Origin: Thalassococcus halodurans
Lineage (GTDB): Bacteria > Pseudomonadota > Alphaproteobacteria > Rhodobacterales > Rhodobacteraceae
Reading direction: 5' to 3'
Length of the DNA stretch: 64,000 nucleotides
NCBI RefSeq assembly: GCF_900108225.1
Contig: NZ_FNUZ01000002.1
Span: forward strand, 250,501-314,500
Under the pieces are notes generated by a model. That model did not search any database. It saw only the letters and a list, made by a program, of their open reading frames with translations, and was not told where the DNA came from. Each line of letters begins with the position of its first letter. The first letter of the stretch is position 1. Positions 1 to 64,000 of the stretch are shown here, piece by piece. The position numbers were made by a program, and so were the translations under genes.

Positions 1-25
1 CCAATTCAGACAAGGCAGACAGACC

Positions 26-1153
26 ATGGCCGCACTACTCGATACAGTTGATCCCACGGGGCTTGAGGAATTTTCGGTGGTCTTCACCGACCGTTCGCTG
101 AACCACATGAGCGCCGCGTTCCAGCAAGTGATGCGCGATATCTCGTCCACATTGAAAGAGGTCTACAAGGCCGAAGGCGTGGCGGTGGTGCCCGGTGGCG
201 GTACCTATGGCATGGAGGCCGTGGCCCGTCAGTTCGGGCAGGGCGCGGATGTTCTGGTCGTGCGTAATGGCTGGTTTTCCTACCGTTGGAGCCAGATTTT
301 CGAAGCGGGTGGTTTCGGGGGCGATACCACCGTCATGAAGGCGCGCCAGACTGGAAACGAGGCGACAACCCCGTTTTCGCCCGCGCCGATTGATGAGGTC
401 GTCGCCAAAATTCACGAGGTCAAACCGCAGGTCGTGTTCGCGCCGCATGTGGAAACATCCGCTGGTATCATCCTGCCTGATGACTACGTGGCCGCCTTGG
501 CGAAGGCCGCGCATGATGTTGGCGCGTTGATGGTTCTGGACTGCATCGCATCCGGTTGTGCTTGGGTCGATATGAAGGCGACAGGCGTGGATGTGCTGAT
601 CTCGGCCCCGCAAAAGGGTTGGTCTGCCACACCGTCTGCTGGCCTGGTGATGCTGTCCGAACGCGCCATCGCGCGGATGGAAGAGACCACATCGAACAGC
701 TTTGCCGTGGACCTGAAGAAATGGTTCCAGATTATGCAGGCGTACGAGAATGGCGGTCACGCCTATCACGCGACCATGCCGACGGATGGTTTGAAAGCGT
801 TCCGCGATACGATGGCCGAAACCCGCGACTACGGTTTTGACAAGCTGCGCGATGCTCAGTTCGAACTGGGCGCGAAAGTACGTGCGATGCTGGCCGAGAA
901 GGGCATCCAATCGGTCGCTGCGGAAGGCTTTGGCGCGCCGGGTGTGGTGGTCAGCTACACCAATGATCCCGAAATCCAGACAGGTCGTGCCTTTGCTGCG
1001 AAGGGCATGCAGATTGCAGCCGGTGTTCCGTTGCAATGTGACGAACCGCAGGGCTTCCAGACCTTCCGTTTGGGCCTGTTCGGTTTGGACAAACTGTATG
1101 ACGTCGACGCCACTGTCGCGCGCCTGAAGCGTGTCGTAGACGACGTTCTGTAA
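26..1153 (+). CDS. Class V aminotransferase (alanine-glyoxylate/serine aminotransferase family)
   Basis: This 375-residue protein looks like a fold-type I PLP enzyme of the class V aminotransferase family, which includes alanine-glyoxylate, serine-glyoxylate and serine-pyruvate transaminases. The PLP-binding lysine is K197 in the motif SAPQKGWS, preceded by VLDCIASG, where the Asp that contacts the pyridine nitrogen is expected. The glycine-rich PGGGTYGMEA near residue 57 fits the phosphate-binding region. Length is normal for the family. The ATG at 26 is the first start and lies after GGCAGACAGACC. The gene is convergent with the ABC permease downstream, and a hairpin lies at the junction. 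Substrate cannot be read from sequence; a cytosolic amino-acid/glyoxylate or 2-oxo-acid transaminase is the safest reading. What lies upstream is outside the window. Confidence 0.85.
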   Translation: MAALLDTVDPTGLEEFSVVFTDRSLNHMSAAFQQVMRDISSTLKEVYKAEGVAVVPGGGTYGMEAVARQFGQGADVLVVRNGWFSYRWSQIFEAGGFGGDTTVMKARQTGNEATTPFSPAPIDEVVAKIHEVKPQVVFAPHVETSAGIILPDDYVAALAKAAHDVGALMVLDCIASGCAWVDMKATGVDVLISAPQKGWSATPSAGLVMLSERAIARMEETTSNSFAVDLKKWFQIMQAYENGGHAYHATMPTDGLKAFRDTMAETRDYGFDKLRDAQFELGAKVRAMLAEKGIQSVAAEGFGAPGVVVSYTNDPEIQTGRAFAAKGMQIAAGVPLQCDEPQGFQTFRLGLFGLDKLYDVDATVARLKRVVDDVL

Positions 1154-1162
1154 GAAAGATCA

Positions 1163-1190
1163 GGGCTGGCGGGAAACCGTTAGCCCTTTC
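1163..1190. terminator. Hairpin at convergent gene junction
   Basis: A 10-bp stem, GGGCTGGCGG pairing with CCGTTAGCCC (two G-T wobbles), closes a GAAA tetraloop and is followed by TTTCGTTT on the plus strand. It follows the aminotransferase stop and overlaps the last codons of the convergent permease gene. It most likely ends plus-strand transcription. A weak minus-strand role is possible. Confidence 0.55.
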
Positions 1191-1971
1191 GTTTGATCAT
1201 GCCGCGCGCAGGGTCATAACCCCACAGGGCCAGCGCCATAAAGATCGCGCCTGCAACGACCGTCCACAGCAGCGCCCATGGGTTCCATTCCAGATACAGC
1301 GCAAACCGGATCAGTTCGACCGCATGGGTGAACGGATTGACCGCGCAGATGTCGCGTAGCAGTGGCGAGCTTTCGGCCATTTTCCAAAGTGGATAAAGCG
1401 CGCTGGACAGGAAGAACATTGGGAAGATGACGAAGTTCATCACGCCAGCAAAGTTTTCCAACTGCTTGATAAAAGAAGACAAAGCCAGCCCGAGCGCGCC
1501 CAGCATCAGGCCCGACAGCATCAGCGCGGGCAGTGCTGCGATATAGCCCAATGGCTCCATCTCGATCCCGAAGAAATAGGCAATCAGCAGGAAGGTGTAG
1601 ACCTGTAGGATGCTGATGGCTGTCGTGCCCAGAAGCTTGCAGAACAATAGCCAGCCACGGGGCAAAGGTGCTGTCAGCAGCAGGCGCATCGACCCTGTTT
1701 CACGGTCATAGACAAGACTGAGCGAGCTTTGCATGCCGTTGAACAACAGCACCATGCCGCAGAGACCGGGAACGATGTAGGTCTCGTACGTGATGTAGGT
1801 TTGATAGGGCGGGATGATCGACAGGCCCAATGCGGCGCGGAAACCGGCAGCGAAGACTAAAAGCCAGACCAAGGGGCGCACCAGCGCCGCGATAAACCGT
1901 TCCCGCTGATGCACAAAGCGCAGGGCTTCGCGTAAAACGATAGCGCGCAGGGCTGTCAGATAGCGCATCAT
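1180..1971 (-). CDS. ABC-2 type transporter permease
   Basis: This 263-residue integral membrane protein has about six hydrophobic segments and the ABC-2 permease pattern (RETGSMRLLLTAPLP in the cytoplasmic loop, FFLSSALYPL before a later helix). It is the membrane subunit for the ATPase encoded just upstream. I chose ATG at 1971 (MMRYLTALRA) because it overlaps the ATPase stop as ATGA and has GGAGGTGCAGA in front; a longer reading to 2037 would run through the ATPase gene. The overlap suggests translational coupling. The pair resembles transporters found beside PQQ-dependent alcohol dehydrogenase gene sets, where they are annotated as PQQ-catabolism-associated, but no PQQ gene lies in this window, so substrate and direction stay open. 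Confidence 0.8.
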   Translation of the reverse strand: MMRYLTALRAIVLREALRFVHQRERFIAALVRPLVWLLVFAAGFRAALGLSIIPPYQTYITYETYIVPGLCGMVLLFNGMQSSLSLVYDRETGSMRLLLTAPLPRGWLLFCKLLGTTAISILQVYTFLLIAYFFGIEMEPLGYIAALPALMLSGLMLGALGLALSSFIKQLENFAGVMNFVIFPMFFLSSALYPLWKMAESSPLLRDICAVNPFTHAVELIRFALYLEWNPWALLWTVVAGAIFMALALWGYDPARGMIKRKG

Positions 1972-2690
1972 TCTGCACCTCCTGTCTTGGCTAGGAAGTA
2001 GTCTTTGAGCGTTTGGTCCCCACGCAGGTCGGCGCATTCGCCATCAGCCAGTATCTGACCCTGATGCAAAACAACAAGCCGGTCCGAGTCGTAAACCTCA
2101 TCCGTCAGGTGAGTCGCCCAAAGCACCGTCAGCCCATCATCGGCACATAATTGGTGGACGTGATCGGTGATCGACTGTCGCGCGGCGGCATCCAGACCGA
2201 CTGTCGCCTCGTCCAAGAGTAGGACCTTGGGATTATGAACCAAGGCGCGGGCGATCTCGGTCCGGCGGCGGTGGCCACCGTTCAGGCCACGTGCTTTTTC
2301 ACCGGCGCGGTCCTGAATGCCCAGCCGTTCAAGGGCCGAGTCGATCCTGATCGCGGCGCTTTTTCCGGACAGCCCGTGCAATGCCGCAAAGTAGGTCAGG
2401 TTCTGGCGGATGGTCAAATCAAGGTCCAATGTCTGCGACTGGAAAACTACGCCCATCTGGCCAAGAGCCTGTCGCGGATTGCGGGCAAGTTCCTGACCTG
2501 CCACGTAAATCTTGCCGTCAGATGAGGTGAAAAGACGGGTCAGAAGACCGAACAATGTCGACTTGCCCGCGCCATTTGGACCAAGCAGTGCTGCGAACCG
2601 TCCGGGAGCGATGTCAAAACTGACATTATTCAGGGCTTTTTTGCTGCCATACGAGAAAGTCAGGCTTTCTACACGCAACCCATTTGACAC
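1968..2690 (-). CDS. ABC transporter ATP-binding protein with unusual signature motif
   Basis: This is the cytoplasmic ATPase of a two-gene ABC transporter. Visible motifs in order are Walker A GPNGAGKS, Q-loop in VFQSQTLD, a signature region LNGGHRRRTEIARAL in place of canonical LSGGQ, Walker B VLLLDEAT and the H-loop WATHL. The start is GTG at 2690 (VSNGLRVESL), preceded by GGAGG nine bases upstream, giving 240 residues; an upstream ATG (MVPSGLW) would add about a dozen residues. The LNGGH variant is, as I recall, typical of the ATPase family linked to PQQ-dependent alcohol oxidation. The gene is divergent from coxG, separated by 167 bases that must hold both promoters. Confidence 0.85.
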   Translation of the reverse strand: MSNGLRVESLTFSYGSKKALNNVSFDIAPGRFAALLGPNGAGKSTLFGLLTRLFTSSDGKIYVAGQELARNPRQALGQMGVVFQSQTLDLDLTIRQNLTYFAALHGLSGKSAAIRIDSALERLGIQDRAGEKARGLNGGHRRRTEIARALVHNPKVLLLDEATVGLDAAARQSITDHVHQLCADDGLTVLWATHLTDEVYDSDRLVVLHQGQILADGECADLRGDQTLKDYFLAKTGGAE

Positions 2691-2857
2691 CTTGATGATC
2701 CTCCACAATCCTGAGGGGACCATAGACGCCACAATTACGGGTGACAATTGATGCAGAAGGGTCGGGGTAGGGCCTTCTGCGTTTCTAGGAAAATGGTCGT
2801 ATATCGCGGCTCGGCTGCAACTCATACTGTTCTGTTAAAGGATGAGAGGACTTTTTT

Positions 2858-3379
2858 ATGAAGATGAGCGATTCCAGAGAAATCGCAGCTTCGCCCGAGG
2901 TGGTGTGGGCCGCGATTTTGAACCCCGAGGTTCTGAAGGAATGTGTGCCGGGCTGTACCGAAATGTCCGGAACGCCCGAAGAAGGGTTCGAAGCAACCGT
3001 CGTCCAGAAAGTTGGCCCGGTTAAAGCGACTTTCAAGGGACAGGTGAATGTCTCTGACATGAACCCGCCGAACAGCGTTACACTGTCCGGCGAAGGTAAG
3101 GGCGGCGCGGCCGGCTTTGCCAAAGGTGGTGCGGTTGTAAACCTTGCACCGTCCGCAACAGGCACAACACTGACATATGAGGTCGAGGCGAACGTGGGCG
3201 GCAAGCTTGCCCAGCTGGGGTCTCGTATCATCGACGGCTTTGCCAAGCGTATGGCCGATCAGTTCTTTACCCGTCTGCAAGAAGCCATCGAAGGCCCGGC
3301 AGACGCGGATGCCGCGGAAGCCGCTGATGCGAATTCTGACGGTAAGAAGAAAGGCTGGTTCAAGCGACTGGTTTCGTAA
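2858..3379 (+). CDS. coxG: CoxG, SRPBCC-fold carbon monoxide dehydrogenase accessory protein
   Basis: This 173-residue protein belongs to the CoxG family (SRPBCC/START-like fold). The family pattern is clear: an N-terminal strand with [23 protein letters not shown], then [24 protein letters not shown] and an amphipathic helix region ending in [12 protein letters not shown]. CoxG proteins act at the membrane with molybdenum CO dehydrogenases, probably in anchoring or quinone coupling; the basic-aromatic tail fits membrane contact. GAGAGG lies nine bases before the ATG. It is the first gene of coxG-coxS-coxL-coxM, and an 80-base gap to coxS holds a long hairpin. Confidence 0.9.
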
Positions 3380-3387
3380 AAACTTCG

Positions 3388-3425
3388 CTTGACGGACTCA
3401 GTGGGCTTGGCCCCACTGGGTCAAG
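3388..3425 (+). promoter_or_regulatory. Stem-loop between coxG and coxS
   Basis: A long interrupted inverted repeat: outer arms CTTGAC (3388-3393) and GTCAAG (3420-3425), inner arms CAGTGGG (3399-3405) and CCCACTG (3412-3418). No T-tract follows, so it is more likely an mRNA-processing or stability element than a terminator. Confidence 0.55.
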
Positions 3426-3459
3426 GAAGAACAACACAAACGTCCAATGGGAGGATTGT

Positions 3460-3945
3460 ATGTCTAAGGTAAGTATGACCGTGAACGGCAAAGCCGTTAG
3501 CGGCGATGTGAAAGGGAACACGCTTCTCGTAGAATTCCTGCGGGAAGATCTGCGTCTGACGGGCACCCACGTCGGCTGTGACACCAGCCAGTGCGGTGCT
3601 TGTACGATTCACGTGAACGGCAAGTCCGCCAAGGCCTGCACAATGTTCGCGGCAGAAGCAGACGGTGCGGACATCACCACCGTTGAAGGTATGGCAAACG
3701 CAGACGGTTCGCTGAGCGTGATCCAGCAGGCATTCCAGGACCACCACGGCCTGCAGTGCGGTTTCTGCACACCGGGTATGGTCATGACAGCGGCAGCGCT
3801 GCTGAAAGAAAACCCCAAGCCGACCGAGGCTGAAGTGCGCCACTATCTGGAAGGCAACATCTGCCGCTGCACAGGTTACCACAACATCGTCAAAGCCATC
3901 ATGGCCGCGTCCGGTCAGGACGTCAGCGCGATTGCTGCCGAATAA
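3460..3945 (+). CDS. coxS: Aerobic carbon monoxide dehydrogenase-like small subunit (2x[2Fe-2S])
   Basis: This 161-residue protein is the iron-sulfur subunit of a xanthine-oxidase-family molybdenum hydroxylase. Both clusters are ligated as expected: the plant-ferredoxin-type N-terminal domain has [13 protein letters not shown] and a later Cys in AKACTMF, and the C-terminal four-helix domain has [10 protein letters not shown] and [10 protein letters not shown]. It would carry electrons from the molybdenum site in CoxL to FAD in CoxM. AATGGGAGG precedes the ATG by a few bases. The S-L-M order, with coxS first of the three, is typical of form II clusters; form I is usually M-S-L. Confidence 0.95.
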
Positions 3946-3954
3946 AAACGATCG

Positions 3955-3974
3955 TTGCGCCCCGTTCGGCGCAA
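3955..3974 (+). promoter_or_regulatory. Stem-loop between coxS and coxL
   Basis: A perfect 7-bp stem, TTGCGCC and GGCGCAA, closes a six-base loop just after the coxS stop. There is no downstream T-run. It is the second of three hairpins in the cluster gaps. Confidence 0.55.
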
Positions 3975-4033
3975 TCAACTGAATTCTAGTTTCGGCAGTA
4001 TCCCAGCGATCTGCCAGACCCAGGGAGGAAAAC

Positions 4034-6400
4034 ATGCCAAAGGATCAAGGCATAGGGGCCAGCACGAAGCGCCGCGAAGACGTGCGTTTTCTGACAGGCA
4101 CCGGAAACTACACAGACGATATCAATCTGCACGGCCAGCTGTACGTGCATTTCCTGCGTTCTGATGTTGCACACGGCAAAATCAACTCGGTCGACACATC
4201 CGCCGCATCCGCGATGGACGGTGTTGTGCGCATCTTTACCGGTGCGGATTTCGAAGGCATCGGCGGTCTGCCCTGCGGTTGGCAGGTAACCGACCGTCAC
4301 GGCGAGCCGATGAAAGAACCGGCACACCCCGTTCTGGCACAGGGCAAAGTGCGTCACGTAGGTGACCCGATTGCTGCTGTTGTTGCAGAAAGCGTGCAGG
4401 CTGCGCGTGACGCGGCTGAAGCCATCGAAGTCGACATCGAAGAGCTGCCCGCAGCCGTCGACATGAAAGAAGCGGTCAAAGATGGCGCGCCTCTGGTACA
4501 TGACGATATCGGCACAAATCTTTGCTATGACTGGGGTTTTGTTGAAGAGAACAAGGCTGCGACAGACGAAGCGTTCGCAAACGCTGCGCATGTCACAACG
4601 CTTGAACTGAAAAACAACCGTCTGGTTGCAAACCCGATGGAACCGCGTGTTGCGGTTGGCGACTATAACCGCGCCAACGACGAATCCACGCTGTACACCA
4701 CATCGCAGAACCCCCACGTGATCCGTCTTCTGATGGGCGCATTCGTTCTGGGCATCCCCGAGCACAAGCTGCGCGTTGTTGCCCCTGACGTCGGTGGCGG
4801 TTTTGGTACAAAGATCTTCCACTACGCGGAAGAGGCCTTCTGTACATTCGCGGCTCGTCAGCTGGCGCGTCCGGTCAAATGGACCTCCACACGTTCCGAG
4901 GCGTTCATGTCGGACGCGCACGGCCGTGACCACGTGACCAAGATCGAACTGGCGCTGGACGCAGACAACAACTTTACGGCTCTGCGCACAGAAACCTATG
5001 CAAACATGGGTGCTTACCTGTCGACCTTCGCGCCGTCGGTTCCCACATGGCTGCATGGCACGCTGATGGCGGGTAACTACAAAACGCCGCTGATCTACGT
5101 GAACGTCAAAGCTGTCTTCACCAACACTGTTCCGGTTGACGCCTACCGTGGCGCGGGTCGCCCCGAGGCGACATTCCAGATCGAACGTGTGATCGACAAA
5201 GCTGCACGTGAACTGAACGTCGACCCGATTGCCCTGCGTCGTCAGAACTTCATCACCGAGTTCCCCTACGCAACTCCGGTGGCGGTCGAGTACGACACAG
5301 GCGATTACAACGCGACCATGAACACGCTGGAAGAGATCGCTGATCTGTCCGGTTTCGCTGCCCGCCGCGCGGAAAGCGAAAAGCGCGGCATGCTGCGTGG
5401 TCTGGGTGTGAACTGCTACATCGAGGCTTGCGGCATCGCGCCGTCGAACCTTGTTGGTCAGCTGGGTGCACGTGCGGGTCTGTACGAATCCGCAACCGTT
5501 CGTGTGAACGCGACGGGCGGTATCACCGTCATGACAGGTTCGCACAGCCACGGTCAGGGCCACGAAACAGCCTTCCCGCAGGTCATTTCCGAAATGATCG
5601 GCATTCCGGAAGAGATGGTCGAGATCAAGCACGGCGACACAGCCAACACGCCGATGGGCATGGGTACCTACGGTTCCCGTTCGCTCGCGGTTGGTGGCTC
5701 GGCGATGGTTCGCGCGGCTGAAAAGGTCATCAACAAGGCCAAGAAGATCGCAGCGCACCTGCTGGAAGCAGCTGAAGCAGACATCGAACTGAAGGACGGC
5801 ACGTTCTCGGTTGCAGGCACGGACAAATCCGTTGCTTGGGGTGATGTCACGCTGGCAGCCTACGTTCCGCACAACTATCCGCTCGAAGATATCGAACCGG
5901 GTCTGGAAGAGACGGCGTTCTACGATCCGTCGAACTTCACATACCCGTCGGGCGCGTACTGCTGCGAGGTCGAGGTTGATCCGGACACAGGTAAGGTCAC
6001 AATCGAAAGCTTTGCTGCGGCAGATGACTTCGGCAACATCGTTAACCCGATGATCGTATCCGGTCAGGTTCACGGCGGTATTGCTCAGGGCATCGGTCAG
6101 GCGCTGCTGGAAAACTGTGCCTACGATGAAAACGGTCAGCTTCTGTCGGCGTCCTACATGGACTACGCGATGCCCCGTGCGTCGGACGTACCCTTCTATC
6201 AGGTCGACCACTCGAACGGCACACCCTGTACGCACAACCCGCTTGGCGTAAAGGGCTGTGGTGAGGCTGGCGCGATCGGTACACCGCCTGCAGTCATCAA
6301 CGCGATTGTTGACGCGCTGCGTTCCGGTGGCCACGATCACGTCTACCACATCGACATGCCGGCATCCCCGTCCCGTGTATGGGCAGCGATGCAGAAGTGA
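4034..6400 (+). CDS. coxL: Form II (AYRGAGR-type) CO dehydrogenase-like large subunit
   Basis: This 788-residue protein is the molybdopterin-binding catalytic subunit of a xanthine-oxidase-family hydroxylase. The diagnostic active-site loop at residues 370-376 reads AYRGAGR. Form I CO dehydrogenases carry AYxCSFR with the copper-binding cysteine; AYRGAGR marks form II, so the Cu-S-Mo cysteine is absent. Other family marks are GGGFGTK near residue 256, [13 protein letters not shown] near 497, and [16 protein letters not shown] near 740 with the catalytic Glu. Family knowledge: form II enzymes are common in Roseobacter genomes, but CO oxidation by them is disputed and other substrates are possible. 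GGGAGG precedes the ATG. No cox maturation genes (coxD/E/F) lie nearby. Confidence 0.92.
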
Positions 6401-6407
6401 TGGTCTC

Positions 6408-6431
6408 GGCCCGGGGCACCGTTCCCGGGCC
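6408..6431 (+). promoter_or_regulatory. Strong stem-loop between coxL and coxM
   Basis: A perfect 8-bp GC stem, GGCCCGGG (6408-6415) with CCCGGGCC (6424-6431), lies seven bases after the coxL stop. It lacks a T-tract, so full termination is unlikely; it may set the coxL:coxM transcript ratio. Confidence 0.6.
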
Positions 6432-6490
6432 ACTAACAGAATTGGCCTTTTACGAATGTCCGCATTCAAAGGTCTGAAAGGAGTAACGAA

Positions 6491-7282
6491 ATGTACAATT
6501 TCGATGTAGTGCGCCCGACTTCTGTTGATGAGGCTCTCTCGGCCCTGTCTCAGGAAGACGCACAGGCACTGGGCGGCGGTCAAACGCTGATCCCGACGCT
6601 GAAACAACGTCTGGCAATGCCGACCACACTGGTCAGCCTGTCGGGTATCGACAGCATGAAAGGTGTGTCCGTTGATGGTGGTGTGATCACCGTTGGTGGC
6701 GCAACACCCCACGCGGTTGTGGCAGGTGAGGTTGCAGATGCATTCCCCGCGCTGGCACATCTGGCTGGCAACATCGGTGACCCTGCGGTGCGTAACCGCG
6801 GCACAATCGGTGGCAGCCTTGCCAACAACGACCCGTCCGCATGCTACCCGTCGGCAGCGCTGGCAACAGGTGCCACAATCGTCACCAACGCACGCGAAAT
6901 CGCAGCAGACGACTACTTCCAGGGCATGTTCACCACAGCTCTGGACGAAGGTGAGATCATCACCTCTGTCAAACTGCCGGTTCCCGAAAAAGCGGCTTAC
7001 ATCAAGTTCGAACAGCCGGCATCGCGCTTCTCGCTCGTGGGTATCTTCCTTGCGAAGTACGCAGACGGCGTTCGCGTTGCTGTCACAGGCGCATCGAACA
7101 ACGGTGTATTCCGTTGGGCCGAAGCCGAAGCAGCCCTGTCTGCCGACTTCTCGGTCGCGGCTGTTGAAGGTCTGTCCGCACCCAGCGGCGACGACATGAT
7201 CTCGGATCTGCACGGTTCCGGCGATTATCGCGCGCATCTGGTCAAAGCGCTGACCAAAAAGGCAGTTGCACAGGCCAGTTAA
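6491..7282 (+). CDS. coxM: Aerobic CO dehydrogenase-like medium subunit (FAD-binding)
   Basis: This 263-residue protein is the flavoprotein subunit of the molybdenum hydroxylase. The two FAD pyrophosphate motifs are visible as ALGGGQTLIP near residue 27 (AGGHSL in the type enzyme) and TIGGSLANNDPS near residue 108, followed by the CO-dehydrogenase flavoprotein C-terminal domain. It takes electrons from CoxS and passes them to the respiratory chain. AAAGGAG lies six bases before the ATG. The gene ends the cluster: a strong terminator follows 18 bases after the stop. It is slightly shorter than form I CoxM proteins, within form II range. Confidence 0.92.
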   Translation: MYNFDVVRPTSVDEALSALSQEDAQALGGGQTLIPTLKQRLAMPTTLVSLSGIDSMKGVSVDGGVITVGGATPHAVVAGEVADAFPALAHLAGNIGDPAVRNRGTIGGSLANNDPSACYPSAALATGATIVTNAREIAADDYFQGMFTTALDEGEIITSVKLPVPEKAAYIKFEQPASRFSLVGIFLAKYADGVRVAVTGASNNGVFRWAEAEAALSADFSVAAVEGLSAPSGDDMISDLHGSGDYRAHLVKALTKKAVAQAS

Positions 7283-7299
7283 GCTGAGCTGAAACACTT

Positions 7300-7340
7300 A
7301 AAAGGCCCCTCGATGCATTCGTATCGGGGGGCTTTTTCTT
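7300..7340 (+). terminator. Rho-independent terminator of the cox cluster
   Basis: AAAGGCCCCTCGATG pairs with an arm around TATCGGGGGGCTTTTT, ending in GCTTTTTC. This is a textbook intrinsic terminator placed just after coxM. Confidence 0.85.
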
Positions 7341-7416
7341 ATTTGAAGGGGAGAGCCCCTTGGCCTTGATCGAAAAACCTGTTCCCTATGGCGCAAGGTT
7401 TTTCAAAAGGCACATC

Positions 7417-8103
7417 ATGGCATATCTGTTCGATCCCGCACCCGTTATCGCGCTTCCTATCGTTGGCGATGACCGCAGCTTCCCCGTCCGTCGTGTCTTC
7501 TGCGTCGGCCGCAATTACGAGGCCCATGCCGCCGAGCTCGGGAATAAGATCGACCGTGATGATCCGTTCTATTTCACGAAATCTCCGCTCCACATTGTGG
7601 TTGGTGACGGCGAGGCCGCATTGGCCGCAGGAACCGACGACTATCACCATGAGATCGAATTTGTGGTCGCCTTGTCAGCCGACCTGAACAACGCAACGCC
7701 TGAACAGGCGATGGAGGCTGTGTTCGGCTATGGCGTGGGGCAGGACATGACCCGCCGTGATCTTCAAAACAAAGCCAAGGACAAACGCCGCCCTTGGGAC
7801 ACCGCCAAGGACGTCGAACAGTCTGCGATCCTGTCGGCGATCACGCCCAAAGCCGTGTTTGGAGAAATCGGCGATCAGATGATTACGCTGACCGTTAACG
7901 GCAAGATGCAACAGGAAGGCAAGTTGTCGGACATGGTCTGGTCGGTGCCAGAAATCCTGTCGCATCTGTCGACACTCTACACGTTGCGGGCAGGGGACAT
8001 CATCATGACCGGCACGCCGTCTGGCGTTGGCCCGGTGGCTAAAGGCGATGTTCTGGTATCCCGTGTGGACGGCTGTGAACCGCTGACAACGACCATCGTT
8101 TGA
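7417..8103 (+). CDS. Fumarylacetoacetate hydrolase (FAH) family protein
   Basis: This 228-residue protein fits the short FAH family, whose members hydrolyse C-C bonds in acylpyruvates, decarboxylate oxaloacetate or isomerise catabolic intermediates in the cytosol. Family features are VGRNYEAHAAE, the metal ligands in HHEIEFVVAL (two Glu) and the Asp in YGVGQDMTRRDLQ, and the closing motif GDIIMTGTPSGVGP. I start at ATG 7417 (MAYLFDPAP) because AAAAGG lies six bases upstream and the family begins there; a reading from 7360 adds 19 residues that do not look conserved. It stands alone between the cox terminator and a tRNA on the other strand. Exact substrate is unknown. Confidence 0.85.
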   Translation: MAYLFDPAPVIALPIVGDDRSFPVRRVFCVGRNYEAHAAELGNKIDRDDPFYFTKSPLHIVVGDGEAALAAGTDDYHHEIEFVVALSADLNNATPEQAMEAVFGYGVGQDMTRRDLQNKAKDKRRPWDTAKDVEQSAILSAITPKAVFGEIGDQMITLTVNGKMQQEGKLSDMVWSVPEILSHLSTLYTLRAGDIIMTGTPSGVGPVAKGDVLVSRVDGCEPLTTTIV

Positions 8104-8121
8104 ACTGGGGGAATCGGTGTC

Positions 8122-8198
8122 TGGTAGGCCCGGCAGGACTTGAACCCGCAACCAAAGCGTTATGAGCGCTCTGCTCTAACCAATTGAGCTACAGGCCC
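8122..8198 (-). tRNA. tRNA-Ile2 (anticodon CAT, lysidine-modified type)
   Basis: A complete 77-base cloverleaf with encoded CCA: acceptor GGGCCTG/CGGGCCT, anticodon loop CTCATAA, T-loop TTCAAGT. The CAT anticodon could mean Met or AUA-reading Ile. The C4-G69 and C5-G68 pairs with A37/A38 are TilS recognition features, so I favour tRNA-Ile2. Elongator Met is the alternative. Confidence 0.85.
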
Positions 8199-8319
8199 TC
8201 CAGTCCGGTTTGAGTATCAGACGGTCACGCGTCGTCAAGTAGCTGATTGCATTGTCGTTGCAGTGGCCCCCGTATTGGGCTATCCGCGACGCCAAATCTG
8301 ACATTTCGGGGGACCCCCA

Positions 8320-9366
8320 ATGAGCAACGGCAAGAACGGCATCACCTATGCAGACGCGGGCGTAGACATTGACGCAGGCAATGCGTTGGTGGATCGGATC
8401 AAACCTGCAGCGAAACGCACGCAGCGTCCGGGAACGATGTCTGGTCTTGGCGGCTTTGGCGCGTTGTTCGACCTGAAAGGCGCAGGCTACAACGATCCGG
8501 TTCTGGTTGCGGCCACAGACGGTGTTGGCACCAAACTGCGGATTGCGATCGACACAGGCTATTTTGATGGCGTGGGTATCGATCTGGTGGCGATGTGTGT
8601 GAACGATCTGGTCTGTCAGGGTGCCGAGCCGCTGTTCTTCTTGGATTACTTCGCCACCGGCAAACTGGACACAGATCAGGCCGCGACCGTGATCGAAGGC
8701 ATCGCCGAAGGCTGCGTTCAGTCCGGCACCGCGTTGATCGGTGGCGAAACCGCCGAAATGCCTGGCATGTATCCCGTAGGCGACTTTGACCTTGCGGGCT
8801 TTGCTGTTGGCGCGATGGAACGCGGTCAGGACCTGCCTGCGGACGTGCAGGTGGGTGACGTTCTGCTGGGTCTTGGTTCGAACGGTGTGCATTCCAACGG
8901 TTATTCGCTGGTGCGCAAGCTGGTTGAGATGTCCGGTCTTGGTTGGGAAGCTGCCTGCCCGTGGTCTGACAAGACGCTTGGTCAGGAACTGCTGACGCCC
9001 ACACGTCTTTACGTGAAGCAAGCGCTTGCGGCTGTGCGGGCAGGGGGCGTTCACGCGCTGGCCCACATCACAGGTGGCGGTCTGACCGAAAACCTGCCGC
9101 GCGTTCTGCCCGAAGACATGGGCGCAACGATCGATCTGGATACATGGACGCTGCCCGCCGTGTTCGCTTGGATGCGTGAATTGGGCGGAATGAACGACGC
9201 AGAGATGCTCAAGACGTTCAACTGCGGCATCGGCATGATCCTTGTGGTTTCCGCCGACGAAGCCGAAGCGCTTGAGGCGCTGTTGACCGAGCAAGGCGAA
9301 TCCGTCTTCCGCATCGGTACAGTCACCGATCAGCCCGGTGTGGCCTATTCGGGGAAACTTGCGTGA
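8320..9366 (+). CDS. purM: Phosphoribosylformylglycinamidine cyclo-ligase (AIR synthetase)
   Basis: This 348-residue enzyme closes the imidazole ring of FGAM to AIR with ATP in de novo purine synthesis. Family marks are [20 protein letters not shown] at the N-terminus, the ATP/phosphate segment [23 protein letters not shown] and the [14 protein letters not shown] stretch, then [16 protein letters not shown]. Length is normal. GGGGGACCCCCA lies before the ATG. It overlaps purN by four bases (GTGA), so the two are translationally coupled. purB lies about 54 kb away on the other strand. Confidence 0.97.
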
Positions 9367-9959
9367 CGAAACGCGTAGCCATCCTGATCTCGGGCGGCGG
9401 TTCCAACATGGTGTCGCTGGTTGAAAGCATGACGGGCGACCATCCCGCGCGTGCCTGTCTGGTCATGGCAAACAGCGAAAATGCGGGCGGTTTGGCCAAG
9501 GCTTCGGCGCTTGGCATGGATACGGATTTTGTCGACCACCGCCCGTTTAAAGGCGACCGAGCGGCGTTCGAAGAGGTGCTGCACGACCGCATCCTTCAGG
9601 CGCAGCCGGACATCGTCTGTCTGGCAGGATTCATGCGCGTGCTGACAGAAGGCTTCGTGTCCAAATGGCAGGGCCGGATGCTGAATATTCACCCGTCGCT
9701 TTTGCCGAAGTACCGCGGGCTACACACCCATGCTCGTGCTCTTGAGGCAGGGGATGCATATCACGGCTGCACCGTGCACGAAGTGACCCCGGAACTGGAT
9801 GATGGACCGATCCTTGGTCAGGCGCGCGTTCCGGTGCTGGAGGACGATACCCCTGAGGTGCTGGCAGCCCGCGTACTTGAACAGGAACACAAACTTTACC
9901 CTGCAGTGCTTCGCAGATTTGCAGAAGGTGACCGGACCCCCGTTAAAATCGGTTTTTGA
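9363..9959 (+). CDS. purN: Phosphoribosylglycinamide formyltransferase
   Basis: This 198-residue enzyme transfers the formyl group of 10-formyl-THF to GAR. The N-terminal ISGGGSNM phosphate loop is present. The catalytic Asn-His-Asp set is seen in [20 protein letters not shown] and PELDDGPI. The start is GTG at 9363, overlapping the purM stop by four bases, and gives the expected [13 protein letters not shown]. It belongs to a two-gene purMN operon followed at 80 bases by rnd. Confidence 0.97.
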
Positions 9960-10038
9960 TCAGCCGCTTTGCAGCAGGGGTGCTTTCCGCTAGGGTCGCC
10001 AAAACGACGCGCGCAGATTTTAATAAACAAAGGCCCCT

Positions 10039-11205
10039 ATGAAGATCATTACACGGACCGACGACCTCGCTTCTTTTTGCCATCGCGCGAAAAATCATCC
10101 CTATATTACAGTGGATACCGAATTTCTGCGCGAACGGACCTATTATTCCAAACTGTGTCTGGTGCAGGTCGCCTATCCGGGTGATGACGATGACAGTGCA
10201 GTACTGATCGATCCGCTGGCTGATGGTCTGTCGCTTGATCCGCTGATGGAGTTGTTCAAAGACACGGACGTCGTGAAAGTCTTCCACGCCGCGCGTCAGG
10301 ATCTTGAAATCTTCTACATCGATCATGGCGTCATTCCCGAACCACTGTTCGATACGCAAGTCGCTGCCATGGTATGCGGTTTTGGTGAACAGGTGGGGTA
10401 TGAGACGCTGGTCAAGCGGATCGCCAAGTCCAGCCTTGATAAATCGTCGCGCTTCACAGACTGGTCGCGTCGCCCGCTGACCGATGCCCAGCAGAAATAT
10501 GCGTTGGCCGACGTCACGCATCTGCGCCAGATTTACGAATATCTGAACAAGAAGCTCAAAAGCTCTAAGCGTGATCGTTGGGTCCAGGAAGAGCTGGCAA
10601 TTCTGACCGATCCCGAAACCTATATCACGCGCCCGGATCAGGCGTGGCGGCGGATCAAGACACGCACGAACAGCACGCGTTTCCTTGGCATCGTGCGCGA
10701 ACTGGCCCGCTTCCGCGAAGACTATGCGCAGAAGCGCAACATCCCGCGCAACCGCGTTTTCAAGGACGATGCCCTGGTCGAACTGGCATCCACCAAACCC
10801 CAGAACATGGAAGACCTTGGCCGGTCCCGTCTGTTGCTGCGTGAAGCGCGCAAGGGCGATATCGCGGATGGTATTCTTGCTGCTGTCAAAGCAGGTCTGG
10901 ACTGTCCGAAAGACAAGCTGCCCGAGGTCAAAAACGACCGCGATAAGCTGAACGTGAACCCGGCGTTGGCTGATCTGTTGCGGGTGTTGCTAAAGGCCAA
11001 GACCGAAAGCTCGGGCGTCGCATCGAAGCTGATCGCGCCTGCATCCGATCTGGATGCGATTGCAGCGGGCATGCGCAATGTGCCTGCGCTGTCTGGTTGG
11101 CGCTATGAAGTGTTTGGTGAAGACGCGCTGAAGCTCTGCAAGGGCGAGATCGCCCTTGGTGCGAATGGCTCGTCTGTAGAAGTGATCGAACTGGAAGACG
11201 ATTAA
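10039..11205 (+). CDS. rnd: Ribonuclease D
   Basis: This 388-residue DEDDy 3'-5' exoribonuclease trims tRNA and other structured RNA 3' ends. Exo motifs are visible: VDTEFLRE (Asp and Glu near residues 28-30), FHAARQDLEIF (Asp near 84) and the Tyr-Asp pair in QKYALADVTHL near 155. An HRDC helical domain follows around residues 205-290 (LGIVRELARFREDYAQ). The start has AAAGGCCCCT before ATG. The stop overlaps the stop of the convergent lipoprotein gene by four bases. It probably has its own promoter but could be read with purMN. Confidence 0.95.
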   Translation: MKIITRTDDLASFCHRAKNHPYITVDTEFLRERTYYSKLCLVQVAYPGDDDDSAVLIDPLADGLSLDPLMELFKDTDVVKVFHAARQDLEIFYIDHGVIPEPLFDTQVAAMVCGFGEQVGYETLVKRIAKSSLDKSSRFTDWSRRPLTDAQQKYALADVTHLRQIYEYLNKKLKSSKRDRWVQEELAILTDPETYITRPDQAWRRIKTRTNSTRFLGIVRELARFREDYAQKRNIPRNRVFKDDALVELASTKPQNMEDLGRSRLLLREARKGDIADGILAAVKAGLDCPKDKLPEVKNDRDKLNVNPALADLLRVLLKAKTESSGVASKLIAPASDLDAIAAGMRNVPALSGWRYEVFGEDALKLCKGEIALGANGSSVEVIELEDD

Positions 11206-11705
11206 CGGCGCGTGACCATCGTGTTTTCGCGTCCCACGACGCGAATGGTACGAATGCCCGCCAGCTCATTGTCTGTCAGCCAGTCAGCGACCGTTACTTT
11301 GCGCGCGTCCGGACCCGTATTGCGGGGGCCGGGCTGTTGCTTGGCTGCAAAGACGTAGCTGATCACTGTCGGATCTTCGCCGTCTTCAAGGATCAGTTCC
11401 GCTTCAAACGGGCCTGCGCGGTCGGCAACGCCTGTTGCCCGAATGATCGCGCCACCGGGGCGGCGTTCGATCAGCAATTCGCTGACTTGGGCAATCGGGT
11501 TGCCCGGAACGCGTTCTTTTTCTTTTTGCGTGACGAAAATCGACACCGCCTCGCGCCGCTGGGGCAGCAGGGGATTGGCGACATCCGTCGGAACCGAACG
11601 GGCAGAGCCGAACCAGTTGAACGGGTTCAGGCGCGACTCGCGCACTGTGCCACAGCTGGTTAAAACGAGCGTCGAAACGAGAAGAACCGCCACCGGTTTA
11701 AACAT
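11202..11705 (-). CDS. Predicted outer-membrane lipoprotein of unknown function
   Basis: This 167-residue protein starts with a signal peptide and lipobox (MFKPVAVLLVSTLVLTSCGT, lipidated Cys near residue 17). The rest is a soluble domain with a basic region (QKEKERVPGNP) and beta-rich segments; I do not recognise a named domain. I start at ATG 11705, where GGGCAGGATACCA stands upstream; an earlier ATG would bury the signal peptide behind ten residues. The stop overlaps that of rnd on the opposite strand. It likely sits at the inner leaflet of the outer membrane. It faces sufE across a 132-base divergent region. Confidence 0.75.
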   Translation of the reverse strand: MFKPVAVLLVSTLVLTSCGTVRESRLNPFNWFGSARSVPTDVANPLLPQRREAVSIFVTQKEKERVPGNPIAQVSELLIERRPGGAIIRATGVADRAGPFEAELILEDGEDPTVISYVFAAKQQPGPRNTGPDARKVTVADWLTDNELAGIRTIRVVGRENTMVTRR

Positions 11706-11837
11706 TGGTATCCTGCCCCTTGCCTGAACTACCAATGGACTAGCCTATCGGCGCGCAGTTGAAAAGCATGAAGGCAGGGCTGGACCTTTTTCCGATGTCT
11801 CCCTAGGTCTGTGTCAAAGACGTATGGAAGGTGAATT

Positions 11838-12248
11838 ATGGCGCAGGCAGCGTTCGAAGAACTGGTGGAAGATTTCGAGTTTCTGGAAGACTGGGAAGAC
11901 CGCTATCGCACGGTGATCGATCTGGGCAAGGATATGGAACCTTTGCCAGAAGCCTTGCGTGTGCCCGCGACCAAGGTTGACGGCTGCGCCAGTCAGGTCT
12001 GGCTGCACCCGCAGATCGACGGAAACACGTTCCATTTCAAAGGTGACAGCGACGCGATGATCGTGCGCGGCCTGATCGCTGTTCTGATCCGTCTTTATGA
12101 TGGTTTGCCGCTGTCCGAGGTGGGCGCGGTGGATGCGCGTGCCGAGTTCGGTCGCCTTGGCCTGACCGATCACCTGTCAGCGCAGCGGTCTAACGGATTG
12201 CGCGCGATGATCGAACGCATCCGTCAGACAGCAGCCGAGGCCGCCTAA
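11838..12248 (+). CDS. sufE: SufE family cysteine desulfuration protein
   Basis: This 136-residue protein is the SufE partner of the SufS cysteine desulfurase: it accepts persulfide sulfur on its active cysteine for Fe-S cluster assembly. The active-site Cys is C50 in VDGCASQVW, the family signature, and the N-terminal LEDWEDRYRTVIDLGKD is typical. Length is normal. GGAAGGTGAATT precedes the ATG. The gene is single here: the rest of the suf operon is not in the window. It is convergent with trpE, with only 16 bases between stops. Confidence 0.93.
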   Translation: MAQAAFEELVEDFEFLEDWEDRYRTVIDLGKDMEPLPEALRVPATKVDGCASQVWLHPQIDGNTFHFKGDSDAMIVRGLIAVLIRLYDGLPLSEVGAVDARAEFGRLGLTDHLSAQRSNGLRAMIERIRQTAAEAA

Positions 12249-12264
12249 GCGCGGCCTTCGGGCT

Positions 12265-13779
12265 TTAATCGTTACCGGTGCCAGTGAAGCGCGCGGCATC
12301 CGCCGCCGCACGGCGGATCGCGTTCGATTTGTGAACGGTTTCCATGTATTCCGCCTCGGGGTCGCTGTCATAGACAACGCCACCGCCAGCCTGAATATAA
12401 AGCTTCTGATCCTTCACGATGGCCGTTCGCAGGGCAATACACATGTCCATGTCGCCACCGGACGAGAAGTAGCCAACACCACCGCCATAGACGCCACGCT
12501 TTTCGGGCTCTAGTTCGTCGATGATCTCCATTGCGCGCACTTTGGGCGCACCAGACACTGTGCCAGCTGGCAGACCGGCAAGCAGGGCAGACAGCGCATC
12601 CTGATCGTCGGACAGTTCACCCACAACGTTGGACACGATGTGCATCACGTGGCTGTAGCGTTCGATCACAAATTTTTCAGTCGGACGGACCGTGCCGATT
12701 TTAGACACCTTGCCGGTGTCGTTACGGCCAAGATCAAGAAGCATGAGGTGCTCGGCCAGTTCCTTCTGGTCAGCCAGCAGATCGGCCTCGTTCGCGCGAT
12801 CCTCTTCCGGCGTCGCGCCACGGGGGCGGGTGCCGGCAATCGGGCGGATGGTGACTTCGTCGCCAAAGACCCGAACAAGAATTTCGGGGCTGGCGCCGAT
12901 GACCTGAAAGCCACCGAAGTTGAAATAGAACATGAACGGCGATGGGTTCGTCCGACGCAGAGAGCGATAGAGCGCAAACGGCGGTAGGGGGAAATCCTGC
13001 GTCCAGCGCTGCGACGGCACGACCTGAAAGATGTCACCCTTGCGGATGTAATCCTTGGCCTTCTCGACGGCGTCTTTATAGCCTTCGTGCGTAAAGTTGC
13101 TGACAGGTGCGCCTGCCTCTTTCGCATCGCCCAGATCGCGGCTGGCTTGCGGCATGGCGCGTTCCAGATCGCGTACGGCGTCCATGACGCGTTCTGCCGC
13201 CTGAGCGTAGGCTGCACGCGCGGATTGGCCTTCAGATACCCATGCAGGGGAAACTACTGTGACTTCGCCCTTAACACCGTCCAGAACCGCAATGACAGAC
13301 GGACGCATCATCAGCGCGTCAGGCAGGCCCAGCGGATCGGGGTTCACGTCTGGCAGATGCTCGACCAGTCGAATCATGTCGTAACCCAGATAGCCGAACA
13401 GACCGGCCGCGGCCTGAGGAAGGTCTTCGGGCAGCTCGATTTTGCTTTCGGCAATCAGCGCACGCAGGCTGGTCAGCGGATCGTCGTCCAGCGCGGTGAA
13501 ACTGTCGGGATCAAACCGTGCGTGACGGTTGATACGCGACTGAGTGCCGTGACATTGCCAGATCAGGTCCGGCTTCATTCCGATGATCGAATAACGTCCA
13601 CGAACTTCGCCGCCGGTCACGGATTCCAGCATGAAGGCGTCTTTGGCGGCGCCTGTCAGCTTGAGCATCAGTGAAACAGGTGTGTCCAGATCGGCCGCAA
13701 GACGGGCGTACACCACCTGATTTTTGCCTGCGGCGTATTCGGTTTCGAATTCCCGGAACTCGGGCGTCAAGGCAACCAT
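12265..13779 (-). CDS. trpE: Anthranilate synthase component I
   Basis: This 504-residue enzyme makes anthranilate from chorismate, the first committed step of tryptophan synthesis, using ammonia from TrpG. The N-terminal domain carries the feedback-site motif MLESVTGGEVRGRYSIIG (LES near residue 51), predicting tryptophan inhibition. The chorismate-binding domain shows IAGTRPRGATPEED, LLDLGRNDTGKVSK, SHVMHIVSNVVG and GAPKVRAMEIIDELE. It follows ppiD by seven bases, so the pair is co-transcribed, and its ribosome site lies in the ppiD end. No trpG follows: the gene ends facing sufE, so the amidotransferase is encoded elsewhere. Confidence 0.97.
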   Translation of the reverse strand: MVALTPEFREFETEYAAGKNQVVYARLAADLDTPVSLMLKLTGAAKDAFMLESVTGGEVRGRYSIIGMKPDLIWQCHGTQSRINRHARFDPDSFTALDDDPLTSLRALIAESKIELPEDLPQAAAGLFGYLGYDMIRLVEHLPDVNPDPLGLPDALMMRPSVIAVLDGVKGEVTVVSPAWVSEGQSARAAYAQAAERVMDAVRDLERAMPQASRDLGDAKEAGAPVSNFTHEGYKDAVEKAKDYIRKGDIFQVVPSQRWTQDFPLPPFALYRSLRRTNPSPFMFYFNFGGFQVIGASPEILVRVFGDEVTIRPIAGTRPRGATPEEDRANEADLLADQKELAEHLMLLDLGRNDTGKVSKIGTVRPTEKFVIERYSHVMHIVSNVVGELSDDQDALSALLAGLPAGTVSGAPKVRAMEIIDELEPEKRGVYGGGVGYFSSGGDMDMCIALRTAIVKDQKLYIQAGGGVVYDSDPEAEYMETVHKSNAIRRAAADAARFTGTGND

Positions 13780-13786
13780 AGTTAAC

Positions 13787-15634
13787 TCACTGAATTTGCG
13801 CGTTGATCTGTCGCAACGCTGTTGGGTTTTCGGTCACGCCAGCGCGGGTCTGAATGTTCACGATGAACGCGCGATACAGGTCTTCGGCAAGGCTGCCGGA
13901 CGCCTGATTGGTCAGTCCGTCGATCATGGCTTGCGCGTCTTCTGTGGTCAGATCAGCCGATGTCACGCCATCCAGTTGAAGAATGGCAACACGGGACACG
14001 CCACGCATCAGTGCCGCTTGATCGTCTTCCAGATCGAACACCTGAAGCACGCTGCCTGCTGGCAGGGCATCAAGGCTGGTCGAGCGCAGATAGCCTGTCT
14101 CGGATGTGGCAGTCAGACCCAAGTCTGCAAAGCTTTCGCCAGCATTCAGGCGTGCGACATATGCCTCGGCTTCGGCCTCAAGCGCGTTTGTTGTGGCTTC
14201 GCGTTCCCAGCCGAATTGTACGCGGTCGCGGACGTTTTCGAAGGGATAGGGGGCCTTTGGCTGGATTTCGTCGATACGCAAAGCGAACACACCACCGTCA
14301 CCGAGCGCCGCAATTTCAGGGTAGTCATCCTGACTTGCTGCATTGGCGATTTCGCGGAATGCCGGATAGCCGGAAATACCGTCTTCGCTGTCACCGGCCC
14401 ATTCGATTGTGCCCAGCTCGAGATCCGTGGTTTCAGCCAGTTCTTCCAATGTGGCACCCGCGGCCAGTTCATTGTCATACTCTTCTGCCTGACCCTCGAT
14501 CACGCGGCGTGCGCGGTCCAGAACCAGTTCGTCGCGCAGCATCGGGATGGCATCTTCAAACGGTGTTTCCTGTGCCGCAAGTTCGGCGTTTACACGGAAC
14601 AGCGCCGGACCCAGATCAGAACCCGCAGGCCCCGCGACAGCGCCGGAGGCGACGGCAAAGACCATATCGCCTGCCGCACCCAAATCTTCGACAGTCACAA
14701 TGCCCAAATCAACGTCGGACAGCTCCAGACCGCGTTCGGCGACCAGATCGTCAAATGTGGTTTCGCCATTGGTGATTGCCGACGCCGCTGCCAATGCCTC
14801 GGCCTCAGAGCTGAAGACCAGACGTTCAACCAAGCGACGCTCGGGCATGTTGAATTCGTCGCGACGTTCCTCATAGGACGCGCGCAGCGTTTCTTCATCG
14901 ACCTCAACGCTGTCCACGATCATGTCGGGTGTGACCCAAGCGTAGGTGATCACCTTGGTTTCAGGGCGTGTGAACTGGGCGATGTTTTCTTCGTAGTAGG
15001 CCTGTAGGTCTTCCTCGGTCGGGACGGGGACGCCGGTTGTCATGTCGGCGTCTGTCAGAACAGCCCATGTGAAATCGCGTTTTTCCTGCGCGTAGGCGAC
15101 CAGCGTTTCGGCGTAGGTATCAGACATTTCGTTGCCAGATACGATTGCGCCTTGGACGATACTGCGGGCAGCTTCTTTGCGCAGATCCTCTTCAAAGTCC
15201 CGTTCGCTCATTCCAATGTTGCGCAGGGCAAAGCGGTAGGCATCACGATCAAAGCTGCCGTCAGCACCTTGGAACGCCGAAATTGCACCAAGTTGCTTGG
15301 CAACTTCTTCGTCACCGACCGAGATCGATGCCTCGTCCGAGGCCCAATCCAGAGATGCGTTCACGATCAACTGTGCCAGCACTTGACGATCAAGGCCAAG
15401 TTCTTGTGCTTCAGCAAATGTCACGGCGCGGCCCTGTTGGGCCTGCTGCGCGCGCAGTTCCTGCTGGATGGTGCGCACATAGGTGCTGGCGTCGACACCC
15501 TGGTCACCCACGCTGGCGACATCCTGACGACCGCCGGTAAAGCTTGTTGCGCCAAAGCCCAGCAGACCCACAAAGATAAAGCCCATGAGGATGTACAGGA
15601 AGACTCTGGATAACCGTTTCGCCTTAAGCGCCAT
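13787..15634 (-). CDS. ppiD: PpiD-like periplasmic peptidyl-prolyl isomerase/chaperone
   Basis: This 615-residue protein has a short cytoplasmic N-terminus (MALKAKRLSR), one membrane anchor (VFLYILMGFIFVGLLGFGA), a SurA_N-like chaperone region, and a parvulin-type domain around residues 250-350 (ERRLVERLVF, then FDDLVAERGLE). PpiD proteins sit in the inner membrane near SecYEG and help secreted proteins fold. The ATG at 15634 gives the family N-terminus; a GTG twelve bases upstream is possible. The trpE gene follows by seven bases, a recurrent Rhodobacterales arrangement without obvious functional logic. Confidence 0.88.
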   Translation of the reverse strand: MALKAKRLSRVFLYILMGFIFVGLLGFGATSFTGGRQDVASVGDQGVDASTYVRTIQQELRAQQAQQGRAVTFAEAQELGLDRQVLAQLIVNASLDWASDEASISVGDEEVAKQLGAISAFQGADGSFDRDAYRFALRNIGMSERDFEEDLRKEAARSIVQGAIVSGNEMSDTYAETLVAYAQEKRDFTWAVLTDADMTTGVPVPTEEDLQAYYEENIAQFTRPETKVITYAWVTPDMIVDSVEVDEETLRASYEERRDEFNMPERRLVERLVFSSEAEALAAASAITNGETTFDDLVAERGLELSDVDLGIVTVEDLGAAGDMVFAVASGAVAGPAGSDLGPALFRVNAELAAQETPFEDAIPMLRDELVLDRARRVIEGQAEEYDNELAAGATLEELAETTDLELGTIEWAGDSEDGISGYPAFREIANAASQDDYPEIAALGDGGVFALRIDEIQPKAPYPFENVRDRVQFGWEREATTNALEAEAEAYVARLNAGESFADLGLTATSETGYLRSTSLDALPAGSVLQVFDLEDDQAALMRGVSRVAILQLDGVTSADLTTEDAQAMIDGLTNQASGSLAEDLYRAFIVNIQTRAGVTENPTALRQINAQIQ

Positions 15635-15673
15635 GTGGAATACCACCCGTAGTTTTAAAGATTTCAGCGATGT

Positions 15674-16870
15674 TTACGCAGTGCGCGACGGGCCCGCAAG
15701 TGGCCAGTCCAATTGAGCCAGACGATCGAACAAAACAGCGATCCCGTCCGCGTTAATGTTGGCAAAGGCAAAGCGGAATTCGCGTGTGCCTGAGGCGTCT
15801 TCTGAAGGCCGGAACATGGTGCCGGGAAGCGCAAGAACAGACGCTTCTTTCACCAGCTTGACGGCCAGATCGGCAGAGCTGTCTGCAAATGGATGTTCAA
15901 CATAGGCAAAGTACGCCCCGAGCCCCAAAAGTCGCCAGCCTTTGGCGGTCAGTTTAGGCATGTTTGCCTCGATTGCTGCGCGGCGGGCCAGAATTTCGGC
16001 GCGTTCGCCTGCCAGCCATTGATCAAGGTTCTCAAGCCCCCAAAGCGCCGCCTTCTGGCCCAGTTGGGGCGCACAGATCGCGACGGTGTCCTGAAACTTC
16101 TCGACCTCGCGCAGCAGCGAAGGAGAGGTCACAATTGCGCCCACGCGGTGTCCGGTCAGGCGGTAGGCCTTGGAAAAGGAATACAGCTGGATCAGCGTTT
16201 CATCGGCACCATCCTGATCAAGCAGGTCATGGGGTGCGCCTGTGCGGCTGTCGAAGTCGCGATAGGTTTCATCGACGATCAGCTTGATCCCGCGACGATG
16301 GCAGAGCGCGAAAAACTCGCGAAGCAGATCGGCAGGGTATTCAACACCAGCGGGATTGTTTGGCGAAACAATCGCTATCGCCTTTGTCCGGTCTGTGATC
16401 AAGGCCTCGGCCGCGTCAGGTGTTGGCAAAAGATCAGCACCAGTGTCCAGCGGCACAGCCGTTACGCCCGACAGGTCCAGCCACATTTTGTGATTGAAAT
16501 ACCAGGGGGTTGGCAGGATGACTTCATCCCCCTGGTCGGCAATGGACGAAATCACCGCGGCAAATGCCTGATTGCATCCTGCTGTAATTGCGATCTGGTC
16601 AGCGGACACTGTTGTTTCGTAGTGACGGCTCCAGTTTTTGGCCAATGCCTCACGCAGTGCGGGCAGGCCAAGGACTGGCCCATAAAGATGTGTGGTGCTG
16701 TCCAGAAGCGCGTCTGCCATGGCCTGACGCAGATTTTCAGGCGGGGGATCGATCGGGGCCGCCTGAGAAACGTTGATCAAGGGAAGGTTCGCAGGAAACT
16801 CGACACCCTCAATCCAACGTCGCGCCTCCATCACCGGGGGCGAAAATGTAGATTGGGTGCGGCTTGCCAT
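15674..16870 (-). CDS. Class I/II pyridoxal-phosphate aminotransferase
   Basis: This 398-residue fold-type I aminotransferase shows the family pattern: ITAGCNQAFAAVIS, SPNNPAGVEYP (cofactor-ring Asn), VDETYRDF (Asp-Tyr), and the PLP-binding lysine in SFSKAYRLTGHRVG near residue 233. The C-terminal Arg for substrate carboxylate is in REFRFAFANI. It is an aspartate/aromatic-type subgroup I enzyme, but substrate preference is not readable. It lies 39 bases upstream of ppiD on the same strand and could be co-transcribed with it. Confidence 0.85.
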   Translation of the reverse strand: MASRTQSTFSPPVMEARRWIEGVEFPANLPLINVSQAAPIDPPPENLRQAMADALLDSTTHLYGPVLGLPALREALAKNWSRHYETTVSADQIAITAGCNQAFAAVISSIADQGDEVILPTPWYFNHKMWLDLSGVTAVPLDTGADLLPTPDAAEALITDRTKAIAIVSPNNPAGVEYPADLLREFFALCHRRGIKLIVDETYRDFDSRTGAPHDLLDQDGADETLIQLYSFSKAYRLTGHRVGAIVTSPSLLREVEKFQDTVAICAPQLGQKAALWGLENLDQWLAGERAEILARRAAIEANMPKLTAKGWRLLGLGAYFAYVEHPFADSSADLAVKLVKEASVLALPGTMFRPSEDASGTREFRFAFANINADGIAVLFDRLAQLDWPLAGPSRTA

Positions 16871-16955
16871 CTGAGTACCTGCGAAATCTGGCTTTTACGT
16901 TTCGCCACGTTCTTGCAGTTCGCGCTGCAACGCAACGCGAAACAAGGATGTTTGA

Positions 16956-17456
16956 TCAGTCGTCAGAGCCGTGGAACGGTTTTACGTACTGAAGGGCCAT
17001 ATCCCACGGGAAGAAGATCCACGTGTCCTGGCTGACCTCGGTGATGAACGAATCCACCATCGGACGGCCCTGCGGCTTGGCGTAAACAGTGGCGACATGC
17101 GCTTTGGGCATCGCCTTACGCACGACTTCCAGCGTTTTGCCTGTGTCGACCAGATCGTCGATGATCAGAATGCCTTCGCCATCGCCAACAACCGTCGCAT
17201 CGGGGGATTTGATTATGCGCGGTTCGCTTTGTTCCTGATGGTTGTAGCTTTTGACGCTGATCGTATCGACGGTGCGGATGTCCAGTTCACGACTGATGAT
17301 CATGGCAGGGGCCATGCCGCCACGGGTGATGGCGACAACGGCCTTCCAGCCGGATGCCGGCGCGGCATCCTGAAGACGCCATGCCAGTGCACGAGCATCG
17401 CGATGCAATTGGTCCCAACTGACGTGAAACCCTTTTTCGTGTGGCAGTCGATCCAT
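16956..17456 (-). CDS. gpt: Xanthine phosphoribosyltransferase
   Basis: This 166-residue purine salvage enzyme converts xanthine and guanine with PRPP to XMP and GMP. The PRPP loop is [19 protein letters not shown] plus the type I motif [19 protein letters not shown]. The C-terminal [20 protein letters not shown] matches the Gpt family. Length is close to the E. coli enzyme. It lies 16 bases after fabI on the same strand, so the two likely share a transcript. Confidence 0.92.
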
Positions 17457-17472
17457 GGTTTTGTCCGATCCG

Positions 17473-18279
17473 TTAGCTTTTCGACATGTCAGGCGCGTCG
17501 ACGGCTTTCATACCGACCACATGATAGCCTGCATCGACGTGCAGAACTTCACCAGTGGTGCCAGCGCCCAGTTCAGACAGAAGGTATAGCGCAGAACCGC
17601 CAACGTCTTGAATGGTGACGTTCCGGCGCATCGGGGAATTATATTCGTTCCACTTCATGATGTAGCGGAAATCGCCAATGCCAGAGGCGGCCAGTGTTTT
17701 GATCGGGCCCGCGCTGATCGCGTTGACGCGGATACCGTCTTTGCCAAGGTCTTCTGCAAGGTAGCGCACAGAGGCCTCTAGCGCGGCTTTGGCGACACCC
17801 ATCACGTTGTAGTGGGGCATGACGCGCTCGGCACCGTAATAGGTCAGCGTGATCGCGGAACCGCCATCGTTCATCATCTTTTCGGCGCGCTGCATAACGG
17901 CGGTAAAGCTGTAGACCGAGATATCCATAGACATCTGGAAGTTCGCGCGGGATGTATCGACGTACCGACCGCGAAGCTCGTTTTTGTCAGAGAAGCCAAT
18001 GGCATGAACGATAAAGTCGATGTTGTCCCAGCGCTCTTTCAGGCCATCAAACAATGCGTCGATCGAAGCTTCGTCGCTGACGTCGCAGGGCAGAACAATG
18101 TCCGATCCCAATTCAGCGGCCAGAGGATCAACGCGCTTCTTCAGCGCTTCGCCCTGATACGAGAACGCCAGCTCGGCGCCTGCATCGCCAAGGGCCTTGG
18201 CGATACCCCATGCAATAGATTTGTCGTTGGCGAGGCCCATGATTAGACCGCGTTTACCTGCCATGAGATTATTTGACAT
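17473..18279 (-). CDS. fabI: Enoyl-[acyl-carrier-protein] reductase (NADH), FabI type
   Basis: This 268-residue atypical short-chain dehydrogenase does the last reduction in fatty-acid elongation. Features include [20 protein letters not shown] at the cofactor loop, the FabI-type Tyr-x6-Lys pair in [20 protein letters not shown], the first conserved Tyr in [13 protein letters not shown] and the substrate-loop stretch [18 protein letters not shown]. Triclosan-class inhibitors target this fold. It is divergent from pdxH and heads a fabI-gpt unit. Confidence 0.96.
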
Positions 18280-18393
18280 TGTGCCGCTCCACCCGAAATG
18301 TGTCTAAGTTCCTTTAGGCGAAGGGCTTGCGACCATCAAGGGCAGGCTGAGCAGAATGGGCAGAATGGCCGTGAATACAGGAGTAAAGCGTCG

Positions 18394-18999
18394 ATGAGCG
18401 ACCGAAGTGGGATTTTTGCGGGTGACGATCCGTTTGAGATTGCCCGAAACTGGCTGGCCGAGGCTGAAGCCAGCGAAATCAACGACCCGAACGCCATTGC
18501 GCTGTCGACGGTCGATGCGAACGGAATGCCCAATGCGCGTATGGTGCTGTTGAAGGAAATCGAGGACGCGGCCTTTGTATTCTATACGAACTACGAAAGC
18601 GCTAAAGCTCAAGAAATCGAAGCGGCAGGGCAGGCGGCGTTCGTCATGCACTGGAAATCCCTGCGACGCCAAATCCGTGTGCGCGGGTTTACGCAACGGG
18701 AAGATGGCCCCCAGGCCGATGCCTATTATAAATCCCGTTCTCTCAAGAGTAGATTGGGTGCCTGGGCATCAAAACAGTCGCAACCTTTGGACAGCCGCGC
18801 GACTTTGATGGCTGAAGTGGCGAAAATCACAGCGACTAAGGGGCCGAATCCCGAAAGACCGCCGTTTTGGGGGGGCTTCCGTATCACCCCGATTGAAATA
18901 GAGTTTTGGGCAGATGGCGCATTTAGGTTGCATGACCGCTTTACGTGGAGGCGTAAGGATGTTCATAGTGACTGGGATGTGACTAGATTGAGCCCATGA
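18394..18999 (+). CDS. pdxH: Pyridoxamine 5'-phosphate oxidase
   Basis: This 201-residue FMN enzyme oxidises PNP/PMP to PLP, the cofactor for the aminotransferases in this window. Family motifs are [20 protein letters not shown], the FMN-binding [13 protein letters not shown], the RQIRVRGF segment, [14 protein letters not shown] and the C-terminal [17 protein letters not shown]. The start is ATG 18394 ([14 protein letters not shown]) with GGAG ten bases upstream; an earlier in-frame ATG at 18298 adds 32 non-conserved residues. The upstream region is shared divergently with fabI. Confidence 0.95.
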
Positions 19000-19110
19000 C
19001 TTTCACGTGACGTGAAATGTCGCCTAAGAACAAAAATGACTTGGAATCATGCTTGCATAGTAGGGGGCGCATGACGCAATAGTAGGACCGAGCAAAACGA
19101 TGAGTATGTT

Positions 19111-19647
19111 GTGACTAAAGAAACGGAGCGACAAAGTCGCCAAGTGACCGGCAAGGTCAAATGGTTCGATCCCGCAAAGGGCTTCGGCTTCGTCATTGCT
19201 GACGAGGGTGGGCCGGATATTCTCTTGCACGGGAATGTCCTGCGCAATTTCGGCCTAAGCTCGATTGCCGATGGCGCCGGTGTGGTTATCTCGGTCAATG
19301 ACACTCAGCGTGGTGTGCAGGCTGTCGAAGTACATAAGGTTGATCCACCGGAGGAAGAGGGGCTAGCTCCTCTTGCGGACTTTGCCGAAATGGATCCCGA
19401 CGTTCTGGCCAATGCCCCGCTGGAACCTGCTCGTGTCAAATGGTTCGACAAGGCCAAGGGCTTTGGCTTTGCTAATCTGTTTGGCTGCAGTGAAGATGTG
19501 TTCGTTCACATCGAAGTGCTGCGCCGGTCGGGCCTGTCCGATCTTCAACCGGGCGAAGCGCTTGCGATACGGACGGTCGATGGCAAACGCGGCCGTATGG
19601 CCACCGAGGTACTTGCATGGGACAGCGCGGTTACGTCTGGGCGCTAA
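19111..19647 (+). CDS. Double cold-shock-domain protein
   Basis: This 178-residue protein has two cold-shock (OB-fold) domains, about residues 12-75 and 107-172. Each has the RNP1 pattern KGFGF. The second has canonical RNP2 DVFVH; the first has DILLH, where Leu replaces the usual Phe. A Pro/Glu-rich linker (VDPPEEEGLAPL) joins them. The tandem type is common in Rhodobacterales and probably binds single-stranded RNA or DNA, acting as an RNA chaperone. The start is GTG at 19111; nearby ATGs are out of frame. The ribosome site is weak, as in many cold-inducible mRNAs. The next gene overlaps by 31 bases. Confidence 0.9.
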   Translation: MTKETERQSRQVTGKVKWFDPAKGFGFVIADEGGPDILLHGNVLRNFGLSSIADGAGVVISVNDTQRGVQAVEVHKVDPPEEEGLAPLADFAEMDPDVLANAPLEPARVKWFDKAKGFGFANLFGCSEDVFVHIEVLRRSGLSDLQPGEALAIRTVDGKRGRMATEVLAWDSAVTSGR

Positions 19648-20081
19648 CGTTCAGCCTGCTGTCCAGCACAGCATTTGCCGAATGTTCACAAGATACCCTG
19701 TCCATTAAAGGCCAGTTCGGGTCTGCCAAATTCGCTGTGTCCGTCGCGGATACCGCGGACGAACGCGCGCAGGGCCTGATGTTTGTCGAGCAGATGCCAA
19801 GAATGACTGGAATGCTGTTCGTATATGAACAGCCGTCGTCAGTGGCGTTCTGGATGAAAAACACGCTGATTCCCCTCGACATGATCTTTGCCGATGAAAA
19901 CGGCGTGGTTCAGTCCATCCATGAAAATGCGATCCCTGGTGATCTGACAGCGATTCCGGGAGGGGACAACATCCAGTATGTTCTGGAGTTGAACGCAGGT
20001 GTCGCAAAGATGCTTGGATTGAAGCCCGAGAACGTCATGCAGCATCCAGCAATCGAAAAAGCGGCTTGGCCCTGCGAATAA
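19617..20081 (+). CDS. Secreted DUF192 family protein
   Basis: This 154-residue protein begins with a signal peptide (GYVWALTFSLLSSTAFAEC) and continues as a DUF192 domain: ERAQGLMFVEQMPRMTGMLFVY, SVAFWMKNTLIPLDMIF and the C-terminal GLKPENVMQHP. The family is small, periplasmic or surface-linked, and of unknown biochemical function. The start lies 31 bases inside the cold-shock gene, so the two are translationally linked, an odd pairing of an RNA chaperone and a secreted protein. The first Cys after the signal could be lipidated but no clear lipobox is present. Confidence 0.88.
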   Translation: MGQRGYVWALTFSLLSSTAFAECSQDTLSIKGQFGSAKFAVSVADTADERAQGLMFVEQMPRMTGMLFVYEQPSSVAFWMKNTLIPLDMIFADENGVVQSIHENAIPGDLTAIPGGDNIQYVLELNAGVAKMLGLKPENVMQHPAIEKAAWPCE

Positions 20082-20134
20082 CCTGCAGATCGGTCTTTTC
20101 AATTTGATCCGAGGCGTTTAAACGGTCGCTCAGT

Positions 20135-20211
20135 CGGGGCGTAGCGCAGCCTGGTAGCGCGACGGTTTTGGGTACCGTAGGTCGTAGGTTCGAATCCTAT
20201 CGCCCCGACCA
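20135..20211 (+). tRNA. tRNA-Pro (anticodon TGG)
   Basis: A 77-base cloverleaf with perfect acceptor CGGGGCG/CGCCCCG, anticodon stem ACGGT/ACCGT, loop TTTGGGT (anticodon TGG), T-loop TTCGAAT and encoded CCA. It reads CCN proline codons. Confidence 0.97.
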
Positions 20212-20386
20212 CTTCCTTAATAGCGATGAAATTCTAGGCGAACGGCCCGTTTGCATTCGGATCGGGCGTATCGAATCGCAGCGTTACCGGACATTTCACA
20301 AGAACTTGTGTCTCTTCTGCACTCGGGCTTTGTTTTTCGCGGAACACATTCCAATTCCAAACTACCTCAAGCTATGCGGAAAATTC

Positions 20387-20395
20387 TGTGGATAA
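20387..20395 (-). promoter_or_regulatory. Perfect DnaA box upstream of nrdJ
   Basis: The sequence TGTGGATAA is the reverse complement of the consensus DnaA box TTATCCACA. It is single, about 340 bases before the nrdJ start. DnaA control of ribonucleotide reductase genes is known in E. coli nrdAB; the same here is inference. Confidence 0.45.
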
Positions 20396-20562
20396 GTCCA
20401 TTGAAACGCATGTTTTCCTCGAAAGAGCGTCGTTTTCATCTTGTGGGTGAATCAGGGAGTGGATCGCAGGGAATGTGTTTGGGTAGGTCGTCAACGCTAA
20501 ATATAGATAACTTTCTTCAAAAAATTCGTTGACCGGCAAAGGTCCAATGCGCCAATTTGTGC

Positions 20563-20594
20563 GGGCTTACTGCAAGCCCACCACATTTAGTGGT
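20563..20594 (+). promoter_or_regulatory. Two abutting hairpins in the nrdJ leader
   Basis: GGGCTT-ACTGC-AAGCCC (20563-20579) is followed without a gap by ACCAC-ATTTA-GTGGT (20580-20594). Both are perfect and have five-base loops. There is no T-tract. They could be leader RNA structure or a dyad operator. Confidence 0.4.
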
Positions 20595-20735
20595 TAGGTC
20601 ACGGGGTCAATTCGCATTGCCACATTTGGCACTCTACTCAACCGCGACATGGTCATGTCTCGGTACAGGCAGCGTTTACCCAATCGATCGGGCGCGGAAA
20701 GCGGACGGGAAGCAGCGATAAACAGGGCGGCGATC

Positions 20736-23700
20736 ATGAGAATTGAAAGAAAGTTCACGCGTGAAGGGCAGGACGCGTACGCTGGATTAGAATTTGTTAC
20801 CACGACATCTGAAATTCGAAACCCAGACGGGACCATCGTGTTCCGTCTTGATGAGGTTGAGGTCCCTGCATCTTGGAGCCAGGTCGCATCCGACGTCATC
20901 GCACAGAAATACTTCCGGAAGGCGGGCGTTCCGACAGACCTGAAAAAGGTCAAAGAAAAGGGCGTGCCCGAGTTCCTGTGGAAATCCGCACCGGCATCTT
21001 CGGACGTTGAAAAGACCGGCGAAACCTCGGCCAAGCAGGTTTTCGACCGTCTGGCGGGTGCGTGGACATACTGGGGCTGGAAGGGCGGCTACTTCACGTC
21101 CGAGGCTGACGCACAAGCCTACTATGACGAAATGCGCTACATGCTGGCCACTCAGATGGCTGCACCGAATTCGCCGCAGTGGTTCAACACAGGTTTGCAC
21201 TGGGCATATGGCATCGACGGTCCGGGGCAGGGCCACCATTATGTCGATTACAAATCTGGCAAGCTGGTAAAATCCCAGTCGGCTTATGAACACCCCCAGC
21301 CGCACGCCTGCTTTATCCAATCCGTCTCTGACGATCTGGTAAACGAAGGCGGGATCATGGATCTTTGGGTGCGTGAAGCGCGCCTGTTCAAATACGGCTC
21401 TGGCACCGGCACGAACTTTTCGTCCTTGCGGGCCGAGGGCGAATCCCTGTCCGGTGGTGGCAAATCCTCGGGTCTGATGGGCTTCCTGAAAATCGGTGAC
21501 CGCGCAGCTGGTGCGATCAAGTCCGGCGGCACAACGCGACGCGCGGCCAAGATGGTGATCTGCGATGCGGATCACCCCGATATCGAAGAATTCATCAACT
21601 GGAAGGTCAAGGAAGAGCAAAAGGTTGCGTCCATCGTCGCTGGTTCGAAAATGCACGAGCAGATGCTGAACGCTGTCTTTGACGCGATCCGTAGCTGGGA
21701 TGGTGCCGAAGCCGACGCTTATGACCCTAAGGTCAACGACAGCCTGAAGCAGGCGGTCCGCGCCGCTAAAAAGGTCGCGATCCCTGAGACGTATATCAAA
21801 CGCGTTCTGGACTATGCGCGTCAGGGCTATGCCTCGATCGAGTTCCCGACATACGACACCGACTGGGATTCGGAAGCTTACGCGTCTGTGTCCGGCCAAA
21901 ACTCGAACAACTCGATCCGCGTAACCGACGCGTTCCTGAAAGCTGTCCGTGAAGACGCCGATTGGGAACTGATCCGCCGTACAGACGGCAAGGTCGCAAA
22001 AACGATCAAGGCCCGCAAGCTGTGGGAAGACGTCGGCCACGCGGCATGGGCGTGTGCCGATCCGGGTATCCAGTTCCACGACACGGTCAACGCATGGCAC
22101 ACATGCCCCGAAGACGGTGAGATTCGCGGTTCAAACCCTTGTTCCGAATACATGTTCCTTGATGATACGGCCTGTAACCTTGCGTCGATGAACCTGCTGA
22201 CCTTCCTTGAGGATGGTAAGTTCAAGGCCGAGGAATACATGCACGCGACACGTCTTTGGACGCTGACGCTGGAAATCTCGGTTCTGATGGCGCAGTTCCC
22301 GTCCAAGGAAATCGCTCAGCTGAGCTATGACTTCCGTACGCTGGGTCTGGGCTATGCCAACATCGGCGGCCTGCTGATGAATATGGGTTACTCCTATGAC
22401 TCGGATGAAGGCCGCGCGCTTTGCGGTGCATTGACCGCGATCATGACCGGCGTTGCTTACGCGACATCTGCTGAAGTGGCGGGCGAGCTGGGTACATTCG
22501 CGGGTTACGAGCGCAACAAAGAGCACATGCAGCGCGTCATCCGGAACCACCGCAATGCGGCCTACGGCGCGACAAGCGGATATGAGAAGCTGGCGGTGAA
22601 ACCGGTCGCTCTCGACCATGCAAACTGCCCTGATCCGCTTCTGGTCGAGCTGGCGATGTCCAGCTGGGACGAGGCGCTGCGTCTGGGTGAAAAGAACGGC
22701 TTCCGTAACGCTCAGACAACTGTGATTGCGCCGACAGGCACGATCGGTCTGGTTATGGACTGTGACACAACCGGTATCGAGCCTGACTTTGCCTTGGTGA
22801 AGTTCAAAAAGCTGGCCGGTGGCGGTTACTTCAAGATCATCAACCAGTCCGTTCCGGCAGCGTTGGAAAAACTGGGCTACGACTCGTCCCAGATTGAAGA
22901 CATCATCGGCTATGCGGTGGGTCACGGCTCGATTGCAGAGGCACCGGCGATCAACCACACGTCGCTGGTGGGCCATGGCTTTGGTCCGGCGCAGATCGAG
23001 CGTATCGAACAGGCGCTTGGTTCCGCCTTCGATATCCGCTTTGTGTTCAACCAGTGGACGCTGGGCGAAGAGTTCTGCACCGAAGTTCTGGGCATCCCGA
23101 CCGAACGTCTGAATGACCCGAGCTTTGATCTTCTGCGCCACCTTGGCTACAGCCGCAAAGACATCGAAGCAGCCAATGACTATGTCTGCGGGACAATGAC
23201 GCTTGAAGGTGCACCGCACTTGAAAGTTGAACATTATCCGGTGTTTGACTGTGCAAACCCCTGTGGCAAGAAAGGCAAACGCTTCTTGTCTGTCGACAGT
23301 CACATCTACATGATGGCCGCGGCGCAGTCGTTCATTTCGGGTGCGATTTCCAAGACGATCAACATGCCGAATGACGCGTCTATCGAAGACTGTCAGAAGG
23401 CCTATGAACTGTCCTGGTCGCTGGGTGTTAAGGCCAACGCGCTGTACCGTGATGGCTCCAAGCTCAGCCAGCCTCTGGCGGCGGCACTGGTCGAAGACGA
23501 CGAGGACGCACAAGAGGTTCTAGAAACAGGCTCGATGCAGGAAAAGGCCGCTGTGCTGGCCGAAAAGATTGTCGAGAAGGTCGTCATCAAGGAAATCATC
23601 AAGTCCGAGCGCACCAAGATGCCGGAACGCCGTAAGGGTTACACCCAGAAGGCCGTTGTCGGTGGTCACAAGGTGTACCTGCGGACCGGTGAGTACGAAG

Positions 23701-24407
23701 ATGGCTCCTTGGGCGAAATCTTTATCGACATGCACAAGGAAGGCGCGGGTTTCCGTGCGATGATGAACAACTTCGCCATAGCGGTATCCGTCGGTCTTCA
23801 GTACGGCGTGCCGCTGGAAGAGTTCGTTGATGCCTTCACCTTCACCAAGTTCGAACCGGCAGGCATGGTTCAGGGCAACGACAGCATCAAGAATGCGACG
23901 TCGATCCTTGATTACATCTTCCGCGAACTGGCCGTGTCCTATCTGGACCGCACCGATCTTGCGCATGTCAAACCCGAAGGTGCGACATTTGACGATATCG
24001 GTCGCGGCGAAGAAGAGGGCGTGTCCAACGTCAAGGAACTGAGTGAAAGCGCAGCTTCCAAGAGCCTTGAGGTTCTGAAGCAGATCAGCTCGACCGGTTA
24101 CCTGCGCAAGCGTGTTCCGCAAGAACTGGTGGTTTTGCAAGGTGGGCAGGCGGCAACAGCCTTTGCCGCGCCGATGGATGCCTCTGCAGCGCTCAGCACG
24201 CTCGTTCCGGAAACATCGACGTCGACCACTGTTTCTGTGGCTGCGCGTGCAACGACGACAACGTCCACGGGCATGGATGCATCGACCAAAGCCAAAATGC
24301 AGGGTTACGAAGGTGATCCGTGTGGTGAATGCGGAAACTACACGCTGGTGCGCAACGGCACCTGCATGAAGTGCAACACATGTGGCGGCACCTCTGGGTG
24401 CAGCTAA
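20736..24407 (+). CDS. nrdJ: Vitamin B12-dependent (class II) ribonucleoside-diphosphate reductase
   Basis: This 1223-residue adenosylcobalamin-dependent enzyme reduces ribonucleotides to deoxyribonucleotides. Active-site features include [20 protein letters not shown] near residues 465-485 and [23 protein letters not shown]. The C-terminus carries a Cys-rich tail, [23 protein letters not shown], matching the zinc/redox tail of this NrdJ type. The start at ATG 20736 ([15 protein letters not shown]) matches the family; an ATG 87 bases upstream adds an unlikely Arg-rich leader. The enzyme needs B12 but no oxygen. The gene stands alone, with a long leader and a strong terminator. Confidence 0.96.
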
Positions 24408-24500
24408 AGGACAAGGGGCGCTGAGGCGCCCCTGACGCGACCGAGCCGCAGGCAAAAAACTAGGGCGGTGAAATGATGAGCTCAGGTTCGCGAGACTTGT

Positions 24501-24527
24501 AAGGGGGCGTTATCGCCCCCTTTTTTT
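24501..24527 (+). terminator. Rho-independent terminator after nrdJ
   Basis: AAGGGGGCG-TTAT-CGCCCCCTT followed by a run of T. A second GC hairpin (GGGGCGC...GCGCCCC) lies at about 24415-24433. This is a very strong intrinsic terminator separating nrdJ from the convergent FIST-like gene. Confidence 0.92.
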
Positions 24528-24534
24528 ATGTGCC

Positions 24535-25521
24535 TCAAGCCGGCTGGACCTGAAGTTTGACCAAGGTCTGGTTCAGCAGGATATACGCGATTTCACCAAA
24601 GGTGACCGGACCTGTGAACTTACCTGTCGATTGGCCCTCCAGCTCGCCATACAGATAGTTCAGGATACAGTTGCACGAATACTGGCTGGCGCCACCGCCA
24701 CCCAGACGTTCGGCAAAGGCATCAGGATAGCTGTCGAGCGGCGCGGCCAGTTGGTATTCGACACCTGTCATCACCGGCGCGTAGAACGACACTTCGTCGT
24801 TTTCCAGATCAATCGCCTGAACCGACACATTGATCAGCGCGCCGCCATAGTTCGCAATCAGCGGCAGGCGGGTGTCGATTTCGTTGTCGGTCAGATAGTT
24901 GGCCAAGGACACAACCTCGCCGTTCACTGTCGCGGTTTTGGCCGAAAAACCATCGCTGTCGAATGTGAAAGTGGTTTTTTTATCATGCCCTTGCGAGAAG
25001 ATGTTGACGATATCCACGCCGATCTTGTTTCCGGCAGGCACAGACACATGCATAACCGCAGCACCGTCTTCCAGTGCTTCGCCGGTTTTGCCGTCGAACA
25101 CTTTGGGTTTCGCTGTCCCCAGTTCTTCCAGATGGACGCCGGAAATCCAGCCCACCAGAGGCTGTCCGAACACCCCAGCATAAGTCTGGCCTTCAACGGC
25201 GAACTTTGTGTGTGCGTCCGAGAAGGCGGGGATCAGGATGATGGTAAAGCCGTTCGGCTTGTAGCCATCCGAGATCGTAACCAAATCGGATGTCGGAACG
25301 GTGCGAACAGAAACGTCGCTGACGTCTTCAAATGTGGTGCAGAATACCTTGTCACGGACAACAGCGCCGCCTTCTTCTGTAACAAAATAAACGGATGTGC
25401 CGCCGACCCAATTTCCTTTTGGCAGCTTTGCAAGAATGGCTTCGTCGCCAGCCACTGTAATGACGTCACCACGTTCGATACGGGCGGATGCTTCTTCAAC
25501 GGTCAGAAGTTCGTTTTTCAT
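24535..25521 (-). CDS. FIST-like domain protein of unknown function
   Basis: This 328-residue soluble protein has no signal peptide or membrane segment. I do not recognise a named enzyme, but its pattern resembles the FIST sensory domain: an N-terminal AKLPKGNWVGGTSVYFV followed by GFTIILIPAFSDAHTKF, and a C-terminal part with YSCNCILNYLYGELEG (about residues 282-297) and FTGPVTFGEIAYILLNQTLV (about 302-321), like the closing Gly-Glu-Ile...Asn-Gln-Thr-Leu motif of FIST_C. FIST domains are proposed to bind small ligands such as amino acids, usually beside kinases or cyclases; here no output domain is fused. It follows a 67-residue gene by 16 bases in one unit. The family call is my inference from motif memory. 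Confidence 0.5.
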   Translation of the reverse strand: MKNELLTVEEASARIERGDVITVAGDEAILAKLPKGNWVGGTSVYFVTEEGGAVVRDKVFCTTFEDVSDVSVRTVPTSDLVTISDGYKPNGFTIILIPAFSDAHTKFAVEGQTYAGVFGQPLVGWISGVHLEELGTAKPKVFDGKTGEALEDGAAVMHVSVPAGNKIGVDIVNIFSQGHDKKTTFTFDSDGFSAKTATVNGEVVSLANYLTDNEIDTRLPLIANYGGALINVSVQAIDLENDEVSFYAPVMTGVEYQLAAPLDSYPDAFAERLGGGGASQYSCNCILNYLYGELEGQSTGKFTGPVTFGEIAYILLNQTLVKLQVQPA

Positions 25522-25537
25522 TTCAATTCTCCGCTCT

Positions 25538-25741
25538 TCAAATGGTGGTCAGTTCCGAAGCCGCGTATTCATTTTCGGCTGCGAATGCATAAAGCTCATC
25601 GGTTTTCGCTCCGAGAGCTCTGGGGGAGTTTTGGACTTCGATCCTCAACCGGCCAACAACAATCCGTGTCGCAAGCGACATGTGGGATAGGTCTTGGTCG
25701 GATTGGAGGAGTTGCTGTAGTTTGGCTTTTGAAACTGCCAT
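25538..25741 (-). CDS. Small conserved-looking protein upstream of the FIST-like gene
   Basis: This 67-residue protein starts at ATG 25741 (MAVSKAKLQQLLQSDQDLSH) with AAGGA eight bases upstream; a longer frame adds ten residues with no ribosome site. It is probably all-helical, with a charged middle (RIVVGRLRIEVQNSPRA) and an acidic tail (YAFAAENEYAASELTTI). I recognise no domain. The good ribosome site, the 16-base gap to the FIST-like gene and normal codon use support a real gene. It might be a partner or regulator of that protein; this is context only. Confidence 0.6.
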   Translation of the reverse strand: MAVSKAKLQQLLQSDQDLSHMSLATRIVVGRLRIEVQNSPRALGAKTDELYAFAAENEYAASELTTI

Positions 25742-25826
25742 TAGTACGTTCCTTCCAGTTGTGCAGCTCACTTGGTGTGCGCTTGAGCAGTTGGAACAAC
25801 GTCTGGGTGAATGGTCAGTTTATGAA

Positions 25827-25852
25827 AAAAGCCGGCGTAAAAGCCGGCTTTC
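25827..25852 (-). terminator. Rho-independent terminator after icd
   Basis: On the minus strand AAAGCCGGC-TTTTAC-GCCGGCTTTTTT forms a 6-9 bp stem with a T-run, 22 bases after the icd stop. Confidence 0.88.
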
Positions 25853-25873
25853 TTAACTCTTTGGGATAGGGGT

Positions 25874-27088
25874 TTATCCAGCGAGTGCTTTGTTCAGGTT
25901 CTCATCGAGTTTTTCGAGGAAGCCCATTGTGGTCAACCATTTCTGATCAGGGCCAACCAACAGTGCAAGGTCTTTTGTCATGAAGCCGGATTCTACCGTA
26001 TCGACGACAACCTTTTCCAATGTTGTGGCAAAGTTCATCAGCGGGGTGTTGTTGTCCAGTTTGGCGCGGTGCTTCAGGCCACCTGTCCACGCAAAGATTG
26101 ATGCGATCGAGTTGGTGGATGTCTGTTTGCCTTCCTGATGCTGGCGGTAGTGGCGCGTGACGGTGCCGTGTGCGGCCTCTGCCTCGACGATCTTGCCATC
26201 GGGGGTCATCAACTGCGAAGTCATCAGGCCGAGCGAGCCAAAGCCTTGCGCAACGGTGTCGGACTGCACGTCGCCGTCGTAGTTCTTACAGGCCCAGACG
26301 AAACCGCCGTTCCACTTCATCGCACAGGCGACCATGTCGTCGATCAGGCGGTGCTGGTACGTGATGCCTTTTTCTTCGAACTGTTTGGCAAATTCGTTGT
26401 CGAACACCTCTTGGAAGATTTCCATAAAGCGGCCGTCGTACTGCTTCAAAATGGTGTTCTTGGTCGACAGGTACACCGGCCATTCCAGTTGCAGGCCGTA
26501 GTTGAACGTCGCGCGGGCAAAGTCGTAGATCGATTTGTCGAGGTTATACATCGACATAAAGACACCGGCGTCGGGGGCGTCGAACACTTCTTTTTCGATC
26601 ACCTGACCGTCTTCGCCAACGAACTTCATCGTCAGTTTGCCGGGGCCGGGGAACTTGATGTCGGTGGCTTTGTACTGGTCACCAAAGGCGTGACGACCGA
26701 TCACGATGGGGCGTGTCCAGCCGGGAACAAGGCGCGGGACGTTTTTGCAGATGATCGGAGCGCGGAAGACAACACCACCAAGGATGTTGCGGATCGTGCC
26801 ATTCGGCGACCGCCACATCTTTTTCAGGCCGAACTCTTCTACGCGCGCCTCATCAGGGGTGATGGTGGCACATTTGACCGCGACGCCGACCTCTTTGGTC
26901 TTTTCTGCGGCGTCGATGGTGATCTGGTCTTCTGTGCGATCGCGTTCTTCGATGCCCAGATCGTAGTACAGCAGATCAAGATCCAGATAGGGCAGGATCA
27001 GTTTCTGTTTGATAAAGTCCCACATGATGCGGGTCATCTCATCGCCGTCCATTTCGACGATGGGGTTCTCAACCTTGATTTTCGACAT
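25874..27088 (-). CDS. icd: NADP-dependent isocitrate dehydrogenase
   Basis: This 404-residue enzyme decarboxylates isocitrate to 2-oxoglutarate in the TCA cycle, making NADPH. It belongs to the homodimeric, eukaryote-like subfamily: [13 protein letters not shown] at the start, the substrate loop [14 protein letters not shown], metal-binding Asp residues in RLIDDMVA and NYDGDVQSD, and the NADP-site region [16 protein letters not shown]. The start is ATG 27088 ([10 protein letters not shown]) with AGGAAGGA upstream; an earlier ATG adds 13 residues. A strong terminator follows. acnA, the preceding pathway step, lies 28 kb away. Confidence 0.97.
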
Positions 27089-27192
27089 GGGAGGAGTCCT
27101 TCCTGGGCTGAATTTTCGCGTTTTCATAACGCGGTTCGCTCAGGAAGGAAAGCTTTGTATGCGAATGTATACTGAATTTCTTCAGCCTAGGA

Positions 27193-28410
27193 TCACGATG
27201 TTGCTGCAGCTTCCTCAGCTTCACGACGTGACATAGTCTGCATCAACGCGAAGGCGATGATTGCAAGGCACAAGATGCCCGTAGCTAGGGGAACGGGCGT
27301 GCCGTCAAACATCAAACCCAGTGGTGCCGCGATCATCACAGCGGCGACCGTGGACACAGCGCCAATGACGCTGGATGCCAAACCGGCGATGTGTCCCATG
27401 GGTTCAAGCGCGATGGCGTTCAGGTTGCCGATGGACATGCCGATCATGAAGAAAACCGACGTTTGCCAAGCAACAAAACCAAAGAAGGTTGCCGTCGCGC
27501 CCAAGTCAGAAAAATAGACCAGAAGCATCGCCGAGGAGGCGAAAATCTGGAATGCGATGACAGCATTGATGATCCGGCGCATGCCCAGCTTGATCACCAG
27601 TCGTGCGTTCAGCAGTGATCCGCACCCCGACAACAAAGCCACCATAAAGAACCACAGGTGGAAATTCTCGGCCTGATCAAAGGTGATGTCGTAGATTTGC
27701 TGAACCGATGAAATCATCGCGAACAACATACCAAACACCAGACACTGAACAGCGATAGACAGGCGCACCATCGGGTGGGCGAGCATTTCTAGCAAGGCAG
27801 CCCAGATGGCGCGGAAACTGAAGGGACGGCGTTCCTCAATGGGCAGGGTTTCGGGCATCCGTACACCGAACCAGATGACGTTGATGATCGAAAACACAAG
27901 GAATGCGGCAAAGATTGCGTGCCATTCGCCGAAGATCAGGATGAAGGCACCAAGCGACGGTGCGACGGCGGGGAAGATGGTGAAAACCATCATGACAAAC
28001 GACATCAGTCGCGCCATTTCACGGCCCGAGAATTGGTCACGGATGATCGCCAGAGACACGACGCGCGGGCCAGCGGCCCCAAGGCCCTGAATCAAGCGGG
28101 ACACCAGCAGAAATTCAAGCGACTGGGCGTAGATAGATGCGGCCGCGCCCACACAATAAAGCGCCGCACCGCCGATCACGACGTTCTTGCGGCCCAGTGT
28201 GTCCGACAAGGGGCCGGTCACAAACGTGCCCAGACCCATGCCCAGAACAAAGCTTGTCAGAACAAGCTGCGCGGCGTTCGGATTGTCGGGGGATAGCTCT
28301 AATGCGATTTGGGGCAGGGCGGGCAGCATGGCGTCCATGGAAATCGCGATTGTCGCGAACATCATGGCAATCAGCGCTACCAATTCGACTCGATGCATTT
28401 TCAGGGGCAC
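27193..28410 (-). CDS. Bcr/CflA-family MFS drug efflux transporter
   Basis: This 405-residue protein has twelve predicted membrane segments and the MFS drug:proton antiporter signature of the Bcr/CflA group: MDAMLPALPQIALEL in the first loop, motif A GPLSDTLGRKNVVIGG near residue 67, and RLIQGLGAAGPRVVSLAIIRD. It likely exports small toxic compounds across the inner membrane. The GTG at 28410 is preceded by AAGGA with eight-base spacing; an ATG four codons later has no such site. The 140-base AT-rich upstream region holds the dyad GGAAT-TT-ATTCC (28479-28490), a candidate operator. Confidence 0.88.
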   Translation of the reverse strand: MPLKMHRVELVALIAMMFATIAISMDAMLPALPQIALELSPDNPNAAQLVLTSFVLGMGLGTFVTGPLSDTLGRKNVVIGGAALYCVGAAASIYAQSLEFLLVSRLIQGLGAAGPRVVSLAIIRDQFSGREMARLMSFVMMVFTIFPAVAPSLGAFILIFGEWHAIFAAFLVFSIINVIWFGVRMPETLPIEERRPFSFRAIWAALLEMLAHPMVRLSIAVQCLVFGMLFAMISSVQQIYDITFDQAENFHLWFFMVALLSGCGSLLNARLVIKLGMRRIINAVIAFQIFASSAMLLVYFSDLGATATFFGFVAWQTSVFFMIGMSIGNLNAIALEPMGHIAGLASSVIGAVSTVAAVMIAAPLGLMFDGTPVPLATGILCLAIIAFALMQTMSRREAEEAAATS

Positions 28411-28550
28411 AGAGGGCTTCCTTTCTGGTCGGTACCAGCATTTTGAAATATTTAGATACCGTGCGGTTTCCTAATATTGGAATTTATTCCTATTCCGTCT
28501 TTTGGCAAGACAAGATTTCTGCAGATGCGAAAAATTTTGATTTTGTCTGT

Positions 28551-29183
28551 TTACGCGGCGGTGCGAAGTTCTTCGATGACTTTCAGCCAAAGTTCGGGCT
28601 GTTGTGCGCCGGGGACCGCGTGCTGGCCCGCAACCACGAAGGTCGGCACCGACGTAATACCCATCTGCCGCGCAGCCTCGTCGCGTTTCTTGATGTCTTC
28701 CACGTCGGCATCAGAGGCCAGAAGGCGATGGATCACACTGGCATCCAAACCGATGCTGTCGGCGATGTCGCACAGCACCTCGTGGTCACCAATATCGCGG
28801 CCTTCGACAAAGTAGGCTTTGAACAGCGACGACACGGCCGCTGTCTGGCGGCCTTCGATACCGGCCCAATGGATCAGACGATGCGCGTCCAGCGTGTTTG
28901 GCGTTTTTTGGATCGCATCCAGATTGATTGTGATCTTCTGCGCCTCGCACATTTCAACCAAGGGCATGTAAGCCGCTACTGCCCCTTCTTGGCCGTTGAA
29001 CTTTCCTTCCAGATAAGCACGACGGTCCATGCCTTCGCGGGGCATAGTGGGGTTGAGCTGAAAGGGGTGCCATTCGATTTCGAACGGGTGATCCGGCGAT
29101 TGTTCCAAGGCGCGATCTAAAAGCGTTTTGCCAACATAGCACCAGGGGCAAATCGGGTCCGACATGATATCCAGTTTGACCAT
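28551..29183 (-). CDS. DsbA-family oxidoreductase, FrnE type
   Basis: This 210-residue thioredoxin-fold protein has the DsbA-family CPWC active site at its N-terminus (MSDPICPWCYVGK, about residues 11-14) and the closing cis-Pro motif ITSVPTFVV. It lacks a signal peptide, so it is cytosolic, as are FrnE-like disulfide isomerases and 2-hydroxychromene-2-carboxylate isomerase relatives. I start at ATG 29183 (MVKLDIMSDP); an earlier in-frame ATG adds 13 residues that look like leader sequence. It follows the acyl-CoA ligase on the same strand by 62 bases. Confidence 0.87.
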   Translation of the reverse strand: MVKLDIMSDPICPWCYVGKTLLDRALEQSPDHPFEIEWHPFQLNPTMPREGMDRRAYLEGKFNGQEGAVAAYMPLVEMCEAQKITINLDAIQKTPNTLDAHRLIHWAGIEGRQTAAVSSLFKAYFVEGRDIGDHEVLCDIADSIGLDASVIHRLLASDADVEDIKKRDEAARQMGITSVPTFVVAGQHAVPGAQQPELWLKVIEELRTAA

Positions 29184-29245
29184 AGTTGATGCCTTTCCTT
29201 TGTAGGACAATGCTAACAGCAAAACGTCGAAATAAGCCCGAGCCT

Positions 29246-30763
29246 TTAGTGGGTGTTTCGCGGAATGTCACGAAGCGCTTTGCGAAGTAATTTGCCATTG
29301 GGGTTCTTTGGCAATGCATCTAGTTGAACAAAGATGCGGGGCTGTTTGTAGCGGGCCAGATGTTCTGCGCACCAGTCTTGCAAGTCGCTTTCACTAAGCG
29401 GTTCGGAAGACACGAAAAACGCGGCGATCAGGCGGACGTCTTCTTTGACTTCGATGTCCGTGGCGCCAACTTCCGAAATCGCCGGATGTTGTAGCAGCGC
29501 GTTTTCGACCTCGACAGGCGAGACGCGGAAACCGCCCGCGTTCATCATGTCGTCATTGCGGCCAAGAAAGCGGATGCGACCGTCTGATTCCATTGCGCCC
29601 AGATCACCGGTGGTAAACCAGTCACCTTGAAAGCGGCTTTTGGTTTCTTCCTCTGCGCCGATGTAACCCAGCATCAGACCGGGGTCGGATTTATGGATCG
29701 CGATCTGGCCGGGTTCGCCAAGCTCGACAGGGCCGTCATCGCCCAGAATAGCTATCCGGCGTCCAACCTGCGGTTTGCCGAGGTATCCGTCCGACAGATC
29801 GGTTGTCGTTGGTTCGGTCGAGATAAACGTTGAACATTCGGACATTCCGTAGGCTTCGAAAATCGGCGTGCCGGTTGCTTCCTGCCAAGCGCTCAGGATG
29901 GACTGGGGCAGTTTCTCGCCTGCCGAAAGCCCATGCCGAAGTTTCGGAAAGGACAGGTTCGGTTGTTTCAGGATCTGGCGATAGACGCCCGGAACAGCGG
30001 CGAAAATGGTAGCCTCATTCCGTTTGATCAGCAGTGGCAATTGGTCAGGCGTGACATTGCTGGCTGGCACCAGAGCCGTGGCGCCCATGGTCCATGGGTC
30101 CATCAGCCCAGTGCCCAAGGTGAACGTCCAGTTGAACGCCCCCGCATGGCACAGACGGTCGTCCGGTGTCAGGCCGTACCAGCCCTCCATCATCATCTGA
30201 CGCGCCCAGATCGCACGATGTGCATGGCCCACGGCACGAGGGACGCCAGAGGTGCCGGATGTAAACACGATATAGCCAAGGCGTTCAGGATCGCCGAAAT
30301 GGTAATCAGCCGCTGGCAGGTCGCGCCACAGATGCAGTGTCTCTTGATCGAATGCTGGGATACCCAGTTCGGGGCAGGGCGTGGTTTCATCCCTGACAAC
30401 ACAGGCCAGATCCAGAACCTTGGACATCTTTTCGATCTCGGGCGCTGTCAGCTGGGCCGAGGTGGGCACAGGCACCAGACCTGCTGCCAAAGCACCGAGA
30501 AACGCGATTGGAAAATCAACGGTATTGCCCAGCCGCATCAACACGTGTTGGCCCGGTGTCAGGCCCTGATCCAGAAGGCCACGTGCGGTGCCCAGAATGG
30601 CCGCTGTCAGCTTGGCATAGCTCCACCGTTCCGCACCTGTCGGCTTTAGAATGGACAGGGCGATTTTGTCAGGTGTGGCTTGGCCCGCTGCCAGAACATG
30701 GGCGGCCATATTGAACGGGGTCGGGCAGGGCGCGAAGGGCCCTTTATCAAAAACAGACAGCAT
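29246..30763 (-). CDS. Acyl-CoA synthetase (AMP-forming ligase)
   Basis: This 505-residue ANL-superfamily enzyme activates a carboxylic acid to its CoA thioester via an acyl-adenylate. The P-loop motif is IVFTSGTSGVPRAVGH near residue 165, followed by YGMSECSTF, the TGDLGAMESDGRIRFLGR hinge region and the catalytic Lys in NPNGKLLRKAL near the C-terminus. It resembles benzoate- and short-chain acyl-CoA ligases, but the acid is not readable from sequence. A 64-base divergent gap separates it from an XRE-cupin regulator, which probably controls it. The FrnE-type gene follows. Confidence 0.88.
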   Translation of the reverse strand: MLSVFDKGPFAPCPTPFNMAAHVLAAGQATPDKIALSILKPTGAERWSYAKLTAAILGTARGLLDQGLTPGQHVLMRLGNTVDFPIAFLGALAAGLVPVPTSAQLTAPEIEKMSKVLDLACVVRDETTPCPELGIPAFDQETLHLWRDLPAADYHFGDPERLGYIVFTSGTSGVPRAVGHAHRAIWARQMMMEGWYGLTPDDRLCHAGAFNWTFTLGTGLMDPWTMGATALVPASNVTPDQLPLLIKRNEATIFAAVPGVYRQILKQPNLSFPKLRHGLSAGEKLPQSILSAWQEATGTPIFEAYGMSECSTFISTEPTTTDLSDGYLGKPQVGRRIAILGDDGPVELGEPGQIAIHKSDPGLMLGYIGAEEETKSRFQGDWFTTGDLGAMESDGRIRFLGRNDDMMNAGGFRVSPVEVENALLQHPAISEVGATDIEVKEDVRLIAAFFVSSEPLSESDLQDWCAEHLARYKQPRIFVQLDALPKNPNGKLLRKALRDIPRNTH

Positions 30764-30827
30764 GGCGCGGACTTAGGTCCAAACCATCGATCTTGCAAGC
30801 TACGAGGAGCGCGCCTATAGCTTTGAT

Positions 30828-31451
30828 ATGAGTGAAGGTGATCCCAAAAGTCTGATCAAAATTGCCCGTGAAAACGGTCAAGACGGCGAAATCGAAGCCC
30901 TGAACCTGGGTGAACGCGTGCGCGATTTGCGCAAAGCACGCGACTGGACGCTTGAACAAGCGGCCAAACAGGCAGGGCTTGCCCGGTCTACGCTGTCCAA
31001 GATTGAAAATGGTCAGATGTCGCCGACTTACGACGCCTTGAAGAAATTGGCCACGGGGCTTGAGATTTCGGTGCCCCAGTTGTTCACGCCGCCCAAGCGT
31101 GACCAGATCAACGGTCGTTTGGCTGTGACGAAGAACGGTAACGGCCAGCAGCAGGCGACAGCCACTTACGAACATGAACTGCTCGCAGAAACGCTGACCA
31201 AAAAACAGATGCTGCCGTATCGTGCGCGTGTTCGTGCGCGGTCGATGGATGAGTTTGACGGTTGGGTGCGCCATGACGGCGAAGAGTTTCTGTATGTGCT
31301 TACCGGTGTGATCCAGCTATACACAGAATTCTATGAACCCATCGAAATGCGCCGTGGCGACAGTGCCTATTACGACGCCACGATGGGCCATAATGTTGTG
31401 TCTATCAGCGACGAGGACGCGACCATCCTGTGGGTCACGTCGCTCGCCTGA
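30828..31451 (+). CDS. XRE-family transcriptional regulator with cupin sensor domain
   Basis: This 207-residue regulator has an N-terminal helix-turn-helix of the XRE/SinR type (LGERVRDLRKARDWTLEQAA then KQAGLARSTLSKIENGQMSP, about residues 27-80) and a C-terminal cupin_2 domain (about 130-205; HDGEEFLYVLTGVIQL, MRRGDSAYYDATMGHNV). Such regulators usually act as repressors that sense a small ligand through the cupin and control a neighbouring catabolic gene. The short divergent gap to the acyl-CoA ligase makes that gene the first candidate target. It is convergent with an entericidin-like gene, with five bases between. Confidence 0.9.
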   Translation: MSEGDPKSLIKIARENGQDGEIEALNLGERVRDLRKARDWTLEQAAKQAGLARSTLSKIENGQMSPTYDALKKLATGLEISVPQLFTPPKRDQINGRLAVTKNGNGQQQATATYEHELLAETLTKKQMLPYRARVRARSMDEFDGWVRHDGEEFLYVLTGVIQLYTEFYEPIEMRRGDSAYYDATMGHNVVSISDEDATILWVTSLA

Positions 31452-31456
31452 TCTGA

Positions 31457-31570
31457 TCAGAACCAGCCTTGGACTGTTCTGGAAGCAGACGAGATATCCT
31501 CGCCTGCGCCTTCGATTGTGCCGCAGCTTGCCAGCATGAGTGTTGCGGCCAGAAAAATGCTGATGCGCAT
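31457..31570 (-). CDS. Entericidin A/B-like small lipoprotein
   Basis: This 37-residue protein has a signal peptide with lipobox MLASC (Cys near residue 15) followed by GTIEGAGEDISSASRTVQGW, the usual entericidin pattern Gly-x-Gly-Glu-Asp-Ile. Entericidins are tiny outer-membrane lipoproteins linked to stress and programmed lysis in enterobacteria; in Rhodobacterales their role is unclear. GAAGAGGAG lies upstream of the ATG. The start is five bases after the stop of the solute-binding-protein gene, so it is probably co-transcribed. No antidote partner (the EcnA/EcnB pair) is adjacent. Confidence 0.78.
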   Translation of the reverse strand: MRISIFLAATLMLASCGTIEGAGEDISSASRTVQGWF

Positions 31571-31575
31571 TCCTA

Positions 31576-33393
31576 TCACTCCTCTTCCCACCACCAGACA
31601 TCCGGTTGCCAACCGATCCAGTCACCGTAGATCGGCAGTGTCTCGGGATATTTCAGTTCCTTGACGTGGGCAATCCGGCTGGACGAGAAATCATAGATCG
31701 GAATGACATAGCGGCCACTGGTCAGGATACGGTCCAATGCCTTGGTCGCGGCGACAAAGTCGTTCTGGTCGGTCGAGTTCAGGATCGTATCGATCATCGC
31801 CTCGGCCGCGGGGGAATTCATGCCCATCAGGTTACGCGAACCGGGTTCGGTCACGCCTTTGGAACCCCAGTACAGATGCTGTTCGTTGCCCGGAGATAGC
31901 GACAGGCCACGGCGGTAGTAGGTCATGCCAAAGTCATAGGCATTGACGCGTTCCTTGTACTGGGCGCTATCGATCATCGTCACTTGCGGGGTGATCCCCA
32001 TGCGGGACAGGGCCTCGACATACAGGTCAATGATCGATTGCGCCTCGCCCGAACCTTGGCTGAGAACGATTTCAAAGGTGAACGGCGCACCATTTGCGTC
32101 GGCCATGACACCGTCCTGAATGGTCCAGCCCGCCTGCTCCATCAAATCAATCGCCGCGCGTAGGTTTTTGCGGTTGCGTTCCGATCCGTCGCTGACGGGC
32201 AGGGCATAGCCCTCGATCGCGCCGGGAAGCAGATCATCGGCGAAGGGTTCAAGAAATTCCAGCACGCGGCCTTTCGCGGGACCATTGTCCATACCGAGTT
32301 GCGAGTTGCTGAAATACGACCCGATCCGCGCCTGACGGCCGCCAGTCATCGCGTCGTTGATGTATTCAAAGTTGAACGCCTGAATAAGCGCCTCGCGTAC
32401 GCGCCAGTCTTTGAAGGTGGGCAGGCGGGTGTTCATGACAAAGCCCGTCATGCCGGTGGGGCGCTGATGCGGGATCAGGGATTTAACGACATCACCGTTT
32501 TGGACGGCTGGGAAGTCGAACTGTGTTTCCCACTTTTCGGCGTTGGTTTCACGATGGGAGTTCAGGATGCCCGCCTTGAAACCTTCGAACATGACCTGCG
32601 CATCGCCGAAGAACTCCATGCGGATTTCATCAAGGTTGGCGACGCCTTGCATGAACGGCACATCTTTGCCCCAGTAATCGGGGTTGCGCGTCAGGGTCAC
32701 ATAGCGACCGGCTTCGAAATCCGAGATCGTGTAAGGGGCCGTTGTGATCGGGATGTCTTCCAGTCCGGATTCCGCGAAATCCTTGCCGTCCCACTGTGCC
32801 TTTTTAAGGATCGGACGCATGCCAAGGATGAGCGGTAGCTCACGGTCTTCGACGTTAAAAGTGAACTTGACCTTGCGGTCGCCTGTTTTCTCCATCGTGG
32901 CGATCTTTTCCCACGATCCGCGATAGCGTGGGTGGCCGACAGTGCCCAAGGTTTCATAGGACCACATGACGTCTTCGACGGTCACAGGCGTACCATCCGA
33001 GAACTTGGCTTCTTCACGAAGCGTAAATTCTACCCAGCTACGGTCGTCCGGCACCTCGATCGATTCGGCCAGAAGGCCGTACAGCGCGAAGGGTTCGCCA
33101 TAGTTGCGGGCCATCAGGCTTTCGTAGGCCAGAAAACGAAGCTGCCAGGGAACCGACCCTTTCAGGATATGGGGGTTCAGGCTGTCAAAGCTGCCGACCT
33201 CGCCAGTGACGATCCGGCCACCCTTGGGCGCTTCTGGATTGGCGTAGGGTAGGGACACAAAATCGGGTGGAAGCGCGGGCTCGCCGTACATAGCTATGCC
33301 ATGCTTTGGTTCGGCTGTCGCAGAGGCCGCAATTGCCGCCAATGCAAGGCCCCCGAGAACGCGGCGGAAACGCCCGTTTAAATTGCTGCTCAT
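31576..33393 (-). CDS. Extracellular solute-binding protein, family 5 (YejA-like)
   Basis: This 605-residue periplasmic binding protein has a signal peptide (RRVLGGLALAAIAASATAE) and the SBP_bac_5 fold for oligopeptide-like ligands. Segments such as ALPPDFVSLPYANPEAPKGG, FDSLNPHILKG and WVEFTLREEAKFSDGTPVT match YejA-type proteins of the microcin C/peptide uptake group. The start at ATG 33393 (MSSNLNGRF) has AAAGGA upstream; a longer frame would put 23 residues before the signal peptide. No permease or ATPase genes (yejBEF) follow, so the rest of the transporter is elsewhere or absent. The entericidin-like gene follows by five bases. Confidence 0.87.
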   Translation of the reverse strand: MSSNLNGRFRRVLGGLALAAIAASATAEPKHGIAMYGEPALPPDFVSLPYANPEAPKGGRIVTGEVGSFDSLNPHILKGSVPWQLRFLAYESLMARNYGEPFALYGLLAESIEVPDDRSWVEFTLREEAKFSDGTPVTVEDVMWSYETLGTVGHPRYRGSWEKIATMEKTGDRKVKFTFNVEDRELPLILGMRPILKKAQWDGKDFAESGLEDIPITTAPYTISDFEAGRYVTLTRNPDYWGKDVPFMQGVANLDEIRMEFFGDAQVMFEGFKAGILNSHRETNAEKWETQFDFPAVQNGDVVKSLIPHQRPTGMTGFVMNTRLPTFKDWRVREALIQAFNFEYINDAMTGGRQARIGSYFSNSQLGMDNGPAKGRVLEFLEPFADDLLPGAIEGYALPVSDGSERNRKNLRAAIDLMEQAGWTIQDGVMADANGAPFTFEIVLSQGSGEAQSIIDLYVEALSRMGITPQVTMIDSAQYKERVNAYDFGMTYYRRGLSLSPGNEQHLYWGSKGVTEPGSRNLMGMNSPAAEAMIDTILNSTDQNDFVAATKALDRILTSGRYVIPIYDFSSSRIAHVKELKYPETLPIYGDWIGWQPDVWWWEEE

Positions 33394-33506
33394 GTTTGAA
33401 TTTCCTTTGGTCCCAAACCGTTTCTTTGCGTGAACGATACGGGGGGATTCCGGCATTTTCAAACTTTTAGCTTGGATTCATGATGCGAAAAGCTTATGAA
33501 CTAAGC

Positions 33507-33583
33507 ACTGCTCGATAGGTTTCTTGCCTGTATGAAACCTGCCTCAATAACTGAACGCCAGCCTTGTGCTGGCGTTTTTTTTT
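33507..33583 (+). ncRNA. Putative small RNA ending at an orphan terminator
   Basis: A strong intrinsic terminator stands at 33553-33583 with no plus-strand gene before it. About 50 bases upstream are TTGGAT (33472-33477) and TATGAA (33495-33500), 17 bases apart, a weak sigma-70-like pair. A transcript of roughly 75 bases would result. Start and existence are inferred; no known RNA family is recognised. Confidence 0.3.
33553..33583 (+). terminator. Orphan rho-independent terminator
   Basis: AACGCCAGC-CTTGT-GCTGGCGTT with nine or more T after it is a near-perfect intrinsic terminator on the plus strand. The flanking protein genes are divergent, so neither uses it. Confidence 0.88.
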
Positions 33584-33865
33584 GTCCTTCAAAATCCTCA
33601 GAGCCATGAAAATAAGGGGGATTCACAGGTAGTGGCGCATGATCCGGCTGGTCAGAGCTTTGCGACTCGTTCAGGTCGTTCGCGATTCCGCAGTTCTATC
33701 TGGGCACGAATCTGCCAAGAATCGGGGGGATATCTTAACGCCCCGCGCCGGAGGGTAGATTGATCGTAACAGCGCGTTGTTGCGCAGGCATGGATTTCAT
33801 GTCCAATTCAGCCAAGATTGTCGCAATTTCGGAACGAATGCCCGAAAAATGCGTTTTCTCGCAAG

Positions 33866-33884
33866 TGCAGAATGTTATGCTGCA
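33866..33884. promoter_or_regulatory. Palindrome upstream of bdhA
   Basis: TGCAG-AATGTTATG-CTGCA is a 19-bp dyad, with the inner AT pairs also symmetric, 23 bases before the bdhA start. It is placed as an operator. GCAG/CTGC half-sites recall PhaR-type operators known for polyhydroxybutyrate genes; that link is speculative. Confidence 0.4.
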
Positions 33885-33907
33885 AAAGCATTATGGATGG
33901 AGATGAT

Positions 33908-34681
33908 ATGACCCTTTCAGGAAAAACAGCGATTATTACCGGTTCCAATTCGGGCATCGGTCTGGGTGTGGCCCGAGAACTTGCCAAAGCCGGTGCCGAC
34001 GTCGTCTTGAACTCCTTCACAGATAACGAAGAAGACCACGCTCTGGCCGAAGAACTTGGCAAGGAATTCGGCGTGAAAGCACGCTACATCCAAGCCGACA
34101 TGTCCAAGGCCGACCAGTGCCGCGCCCTGATCGAAAAGGCAGGCGTTTGCGATATTCTGGTGAACAACGCGGGCATCCAACACGTGGCCCCGATTGACGA
34201 GTTTCCGGTCGAGAAATGGGACGCGATCATCGCGATCAATATGAATTCGGCGTTTCACTGTACTGCCGCCGCGCTGCCCATGATGCGCAAAGCCGGATGG
34301 GGCCGTGTGATCAATGTTGCCAGTGCCCACGGCCTGACCGCGTCGCCCTATAAATCAGCCTACGTCGCGGCCAAACACGGTGTTGTCGGCATGACCAAGG
34401 TGGTCGCGCTGGAAACCGCAAAGGAAAAGATCACAGCGAACGCGATCTGTCCGGGCTACGTTCTGACCCCGCTGGTGGAGGCGCAGATCCCCGATACCGC
34501 GAAAAAGTACGACATGACCGAAGAGGAAGCCAAAGAGAAGGTGATCCTTGAGCGTCAGCCGTCCAAGGAATTTGCTACCACCGAACAGATCGGCGGAACG
34601 GCGGTCTTCCTTTGTTCGTCGGCTGCGGATCAGATCACCGGCACAACGATCAGCGTCGACGGTGGTTGGACGGCGCTCTAA
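33908..34681 (+). CDS. bdhA: D-beta-hydroxybutyrate dehydrogenase
   Basis: This 257-residue NAD-dependent short-chain dehydrogenase interconverts 3-hydroxybutyrate and acetoacetate, linking PHB turnover to the TCA cycle. It has the cofactor loop TGSNSGIGLGVAREL, NNAGIQHVAPI (family-specific), the catalytic Ser in VASAHGL, the Tyr-x3-Lys of SAYVAAKHG and the closing ITGTTISVDGGWTAL. The QIPDTAKKYDMTEEEAKEKVILERQPSKEF segment is typical of this enzyme. ATG 33908 has GGAG seven bases upstream; an ATG five codons earlier is the alternative. A palindrome lies just before it. Confidence 0.93.
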   Translation: MTLSGKTAIITGSNSGIGLGVARELAKAGADVVLNSFTDNEEDHALAEELGKEFGVKARYIQADMSKADQCRALIEKAGVCDILVNNAGIQHVAPIDEFPVEKWDAIIAINMNSAFHCTAAALPMMRKAGWGRVINVASAHGLTASPYKSAYVAAKHGVVGMTKVVALETAKEKITANAICPGYVLTPLVEAQIPDTAKKYDMTEEEAKEKVILERQPSKEFATTEQIGGTAVFLCSSAADQITGTTISVDGGWTAL

Positions 34682-34716
34682 TCCGTTGACGGCCTGAAAA
34701 TCGAAATTACACAGGG

Positions 34717-34759
34717 GCCCTTCTGGTTTTCCGGAAGGGTCACGTCTATGTGACCCTGT
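34717..34759 (+). promoter_or_regulatory. Two overlapping, mutually exclusive stem-loops
   Basis: CCCTTCTGG-TTTT-CCGGAAGGG (one wobble) and GGGTCAC-GTCTAT-GTGACCC share the GGG stretch at about 34737-34739, so only one can form. They lie between bdhA and the exporter gene. No T-tract follows the second. An attenuator-like role is possible. Confidence 0.4.
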
Positions 34760-34774
34760 AATCAGGAGAGCCCC

Positions 34775-36592
34775 ATGCGCAGCAGCACTGCAGACATCAC
34801 CGCCCAAGACCGTCGCTCCGGATGGGAGATCATCAAAAAGGTGGCACCTTACCTGTGGCCCGAGGGCCAAACATGGGTAAAGCGCCGCGTTGTGATCTCG
34901 ATGGCGCTGCTTATTCTGGCAAAGGTCATCGCAGTCAGCACGCCGTTTTTCTACAAAGCTGCCATCGACAAGCTGACAGGCGACAGTGTCGATCCTGCGT
35001 GGACGCTTGGCGTTGGTGCGGTAGGTTTGACCGTCGCCTACGGTATGGCGCGGGTGCTGAATTCTGGTTTCCAGCAACTGCGTGATGCGGTCTTTGCCCG
35101 CGTTGGGCAACGCGCTTTGCGCAGGCTGGCGCTTCGGACCTTCCGGCATATCCACCAGCTTTCGCTGCGCTACCACATCACGCGCCGCACGGGCGGTCTG
35201 TCGCGGATCATTGAACGTGGTGTGAAGGGCGTCGAATTCCTGCTGCGCTTTATGCTGTTCAGCATCGGCCCGTTGTTGTTGGAGCTGATCCTGGTGGCCG
35301 GCGCGCTCTATTTCGCGCTGGATGTTTGGTATCTGGTAGTCGTCGTTCTCACCATTGTTTTGTACGTCACCTTCACGTTCAAAGTCACCGAATGGCGGGT
35401 CAAGCTGCGTCGGGTGATGAACGAACAGGACACCGACGCGAACCAGAAAGCCATCGACAGTCTTCTGAACTTTGAAACGGTTAAATACTTCGGCGCCGAG
35501 GATCGCGAAACCGAACGGTACGATCAGGCGATGCGCAAATACGAAAGCGCTGCGGTCAAAACGTCTACCTCGCTCGCGATGCTGAACTTCGGTCAGGCGC
35601 TGATTATTACCAGCGGTCTGGTCATTGTGATGGTTATGGCGGCCGTCGGCGTTCAGAACGGGTCGCTGACCGTTGGTGATCTGGTCATGGTCAACGCCCT
35701 GATGATCCAGATTACGATGCCTTTGAACTTCCTTGGCACGGTCTATCGTGAAATCCGTCAAAGCCTTGTGGATATGGGCGAGATGTTCGACCTGCTAGAG
35801 CAGCCAGCCGAGGTGTCCGACAAGCCGAATGCACCTGCCTTGAACGTTTCCGGCGGCGTGGTCGAGCTGGGCAATGTCGTCTTCGGGTACGAGGCCGAAC
35901 GCCCCATTCTGAAAGGCGTGTCGGTTACCGTGAACGCAGGCGAGACTGTTGCCTTGGTCGGCCCGTCTGGGTCGGGCAAGTCCACCATCGGGCGTCTGCT
36001 TTTCCGTTTCTATGACGTCAAAGGCGGCGCGATCAAAATCGATGGGCAGGACATCCGTGATGTCACGCAGGAAAGCCTGCATAAGTCGATCGGCGTGGTT
36101 CCTCAGGACACAGTGCTGTTCAATGACACCATCCGATACAACATTGCCTACGGACGCGCAGATGCGACCGAAGCCGATATTGTCGAAGCCGCGCAAGCCG
36201 CCCAGATCCATGACTTCATCGTGTCTTTGCCAGACGGTTACGACACCACAGTTGGTGAGCGCGGGCTTAAGCTGTCTGGCGGTGAAAAGCAGCGGGTCGG
36301 GATTGCGCGCACATTGCTTAAGAACCCGCCAATCCTGTTGCTGGACGAGGCGACCTCGGCGCTGGATACCGAAACCGAACAGGGCATTCAGTCGGCACTG
36401 GCCCGCGCGGGTGAGGGGCGCACCGTTCTGACAATCGCGCACCGTCTGTCGACCGTGGCGGATGCGGATAAGATCATTGTTTTGGAAGCGGGCGAGATCG
36501 TCGAAAGCGGCACGCATGACAATCTGCTGGCCAAGGGCGGGCGCTATGCCAGCCTATGGGCGCGTCAAGCCGCAGATCGTAACGCGGCCTGA
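34775..36592 (+). CDS. Atm1-type ABC exporter (fused permease-ATPase)
   Basis: This 605-residue half-transporter has an N-terminal six-helix export domain (about residues 38-330) and a C-terminal ATPase (about 365-600) with Walker A GPSGSGKST, signature LSGGEKQRVGIART, Walker B ILLLDEATSALD and H-loop IAHRLSTVADAD. SLLNFETVKYFGAEDRE in the membrane domain is the hallmark of the Atm1/HMT1 group, which exports glutathione-based compounds and helps with heavy metals and sulfur for Fe-S clusters. GGAGAGCC precedes the ATG. It is convergent with the RND genes with 19 bases between. Confidence 0.92.
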   Translation: MRSSTADITAQDRRSGWEIIKKVAPYLWPEGQTWVKRRVVISMALLILAKVIAVSTPFFYKAAIDKLTGDSVDPAWTLGVGAVGLTVAYGMARVLNSGFQQLRDAVFARVGQRALRRLALRTFRHIHQLSLRYHITRRTGGLSRIIERGVKGVEFLLRFMLFSIGPLLLELILVAGALYFALDVWYLVVVVLTIVLYVTFTFKVTEWRVKLRRVMNEQDTDANQKAIDSLLNFETVKYFGAEDRETERYDQAMRKYESAAVKTSTSLAMLNFGQALIITSGLVIVMVMAAVGVQNGSLTVGDLVMVNALMIQITMPLNFLGTVYREIRQSLVDMGEMFDLLEQPAEVSDKPNAPALNVSGGVVELGNVVFGYEAERPILKGVSVTVNAGETVALVGPSGSGKSTIGRLLFRFYDVKGGAIKIDGQDIRDVTQESLHKSIGVVPQDTVLFNDTIRYNIAYGRADATEADIVEAAQAAQIHDFIVSLPDGYDTTVGERGLKLSGGEKQRVGIARTLLKNPPILLLDEATSALDTETEQGIQSALARAGEGRTVLTIAHRLSTVADADKIIVLEAGEIVESGTHDNLLAKGGRYASLWARQAADRNAA

Positions 36593-36611
36593 TCTAGGTT
36601 TCTCGGGCCGC

Positions 36612-39600
36612 TTATTCGGCGGCCCTAAGCGGCATTCCCGATTTCGGCTTGTCCGGTGTCGAAGACGTCTCGCCCCCGTCATCCCACAGGATTGTCGGCA
36701 CCTCGACATGGCGGGATTCACGGCGCATTGCCCAATCCCGAGCGATTTCGCTGCCGCGACCGAAGGACAGACGTGCCAGCAAACGGCCCAACCATTGCGC
36801 GTATTTGACCGTCCAGATCCGCAGCGCCAGCATCGACGGCGTAAACACAAGCGTCAGAACCGTCGCAATGCCAAGGCCAAAGACTACCGCTGTCGCCAGC
36901 TGTTTCCACCACAGCGATGTCGGGCTGTTCAGCGCATAGCTGCCGCCGAAGAAATCAAGGCTGAGACCGAACATCATCGGCGCAAGGCCGGCCATTGTGG
37001 TGATCGTGGTCAGCAAAACAGGACGGATGCGCGATTCAGCCGTGCGGATGATCGCCTCGATCCGCGGCATGTGGACCTCGTATTCCTGATAGGTATCGAT
37101 CAGAACGATGTTGTTGTTCACCACGATCCCCGCAAGCGCGACGATGCCGGTGCCGGTCATGATGATCGAGAATGTCTGACCCATCAGAAGCATCCCGATC
37201 AGAACGCCTGCGGTGGACAGGATCACAGCCAGAAGAACCAGAACCGAGTTGTAGAACGAGTTGAACTGAGCGAGCAGGATGATGAACATCAGGCCCAAAG
37301 CGGCTGTGAAGGCGCTGCTGAGAAAGGCGGCGCTTTCCTCTTGGTCTTCTTGGTCGCCGGTCCATTCCCACTCGATGCCAGCGGGGAAAGGCTTGGTATC
37401 AAGCCATTCCGTCAGCACCTCGATCCGTTCGTTCGGGTTCACGGACACTGCCGCCAGTTTAAAGCTGTCCGGCAGGGTGGCAGTGAAATCAGCGACACGG
37501 GTTTCGAACTCGGCAAAGCTCGGAATGTCTGAGGCGATGAGACCGTTCTCCTCCGCAGTAGCGATCAAAGCATCGTACTGACCACGCCAGAACTCGGTGT
37601 CACGATCCATCGCGTCAAAGGTGAAAGAATAGCTTTTATCACCGATCTTAACCGCGCCGTCTTCGTCCGCCAAAGCGTAGCCAAGGATCGCGCCATCCGC
37701 ATTCGCGCGGATTTTGAACAGATCGGCTGTAACATCGGCTTTCACGTCGAAATACCGTTTCTGATCCACGCGGCTGATTTCGGCCAGTTTGGCGACCGGT
37801 TCACGCGTGATGAAGTTCGACAGTGGCACAAGGCCTTCGTTCGTGCGGACCTTAAGGGAATCCAGCGTTGAAAGCAGGCGGTCTTTTTCCGGCAGACGCA
37901 CACGGATGTCGATTTCTTCATCCGATGTATCGACGCGCATCGTGTCCAGCAGAATGCCGCGTGTCACAAGCTGAACCATCGCGCCGACGGCCGCCACGTT
38001 GGCGCCATAGCGACCGGCCTTTTCAACATCCACGTCGATCTGCCAGTCAATGCCGGGCAGGGGGAGCGTGTCTTCAATCAGGCGCAGACCTGCGGTTTCT
38101 TCGAACTGGGCGCGGGTCAGTTCCGTTGCTGTGATCAGGTCATCCCAGTTGTCGCCTTTGACCCGCAGGTGCACAGGCTTGGCCGAGGCCGGACCCATCG
38201 CAAGGTTCAGGATCTCGGTGCGGACGCCGGGGATGGTCGACAGTTCTTCCGTCAGTTCGGAAATCACCGTGTCGCCATCAAGCGCGGGGTTCTTCACGTC
38301 GATCTCAAAACCGAAGTCGAGGAAGGGCAGCGGCTTCCAGATCTCGCGCGCGTCAGGGCGTTCTTCCCATGGAATGGTTTCGAACTGAATCTGACCGATG
38401 GTGTCTTTGGGTGGTTGCGCACCACCTGTGTTGGACGACAGGCCACCGTCGCCCGCAAAGGAAAAGGCCGTCTGTACGCCCGGATGGTTCAGAACCACCT
38501 GTTCCGCACGCCGCACCAGCGCGTCTTTTTCAGCAAGGCTCAGGTTGCCACGCGCCATGACGTAAACCAGCGCCTGTTCGGGCTCGGTTTCGACAAAGAA
38601 TTCGGTGCCGTTGTTGTTTTCGCCAAAGTAGCTGAAGGTCGACATGACGAACATCACCACGGCGGCAATTGTCACCAATGGCATAATGGGGTTGCCGACG
38701 ATGAACGACATGAAGCGCCCGAACATTGTGCGGCGGTACCCTGCGTCCACACGGTCTTTCTTGCGATGGATCGCTGCTGCATCCATGACGATGGATGTCA
38801 GCGATGCGAAAATCAGGAAAACGACGACGCCCGGCATGTAAGCCATAAAGCCGGTGCCGATTGGTTCAAACAGATACGCAGGGTTCAGCAACATCATCGC
38901 GCCAACGAACATTCCGAACAGTACGACAGGAACCAAAGCCGCGCGAACAGCCCAAGGCGTCGAGGCGCGCAAAGCGTCTGTCGCGTTGTTCAATGTGCGC
39001 GAAAAACGGCCCGAAACACCGCCCATGACAGGCAAATAAATCAGGGCAACGATCAGCGATGCAGACAGAACGAAAATCAAAGTGACTGGCAGCATGCCCA
39101 TAAATTCGCCCGGAACACCCGGCCAGAACAGCATTGGCAAGAAAGCACAGAGCGTTGTTGCCGTCGAACTGATCACCGGCCAGAACATCCGTTTCGCGGC
39201 CTCGACATAGGCCGACATCGGGCCAGAACCCTCTGATATGCGTTTGTCGGCATATTCAACAACGACAATCGCGCCATCAACCAGCATCCCGACCGCAAGG
39301 ATCAGGCCGAACATCACAATGTTCGAAATGGTGATGCCCATGAGGGCCAAGAGCACGAAGCAAAGTAGAAAAGATGTCGGAATAGCGAAACCGACCAGCA
39401 GAGCGGGGCGCGTGCCCAGCGATGCCAGAACAACGATCATCACAAGCGCAATGGCTGTAAGGACCGACCCTTCAAGCTGGCTGACCATCGAGGCCACGGT
39501 ACGGCTTTGATCGTTTGAAGTGCCCAGTGAGACCACGGCCTTAAGCTCGTCCGGCCATTCAGCGCGGGCCTCTTCCACCACGCGGCGGACCTCGGCGCTG

Positions 39601-40481
39601 GTGTCAATCAGGTTGAAACCCTTGCGCTTGACCACCTGAAGCGCCACAGACGTTTCACCGTTAAAGCGCGCGGTCGAGGTGCGGTCGACGAACGTCAGGT
39701 TGATCCGCGCCAGATCGCCAAGGGTGATCACGCGGTCGCCATTGGTTTTGACGGGCAGGTTATAGACGTCCTGCGCATCATCAAAGGACGACGGAATCTT
39801 GACCGAAAACGCGCCGGTTTCGGTTTCAACTTCGCCCGCAGCAATCAGTTGGTTGTTGTTTTGAACAACGTCGATCAGTTCGCCTGCGGTCACATTGTAG
39901 GATTCCAGACGCAGAGGATCGATGATGACTTCAAGCATTTCATCGCGGTTGCCAGCGATGCCGGCCTCAAGCACTGCGTCCAGACCTTCGATTTTATCCT
40001 GAAGATTTTTGGCGATTTGTACCATCGTCCGTTCCGGCACCGGGCCGGTCAGGTTGACGATGACAATCGGGAACAGGGAAAAGTTGATTTCGTTGATCGA
40101 GTACTGCTCGGCCCCGTCGGGAAACTTGGCTTCTGCATTGTTCATCGCGTCACGGACGTCGGCCATGACCTTGGTCTTGTCCCAACCGAATTCGAACTCC
40201 AGCGCGACACCAGCATAGCCTTCGGCAGCGGTGGACGACATGGTTTTCAGCCCATCAAGGTCCGAAAGCTCGGTCTCCATCGGCTTGACGAGCAGGGTCT
40301 CTGAGTCTGTCGCAGAGATGCCGGGGAAGGGAACGGATACGAAAAGAGCCGGAATTTCGATATCCGGCTCGCCTTCTTTCGGCAACGACACGTAGCAATA
40401 CGCCCCGACGGCAATCGACAGGATGATAAAGGCTATGACCATCCGCGCCCGAGAGGCGGCCCAATCTACGATACCGGTCAT
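36612..40481 (-). CDS. RND efflux pump permease, unusually long
   Basis: This 1289-residue inner-membrane pump subunit belongs to the AcrB/HAE1 superfamily, about 240 residues longer than AcrB. It has the N-terminal helix, porter segments (KEGEPDIEIPALFVSVPFPG, DGLKTMSSTA), a large helical block, and a second half with the usual porter domain. The TM4 proton-relay motif reads GMLVDGAIVVVEYAD: AcrB has two Asp (DD), here one Asp is replaced by Gly. Extra hydrophobic stretches around residues 500-630 (PVVLFGMFVGAMMLL, GVVVFLIFASLTSIV, PLVTIAAVVMFVMST) enlarge the TM6-TM7 region. It overlaps the adaptor gene by four bases. Substrate is unknown. Confidence 0.9.
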   Translation of the reverse strand: MTGIVDWAASRARMVIAFIILSIAVGAYCYVSLPKEGEPDIEIPALFVSVPFPGISATDSETLLVKPMETELSDLDGLKTMSSTAAEGYAGVALEFEFGWDKTKVMADVRDAMNNAEAKFPDGAEQYSINEINFSLFPIVIVNLTGPVPERTMVQIAKNLQDKIEGLDAVLEAGIAGNRDEMLEVIIDPLRLESYNVTAGELIDVVQNNNQLIAAGEVETETGAFSVKIPSSFDDAQDVYNLPVKTNGDRVITLGDLARINLTFVDRTSTARFNGETSVALQVVKRKGFNLIDTSAEVRRVVEEARAEWPDELKAVVSLGTSNDQSRTVASMVSQLEGSVLTAIALVMIVVLASLGTRPALLVGFAIPTSFLLCFVLLALMGITISNIVMFGLILAVGMLVDGAIVVVEYADKRISEGSGPMSAYVEAAKRMFWPVISSTATTLCAFLPMLFWPGVPGEFMGMLPVTLIFVLSASLIVALIYLPVMGGVSGRFSRTLNNATDALRASTPWAVRAALVPVVLFGMFVGAMMLLNPAYLFEPIGTGFMAYMPGVVVFLIFASLTSIVMDAAAIHRKKDRVDAGYRRTMFGRFMSFIVGNPIMPLVTIAAVVMFVMSTFSYFGENNNGTEFFVETEPEQALVYVMARGNLSLAEKDALVRRAEQVVLNHPGVQTAFSFAGDGGLSSNTGGAQPPKDTIGQIQFETIPWEERPDAREIWKPLPFLDFGFEIDVKNPALDGDTVISELTEELSTIPGVRTEILNLAMGPASAKPVHLRVKGDNWDDLITATELTRAQFEETAGLRLIEDTLPLPGIDWQIDVDVEKAGRYGANVAAVGAMVQLVTRGILLDTMRVDTSDEEIDIRVRLPEKDRLLSTLDSLKVRTNEGLVPLSNFITREPVAKLAEISRVDQKRYFDVKADVTADLFKIRANADGAILGYALADEDGAVKIGDKSYSFTFDAMDRDTEFWRGQYDALIATAEENGLIASDIPSFAEFETRVADFTATLPDSFKLAAVSVNPNERIEVLTEWLDTKPFPAGIEWEWTGDQEDQEESAAFLSSAFTAALGLMFIILLAQFNSFYNSVLVLLAVILSTAGVLIGMLLMGQTFSIIMTGTGIVALAGIVVNNNIVLIDTYQEYEVHMPRIEAIIRTAESRIRPVLLTTITTMAGLAPMMFGLSLDFFGGSYALNSPTSLWWKQLATAVVFGLGIATVLTLVFTPSMLALRIWTVKYAQWLGRLLARLSFGRGSEIARDWAMRRESRHVEVPTILWDDGGETSSTPDKPKSGMPLRAAE

Positions 40482-41779
40482 TGGAGAACGTCCTCATAGG
40501 ATGGAATGACAGGCACGCCGTCTGTGACAAATTCCTGACCGACTGTGATGATGTTCACTGTCTCGGGCAGGTCCGCGACCAGCATACCTTCCTGAGTGTC
40601 GCGCAGGATTGTGACGCCCATGAATTGCGCGGTCATATCGTCCGAGACTGTACGCACGCCAATGTCGCCCTGATCGTTCAGGGTCAGCGCAGATTGCGGA
40701 ACCAGATGCGCAGGCGCGCCTTCGGCTTGGATGCCGATTTCAACGGTTTGGCCCGCGCTGATCTGCAGGGCTGTGTTCGGTACATTGATTTCGACACGGA
40801 ACGTGCGTGTCAGGGCATCGGCGCGACGGGAAACAAAGGACACACGTCCTGTGATGGTCGACCCGTCGGTGAAACGCGCACCGGCCGGAGAGCCCACTGC
40901 AATCTTGCCTACTTGCGTTTCCGGCACAAAGCCCACCAGTTTGATCGGGTCCAACTGAAGGATCGATGCGCAGTGGCCGCCAGCAGTTAGAAGCGCCCCG
41001 AGCTCGGCAGTGTCTGTTTCCAAAAGGCCCGCGAACGGTGCTTTGATGTCCAGCTTGGCGATGTCATCCTTGGCACGGGCCACGCCAGCCTCGGCGGCTT
41101 GAATGGCCGCTTGGGCGCTTTCCAACCCGGCCTTGGCCGCTTCGACACCTGCCTGCGCCGACACAACCGCCGCTTCGCTGCTGCGCAACTGGGCTGTGGC
41201 CGCCGCAACGCGGGTTTCCGAGGCAAAACCACCTTCGCTCAGGCGGCTTGCGGCTGTTTCGTTGATCTTGGCTTCGCTAAGCGCTGCATTGGCTTCTGCC
41301 AATCGCGCCTCGGCCTCGGGTACGCGTGCTTGTGCTTCGGGGACGCCAGCGAGCGCATTCGCATAGGCTGCTTCGGCTTCGGCAAGCGACGTCTGGCGCG
41401 TGCCCGGGTCCAGTTTGCAGAGCAGTTCGCCCTCCTGAACAAAGGCACCTTTCCGCAGCGGTTCCGAAATAACCTTGCCTGCGGTTTCCGCCATCACATC
41501 CACTTCGCGCATGGCTTCTGTTTCGCCGCGCAGGATTATCTGCGTATCGACCAACTGCGCCGTGCTTTTCATCGCCATGACCCGAACCTTGGCTTCTGCT
41601 GCCGGTTTCTCGGCCTCAGCTTCGGCGGTTTCGACCGGTGTATCGCCCTCGGTGCCCTGTTCTGTTTGCTCTGCCGGGGCTGTGCCGGTTGCAAATGCCA
41701 TGACTTCATCCCGTTTCAGAACGACGCCATACAAAATCAGAGCGACCACAATCGCTGTTATCAACGGAACAATTCGCAT
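40478..41779 (-). CDS. RND efflux membrane fusion protein (HlyD/AcrA family)
   Basis: This 433-residue periplasmic adaptor has an N-terminal membrane segment (IVPLITAIVVALILYGVV), an acidic linker, a beta-barrel/lipoyl part (VDVMAETAGKVISEPLRKGA), a very Ala/Glu-rich coiled-coil hairpin of about 130 residues (AEAAYANALAGVPEAQARVP onward) and a closing barrel. It links the RND permease to an outer-membrane channel, none of which is encoded nearby, so a shared TolC-like channel is likely. It precedes the permease with an ATGA overlap. No regulator gene adjoins; the 265-base gap upstream faces yfgM divergently. Confidence 0.9.
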   Translation of the reverse strand: MRIVPLITAIVVALILYGVVLKRDEVMAFATGTAPAEQTEQGTEGDTPVETAEAEAEKPAAEAKVRVMAMKSTAQLVDTQIILRGETEAMREVDVMAETAGKVISEPLRKGAFVQEGELLCKLDPGTRQTSLAEAEAAYANALAGVPEAQARVPEAEARLAEANAALSEAKINETAASRLSEGGFASETRVAAATAQLRSSEAAVVSAQAGVEAAKAGLESAQAAIQAAEAGVARAKDDIAKLDIKAPFAGLLETDTAELGALLTAGGHCASILQLDPIKLVGFVPETQVGKIAVGSPAGARFTDGSTITGRVSFVSRRADALTRTFRVEINVPNTALQISAGQTVEIGIQAEGAPAHLVPQSALTLNDQGDIGVRTVSDDMTAQFMGVTILRDTQEGMLVADLPETVNIITVGQEFVTDGVPVIPSYEDVLQ

Positions 41780-42044
41780 TCAGTCAGGTCCTGTCGTCTT
41801 GGCCGGTCACGGCGGTCTTTGCATGAAAACAAGAAAATTTTAGGGCCGGTTCAATTTCGGTCCCGAAAACTTGGTCGAGCCAATCTGTGTCATGCTGCAC
41901 TTGCAATGTAAACTAATCAGTTCAAATTCACTTTGAAAGCGATATTTAAATCGGAGAGAAAAGTTTCAACCCCTTCGCTGCTCTTGGCTTGTGTTTTCTC
42001 AGCAGGTAAGAGGGGACAACAATTCTTTCGGCACGAGGTTCGGT

Positions 42045-42704
42045 GTGAGCAATCCTGATAGTTTCATTGATGAGGTGACCGAAGAAGTGCGTCGCGACCA
42101 GATGTACGCGTCACTGCGCAAATACGGCTGGATCGGCGTGCTGGCGGTTGCTTTGATCGTTGGCGGCGCGGCATGGCGCGAATATCAAAAAGCTCAGGAA
42201 ACGGCAGCGGCACAGGCCTTTGGCAATGCGCTGGTTGCGGCCTTGGAATCAGAAACGCCCGAGGATCGCATCGCCGCGTTGTCCGAGGTTGATGCACCGA
42301 CCGGCGCAGCCGAGTCAGTTCGGGCCATGTTGTTGGGCGCTGAGCAGGCCGCATCAGATCAGGATGCAGCGGCTGCAGATACCATGGCGCAAGTCGGCGC
42401 AAATACGGATGCCCCCGAGATCTATCGCCAAATCGCGACCTTCAAGGCACTAAGCAAGAACGACAGCAATCTGTCCGCAGAAGACCGCCGTGCCGGTTTT
42501 GTCGCGATGACACAGCCGGGCCATCCGCTGCGTTTGCTGTCTGAAGAACAAATCGCCCTGATCGAGATTGACGCAGGCGAAACCGAGGCCGCGATTGCGC
42601 GCCTTCAGGCAATTCTTGTTGATGATGAGGCCACGCAGGGCTTGCGCCGTCGTGCGACACAGTTGATTGTGTCGTTGGGCGGTTCGTTGGTCGCTGGAAG
42701 TTAA
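42045..42704 (+). CDS. YfgM-like membrane-anchored tetratricopeptide protein
   Basis: This 219-residue protein has a cytoplasmic N-terminus (SFIDEVTEEVRRDQMYASLR), one transmembrane helix (YGWIGVLAVALIVGGAAWREY, about residues 26-46) and a helical periplasmic domain of the YfgM/TPR_21 type with several Ala-rich helices. YfgM associates with SecYEG and PpiD in E. coli. I start at GTG 42045, with GAGG six bases upstream; an ATG at 41991 adds 18 poorly conserved residues. The order yfgM-bamB-der is the same as in E. coli. Confidence 0.8.
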   Translation: MSNPDSFIDEVTEEVRRDQMYASLRKYGWIGVLAVALIVGGAAWREYQKAQETAAAQAFGNALVAALESETPEDRIAALSEVDAPTGAAESVRAMLLGAEQAASDQDAAAADTMAQVGANTDAPEIYRQIATFKALSKNDSNLSAEDRRAGFVAMTQPGHPLRLLSEEQIALIEIDAGETEAAIARLQAILVDDEATQGLRRRATQLIVSLGGSLVAGS

Positions 42705-42736
42705 TGCGACAAAAAAGAAACGGGAGCGGGGCAACT

Positions 42737-44056
42737 ATGACAACAGGACTTAAGATTTCCGTTGCAGTTTTCGGGCTTGGCCTGCTGTCGGCATGCTCTC
42801 AGAGCGATCCGATCCTGCCGGGCGAACGTTTGGCATTGCGCGCGGGCGACACAGCCGCAGCGACAGAGGTGGAAAACCGCGCTGTGGCAGCCAACCTGCC
42901 CGCAGCGGTATCCAACGGCCAATGGGCGCAAAGCCCTGTCAGTCCCTTTGCACGCACCACCCATGCCGCACTGCAACTGCCGCTGCAGCAGGTTTGGTCC
43001 ACGTCCATCGGCGATGGTGACAAGCGCCGCAAGCGTTTGAACACGACGCCGGTATCGGATGGCGCGCGTATTTACACGATGTCCTCTGATCTGCGCATCA
43101 CAGCGACCGATACTTCTGGTGCTGCGGTCTGGACACATCAGCTTGAAACACCGCGCGACAGTGCTGCCAGCGTTCAGGGTGGCGGTCTAGGTGTTGCCGA
43201 TGGTGTTCTGTATGCGACGTCAGGCTTGGGTCAGTTGACTGCGCTGGAAGCAGCGACAGGGTCCGTTGTCTGGACACAGGATCTGGACACGGTTGCCACA
43301 GGCGCGCCGACGATTTCTGGCGGTCTGGTGTATCTGACGTCGGGCGATAACATCGGCTGGGCGATTGAAACAGACAGCGGTCGTGTCCGTTGGCAGACCG
43401 AAACTGTGGCCGATATCAACAACGTGGCCGGTGCTCCTGCGCCTGCGCTGGAAGGTGACCGTGTCGTGTTCGGCTTTGGCAACGGTCAAATCCAGACGAC
43501 TTTCCGCCAAGGCGGCTTGTCCTTGTGGTCCAGCGAAATTGCAGGCCAGCGCAAAGGCCGCGCAGTGAACACAGTCGGCGATATCACGGGTGATCCTGTG
43601 ATTGCAGACGGTAGCCTGTATGCCGGCAACCACTCTGGCAGCATGGCAGGTTTCGATCTGTTCTCGGGCGATCGCAAATGGACTCTTGCCGAAGGTGCGC
43701 TGCACCAGCCTTGGGTCGCGGGCGGCTCCGTGTACTTTGTGTCAGACCTAAATGAACTCAAGCGTGTCGACGCAGAGACCGGCGAACAGATCTGGTCGGT
43801 CGAACTGCCCGGCTGGGTGCCTTCCGCACGTCCGCACAAACGCCGCGATCGGTCGTACGTGAACTACGGCCCGATCCTGGCCGGTGGTCAGTTGATCGTT
43901 GCATCCTCGGATGGCGCGATCCGCATGTTCAACCCAGAAGACGGCGCGTTGACTTCGCAGGTCGACATTCCGGGCGGCGCAACCACATCGCCCATCGTTG
44001 TAAACGGCACGCTTTATGTTGTGTCGAAGAAGGGCACACTTTTCGCGTATCGTTGA
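42737..44056 (+). CDS. bamB: BamB-like outer-membrane assembly lipoprotein
   Basis: This 439-residue lipoprotein starts at ATG 42737 with signal and lipobox (LGLLSACSQSD) and folds as a PQQ-type beta-propeller: repeated blocks such as AVWTHQLETPRDSAAS, TGSVVWTQDLDTV, GRVRWQTETV, GDRKWTLAEGAL and GEQIWSVELPG mark the blades. BamB helps the BAM complex insert outer-membrane proteins. It follows yfgM by 32 bases and precedes der by 96, a widely conserved gene order that supports the call. No alcohol-dehydrogenase catalytic features are present. Confidence 0.9.
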   Translation: MTTGLKISVAVFGLGLLSACSQSDPILPGERLALRAGDTAAATEVENRAVAANLPAAVSNGQWAQSPVSPFARTTHAALQLPLQQVWSTSIGDGDKRRKRLNTTPVSDGARIYTMSSDLRITATDTSGAAVWTHQLETPRDSAASVQGGGLGVADGVLYATSGLGQLTALEAATGSVVWTQDLDTVATGAPTISGGLVYLTSGDNIGWAIETDSGRVRWQTETVADINNVAGAPAPALEGDRVVFGFGNGQIQTTFRQGGLSLWSSEIAGQRKGRAVNTVGDITGDPVIADGSLYAGNHSGSMAGFDLFSGDRKWTLAEGALHQPWVAGGSVYFVSDLNELKRVDAETGEQIWSVELPGWVPSARPHKRRDRSYVNYGPILAGGQLIVASSDGAIRMFNPEDGALTSQVDIPGGATTSPIVVNGTLYVVSKKGTLFAYR

Positions 44057-44152
44057 TTGCCCGCAACCTGAACGGCCAGCCCATGTGATTGGGCTGGACA
44101 TGGTTCCGGCAACGACGTAAACGCTGCGCCTTGATCAAGCTACGGAACCGAA

Positions 44153-45622
44153 ATGTCATTCACACTCGCCATCGTTGGACGGCCCAATGTCGGAAAGTCC
44201 ACATTGTTCAACCGACTTGTCGGCAAAAAGCTGGCGTTGGTGGATGACCAGCCCGGTGTCACACGTGACTTGCGTGAAGGTGCCGGCAAACTGGTGGATC
44301 TGCGCTTTACCGTGATCGACACCGCCGGTCTGGAAGAAGCGACGGATGAATCCCTGCAAGGCCGGATGCGCAAGCTGACCGAACGCGCGGTGGATATGGC
44401 CGACATCTGCCTGTTCATGGTGGATGCCCGCACGGGTATCACCCCGACCGACGAAGTCTTTGCCGAAATCCTGCGCAAGCGTGCCGATCACGTTTTGCTG
44501 GCTGCGAACAAGGCCGAAGGCCGCGCGGCTGAGGGCGGGGTGCTTGAAGCATGGAACCTTGGTCTGGGCGAACCGATCCCGCTGTCTGCGGAACACGGCG
44601 AAGGCCTAAACGAGCTTTATTCCGCTTTGCTGCCTTTGGCCGAAGCCTATGAAGAGAGCGCCGCGGAAGCAGAGGAAGAAAGCCCAGAGGTTTCCGTTGA
44701 ACTCGACGACGATGATTTCGAGGATGAAGACAACATCCCCATGCCGACGGCGAAAAAGCCGTTGCAGGTGGCGGTCGTCGGGCGTCCGAACGCGGGTAAA
44801 TCCACACTTATCAACCAGTTGCTGGGCGAAGACCGTCTGCTGACCGGTCCCGAGGCCGGGATCACGCGCGACGCGATTTCGCTGAATTTGGATTGGAAGG
44901 GTGTTCCAACCCGTATCTTTGACACCGCCGGTATGCGCAAACGCGCGAAGGTTCAGGAAAAGCTGGAAAAGCTGTCGGTCTCTGACGGTCTGCGTGCCGT
45001 CAAGTTTGCCGAAGTTGTTGTCGTTCTGCTGGACGCAGCCATCCCCTTTGAACAGCAGGATTTGCGGATTGCGGATCTGGCCGAACGGGAAGGCCGCGCG
45101 GTTGTCGTGGCGGTCAACAAATGGGATCTGGAAGACGAGAAAAATGAAAAGCTGAAGGCATTGAAGGAAGCGTTCGAGCGCCTTCTGCCGCAGCTGCGCG
45201 GTGCACCTTTGGTGACGGTCTCTGCTCGGACCGGCCGCGGAATGGACCGCCTCCACGAGGCGGTGATGCGTGCGTACAGAACATGGAACGCACGTATTTC
45301 GACAGCACGTTTGAACCGCTGGCTGGAAGGGATGATTTCATCCCACCCGCCGCCTGCGCCGCAAGGCAAGCGGATCAAGCTGCGCTACATGACGCAAGTG
45401 AAAACGCGTCCGCCGCATTTCGTGGTGATGTGTTCTCATCCGGACAAGTTGCCGGATAGCTATTCGCGTTATCTTATCAATGGCTTGCGTGCCGACTTTG
45501 ACATGCCGGGCACACCCATTCGCCTGACCATGCGCGGCCAGTCGGACAAGAACCCGTACAAGGGCCGTCGCAAGACGAACGCCGGTGCGTTGACCAAGCA
45601 TTTGGGTAAGAAGAAGTCGTGA
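44153..45622 (+). CDS. der: Ribosome assembly GTPase Der (EngA)
   Basis: This 489-residue protein has two tandem GTPase domains: [16 protein letters not shown] near residue 8 with DTAGLEEA and NKAEG, and [16 protein letters not shown] near residue 210 with DTAGMRKR and NKWDLE. A very acidic linker (about residues 163-195; [13 protein letters not shown]) joins them, followed by a KH-like C-terminal domain ([20 protein letters not shown]). It acts in 50S subunit maturation and is essential in most bacteria. A hairpin terminator lies 30 bases after the stop. Confidence 0.96.
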
Positions 45623-45651
45623 GTTTACGTTGCAAGTAAGCTACGCAGGTT

Positions 45652-45668
45652 AGAGGGCTTTGCCCTCT
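45652..45668 (+). terminator. Hairpin after der
   Basis: AGAGGGC-TTT-GCCCTCT is a perfect 7-bp stem followed by CTTGTGTCTT, a modest U-rich stretch. It fits a moderate-strength terminator for der. Confidence 0.6.
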
Positions 45669-45721
45669 CTTGTGTCTTCGGCACAATTCACTCCCAAGGT
45701 ATTTCGGGAAAGAAAATACTG

Positions 45722-46441
45722 CTATTCAGTGTCCGTCCCGCGCACTGCGAGGATCGCAAGAATGCCGATGACGCACAGGCCGGATACGGCGATGTTCAAT
45801 GGCTGGCTGTTGGACACGATGATGCCGACCAGCGCCCAGATCACAGCGAGGCCATACTCGGGCGCTCGGTGCAGTGAGAATTGGATGAAAAGCGCGATGG
45901 TCAGGGCGAGAGACAAAGAGACCAAAGCGGCCAGCGTGCCGTTCAGGATGCCATAGCCTGCCAGCATGAGGCCCACGGAAACGCAGGACGCCGCTGTCAG
46001 CCAGCCCGCGTAGATGGCGACAGGAGACAGTTGTAGCCAACGATCTTCGTCACCCAGTTTGTAAAGCGCCATGACAGCTGTGCCCAGCATCAGCCAGATC
46101 ATCACAGTGGCGACAGGGACCGACAGATTGGCAGCAGGGATCCACGCGGTGCCAATGACAAGGCTTGCGGCCAGCCACGGACGGGCAGGTGCCCAGTCTT
46201 CGTCTGTTGCGCGGCGGAGCAGGCCGAAACCGGTTCCGATGATCAGCCAGAGGTAAATCAACCCCCAGATGGAAAACGCATAGCCCGCCGGTTGGACCGG
46301 CGGGTTGTCTTGCGGGACAGGAAACTGATCCGGTGAGAACCCGTTAAAGCCGTCTGACAGAAAGGGCGACGCCGCAAAGGCGAGCGCCGCTAATGCCGTC
46401 ACAAAAGCCCAGAGTACTTTCGGAAAGTCCTGTTTGATCAT
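45722..46441 (-). CDS. Integral membrane protein, possible TspO/MBR-related
   Basis: This 239-residue protein has about seven hydrophobic segments. The [19 protein letters not shown] block near residue 52, with several Trp and Tyr residues, recalls a TspO-related family often annotated as tryptophan-rich sensory proteins, but the protein is longer than TspO (about 160 residues) and I am not sure of the family. No catalytic motif is visible. Its start overlaps the serS stop by four bases (ATGA), so it is translated from the serS mRNA. Confidence 0.55.
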
Positions 46442-47730
46442 TCAAGATGCCCCTCGGGTGTCAGGCGTGTTTTGCCACGCAACCAAGGATGCAACGCTTC
46501 AGGAAGCAAAACGGATCCATCTTCTTGTTGGCCGTTTTCCAGAACCGCGATCAGGCAGCGACCGACCGCAAGGCCGGAACCGTTCAGCGTATGGACAAAC
46601 TCGGGTTTGCCACCGGCAGAGGGCTTAAAGCGTGCATTCATACGGCGCGCCTGGAAATCACCACAGACCGAGACCGAGCTGATTTCGCGGTATTTGTCCT
46701 GACCGGGCAGCCAAACCTCGATGTCGTGGGTGCGGCGCGCGCCAAAGCCCATATCGCCTGTGCACAGAACAACGGTGCGATAGGGCAGGCCCAGCTTTTC
46801 CAGAATGCCCTCGGCGCAGCGCGTCATGCGGTCCAGTTCTTCGCGGCTTTTGTCCGGATGCGTGACCGACACCATCTCGACCTTTTCGAACTGGTGCTGG
46901 CGCAGCATACCGGATGTGTCGCGACCCGCGCTGCCCGCCTCGGAGCGGAAACACTGGGTGTGAGCCACATAGCGGCGGGGCAAGTAGTCTTCTTCGATCG
47001 TCACGCCGTTGACAATGTTGGTCAGTGTGACCTCGGCCGTGGGCACCAGCCACCAACCTTCGCGGGTCTGATAGCTGTCTTCACCGAACTTGGGCAACTG
47101 GCCTGTGCCGTACATCATTTCGTCCAGCACGAGGACAGGTGTCCACGTCTCGGACAGGCCATTTTCTTCGATATGCGTGTCCAGCATGAACTGGGCCAAC
47201 GCACGGTGCACGCGTGCGACGCCACCCGACAGCACGACAAAGCGCGAACCGGACAGTTTGGCGGCAGTTTCGAAATCCATTCCCGGCTTAACGCCAGTGA
47301 TTTCAAAGTGTTCCTTAGGCGCGAAATCAAAGCTGCGCGGTGTGCCCCATGTGTGCATTTCGACGTTGTCGTCTTCATCTGCGCCCTCTGGGACTTCGTC
47401 GTAGGGCAGGTTGGGGATGCCCATCAGCAGATCGTTCAGCTTTTCATCGAGCGCTTTGGCGTTGGCCTGCATTTCGGCGACCTCGGCCTTTTTGGCGGCA
47501 ACCAGTGTGCGAAGGCGTTCGAATTCAGCCTCGTCACCGCTGGCTTTGGCCTTGCCAATTTCCTTGGAAGCGCGGTTCTGATCGGCTTGTGCGGTTTCGG
47601 CGGCGTGGATCGCTGCGCGGCGCTCTTCGTCAATCGCGATGATTTCAGAGGAGACAGCGGCATTCCCACGACGAGACAACGCAGCGTCGAACGCAGCGGG
47701 GTTTTCGCGGATGGCACGGATGTCATGCAT
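46438..47730 (-). CDS. serS: Seryl-tRNA synthetase
   Basis: This 430-residue class II synthetase charges tRNA-Ser. The N-terminal long antiparallel coiled coil ([20 protein letters not shown] to about residue 105) binds the tRNA variable arm; the catalytic core has motif 2 [20 protein letters not shown] and motif 3 [18 protein letters not shown]. The ATG at 47730 has GAGGAG upstream; longer frames to 47901 lack support. A membrane-protein gene overlaps the stop. It is divergent from yajC across 271 bases with no visible gene. Confidence 0.96.
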
Positions 47731-48001
47731 AGTCTTGCTCCTCTGACATGGTTGATGCGGCGCGGTATGCCCCGAATCCATCAGGAATAGAAGCGGTTTC
47801 AGCAGGCGGGAATTTGATGGTTTCAGTCCTGCAACAGAGGGCTGCATCGGGAAACCGCGATATAAGTTGGTTCGCCGTATGCGGGAAAGCGTGCCAAGCA
47901 AGCAGAACAGGGGTCAGGCGACCTTGCAAAGCGCTAACGCAGCCCATAGGTTCCCCGCAAAATTGAGGCGGCCGCCTCTGACCAACTAAAGGAGTCGCCC
48001 C

Positions 48002-48289
48002 ATGGAAGGCAACGCATTCGCGCAATTCGTCCCCCTTATTCTGATCTTTGCGATCATGTATTTCCTGCTGATCCGTCCGCAGCAGAAAAAGATGAAAGAA
48101 CATCAGAAGATGGTCGAGGGTCTGCGCCGTGGTGACGTGGTTGTCACCCAAGGCGGCCTGATCGGCAAAGTGGTCAAAGTGAAAGAGGCCAACGAGGTCG
48201 AGGTCGAACTGGCCGAAGGCGTGAAAGTTCGCGTGGTTCAGTCCACCATTTCTCAGGTCATGTCCAAGACCGAGCCGGCGGATAGCTGA
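48002..48289 (+). CDS. yajC: Preprotein translocase subunit YajC
   Basis: This 95-residue protein has one membrane helix (FVPLILIFAIMYFLLIRP) and a cytoplasmic domain with the family motif QQKKMKEHQKMVEGLRRGD. YajC joins SecDF to form the accessory Sec complex. TAAAGGAG precedes the ATG. It heads a yajC-secD-secF unit; secD starts 34 bases later. Confidence 0.95.
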   Translation: MEGNAFAQFVPLILIFAIMYFLLIRPQQKKMKEHQKMVEGLRRGDVVVTQGGLIGKVVKVKEANEVEVELAEGVKVRVVQSTISQVMSKTEPADS

Positions 48290-48323
48290 TCTTTCCCTGA
48301 TCCAATAACAAAAGGCGGCATTT

Positions 48324-49985
48324 ATGTTGCAAATCGATACATGGAAACGCGTCCTGATCTGGAGCGTTCTGGTCATCGGGGTGATCCTGTCACTGCCCAA
48401 CGCGTTTTACACCCGTGTCGAACAGCATAATGACGCCGTTACGGCCATTGAACGTCAGGGCGAGACGGAAGAACGTCTTGCCGCTGCCGAAAGCTGGCCG
48501 TCTTATGTGCCCTCAGGTCTGGTCAATCTTGGTCTGGACCTGCGTGGCGGTGCGCACCTTCTGACAGAAGTGCGTGTTGGAGACGCATACGCGTCGCGGA
48601 TGGAGGCCCTGTGGCCCGAAGTTCGCGATGCGCTGCGTCCGCTTCGCTCCGAAATCGGTACTATCCGACTTCAACAGGGCGATCCTGCTGAGCTGCGGGT
48701 CAAAATCTCTCAGCCGGAAGGAATGGCCACCGCTTTGGCCGAGGTTCGCAAACTGGCTGCGCCTGTTGTGTCCGTTGCTGCAGCTGGTGAAACCGATATC
48801 GTTGTAACGGGTGAAGAGGACGATCTGGTCGTCCGTTTGTCCGAGGCTGAACAGCGCGCGACAGATGATCGTACACTTAGCCAGACGCTGGAAATCATCC
48901 GTCGCCGGATTGATGAGGTAGGCACACGCGAACCGACGATTCAGCGTCAGGGCTCTGACCGCATTCTTATTCAGGTGCCGGGCATTGGGTCTGCGGCAGA
49001 ACTGAAAGAAATCATCGGCACAACCGCGCAACTGACCTTCCAACCGGTCGTTCGCCGCGCCGCAAACGCCGAGGCCGACGCGGGCGTTGGCAATGAAGTC
49101 CTGCCGTCTCTGGATGAAGGCGATGGCTTCTATGTGGTCGAGAAAGCGCCAGTTGTGACGGGCGAGGAACTGGTTGATGCACAGCCGAGCTTTGACCAGA
49201 ACGGGCGTCCTGCGGTCAACTTCCGCTTTAACACATCGGGTGCACGGAAATTCGGCGATTACACAGCTGAAAACATTGGCGAACCCTTTGCCATTGTTCT
49301 GGATAACGAAGTAATCAGCGCGCCTGTCATTCAGGCGCACATCGCGGGTGGTTCCGGCATTATTACCGGTAACTTCAATGTCGAAGAAAGCACAAAGCTG
49401 GCCGTTCTGCTGCGTGCAGGTGCGCTGCCTGTTGGTCTGGATTTCCTTGAAGAACGGACGATTGGCCCGGAACTGGGGCAAGACAGCATCGATGCGGGTA
49501 AAGTCGCCTGTATGGTGGCAGGTGTCGCCGTCCTGGCCTTTATGTTCTTCAGCTATGGTCTGTTCGGTTTCTTCGCCAACATCGCGCTGATCCTGAACAT
49601 CGCGATGCTGTTTGGTCTGCTCAGCCTGATTGGCGCGACGCTGACGCTGCCGGGTATTGCAGGTATCGTTCTGACAGTCGGTATGGCCGTCGACGCGAAC
49701 GTGCTGATTTTCGAACGTATCCGTGAAGAACTGAAAACCGCCAAAGGCCCTGCGCGTGCCATCGAACTGGGGTACGAAAAGGCGCTGTCGGCGATTGTGG
49801 ATGCGAACATCACAACGATCATCACGGCGATCATCCTGTTTGTGATGGGCTCGGGCCCTGTGCGTGGTTTTGCCATCACCTTGGGCTTTGGCATCATCAC
49901 ATCCGTGTTCACAGCCATCTACGTAACACGTCTGTTCGTGACCATGTGGTTCGAACGCAAGCGTCCCAAAGCCATCGTCGTATAA
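48324..49985 (+). CDS. secD: Protein translocase subunit SecD
   Basis: This 553-residue inner-membrane protein uses the proton gradient to pull preproteins out of SecYEG. It has an N-terminal helix, the conserved NLGLDLRGGAHLLTEV motif, a large periplasmic domain, and a C-terminal six-helix bundle with the family motifs LPGIAGIVLTVGMAVDANVLIFERIREE. Length is normal for alphaproteobacteria. secF follows after twelve bases. Confidence 0.97.
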   Translation: MLQIDTWKRVLIWSVLVIGVILSLPNAFYTRVEQHNDAVTAIERQGETEERLAAAESWPSYVPSGLVNLGLDLRGGAHLLTEVRVGDAYASRMEALWPEVRDALRPLRSEIGTIRLQQGDPAELRVKISQPEGMATALAEVRKLAAPVVSVAAAGETDIVVTGEEDDLVVRLSEAEQRATDDRTLSQTLEIIRRRIDEVGTREPTIQRQGSDRILIQVPGIGSAAELKEIIGTTAQLTFQPVVRRAANAEADAGVGNEVLPSLDEGDGFYVVEKAPVVTGEELVDAQPSFDQNGRPAVNFRFNTSGARKFGDYTAENIGEPFAIVLDNEVISAPVIQAHIAGGSGIITGNFNVEESTKLAVLLRAGALPVGLDFLEERTIGPELGQDSIDAGKVACMVAGVAVLAFMFFSYGLFGFFANIALILNIAMLFGLLSLIGATLTLPGIAGIVLTVGMAVDANVLIFERIREELKTAKGPARAIELGYEKALSAIVDANITTIITAIILFVMGSGPVRGFAITLGFGIITSVFTAIYVTRLFVTMWFERKRPKAIVV

Positions 49986-49997
49986 AGGATCAAACAC

Positions 49998-50969
49998 ATG
50001 ATGCGTATCAAGCTTGTTCCTGAAGAGACGAAATGGGACTTTTTCTCGAAGTCGAAAATCTGGCTCGGGATTTCAATGTTTATGATCGTGATCGCCTTTG
50101 CGTCGTTCATGATTCAGGGCCTGAACTTTGGGATCGATTTCCGCGGCGGTACAACCGTCCGGACAGAAAGCACCGAAAACATCGACGTTGGTCAATACCG
50201 CGCGGCACTGGCAGAACTGGAGCTCGGCGATGTTGTCATTTCCGAGGTCTTTGATCCGTCTTTTCGGGAAGACCAGCACGTCGCCATGATCCGGATCGAG
50301 GCGCAGGATGATCAGGAAGCGGTGCAAAGTGATGTCATCGCCGCCATGTTGGCCGCGCTGCAAACCGTGTCGCCGGACATCAAATTCACATCGGTCGAAA
50401 GCGTTGGCCCGAAAGTCTCCGGTGAATTGATCAAGACGGCGGCTTTGGCCGTTGTCGCAGCGATTGGCGCGGTTCTGGTGTATATCTGGCTGCGGTTCGA
50501 ATGGCAGTTTGCCTTGGGCGCGGTTCTGGCGCTTGTGCACGACGTGGTGCTGACGATTGGTGTCTTTTCGGAACTGCAAATCCGGTTCGATCTGGCCATC
50601 ATCGCGGCGCTTCTTACCATCGTGGGCTATTCGCTGAACGATACTGTGGTCGTGTTTGACCGCGTTCGTGAAAACCTGATCAAGTACAAAAAGCTGGACC
50701 TGAAAGAGGTCCTGAACATGTCGATCAACCAGACACTCAGCCGGACCTTGATGACCTCGGTCACAACGCTGATCGCGCTTATTGCTATGTTCGTTCTGGG
50801 CGGGGACGTGATCCGTGGTTTCATCTTTGCGATGATCTGGGGCATTTTCGTCGGTACATATTCGTCGATCTTCGTGGCGTCTGCGCTTCTGAACGTCCTT
50901 GGCGTCAAGCGCGACTGGACAAAGACCGACGGAAACGCAGGCACGCAGTTCTCGGGTATCGATGCTTGA
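49998..50969 (+). CDS. secF: Protein translocase subunit SecF
   Basis: This 323-residue partner of SecD has one N-terminal membrane segment, the GIDFRGGTTVR motif near residue 42 and five C-terminal helices including the VGYSLNDTVVVFDRVREN and TSVTTLIALIAMFVLGGD signatures. The TSUP gene start lies within its last eight bases, so translation may be coupled. Confidence 0.97.
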   Translation: MMRIKLVPEETKWDFFSKSKIWLGISMFMIVIAFASFMIQGLNFGIDFRGGTTVRTESTENIDVGQYRAALAELELGDVVISEVFDPSFREDQHVAMIRIEAQDDQEAVQSDVIAAMLAALQTVSPDIKFTSVESVGPKVSGELIKTAALAVVAAIGAVLVYIWLRFEWQFALGAVLALVHDVVLTIGVFSELQIRFDLAIIAALLTIVGYSLNDTVVVFDRVRENLIKYKKLDLKEVLNMSINQTLSRTLMTSVTTLIALIAMFVLGGDVIRGFIFAMIWGIFVGTYSSIFVASALLNVLGVKRDWTKTDGNAGTQFSGIDA

Positions 50970-51723
50970 TTGGATGCCAGCGGCGTTATCGCCGCTGGAT
51001 CTATCCTTGCTTGTGGCCCTTATGGGGGGCGCAGGTGTGGTCTACGGATTTGCGGGCTTTGGATCGGCGCTAATCTTTCTGCCGATCGCCGCGATCCTTA
51101 TGCCGCTGGAAACAGCGATTGTTGCCTTTAATATCGGTGCATTGGCCTCGGTCGTCTCGGTCTTTCCGGCGGCAGTAAGGCAGGTCGATAAAACGGCAGT
51201 GTCCATTCTGATCGGCGCGTCCCTAATCACGGTTCCCATTGGTCTGATATTCCTAAAGGCAGGCGATCCCATTGCGTTGCGTTGGGGCGTGGTGATCGCG
51301 ACCTTTCTGACGCTCGTGGCGCTTGTCTCAGGTTGGCGCTATTCCGTCACGCCAACCAACGGTGTGCGCGCGGCCATTGGTGCGGCAACCGGGCTTTTGG
51401 GTGGGGCAACAGGCCTGATGGGACCCATTATGATTCTCTTTCAGCTGTCCGGACAGTCGGGCGCGGCGCAGGCACGGGCGAACACGCTGGTGTTTCTGAC
51501 CACCACGAGCTTTCTTGTGCCGCCGATTTACTGGCTGAACGGTCTTTTGACAGCCGAGGCGCTATATCTGGGCGCGATCTTATGGGTGCCCTATGCAATT
51601 GGCACCCGAATTGGGGGCAAGATATTCAACCCCATGCATGAGCGACTTTACCGATGGGTGGCCTATGTGGTTATTCTGTTGGCAGTGATCGTGGGTCTGC
51701 CAGTAGACATCGGGGGTTTCTAG
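50962..51723 (+). CDS. TSUP (TauE/SafE) family membrane permease
   Basis: This 253-residue integral membrane protein has about eight hydrophobic segments in two related halves, with the family marks GGAGVVYGFAGFGSALIFLP near the start and AAIGAATGLLGGATGLMGPI near residue 140. TSUP proteins move sulfite, sulfoacetate, thiosulfate or other organic anions; the substrate here is unknown. I start at ATG 50962 (MLDWMPAALS), overlapping secF by eight bases; a longer frame would overlap it by 71. It sits between the Sec genes and the ccm group. Confidence 0.87.
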   Translation: MLDWMPAALSPLDLSLLVALMGGAGVVYGFAGFGSALIFLPIAAILMPLETAIVAFNIGALASVVSVFPAAVRQVDKTAVSILIGASLITVPIGLIFLKAGDPIALRWGVVIATFLTLVALVSGWRYSVTPTNGVRAAIGAATGLLGGATGLMGPIMILFQLSGQSGAAQARANTLVFLTTTSFLVPPIYWLNGLLTAEALYLGAILWVPYAIGTRIGGKIFNPMHERLYRWVAYVVILLAVIVGLPVDIGGF

Positions 51724-51724
51724 A

Positions 51725-52078
51725 ATGCGGTTGAACGAAATTACCTACACCGACGCAAAGCCGGTCGATGGTTACGGCCCAGGCTTTTTCCGTGTCGCAG
51801 GCAAAGTCCAAGAAGGGAACCTGTTGCTTTCACAATCCGGAGTGGCCACGTGGGGCGGCTTGGATGATGTTGAAGCCTTGCTGCCTTTGGCGGGCCAGAT
51901 CGACGTTTTGTTTGTGGGCACAGGCCAGGAAATCCGCCATCTGCCCGCAGCCGTTCGCACCGCGCTTGAACAGGCGGGCATTGGCGTTGAAACGATGAAT
52001 TCGCCGTCCGCCTGCAGAACGTACAATGTGCTTTTGTCCGAAGGTCGCCGCGTCGCGCTGGCTGCCGTCGCGGTGTGA
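51725..52078 (+). CDS. Mth938-like domain protein (NDUFAF3-related)
   Basis: This 117-residue protein fits the Mth938-like domain: ITYTDAKPVDGYGPGFFRVAG, a central VLFVGTGQEIRHLPAAVRTALE and SPSACRTYNVLLSEGRRVALAAVAV at the C-terminus. The mitochondrial relative NDUFAF3 helps complex I assembly; a similar role here is unproven. The gene starts one base after the TSUP stop. It commonly lies between secF and ccmA in alphaproteobacteria. Confidence 0.85.
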   Translation: MRLNEITYTDAKPVDGYGPGFFRVAGKVQEGNLLLSQSGVATWGGLDDVEALLPLAGQIDVLFVGTGQEIRHLPAAVRTALEQAGIGVETMNSPSACRTYNVLLSEGRRVALAAVAV

Positions 52079-52141
52079 TAAAGGGGCGCAACATCCATAT
52101 GCTGCTTTCGCTTTGCGCATAGCACGGGTAAGCCTTGGCGT

Positions 52142-52756
52142 ATGATCCTGACGGCCAACAATCTTAGCGTATCTCGGGGTGGCGTGACCTTGCTGGAAAA
52201 CGTGTCTTTCACGTTGTCCGAGGGGCAGGCGTTGATTGTCCGCGGCCCGAACGGGTTGGGGAAAACGACGTTGTTGCGCACCGTGTCCGGATTGCAGCCG
52301 GTCGAGGAGGGATCGGTCGAGGGCGAAGACAACATCGCTTACGCGGGCCACGCTGACGGGTTGAAGGCGACGTTGACCGTTACGGAAAACCTCCGGTTCT
52401 GGGCGGCGATTTTTGGGACATCCGATATTGAACCGGCATTGGAAGGGTTCGACCTTATCCAACTGCGGGACCGTCTGGCGGGTAACCTGAGTGCGGGGCA
52501 AAAGCGCCGCTTGGGGCTGGCGCGCTTGATGGTAACGGGACGCAAGCTGTGGGTTCTGGATGAACCTACGGTGTCGCTGGATACAGCCTCGGTCGCATTG
52601 TTTGCAGATGCGGTGCGCCGTCATTTGGCAACCGGCGGTGCGGCCTTGATGGCGACCCATATTGATTTGGGTATTCCAGAAGCAGAAGTGTTGGACCTGT
52701 CGCAGTTCAAGGTTAAGGCCCCGAAACTCAGCCAGTCAGATGAGGCGTTCCTGTGA
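52142..52756 (+). CDS. ccmA: Heme exporter ATP-binding protein CcmA
   Basis: This 204-residue ATPase of the CcmABCD heme-handling complex has Walker [10 protein letters not shown] near residue 38, a signature [14 protein letters not shown] and Walker [12 protein letters not shown]. CcmAB releases heme-loaded CcmE from CcmCD in System I cytochrome c maturation. Length is normal. The stop overlaps the ccmB GTG start by four bases. Confidence 0.95.
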
Positions 52757-53409
52757 TTGCTCTGCTGATCCGTGATCTTCGTCTGGCCGTGCGTGCCGGT
52801 GGCGGCTTTGGCCTTGGTCTATCGTTCTTTCTGATCGTTACAGTGCTGGTTCCGTTCGGCGTTGGGCCGGAAACAGGACTATTGGCAAAGATCGCACCGG
52901 GCATTTTGTGGATCGGCGCACTTCTGTCCTGTTTGCTGTCGCTTGATCGTATCTTTGCGCTGGACTTCGAAGATGGCAGTCTGGATTTGCTGGCCACCGC
53001 ACCGGTGCCACTAGAAGGCGCTGTGTTGGTCAAGGCGATTGCCCATTGGCTGACCTCGGCGTTGCCTTTGGTCGTTGCAGCCCCTTTGCTGGGCATCTTG
53101 CTTAGCCTGCCTGCCGAAGGATTTCTGTGGGTTTTCGTGTCGCTGCTGCTAGGCACGCCTGCATTGTCGGTGATCGGCACATTCGGTGCTGCGCTGACCG
53201 TCGGGATCAAGCGTGGCGGATTGCTGCTGTCTTTGCTGGTGCTGCCCTTGTATGTGCCGACGTTGATTTTCGGAGCCGAGGTGGCGCGCCGCGGGGCAGA
53301 GGGGTTGGCTGTCGAAACGCCATTGATGCTGCTTGCCGGCATCAGCCTTGGTGCCTTGGCCTTTTTGCCCTTTGCGGCGGCAGCAGTGCTGCGGATGAAC
53401 CTGAGATGA
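52753..53409 (+). CDS. ccmB: Heme exporter membrane protein CcmB
   Basis: This 218-residue six-helix membrane protein is the permease-like partner of Ccm[23 protein letters not shown] and [26 protein letters not shown] are the family patterns. The start is GTG at 52753 within the ccmA stop (GTGA overlap). A 70-base gap precedes ccmC. Confidence 0.95.
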
Positions 53410-53479
53410 GCCGTTTTCGTGGACAAAACCCGCGTGGATGTGATTTGTAACCACCCGATACAGGGAATATGAGACGCCT

Positions 53480-54226
53480 ATGTCGATCTGGGAATACGCC
53501 AATCCGGTCAAGTTCTTACGCTTGACCGATAAGCTCTTACCACCGCTCGCGATTTTGTCGATCGTGACGCTGATAATCGGTTTGGTTTGGGGCTTCTTCT
53601 TTACACCTGATGACTTCCGCCAGGGATCTACGGTTAAAATCATCTATCTGCACGTGCCAGCCGCTTTGATGGCGATCAATGCGTGGCTGATGATGCTGGT
53701 GGCCTCTTTGGTGTGGATCGTGCGCCGTCACCATGTGTCTGCTTTGGCGGCCCGTGCCGCAGGGCCCGTGGGCGCCGTGATGACGATCATTGCGCTGGCA
53801 ACCGGCGCGATCTGGGGCCAGCCGATGTGGGGGACGTGGTGGGCGTGGGACCCGCGCCTGACGTCGTTCCTGATCCTGTTCCTGTTCTATCTTGGGTACA
53901 TCGCCCTGTGGGAAGCGATTGAAGACAGCGATACTGCCGCTGACCTGACATCCATCCTGTGTCTGGTGGGATCGGTTTTTGCGGTTCTGTCGCGCTACGC
54001 GGTCAACTTTTGGAATCAGGGCCTGCATCAAGGCGCGTCTGTCATGCGTGCTGGCGCCATTGCCGGTGACACCGAGGAACGGGTCAGCAACGTTTTTGCC
54101 ATCCCGCTGTTTGTCAGCATGGCAGGGTTCTTTCTGTTGTTTTTGACTTTGGTTCTGTTGCGCACACGTACAGAAATTCGGTCGCGCCGGATCAAAGCGC
54201 TGTTGGCGAAGGAGCGTGCAGCATGA
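53480..54226 (+). CDS. ccmC: Heme exporter protein CcmC
   Basis: This 248-residue six-helix protein loads heme onto CcmE. The Trp-rich heme-handling motif WGTWWAWDPRLTSFLILFLF is present near residue 118, flanked by the conserved His in IYLHVPAALM and in NFWNQGLHQGASV. The stop overlaps the ccmD start (ATGA). It fits the ccmABCDG order. Confidence 0.96.
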   Translation: MSIWEYANPVKFLRLTDKLLPPLAILSIVTLIIGLVWGFFFTPDDFRQGSTVKIIYLHVPAALMAINAWLMMLVASLVWIVRRHHVSALAARAAGPVGAVMTIIALATGAIWGQPMWGTWWAWDPRLTSFLILFLFYLGYIALWEAIEDSDTAADLTSILCLVGSVFAVLSRYAVNFWNQGLHQGASVMRAGAIAGDTEERVSNVFAIPLFVSMAGFFLLFLTLVLLRTRTEIRSRRIKALLAKERAA

Positions 54227-54381
54227 TGCCCGAACTTGGTAAATACGCAGGCGCTGTTCTGTCGTCCTACGCTGTATCCTTGGTCTTGCTGGCCGTTTTG
54301 GTTCTTCTGAGCCTGATGCGTGCACGCAAGGTGAAAGCAGAACTTGATCAGATTGAAAATCGGAGCAAATCCAATGGCTAA
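54223..54381 (+). CDS. ccmD: Heme exporter protein CcmD
   Basis: This 52-residue protein has one membrane helix (YAVSLVLLAVLVLLSLMRAR) and a basic, charged cytoplasmic tail, typical of CcmD. The MPELGKYAGAVLSSY start matches the family. It holds CcmA, CcmB and CcmC together and helps release holo-CcmE. The ATG lies in the ccmC stop (ATGATG) and the gene runs eight bases into ccmG. Confidence 0.9.
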   Translation: MMPELGKYAGAVLSSYAVSLVLLAVLVLLSLMRARKVKAELDQIENRSKSNG

Positions 54382-54916
54382 TGGCCGCTTGTTGATGTTT
54401 TTGCCGCCGCTCATTTTTGCGGGGTTTGCAGGGCTGGCCTACTTCGGAATGCAGCGCGATGACCCTCAGGGGCTACCGTCAACACGCGAAGGCCAGATTG
54501 CCCCCGCAATCACGTCCGAGGCGCTTCCGGGCTATGATGCCGTGACAGAAGACATGCTGAAATCAGGCGAGGTGACGCTGGTCAACTTCTGGGCCAGTTG
54601 GTGCCCGCCGTGCCGTGCCGAACACCCCAAGCTGCTTGAGATGCAGGAACAAGGCGTGCGGATCATCGGCGTGAATTTCAAGGATCAGGCCGAGCCTGCG
54701 TCGTCCTACCTACAAGACAGTGAAAACCCGTTCATCGCAGTGGCCTATGACCCGCGTGGTCGTACAGCGATTGATTGGGGCGTCACAGCGCCGCCAGAGA
54801 CGTTCATCGTAGACGGTGAAGGGAAGGTGGTCCTGCGTTTCACGGGGCCACTGGTCGGGACAGATTTCGAAACGCGGTTCTTGTCCACGCTTGAAGCGGA
54901 ACTGGCCGCTCAGTAG
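54374..54916 (+). CDS. ccmG: Thiol:disulfide interchange protein CcmG (DsbE)
   Basis: This 180-residue membrane-anchored thioredoxin-like protein keeps apocytochrome c cysteines reduced for heme ligation. After an N-terminal anchor (LLMFLPPLIFAGFAGLAYFG), the active site is FWASWCPPCRAEHP (CPPC near residue 80), followed by GVNFKDQ and the cis-Pro region APPETFIVD. I start at ATG 54374, eight bases inside ccmD. Its end overlaps a small minus-strand gene. Confidence 0.95.
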   Translation: MANGRLLMFLPPLIFAGFAGLAYFGMQRDDPQGLPSTREGQIAPAITSEALPGYDAVTEDMLKSGEVTLVNFWASWCPPCRAEHPKLLEMQEQGVRIIGVNFKDQAEPASSYLQDSENPFIAVAYDPRGRTAIDWGVTAPPETFIVDGEGKVVLRFTGPLVGTDFETRFLSTLEAELAAQ

Positions 54917-55059
54917 ACGGTTGTCTGAGACTCGCACACGGCATCGACGTGATGCGTGCACAACGGGTTCAAAGGCTCTGGCCGGATATCACTGGCCAGT
55001 GCAGCACCCACTGCCAAAAGCAGTAATACGACACCCTGTAGAACCGTCAAAAGCTTCAT
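54910..55059 (-). CDS. Putative 49-residue secreted protein
   Basis: The frame starts at ATG 55059 (MKLLTVLQGVVLLLLAVGAA) with an obvious signal peptide ending near ALA-S, then a short mature part with two Cys (PLCTHHVDAVCESQTTVY). An ATG four codons upstream is an alternative start. The ribosome site is weak and the stop overlaps ccmG by seven bases on the other strand. I recognise no family. A well-formed signal peptide argues for a real gene, but it could be chance. Confidence 0.35.
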   Translation of the reverse strand: MKLLTVLQGVVLLLLAVGAALASDIRPEPLNPLCTHHVDAVCESQTTVY

Positions 55060-55227
55060 GCCTGTCTTCATCCCGTTTTGTTACCGGTACCATTTGGGTA
55101 GTTTTTCCCGGATGTGAAGCTGTTGGTTCTAAAGATCAGCAGAAAAATCAGCCGGTGAGCAGTTAATTGCCTGCGGGACGATTGCGATTTCGATGAAACG
55201 TCGAAGAAATAGGCACTCATAATATAA

Positions 55228-55262
55228 TAAGGGCCGCGCGTAATGCGCGGCCCCTTCTTTTC
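55228..55262 (-). terminator. Rho-independent terminator after acnA
   Basis: GGGCCGCGC-ATTAC-GCGCGGCCC is a perfect 9-bp stem; on the minus strand TTATTATATT follows it. It lies 40 bases beyond the acnA stop. Confidence 0.8.
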
Positions 55263-55295
55263 ATTGGTGGCGCCCCGTAGGACGCCCCATTTGAC

Positions 55296-57980
<2,685 letters not shown>

Positions 57981-58059
57981 GAATTGCCTCCTGGCTTGGG
58001 GTGGATGGTATTGGCTTGGATGCTATCTGCATCAAGCCGGCGATGCGTTCAAGAGGGTG

Positions 58060-58080
58060 AATGGTAAAATGTATACCATT
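58060..58080. promoter_or_regulatory. Palindrome in the acnA/DUF1223 divergent region
   Basis: AATGGTA-AAATGTA-TACCATT is a 21-base dyad with 7-bp arms, 80 bases upstream of acnA and 130 upstream of the DUF1223 gene. A further ATGGTA half-site lies at 58005-58010. It looks like an operator for a dimeric regulator; ATGGT/ACCAT arms recall GntR-type sites, but the factor is unknown. Confidence 0.4.
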
Positions 58081-58209
58081 GCACACTGAAAAATGCAGTT
58101 TCTTTCTGACGGGCTTCGTTAAAGTCGATCAAACACCATCGCAAAACCTTGATTGGTTATTTCAATCGGCTTCATCTAGGAAAGTTCCGACCAATACAGG
58201 ACCGAATTA

Positions 58210-58905
58210 ATGCGCTTTGTCAGACATGCTATTGCGGCTGCCGTGATGTCCCTTGCCGGAGTGGCTCAGGCGGACGACTCGATGGTGGTTGTCGAACTGT
58301 TTACGTCACAGGGGTGTTCATCCTGTCCTCCAGCGGACGCGTTGCTGAAAGAGCTTTCCAAACGTGATGACGTCATCGCACTGGCTCTTCATGTGGACTA
58401 CTGGGACTATATCGGCTGGAAGGATGACTTCGCTGATCCCAAGCATGTTGAGCGTCAGAAAGGCTATGCGCGGGTCGCTGGCCGCCGGTCTATTTACACA
58501 CCACAGATGATCATTGATGGCACGAACGATGTTGTTGGCAACCGCGCCAAGGACGTCGAAATGTTGATCAATCGCCACAAAACCGATCAGGCAACAGTGG
58601 CCTTATCGGTGGATCGGTCCGGCGATACGGTGACTGTTCAGGCAAAACGTTTGTCGGGCAGTGGCGCGCTGGACTTGCACTTTATCCGCGTCGATCCCGG
58701 CGAGACGGTTCAGATCAAGCGCGGAGAAAACTCCGGTAAAACAATTGATTACAGCCAGATTGTGACGGATTGGACCGCACATTCCGGTTGGTCCGGCACA
58801 GGCAGCTACACGGTCGAATTTTCCGCAAAAGGCGATGATGCCGTGGTTGTTCTGGCACAGGAGCCGGATCACGGCTCCATCTTGGCGGCGGCCCGTTTGC
58901 GCTGA
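58210..58905 (+). CDS. Secreted DUF1223 protein with thioredoxin-like CxxC
   Basis: This 231-residue protein has a signal peptide (FVRHAIAAAVMSLAGVAQA) and the DUF1223 pattern: VVELFTSQGCSSCPPADALL with CxxC near residues 37-40, ALHVDYWDYIGWKDDFADP and RRSIYTPQMIIDGTNDVVG (cis-Pro position). The fold is predicted to be thioredoxin-like, so a periplasmic redox role is likely; function is not known. The stop overlaps that of the convergent acyltransferase gene by 37 bases. Confidence 0.87.
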   Translation: MRFVRHAIAAAVMSLAGVAQADDSMVVVELFTSQGCSSCPPADALLKELSKRDDVIALALHVDYWDYIGWKDDFADPKHVERQKGYARVAGRRSIYTPQMIIDGTNDVVGNRAKDVEMLINRHKTDQATVALSVDRSGDTVTVQAKRLSGSGALDLHFIRVDPGETVQIKRGENSGKTIDYSQIVTDWTAHSGWSGTGSYTVEFSAKGDDAVVVLAQEPDHGSILAAARLR

Positions 58906-59801
58906 CGCTTGGGTTTCCAGCGGCGGTGAATCCAGAACCACTGTTTCGGATCTTTATAGATCCGCGCTTCCAGACGCTTGGTGACTTCTTCCATCATGGC
59001 CACCGGATCGCCGTGTGCGACGGGAGCTTCGAACACCACATCGAAACTGACGCCGTCTTTCTTGCGGATACCAAAAAACGGCACCAGCAATGCGCCGGTT
59101 TTCACCGCGATCTCGGCAGCAGAGGTGAGCGTCGGGGCGGGGCGCCCGAGAAAGTCGATCTTGGCACCGGCGCTGTCGTAGACATCGAATAACAACACGG
59201 CCATTCCGCCTTCGCGCACGTGCTTGACCAAGCCCATCGTTCCGCGACGGCCCTGTTCAAAAACGGGGCCAGAGAGCGCGTGCATGTTCTTTGCATAGTG
59301 GTCATTGAAGAAGGCGTTTTTCATCGGACGGTAGAGACCGCCGATCTGAAAACCGCGCGAAACCAGTGCCGCTCGGGGCGCTTCGAAGTTGCCGTAGTGG
59401 CCTGTGACAAATAGTACCGGCTGACCTTCGGCCTTGGCTTTTTCCACTGCGGCCAGTCCATCGCCCTTGATTTCGGCGTTGGACATGCGGCGCAAAAGCC
59501 CCTTCACATCGTAGTTTTCGATCATGGTCCGACCGGCGTTATCGGCGACGGCATCCGCGATATGGCGTTTCTGGGCCATGTCCATTTCGGGCCAGACGTG
59601 GGTCAGATTGTCGATGGCGCGTTTGCGGTATCCGGCCAGAGGGGCCACGACTTTGGACACAAGTTTGCCCATGACGAACAGGCGGAACCGCAAAGGCAGG
59701 CGTAGGGTCAGCCAGATCAGACTGCGCATCACGCGGTCCACGGCCCAGTCCTGCCAAGTGCCGGTTGGTTTATCTGCCTCTGATTGCGTCACGTCCTGCA
59801 T
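58869..59801 (-). CDS. Lysophospholipid/lipid A acyltransferase family protein (LpxL-like)
   Basis: This 310-residue protein has an N-terminal hydrophobic segment (SLIWLTLRLPLRFRLFVMGK) and the LpxL/HtrB acyltransferase fold. The catalytic His-x4-Glu motif is HYGNFEAPRAAL near residue 137, followed by RPMKNAFFNDHY and LLFDVYDSAGAKIDFLGRPA. The family adds late acyl chains to lipid A at the inner membrane; some members make other acylated lipids. The C-terminus is very basic (RRWKPKRQRKRAAAK). It overlaps the DUF1223 gene tail. Confidence 0.87.
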   Translation of the reverse strand: MQDVTQSEADKPTGTWQDWAVDRVMRSLIWLTLRLPLRFRLFVMGKLVSKVVAPLAGYRKRAIDNLTHVWPEMDMAQKRHIADAVADNAGRTMIENYDVKGLLRRMSNAEIKGDGLAAVEKAKAEGQPVLFVTGHYGNFEAPRAALVSRGFQIGGLYRPMKNAFFNDHYAKNMHALSGPVFEQGRRGTMGLVKHVREGGMAVLLFDVYDSAGAKIDFLGRPAPTLTSAAEIAVKTGALLVPFFGIRKKDGVSFDVVFEAPVAHGDPVAMMEEVTKRLEARIYKDPKQWFWIHRRWKPKRQRKRAAAKMEP

Positions 59802-59870
59802 CCGAATTGAAGCGCGGTCAGGTGGTGATAGGTGTAACAGCAGTCCAGCACAAGGTTAGGGCGGCGGGCG

Positions 59871-60935
59871 TCAGGTTTCCACGGCGCGGAATTTGATCTC
59901 GCCTCGGTTTGCCATTTGCTTGATCGCCGCAACAACCAACATCTGCGCTTGCTCGGTCTCTTCTTCGGACGGTGTTCCCAGATCGACCATTTCCTCGCGA
60001 ATAGATTCCGACATGCGCTTGGAAAGGTTCGACAAAATAAAGTCGACGCTTTGTCTGTCTGCATCCGATTTCGCACCGGCCAATGCGACGATGAGCCTTT
60101 CAGCCTCCACATCGCGGGTGATTTTCGATGCATCCATGGGGTCAAGCCGTTCTGCGATATGCGCAAACGTAAAGATTGATTGCCGTACTTCTTCGGCGAA
60201 ATCCCGATCCATTTCCTCGATCCCGCTGAGCAGACTGCTGCGCGTGTCGTTTTTGGTGATGTTCAGGATGTCGCCCAACCGTGCACCGGGATCACGGGCA
60301 AAGGCGCGGGGGCGTTCTTTTTGCGCTTCTGCCATCAGGGTCTGGCCGATGCGGCGCACGGTATCAGGGGTGATGTCTTGAGTGCGTGACACTGCTAGCG
60401 AAACGGCACGGGCGCGATCACCGGGAAGCGACGAAACGAACTCGGCGGCCTTCGTGATTTCAAGTTTCGACAGAACGACCGCGCAGACCTCAATGCTTTC
60501 CGAAACTAGAAGCGTTTTCAGATTCTCGATGGGCATTTCGTTGATCGCGACCCATGGATCCTCGGATACATCGAACCCCATGGATTGCCGCACGCTGCGG
60601 GCAGCACCGTCGCTGATTTTGCCCTGAAGTGACTCCATCGCCTGTTGCATTCCATAGGGAAACGACAGCCCGACCGAATCCAGTTCTTCTGCAAATTCGC
60701 GCATCACTGCATGCAGCGTATCACGGCTGATATAGCGCATTTTGCCCAGTTGTTGGGTCAGTTGAGCCTGCAGACTGTCGGGCAAGCCGGACAGGGGCAC
60801 ATCGGCACCTTCATTGACCAGATATTGCACGACAATTGCTGCCTTCGCCTTGCGCGATAAAATCGGCCGGTTGGCAGGTTGGATCGGGGTGGGGGCCGAT
60901 GGATCAGGTCGGCCAAGTTGTGCGGCTTGGGTCAT
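59871..60935 (-). CDS. fliG: Divergent FliG-like flagellar motor switch protein
   Basis: This 354-residue cytoplasmic protein matches FliG in all three parts: an N-terminal helical domain (KAKAAIVVQYLVNEGADVPL), a middle domain and the C-terminal domain (FAHIAERLDPMDASKITRDV then SVDFILSNLSKRMSESIREE). The middle-domain EHPQ motif used for FliM contact is replaced by ESIE in KTLLVSESIEVCAVVLSKL. No flagellar genes lie nearby. AGGAG precedes the ATG. It may be a true but divergent motor protein or a paralogue with another role. Confidence 0.8.
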   Translation of the reverse strand: MTQAAQLGRPDPSAPTPIQPANRPILSRKAKAAIVVQYLVNEGADVPLSGLPDSLQAQLTQQLGKMRYISRDTLHAVMREFAEELDSVGLSFPYGMQQAMESLQGKISDGAARSVRQSMGFDVSEDPWVAINEMPIENLKTLLVSESIEVCAVVLSKLEITKAAEFVSSLPGDRARAVSLAVSRTQDITPDTVRRIGQTLMAEAQKERPRAFARDPGARLGDILNITKNDTRSSLLSGIEEMDRDFAEEVRQSIFTFAHIAERLDPMDASKITRDVEAERLIVALAGAKSDADRQSVDFILSNLSKRMSESIREEMVDLGTPSEEETEQAQMLVVAAIKQMANRGEIKFRAVET

Positions 60936-61014
60936 TCGTGCGCTCCTGTCTTGTGGTCAAGCTAGGAGCGGTCGGTTAATTTTTACTGATAGATCGTGAT
61001 ACAAGCGCACGAAA

Positions 61015-61036
61015 AAGGCGGCCTGTCGCCGCCTTG
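61015..61036 (-). terminator. Rho-independent terminator after the 51-residue gene
   Basis: On the minus strand AAGGCGGC-GACAG-GCCGCCTTTTTC forms an 8-bp stem with a short T-run, 17 bases after the small gene stop. Confidence 0.8.
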
Positions 61037-61052
61037 ATCTGTCAAATTTTAA

Positions 61053-61208
61053 TTAGCTGCTGATGACCTTGCAGCTTCCGGATTCAGCGTCGTATTCCGA
61101 TCCTTCCGCGCAGGTCATAGCCTGATCCGAATGGCCCGAGCAGGCCGCAAAACCGGCGACCGTGGTAGAAAGTAACAAGGCAAAAGCAGTAAGTGTCGTT
61201 CTGAACAT
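61053..61208 (-). CDS. Small Cys-rich secreted protein (51 residues)
   Basis: This protein has a clear signal peptide (MFRTTLTAFALLLSTTVAGF, cleavage near FAA) and a mature part of about 29 residues with three Cys (ACSGHSDQAMTCAEGSEYDA, then GSCKVISS). The TCAEGSEYDAESGSCKV stretch recalls tiny CBM14/peritrophin-like repeats seen in Roseobacter secreted proteins; this is memory, not a search. GGAGG lies nine bases before the ATG and a terminator follows, so the gene is well framed as a monocistron between argC and the FliG-like gene. Confidence 0.7.
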   Translation of the reverse strand: MFRTTLTAFALLLSTTVAGFAACSGHSDQAMTCAEGSEYDAESGSCKVISS

Positions 61209-61295
61209 TTATTGAAGCCTCCATGCTGATCCTGAAAAGGTAGCACGAAGGTTCAATTCTTCACAATCACAAAGACGGGCAGTTGGCGGCGGGAC

Positions 61296-62204
61296 TTACA
61301 AGCCTGCTTTTTCGTCCGCGCCGATCATCAGGTTCAGGTTCTGAACAGCGGTGCCGGACGCGCCTTTGCCAAGGTTGTCCAGTGTCGCTGTCAGCGTGAT
61401 GATGCCTGCCTGTTCATTGCCGTGCACCGCAATTTCCATGCGGTTGGTGTTGTTCAGGCGCGTGGCGTCGATGCGGTCGGGGGCAGGGATCACAGACACA
61501 AAAGCGGCGTCAGCATAGAATGCAGCGCAGATATCATTGATCTCGGCCATTGTTACCGCTTTGGGCAGGTTCGCGACGTGCAGGTGAAGTTGCACGATCA
61601 TACCTTGGGCATAGTTGCCAACAGCAGGCTGGAACGCTGGCTGACGGGTCAGGCCGCCGTACTGCATGATTTCCGGCACGTGCTTGTGGCTTTGGCCCGC
61701 TGCATAGAGGAAATGATCCGCAGCTGTGCCGTCTTCGAACTCCGCAATCAGGCTTTTGCCGCCACCTGTGTAACCGGATACACCGGTCAGAACGACGGCC
61801 GTGTCGGCGTCCAGAACACCTGCATCCCGAAGGGGACGGATCAGCGAAATCGAGCCCGTGGCATAGCAGCCGACGTTGGCGATCCGGTCGGATTTGGCGA
61901 TCAGATCTTTTTGGCCCGGAAGCTCCGGCATGCCATAAACCCAGTCGGGGTTAATCCGGTGGGCGGTCGACGCGTCGATAATCCGGGTGTTGCCACCGGC
62001 CAGTTCGACGGCCTCAATCGCGGCCTGATCGGGCAGGCACAGGATAGACACGTCAGCCGCTGCAAAGGCCGCAGCCCGCGCTTCGGGATCTTTCCGAAGG
62101 TCATGTTCAACCGAAACCAGTTCAATGTCCGAGCGGTTTTCAAGACGCTCGCGAATTTGCAGCCCAGTTGTGCCTGCTTCGCCGTCAATGAAAACCTTAG
62201 CCAT
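61296..62204 (-). CDS. argC: N-acetyl-gamma-glutamyl-phosphate reductase, type 2
   Basis: This 302-residue enzyme reduces N-acetylglutamyl phosphate in arginine synthesis. It is the short type 2 form: the NADP loop is [17 protein letters not shown], and the catalytic Cys is in [16 protein letters not shown] near residue 117. The ATG at 62204 has AGGA just upstream; a longer frame to 62252 lacks this. It follows purB by 60 bases on the same strand. Confidence 0.94.
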
Positions 62205-62264
62205 TGTTCCTGTCTCCGTTTGAATAAAGCGCGCCCGACAATCAGGGCGCACTTGTGGGCGTCT

Positions 62265-63569
62265 TTACTCGCCAAACACCCGTTTGAAAATAGTGTCGAC
62301 GTGTTTGGTGTGGTAGTCCATGTCGAATTTTTCGTTGATGCCGTCTTCGCCAAGCGCTGCAACAACGTCCGTATCAGCCAGAAGCTGTTCACGGAAATCA
62401 ACACGTTCTTCCCATACTTTCAGCGCGTTACGCTGAACCATCGAGTAGGCGTCTTCACGGCTGACACCTGCTTGTGTCAGGGCCAGAAGCACGCGCTGGC
62501 TCATCACCAGACCCGGGAACTTGTTCATGTTGTCCAGCATGTTTTCGGGGAATACGAGCATCTTGTCGATCACGCCTGTCAGACGGGCAATCGCAAAGTC
62601 CAATGTGATGGTCGCATCAGGGCCGATAGCGCGTTCAACCGACGAATGGCTGATGTCACGCTCGTTCCAAAGCGCGACGTTCTCCATCGCCGGAATAACG
62701 GCCATGCGCACCAGACGGGCCAGACCTGTCAGGTTCTCGGTCAGAACGGGGTTTTTCTTGTGCGGCATCGCCGACGAGCCCTTTTGACCCATCGAGAAGA
62801 ATTCAGCACCTTCCAGAACCTCGGTCCGCTGCATGTGGCGGATTTCGATGGCGACGTTTTCGATCGAAGACGCGATCACGCCCAGTGTCGCAAAGAACAT
62901 CGCGTGACGGTCGCGCGGGATAACCTGCGTGCTGATCGGCTCGGGCTTCAGGCCCAGCTTTTCGCAGACGTGCTCTTCTACACGCGGGTCGATGTTGGCG
63001 AACGTGCCAACCGCACCGCTGATCGCGCCTGTTGCGATTTCTTCGCGGGCCAGTTTCAGACGCGCAAGGTTGCGGTCCATTTCGGCGTAGAAGCGGGCAA
63101 AGGTCAGACCCATTGTTGTGGGCTCGGCGTGGATGCCGTGGCTGCGACCGACACGAACAGTGTTCTTATGCTCCATCGCGCGCTTTTTCAGCGCGGCCAG
63201 CAGGCCTTCCATATCCTTGATCAGGATATCGGCGGCGCGCACCAGTTGAACGTTCAGACATGTGTCCAGAACGTCAGACGATGTCATGCCCTGATGGACA
63301 AAGCGCGCTTCTTCGGAACCTACGTGTTCCGCAAGGTGCGTCAGGAAGGCGATGACGTCGTGCTTGGTGACGGCTTCGATCTCGTCGATACGGGCCACGT
63401 CGAATTCGACGTCCTTGGCTTTCCAGACGGCATCAGCGTTTTCCTGCGGGATCACACCAAGGGCAGCTTGTGCATCGCAGGCGTGTGCCTCGATCTCGTA
63501 CCAGATTTTGAATTTGGTTTCTGGGGCCCAGATGGCCACCATTTCCGGACGGGAATAACGAGGGATCAT
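62265..63569 (-). CDS. purB: Adenylosuccinate lyase
   Basis: This 434-residue enzyme of the fumarase superfamily cleaves SAICAR and adenylosuccinate in purine synthesis. The signature SSAMPHKKNPVLTENLTG near residue 263 carries the flexible catalytic loop; the conserved His lie in HQGMTSSDVLDT and GRSHGIHAEPTTMG. The start MIPRYSRPEM is typical. It is upstream of argC and divergent from the DUF6314 gene. Confidence 0.96.
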   Translation of the reverse strand: MIPRYSRPEMVAIWAPETKFKIWYEIEAHACDAQAALGVIPQENADAVWKAKDVEFDVARIDEIEAVTKHDVIAFLTHLAEHVGSEEARFVHQGMTSSDVLDTCLNVQLVRAADILIKDMEGLLAALKKRAMEHKNTVRVGRSHGIHAEPTTMGLTFARFYAEMDRNLARLKLAREEIATGAISGAVGTFANIDPRVEEHVCEKLGLKPEPISTQVIPRDRHAMFFATLGVIASSIENVAIEIRHMQRTEVLEGAEFFSMGQKGSSAMPHKKNPVLTENLTGLARLVRMAVIPAMENVALWNERDISHSSVERAIGPDATITLDFAIARLTGVIDKMLVFPENMLDNMNKFPGLVMSQRVLLALTQAGVSREDAYSMVQRNALKVWEERVDFREQLLADTDVVAALGEDGINEKFDMDYHTKHVDTIFKRVFGE

Positions 63570-63653
63570 TGCGCGAGGCCCTTTCCTGACTTGTCATGAC
63601 GTTTGCGCGGGTCATAGACTGCAAGTGCAGCATCGACAAGAGAGGCCTTACTT

Positions 63654-64000
63654 TTGGGGGCATCAGAAACCAAATCGCGACCACAGCAAACCGACGTTCC
63701 GACGTCTCTTGGCGATTTTGTGGGTCGTTGGGTGCTTAGCCGGCGCATCAATGACAGGCTGACCGGTCAGATCGGGCGCGTGTCCGGCGTATTGATCATG
63801 TCCGAATGCCCTGAGGGGCTGTCCTACCGCGAAGAAGTGACCGTTCAAATTCCCGGTCAACCAGCGATGGACGGAACGCGGGAATACCTTTGGAAGGATG
63901 CGGGCGACAGTGTCGATGTGCATTTCTCTGACGGGCGTTTTTTCCATCGCTTCAAACTGGGACAGGCGACGCCACATGCCGAACACTGGTGTGATCCCGA
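63654..64000 (+). CDS. DUF6314 family protein, truncated by the window end
   Basis: The plus-strand frame is open from 63618 to the window end and has no usable ATG; TTG at 63654 has AGAGG eight bases upstream and gives the best start. The readable 115 residues include LGDFVGRWVLSRRINDRL, an EYLWKDAGD segment, VHFSDGRFFHRF and AEHWCDP, which matches my memory of DUF6314 (beta-barrel, unknown function). The end lies outside the window. It is divergent from purB. Confidence 0.65.
   Translation, partial: MGASETKSRPQQTDVPTSLGDFVGRWVLSRRINDRLTGQIGRVSGVLIMSECPEGLSYREEVTVQIPGQPAMDGTREYLWKDAGDSVDVHFSDGRFFHRFKLGQATPHAEHWCDP

Follow-up and report, generated by a model that had tools for sequence, protein, structure and literature searches.

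DUF6976, a probable distant relative of FIST proteins, and its small, predicted helical partner in Thalassococcus halodurans

FIST proteins and the locus in Thalassococcus halodurans

The characterised bacterial FIST proteins described in the accessible text of the sources, NosP and CdpA, are sensors (PMC12570481, PMC8846402). NosP regulates a separate kinase, as stated in the accessible portion of PMC12570481, and its gene lies beside that of a histidine kinase. FBXO22, which also has a FIST domain, is a ubiquitin-ligase subunit with an F-box; according to the accessible part of PMC11185555, its FIST domain recruits a protein substrate and has no obvious ligand-binding pocket, and the fold relatives of this domain are the chorismatases and the cyanuric acid hydrolases. 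Among publications on FIST domains or FIST proteins, judged by title and the start of the abstract, none dealt with a bacterial small partner; and no mention of DUF6976 or PF22396, the family to which the large protein described here belongs, was found among the literature matches listed.

Two canonical FIST genes are present in the genome of Thalassococcus halodurans itself (loci L165 and L166, on contigs C12 and C9). Each lies between a gene for a LuxR-type response regulator and a gene for a PAS hybrid kinase, so that the arrangement resembles that of NosP and the output is of the LuxR type. The pair of genes described here, from the same genome, is organised differently: its large gene is flanked by icd (beyond the small gene) on one side and by a 1252-aa nrdJ-like gene on the other and, whereas NosP-type FIST proteins have a histidine kinase as partner, this protein is accompanied by a small, predicted helical protein. 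In contrast to FBXO22, the large protein has no F-box. The pair is situated in a stretch of DNA of 64,000 nucleotides (the window, meaning the whole stretch that was analysed, to which positions refer unless a locus is named) and has the following features:

24535..25521, minus strand: large gene with ATG start, 328 aa, Pfam DUF6976 (PF22396), very probably a divergent full-length FIST relative
25538..25741, minus strand: small gene with ATG start, 67 aa, predicted four-helix partner, no known family
25529..25532, minus strand: GGAG, likely ribosome-binding site of the large gene (sequence)
25750..25756, minus strand: GGAAGGA, likely ribosome-binding site of the small gene (sequence)
25825..25851, minus strand: hairpin and T run after icd, between icd and the pair (sequence and RNA fold, -19.8 kcal/mol)
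24501..24522, plus strand: intrinsic-terminator-like site of the convergent nrdJ-like gene, downstream bound of the unit (terminator scan)
24414..24433, minus strand: terminator-like hairpin on the strand of the pair, downstream of the large gene (terminator scan)

The small gene comes first and is separated from the large gene by 16 bases; the positions of the two open reading frames, their lengths of 328 and 67 aa, and this gap are all as given in a preliminary description of the locus. The open reading frame lister begins the small frame at a GTG 10 codons upstream (giving 77 aa), but the ATG at 25741 is preceded by a likely ribosome-binding site. The upstream neighbour on the same strand is icd (25874-27127, Pfam Iso_dh), and the convergent downstream neighbour is the gene of 1252 aa, which we take to be nrdJ. 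Because a hairpin follows icd on the upstream side, and a convergent gene with a terminator-like site lies on the downstream side, the two genes appear to form a transcription unit of their own. The hairpin at 25825-25851 is derived from sequence and RNA fold and is absent from the consensus terminator scan; that scan gave five sites in the region where shuffles led to an expectation of 2.6, and is therefore a weak basis for the hairpin at 24414-24433. The scan of the region for sigma-70-like promoters gave 0 matches, so the start of the unit was not located. An operon with icd was rejected on account of the intervening hairpin; nonetheless, icd is upstream of the pair also in two other loci (L157 and L158).

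Relationship of the large protein to FIST proteins

The large protein is a member of Pfam DUF6976, with a score of 445.3 bits against a cut-off of 27 (E 1e-133) and a match that spans residues 7-326 of 328 and model positions 2-321 of 321. The domain thus fills the protein, which, as had been claimed from the sequence, carries no fused kinase, cyclase or other output domain. The description line of DUF6976 in Pfam reads "family of unknown function", with no mention of FIST or of any small partner. The only other Pfam match of the protein, to Ribosomal_L21e, was far under its cut-off; NCBIfam gave no match; and neither FIST_N (PF08495) nor FIST_C (PF10442) matched the protein up to an E of 10. 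Searching the genome of the window with FIST_C found two other genes, and the large gene was not among them. No convincing relative at the level of sequence was found in the PDB, where the matches to 8pjr and 7ona (SAKe entries; E 7e-11 and 4e-5) covered 20-36 residues with no stretch passing alone, and were taken for artefacts. Profile searches did not, then, place the protein in an unrelated, characterised family, but in DUF6976, outside the Pfam models for FIST.

With hhalign, an alignment of 36 DUF6976 proteins matched one of 16 canonical FIST proteins over 282 columns, taking in both halves (Prob 91, E 1.1e-6). When the alignment was reversed as a control, Prob fell to 0.1 and E rose to 0.48; among 40 shuffles of its columns, the highest Prob was 0.6 and no E was below 0.098. 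A second pair of alignments (28 DUF6976 and 15 FIST sequences) matched over 286 columns, with Prob 77 and E 2.1e-5. The 36 DUF6976 sequences were those kept out of 39, the length filter having dropped L087, L089 and L090 (all two-piece matches); the 16 FIST proteins, of which several are near-identical, were those kept out of 18, L093 and L094 having been dropped by a length filter.

Weaker signals were seen with Pfam models in both directions. In 398 genomes of the phylum of the window, the DUF6976 model gave weak, sub-cut-off matches to two other proteins, both of which contain FIST_N and FIST_C (one of them also PAS and HD), with the match lying on FIST_C. Reciprocally, FIST_C was weakly matched by eight of 28 DUF6976 proteins (best E 0.0042) and FIST_N by two of the 28 (best E 0.0016); in the same table eight other families were each matched by one member, some at a similar E, and the FIST matches are no stronger than these single, chance-like ones (e.g. 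NDH2_C, E 0.0044).

The best match of the predicted fold is a FIST domain, that of FBXO22. The AlphaFold2 model of the large protein is of moderate quality (pLDDT 78.9, pTM 0.76, with residues 299-313 below 50). In Foldseek, the FBXO22 FIST domain came first (E 0.060) and a cyanuric acid hydrolase second (E 0.072), with none of the 451 matches having an E up to 0.001. In VIA-align, the top four were all FBXO22 FIST structures: 8s7d with a Z of 8.6, close to the usual best for unmatched models (200 residues aligned of 328, at 4.2 A), and three further entries with Z 7.6-7.7, followed by chorismatases (6.5) and cyanuric acid hydrolases (5.1). FBXO22 in the PDB was reached by neither the FIST nor the DUF6976 sequence profile; and the chorismatases and cyanuric acid hydrolases, which are enzymes, are similar in predicted fold, with no sequence similarity found in the PDB.

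A FIST_C-like closing motif had been noted in the large protein, and alignment with a canonical FIST tail bears this out: SCNCILNYLYG..TGPVTFGEIAYILLNQT in the large protein corresponds to ACDCILRRLE..GFSTYGEQ..HVNQT in the canonical protein. The canonical tail, from 15 complete examples, can be written [CF][DE]C[ILV][LF]R[RK] ... GF[SN]TYGE[QH] ... H[VILM]NQT, and the DUF6976 tail, from 36 examples, SCNCILN[YF]LYG.LEG ... GP[IV]TFGEIAY.L[LV]NQT. The second Cys of CxC, TxGE and NQT are kept in both. However, the Arg of the canonical CxLR is Asn in DUF6976 (N288, in 35 of 36), and the His of the canonical HxNQT is Leu (L315, in 34 of 36); all 15 complete canonical tails have a His before NQT (that of L024, the 16th, is cut short), against none of the 36 DUF6976 tails. 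DUF6976 is thus not a canonical FIST protein. The His, which is not known to bind heme, may be a marker of NosP-type proteins. The near-invariant polar residues of DUF6976 among the 36 sequences are E310 and T307 (36/36 each) and C285, N288 and H158 (35/36 each), and G36, W38, G41, P98, G124, W125, F308 and G309 are also invariant or nearly so. As conserved polar residues of the C-terminal motif have been replaced, ligands would probably be handled in a manner unlike that of canonical FIST proteins.

Canonical FIST proteins and DUF6976 thus have in common their profile similarity over the full length, the CxC, TxGE and NQT motifs, and a stand-alone, single-domain protein; they differ in length, the large protein having 328 aa and the canonical proteins 377 to 425 aa (except for the multi-domain L024 protein of 882 aa). 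Since four lines of evidence agree, above all the profile-profile comparison (a Z of 8.6 would be weak if taken alone), DUF6976 is very probably a distant, full-length relative of FIST proteins. The preliminary suggestion of a FIST relationship is upheld by the profile-profile comparison with its negative controls and by the weak reciprocal Pfam matches and, less firmly, by the fold: the large protein is related to the Pfam FIST families and is not a member of them. The degrees of confidence expressed here for the FIST relationship and, below, for a complex of the two proteins and for a sensor are judgements rather than computed values.

The small protein and its pairing with DUF6976

The small protein had been described as likely helical, and its AlphaFold2 model consists of four helices, with a pLDDT of 89.9. 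It has no convincing relative in Pfam, NCBIfam or the PDB, and no clear relative in fold among PDB structures (best Foldseek E 5.6, best Z 3.7). To collect its homologues, a profile of the small protein was iterated on the DUF6976 loci, growing from 7 seeds to 28 and then 34 open reading frames. These homologues occupy the same position in bacteria that are only very remotely related. Between close relatives, dN was far below dS (dN/dS 0.09/1.08 for L010 and L011, 0.07/0.49 for L157 and L158, and 0.11/0.71 for L146 and L149), and this, together with conservation over phyla, led to rejection of the possibility that the small gene is a chance open reading frame or an overlap artefact. For the window and L012, dN was 0.46 and dS 1.05, the latter saturated or nearly so; for the window and L010 the values were not computable, and here the small protein is 51% and the large protein 69% identical.

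The small domain was found at 48 of the 53 DUF6976 loci, always on the same strand: upstream of DUF6976 in 45, downstream in two (L015 and L016), and fused to it in one (L081). The 53 loci include close relatives and several loci per genome, and do not represent 53 independent events; a broken gene in genome G233 and contig-edge fragments in G670 and G705 were left out of this number, although the small gene is adjacent by coordinates to both of the contig-edge fragments. The spacing between the domains is 38-128 nt where the small domain is upstream (295 nt in L080) and 41-42 nt in L015 and L016, where it is downstream. In the L081 fusion, the small domain forms the N-terminus of a DUF6976 protein of 411 aa, and the junction contains neither a stop nor a ribosome-binding-like sequence such as the two-gene relatives keep. 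In two loci the small domain is present in multiple copies: the gene upstream in L020 (an Ideonella plasmid) encodes a 373-aa protein with two copies, and that in L069 (7610-9070) a 486-aa protein with four copies and an extra N-terminal stretch, which barely passes the cut-off of DUF772 (a transposase domain). A helix-turn-helix reading of the small domain, arising from a match of HTH_18 to the L069 protein (E 5e-7), was rejected: the match was under the cut-off, with no single stretch passing, and none of 36 small-domain copies scanned singly matched HTH_18.

The five loci lacking the partner are L084, L086, L087, L089 and L090. Three of these (L087, L089 and L090) match DUF6976 in two pieces; L084 and L086 are both from genome G671 and L087 is from G704, and both of these genomes hold further copies with the partner. 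At the level of genomes, of 167 from the phylum to which a Fibrobacterota-type genome belongs, 19 have DUF6976, and 17 of these have the small protein as well (the remaining two, G706 and G710, gave no small-protein match). In the phylum of the window the small protein was present in 2 of 398 genomes, both DUF6976-positive, and in its order in 7 of 131, all among the 15 of 390 that are DUF6976-positive; the genome of the window itself is counted in both the 398 and the 131. In these searches of 167, 398 and 131 genomes, the small protein was never seen in a genome without DUF6976. As five of 53 loci are partner-less and two genomes gave no small-protein match, the large protein is able to occur by itself. 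Distances in the trees of the two partners were correlated (r 0.82 over 48 pairs, the best of 2000 permutations giving 0.17; r 0.71 within the 21 pairs from the window's own group), to which shared descent contributes.

Thus, judged from the genomic sequences, the small protein is a near-obligate genetic partner of the DUF6976 protein, and the two are likely to form a physical complex. The earlier proposal of a stand-alone two-gene unit is strongly supported by the small domain at 48 of 53 loci and by the natural fusion; and the prospect, raised with that proposal, that homologues might lack the small gene throughout did not materialise.

Neighbouring genes, distribution and possible function

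No fixed third gene was seen around the DUF6976 loci, and many of the neighbours are housekeeping genes. Signalling genes occur at some loci. L014 and L084 both have an MCP gene upstream, and L084 also has a response regulator gene on the downstream side; in L022, genes for CheR and CheB are located downstream. Near DUF6976, L083 encodes a Cache-HAMP-SpoIIE protein, L086 a Cache hybrid kinase, L080 a 7TM-HD protein, and L020 both a response regulator and an EAL protein. In L154 and L155, from one genus, a hybrid kinase gene and then a canonical FIST gene (a fragment at the edge of the stretch) are located about 3 kb from the pair; the kinase (L154:9386-11602, L155:119-2311; Pfam assignment for L154) is 54% identical to the kinase beside a canonical FIST gene of the window's genome. 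The preliminary description had the unit standing alone, away from signalling genes. This holds in the window, where the neighbours are icd and the 1252-aa gene, but not for those homologues that lie beside genes for MCP, CheR/CheB, SpoIIE, hybrid kinase or EAL proteins.

A fixed signalling neighbour was rejected, as a tally of near against far neighbours gave no clear excess of signalling families. The near set was made up of the two nearest open reading frames on each side (135 proteins) and the far set of those four to six away (123 proteins): Response_reg was present in 3 of 135 near and 2 of 123 far proteins, and MCPsignal, HisKA and HAMP were each present in 2 of 135 near proteins and were not among the 25 commonest families listed for the far set. 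Confined to the 25 commonest families, this tally is a weak test. It covers 36 of the 53 loci and 135 of 139 near proteins (those left out being the multi-copy partner of L069, a 1724-aa open reading frame of L075, the 1252-aa gene of the window and a gltB-like open reading frame of L154), and the open reading frames were called by simple rules, with no gene finder, so that some will be wrong.

Genes related to 2-oxoglutarate recur by the pair: icd in the window and also, by sequence, in L157 and L158; a gltB-like open reading frame of 1512 aa, recognised by eye, in L154 and L155; and citrate synthase in L015, with two near members in the neighbour tally. This recurrence comprises few independent events and is perhaps due to chance.

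The distribution of DUF6976 is sparse but wide. Over the cut-off, it was found in 3 of 398 genomes of the phylum of the window (the third, G233, having a broken gene) and in 15 of 390 genomes of its order. Two of 61 relatives carry it, and an 80% complete genome belonging to the same genus as the window gave no match. It was also found in the phylum to which an Ignavibacteria genome belongs (5 of 198 genomes), in that of a Calditrichia genome (2 of 40), and on 3 of 72,556 plasmids. These genome counts include the genome on which each search was centred. Carriage by phages was considered and rejected, there being no match in 50,697 phage records and no confirmed case among 19 pattern matches in viral contigs, as was a known defence gene, PADLOC matching none of four proteins up to an E of 1. 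On a Pseudosulfitobacter plasmid, the region downstream of the pair (L018:11062-20972) contains ccdAB and a cluster, resembling a defence island, of genes annotated as CHAT, caspase-family, serine protease and patatin-like.

The best reading of the pair, in which we place evenly balanced confidence, is that the large protein is an autonomous, FIST-fold, ligand-binding subunit and that the small protein is its dedicated four-helix partner, relaying its state; in other words, the products of the two genes would be the subunits of a single device that works autonomously in the cytoplasm. The large and small proteins would bind each other; the FIST-fold subunit would bind a small ligand in the pseudo-threefold fold common to FIST, chorismatases and cyanuric acid hydrolases; binding of the ligand would alter the exposure or the conformation of the helical partner; and the partner would pass this state to a target encoded elsewhere. 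By analogy, the helical partner may take the role that the adjacent histidine kinase has for NosP-type FIST proteins, and the multi-copy partners of L020 and L069 may be arrays of docking modules. The step of ligand binding is weakened by the report, in the accessible part of PMC11185555, that no obvious pocket for a ligand is present in the FIST domain of FBXO22. A sensor is preferred over an enzyme because the characterised bacterial FIST proteins are sensors, according to the accessible text on them, and because some of the homologues lie beside signalling genes. This sensor reading, with its even balance of confidence, has as its main rival an enzyme acting on a small molecule.

In that rival, which is rather unlikely, the fold of FIST, chorismatases and cyanuric acid hydrolases would have turned or stayed catalytic, with the small protein as a stabilising or gating subunit. 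The folds next in similarity after FBXO22 are indeed those of enzymes (chorismatase, Z 6.5; cyanuric acid hydrolase, Z 5.1 and second in Foldseek), several polar residues (E310, T307, C285, N288 and H158) hardly vary across the 36 sequences, and the gene is often found among metabolic genes (icd, gltB-like, citrate synthase). However, the second Cys of CxC, TxGE and NQT are common to canonical FIST proteins, so the conservation may be structural or related to ligand binding, and the metabolic neighbours differ by clade and are repeated in arrangement among relatives, leaving few independent events. It is improbable that the small protein is instead a dedicated chaperone or assembly factor, needed for folding of the FIST-fold protein and with no part in signalling: strict pairing and a fusion would fit any dedicated subunit, a folding helper included, and conservation is lower in the small protein (51% identity between the window and L010) than in the large one (69%), but the multi-copy versions with extra N-terminal regions in L020 and L069 would be unusual for a simple chaperone.

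Least probable by far is a toxin-antitoxin or phage-defence pair, with a small upstream antitoxin or sensor and a larger downstream effector, sporadic and partly borne on plasmids. The order of small gene then large gene, the sporadic occurrence (3/398 and 15/390 genomes), the three plasmid copies and the ccdAB and caspase/CHAT genes adjoining the pair in L018 are what such a pair would lead one to expect, whereas the lack of any PADLOC match (0/4 proteins) or phage-record match, the viral-contig pattern matches being unconfirmed, and the existence of orphan large genes and of one fusion argue against it. We know of no FIST-fold toxin.

If the sensor reading is taken further, the pair may, as a tentative possibility, represent a third mode of FIST signalling: a divergent FIST sensor with its own four-helix relay protein and with neither a fused output nor a neighbouring kinase, constituting a sensory cassette of two genes, complete in itself and moving between distant phyla, with a new ligand and a target encoded elsewhere. 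What is new is the proposed placement of the uncharacterised DUF6976 in the FIST superfamily and its partner, which is not named in the libraries searched (Pfam, NCBIfam, PADLOC and PDB). A fixed, naturally fused cassette lends itself to direct tests, and would reveal how a FIST domain can work without an adjacent kinase. As the genome of the window holds canonical FIST operons in addition to the divergent pair, the two modes could be compared within one cell.

Two minor observations concern individual loci. In L015 (1148-1888), a 246-aa protein encoded two open reading frames upstream of DUF6976 scored 20.3 bits for PilZ, against a cut-off of 22.5. In L023, from genome G233, the broken DUF6976 gene (about 6175-6838) is in three pieces with one in-frame TGA, indicating that the family also decays in places, and an open reading frame near it looks GGDEF-like by eye.
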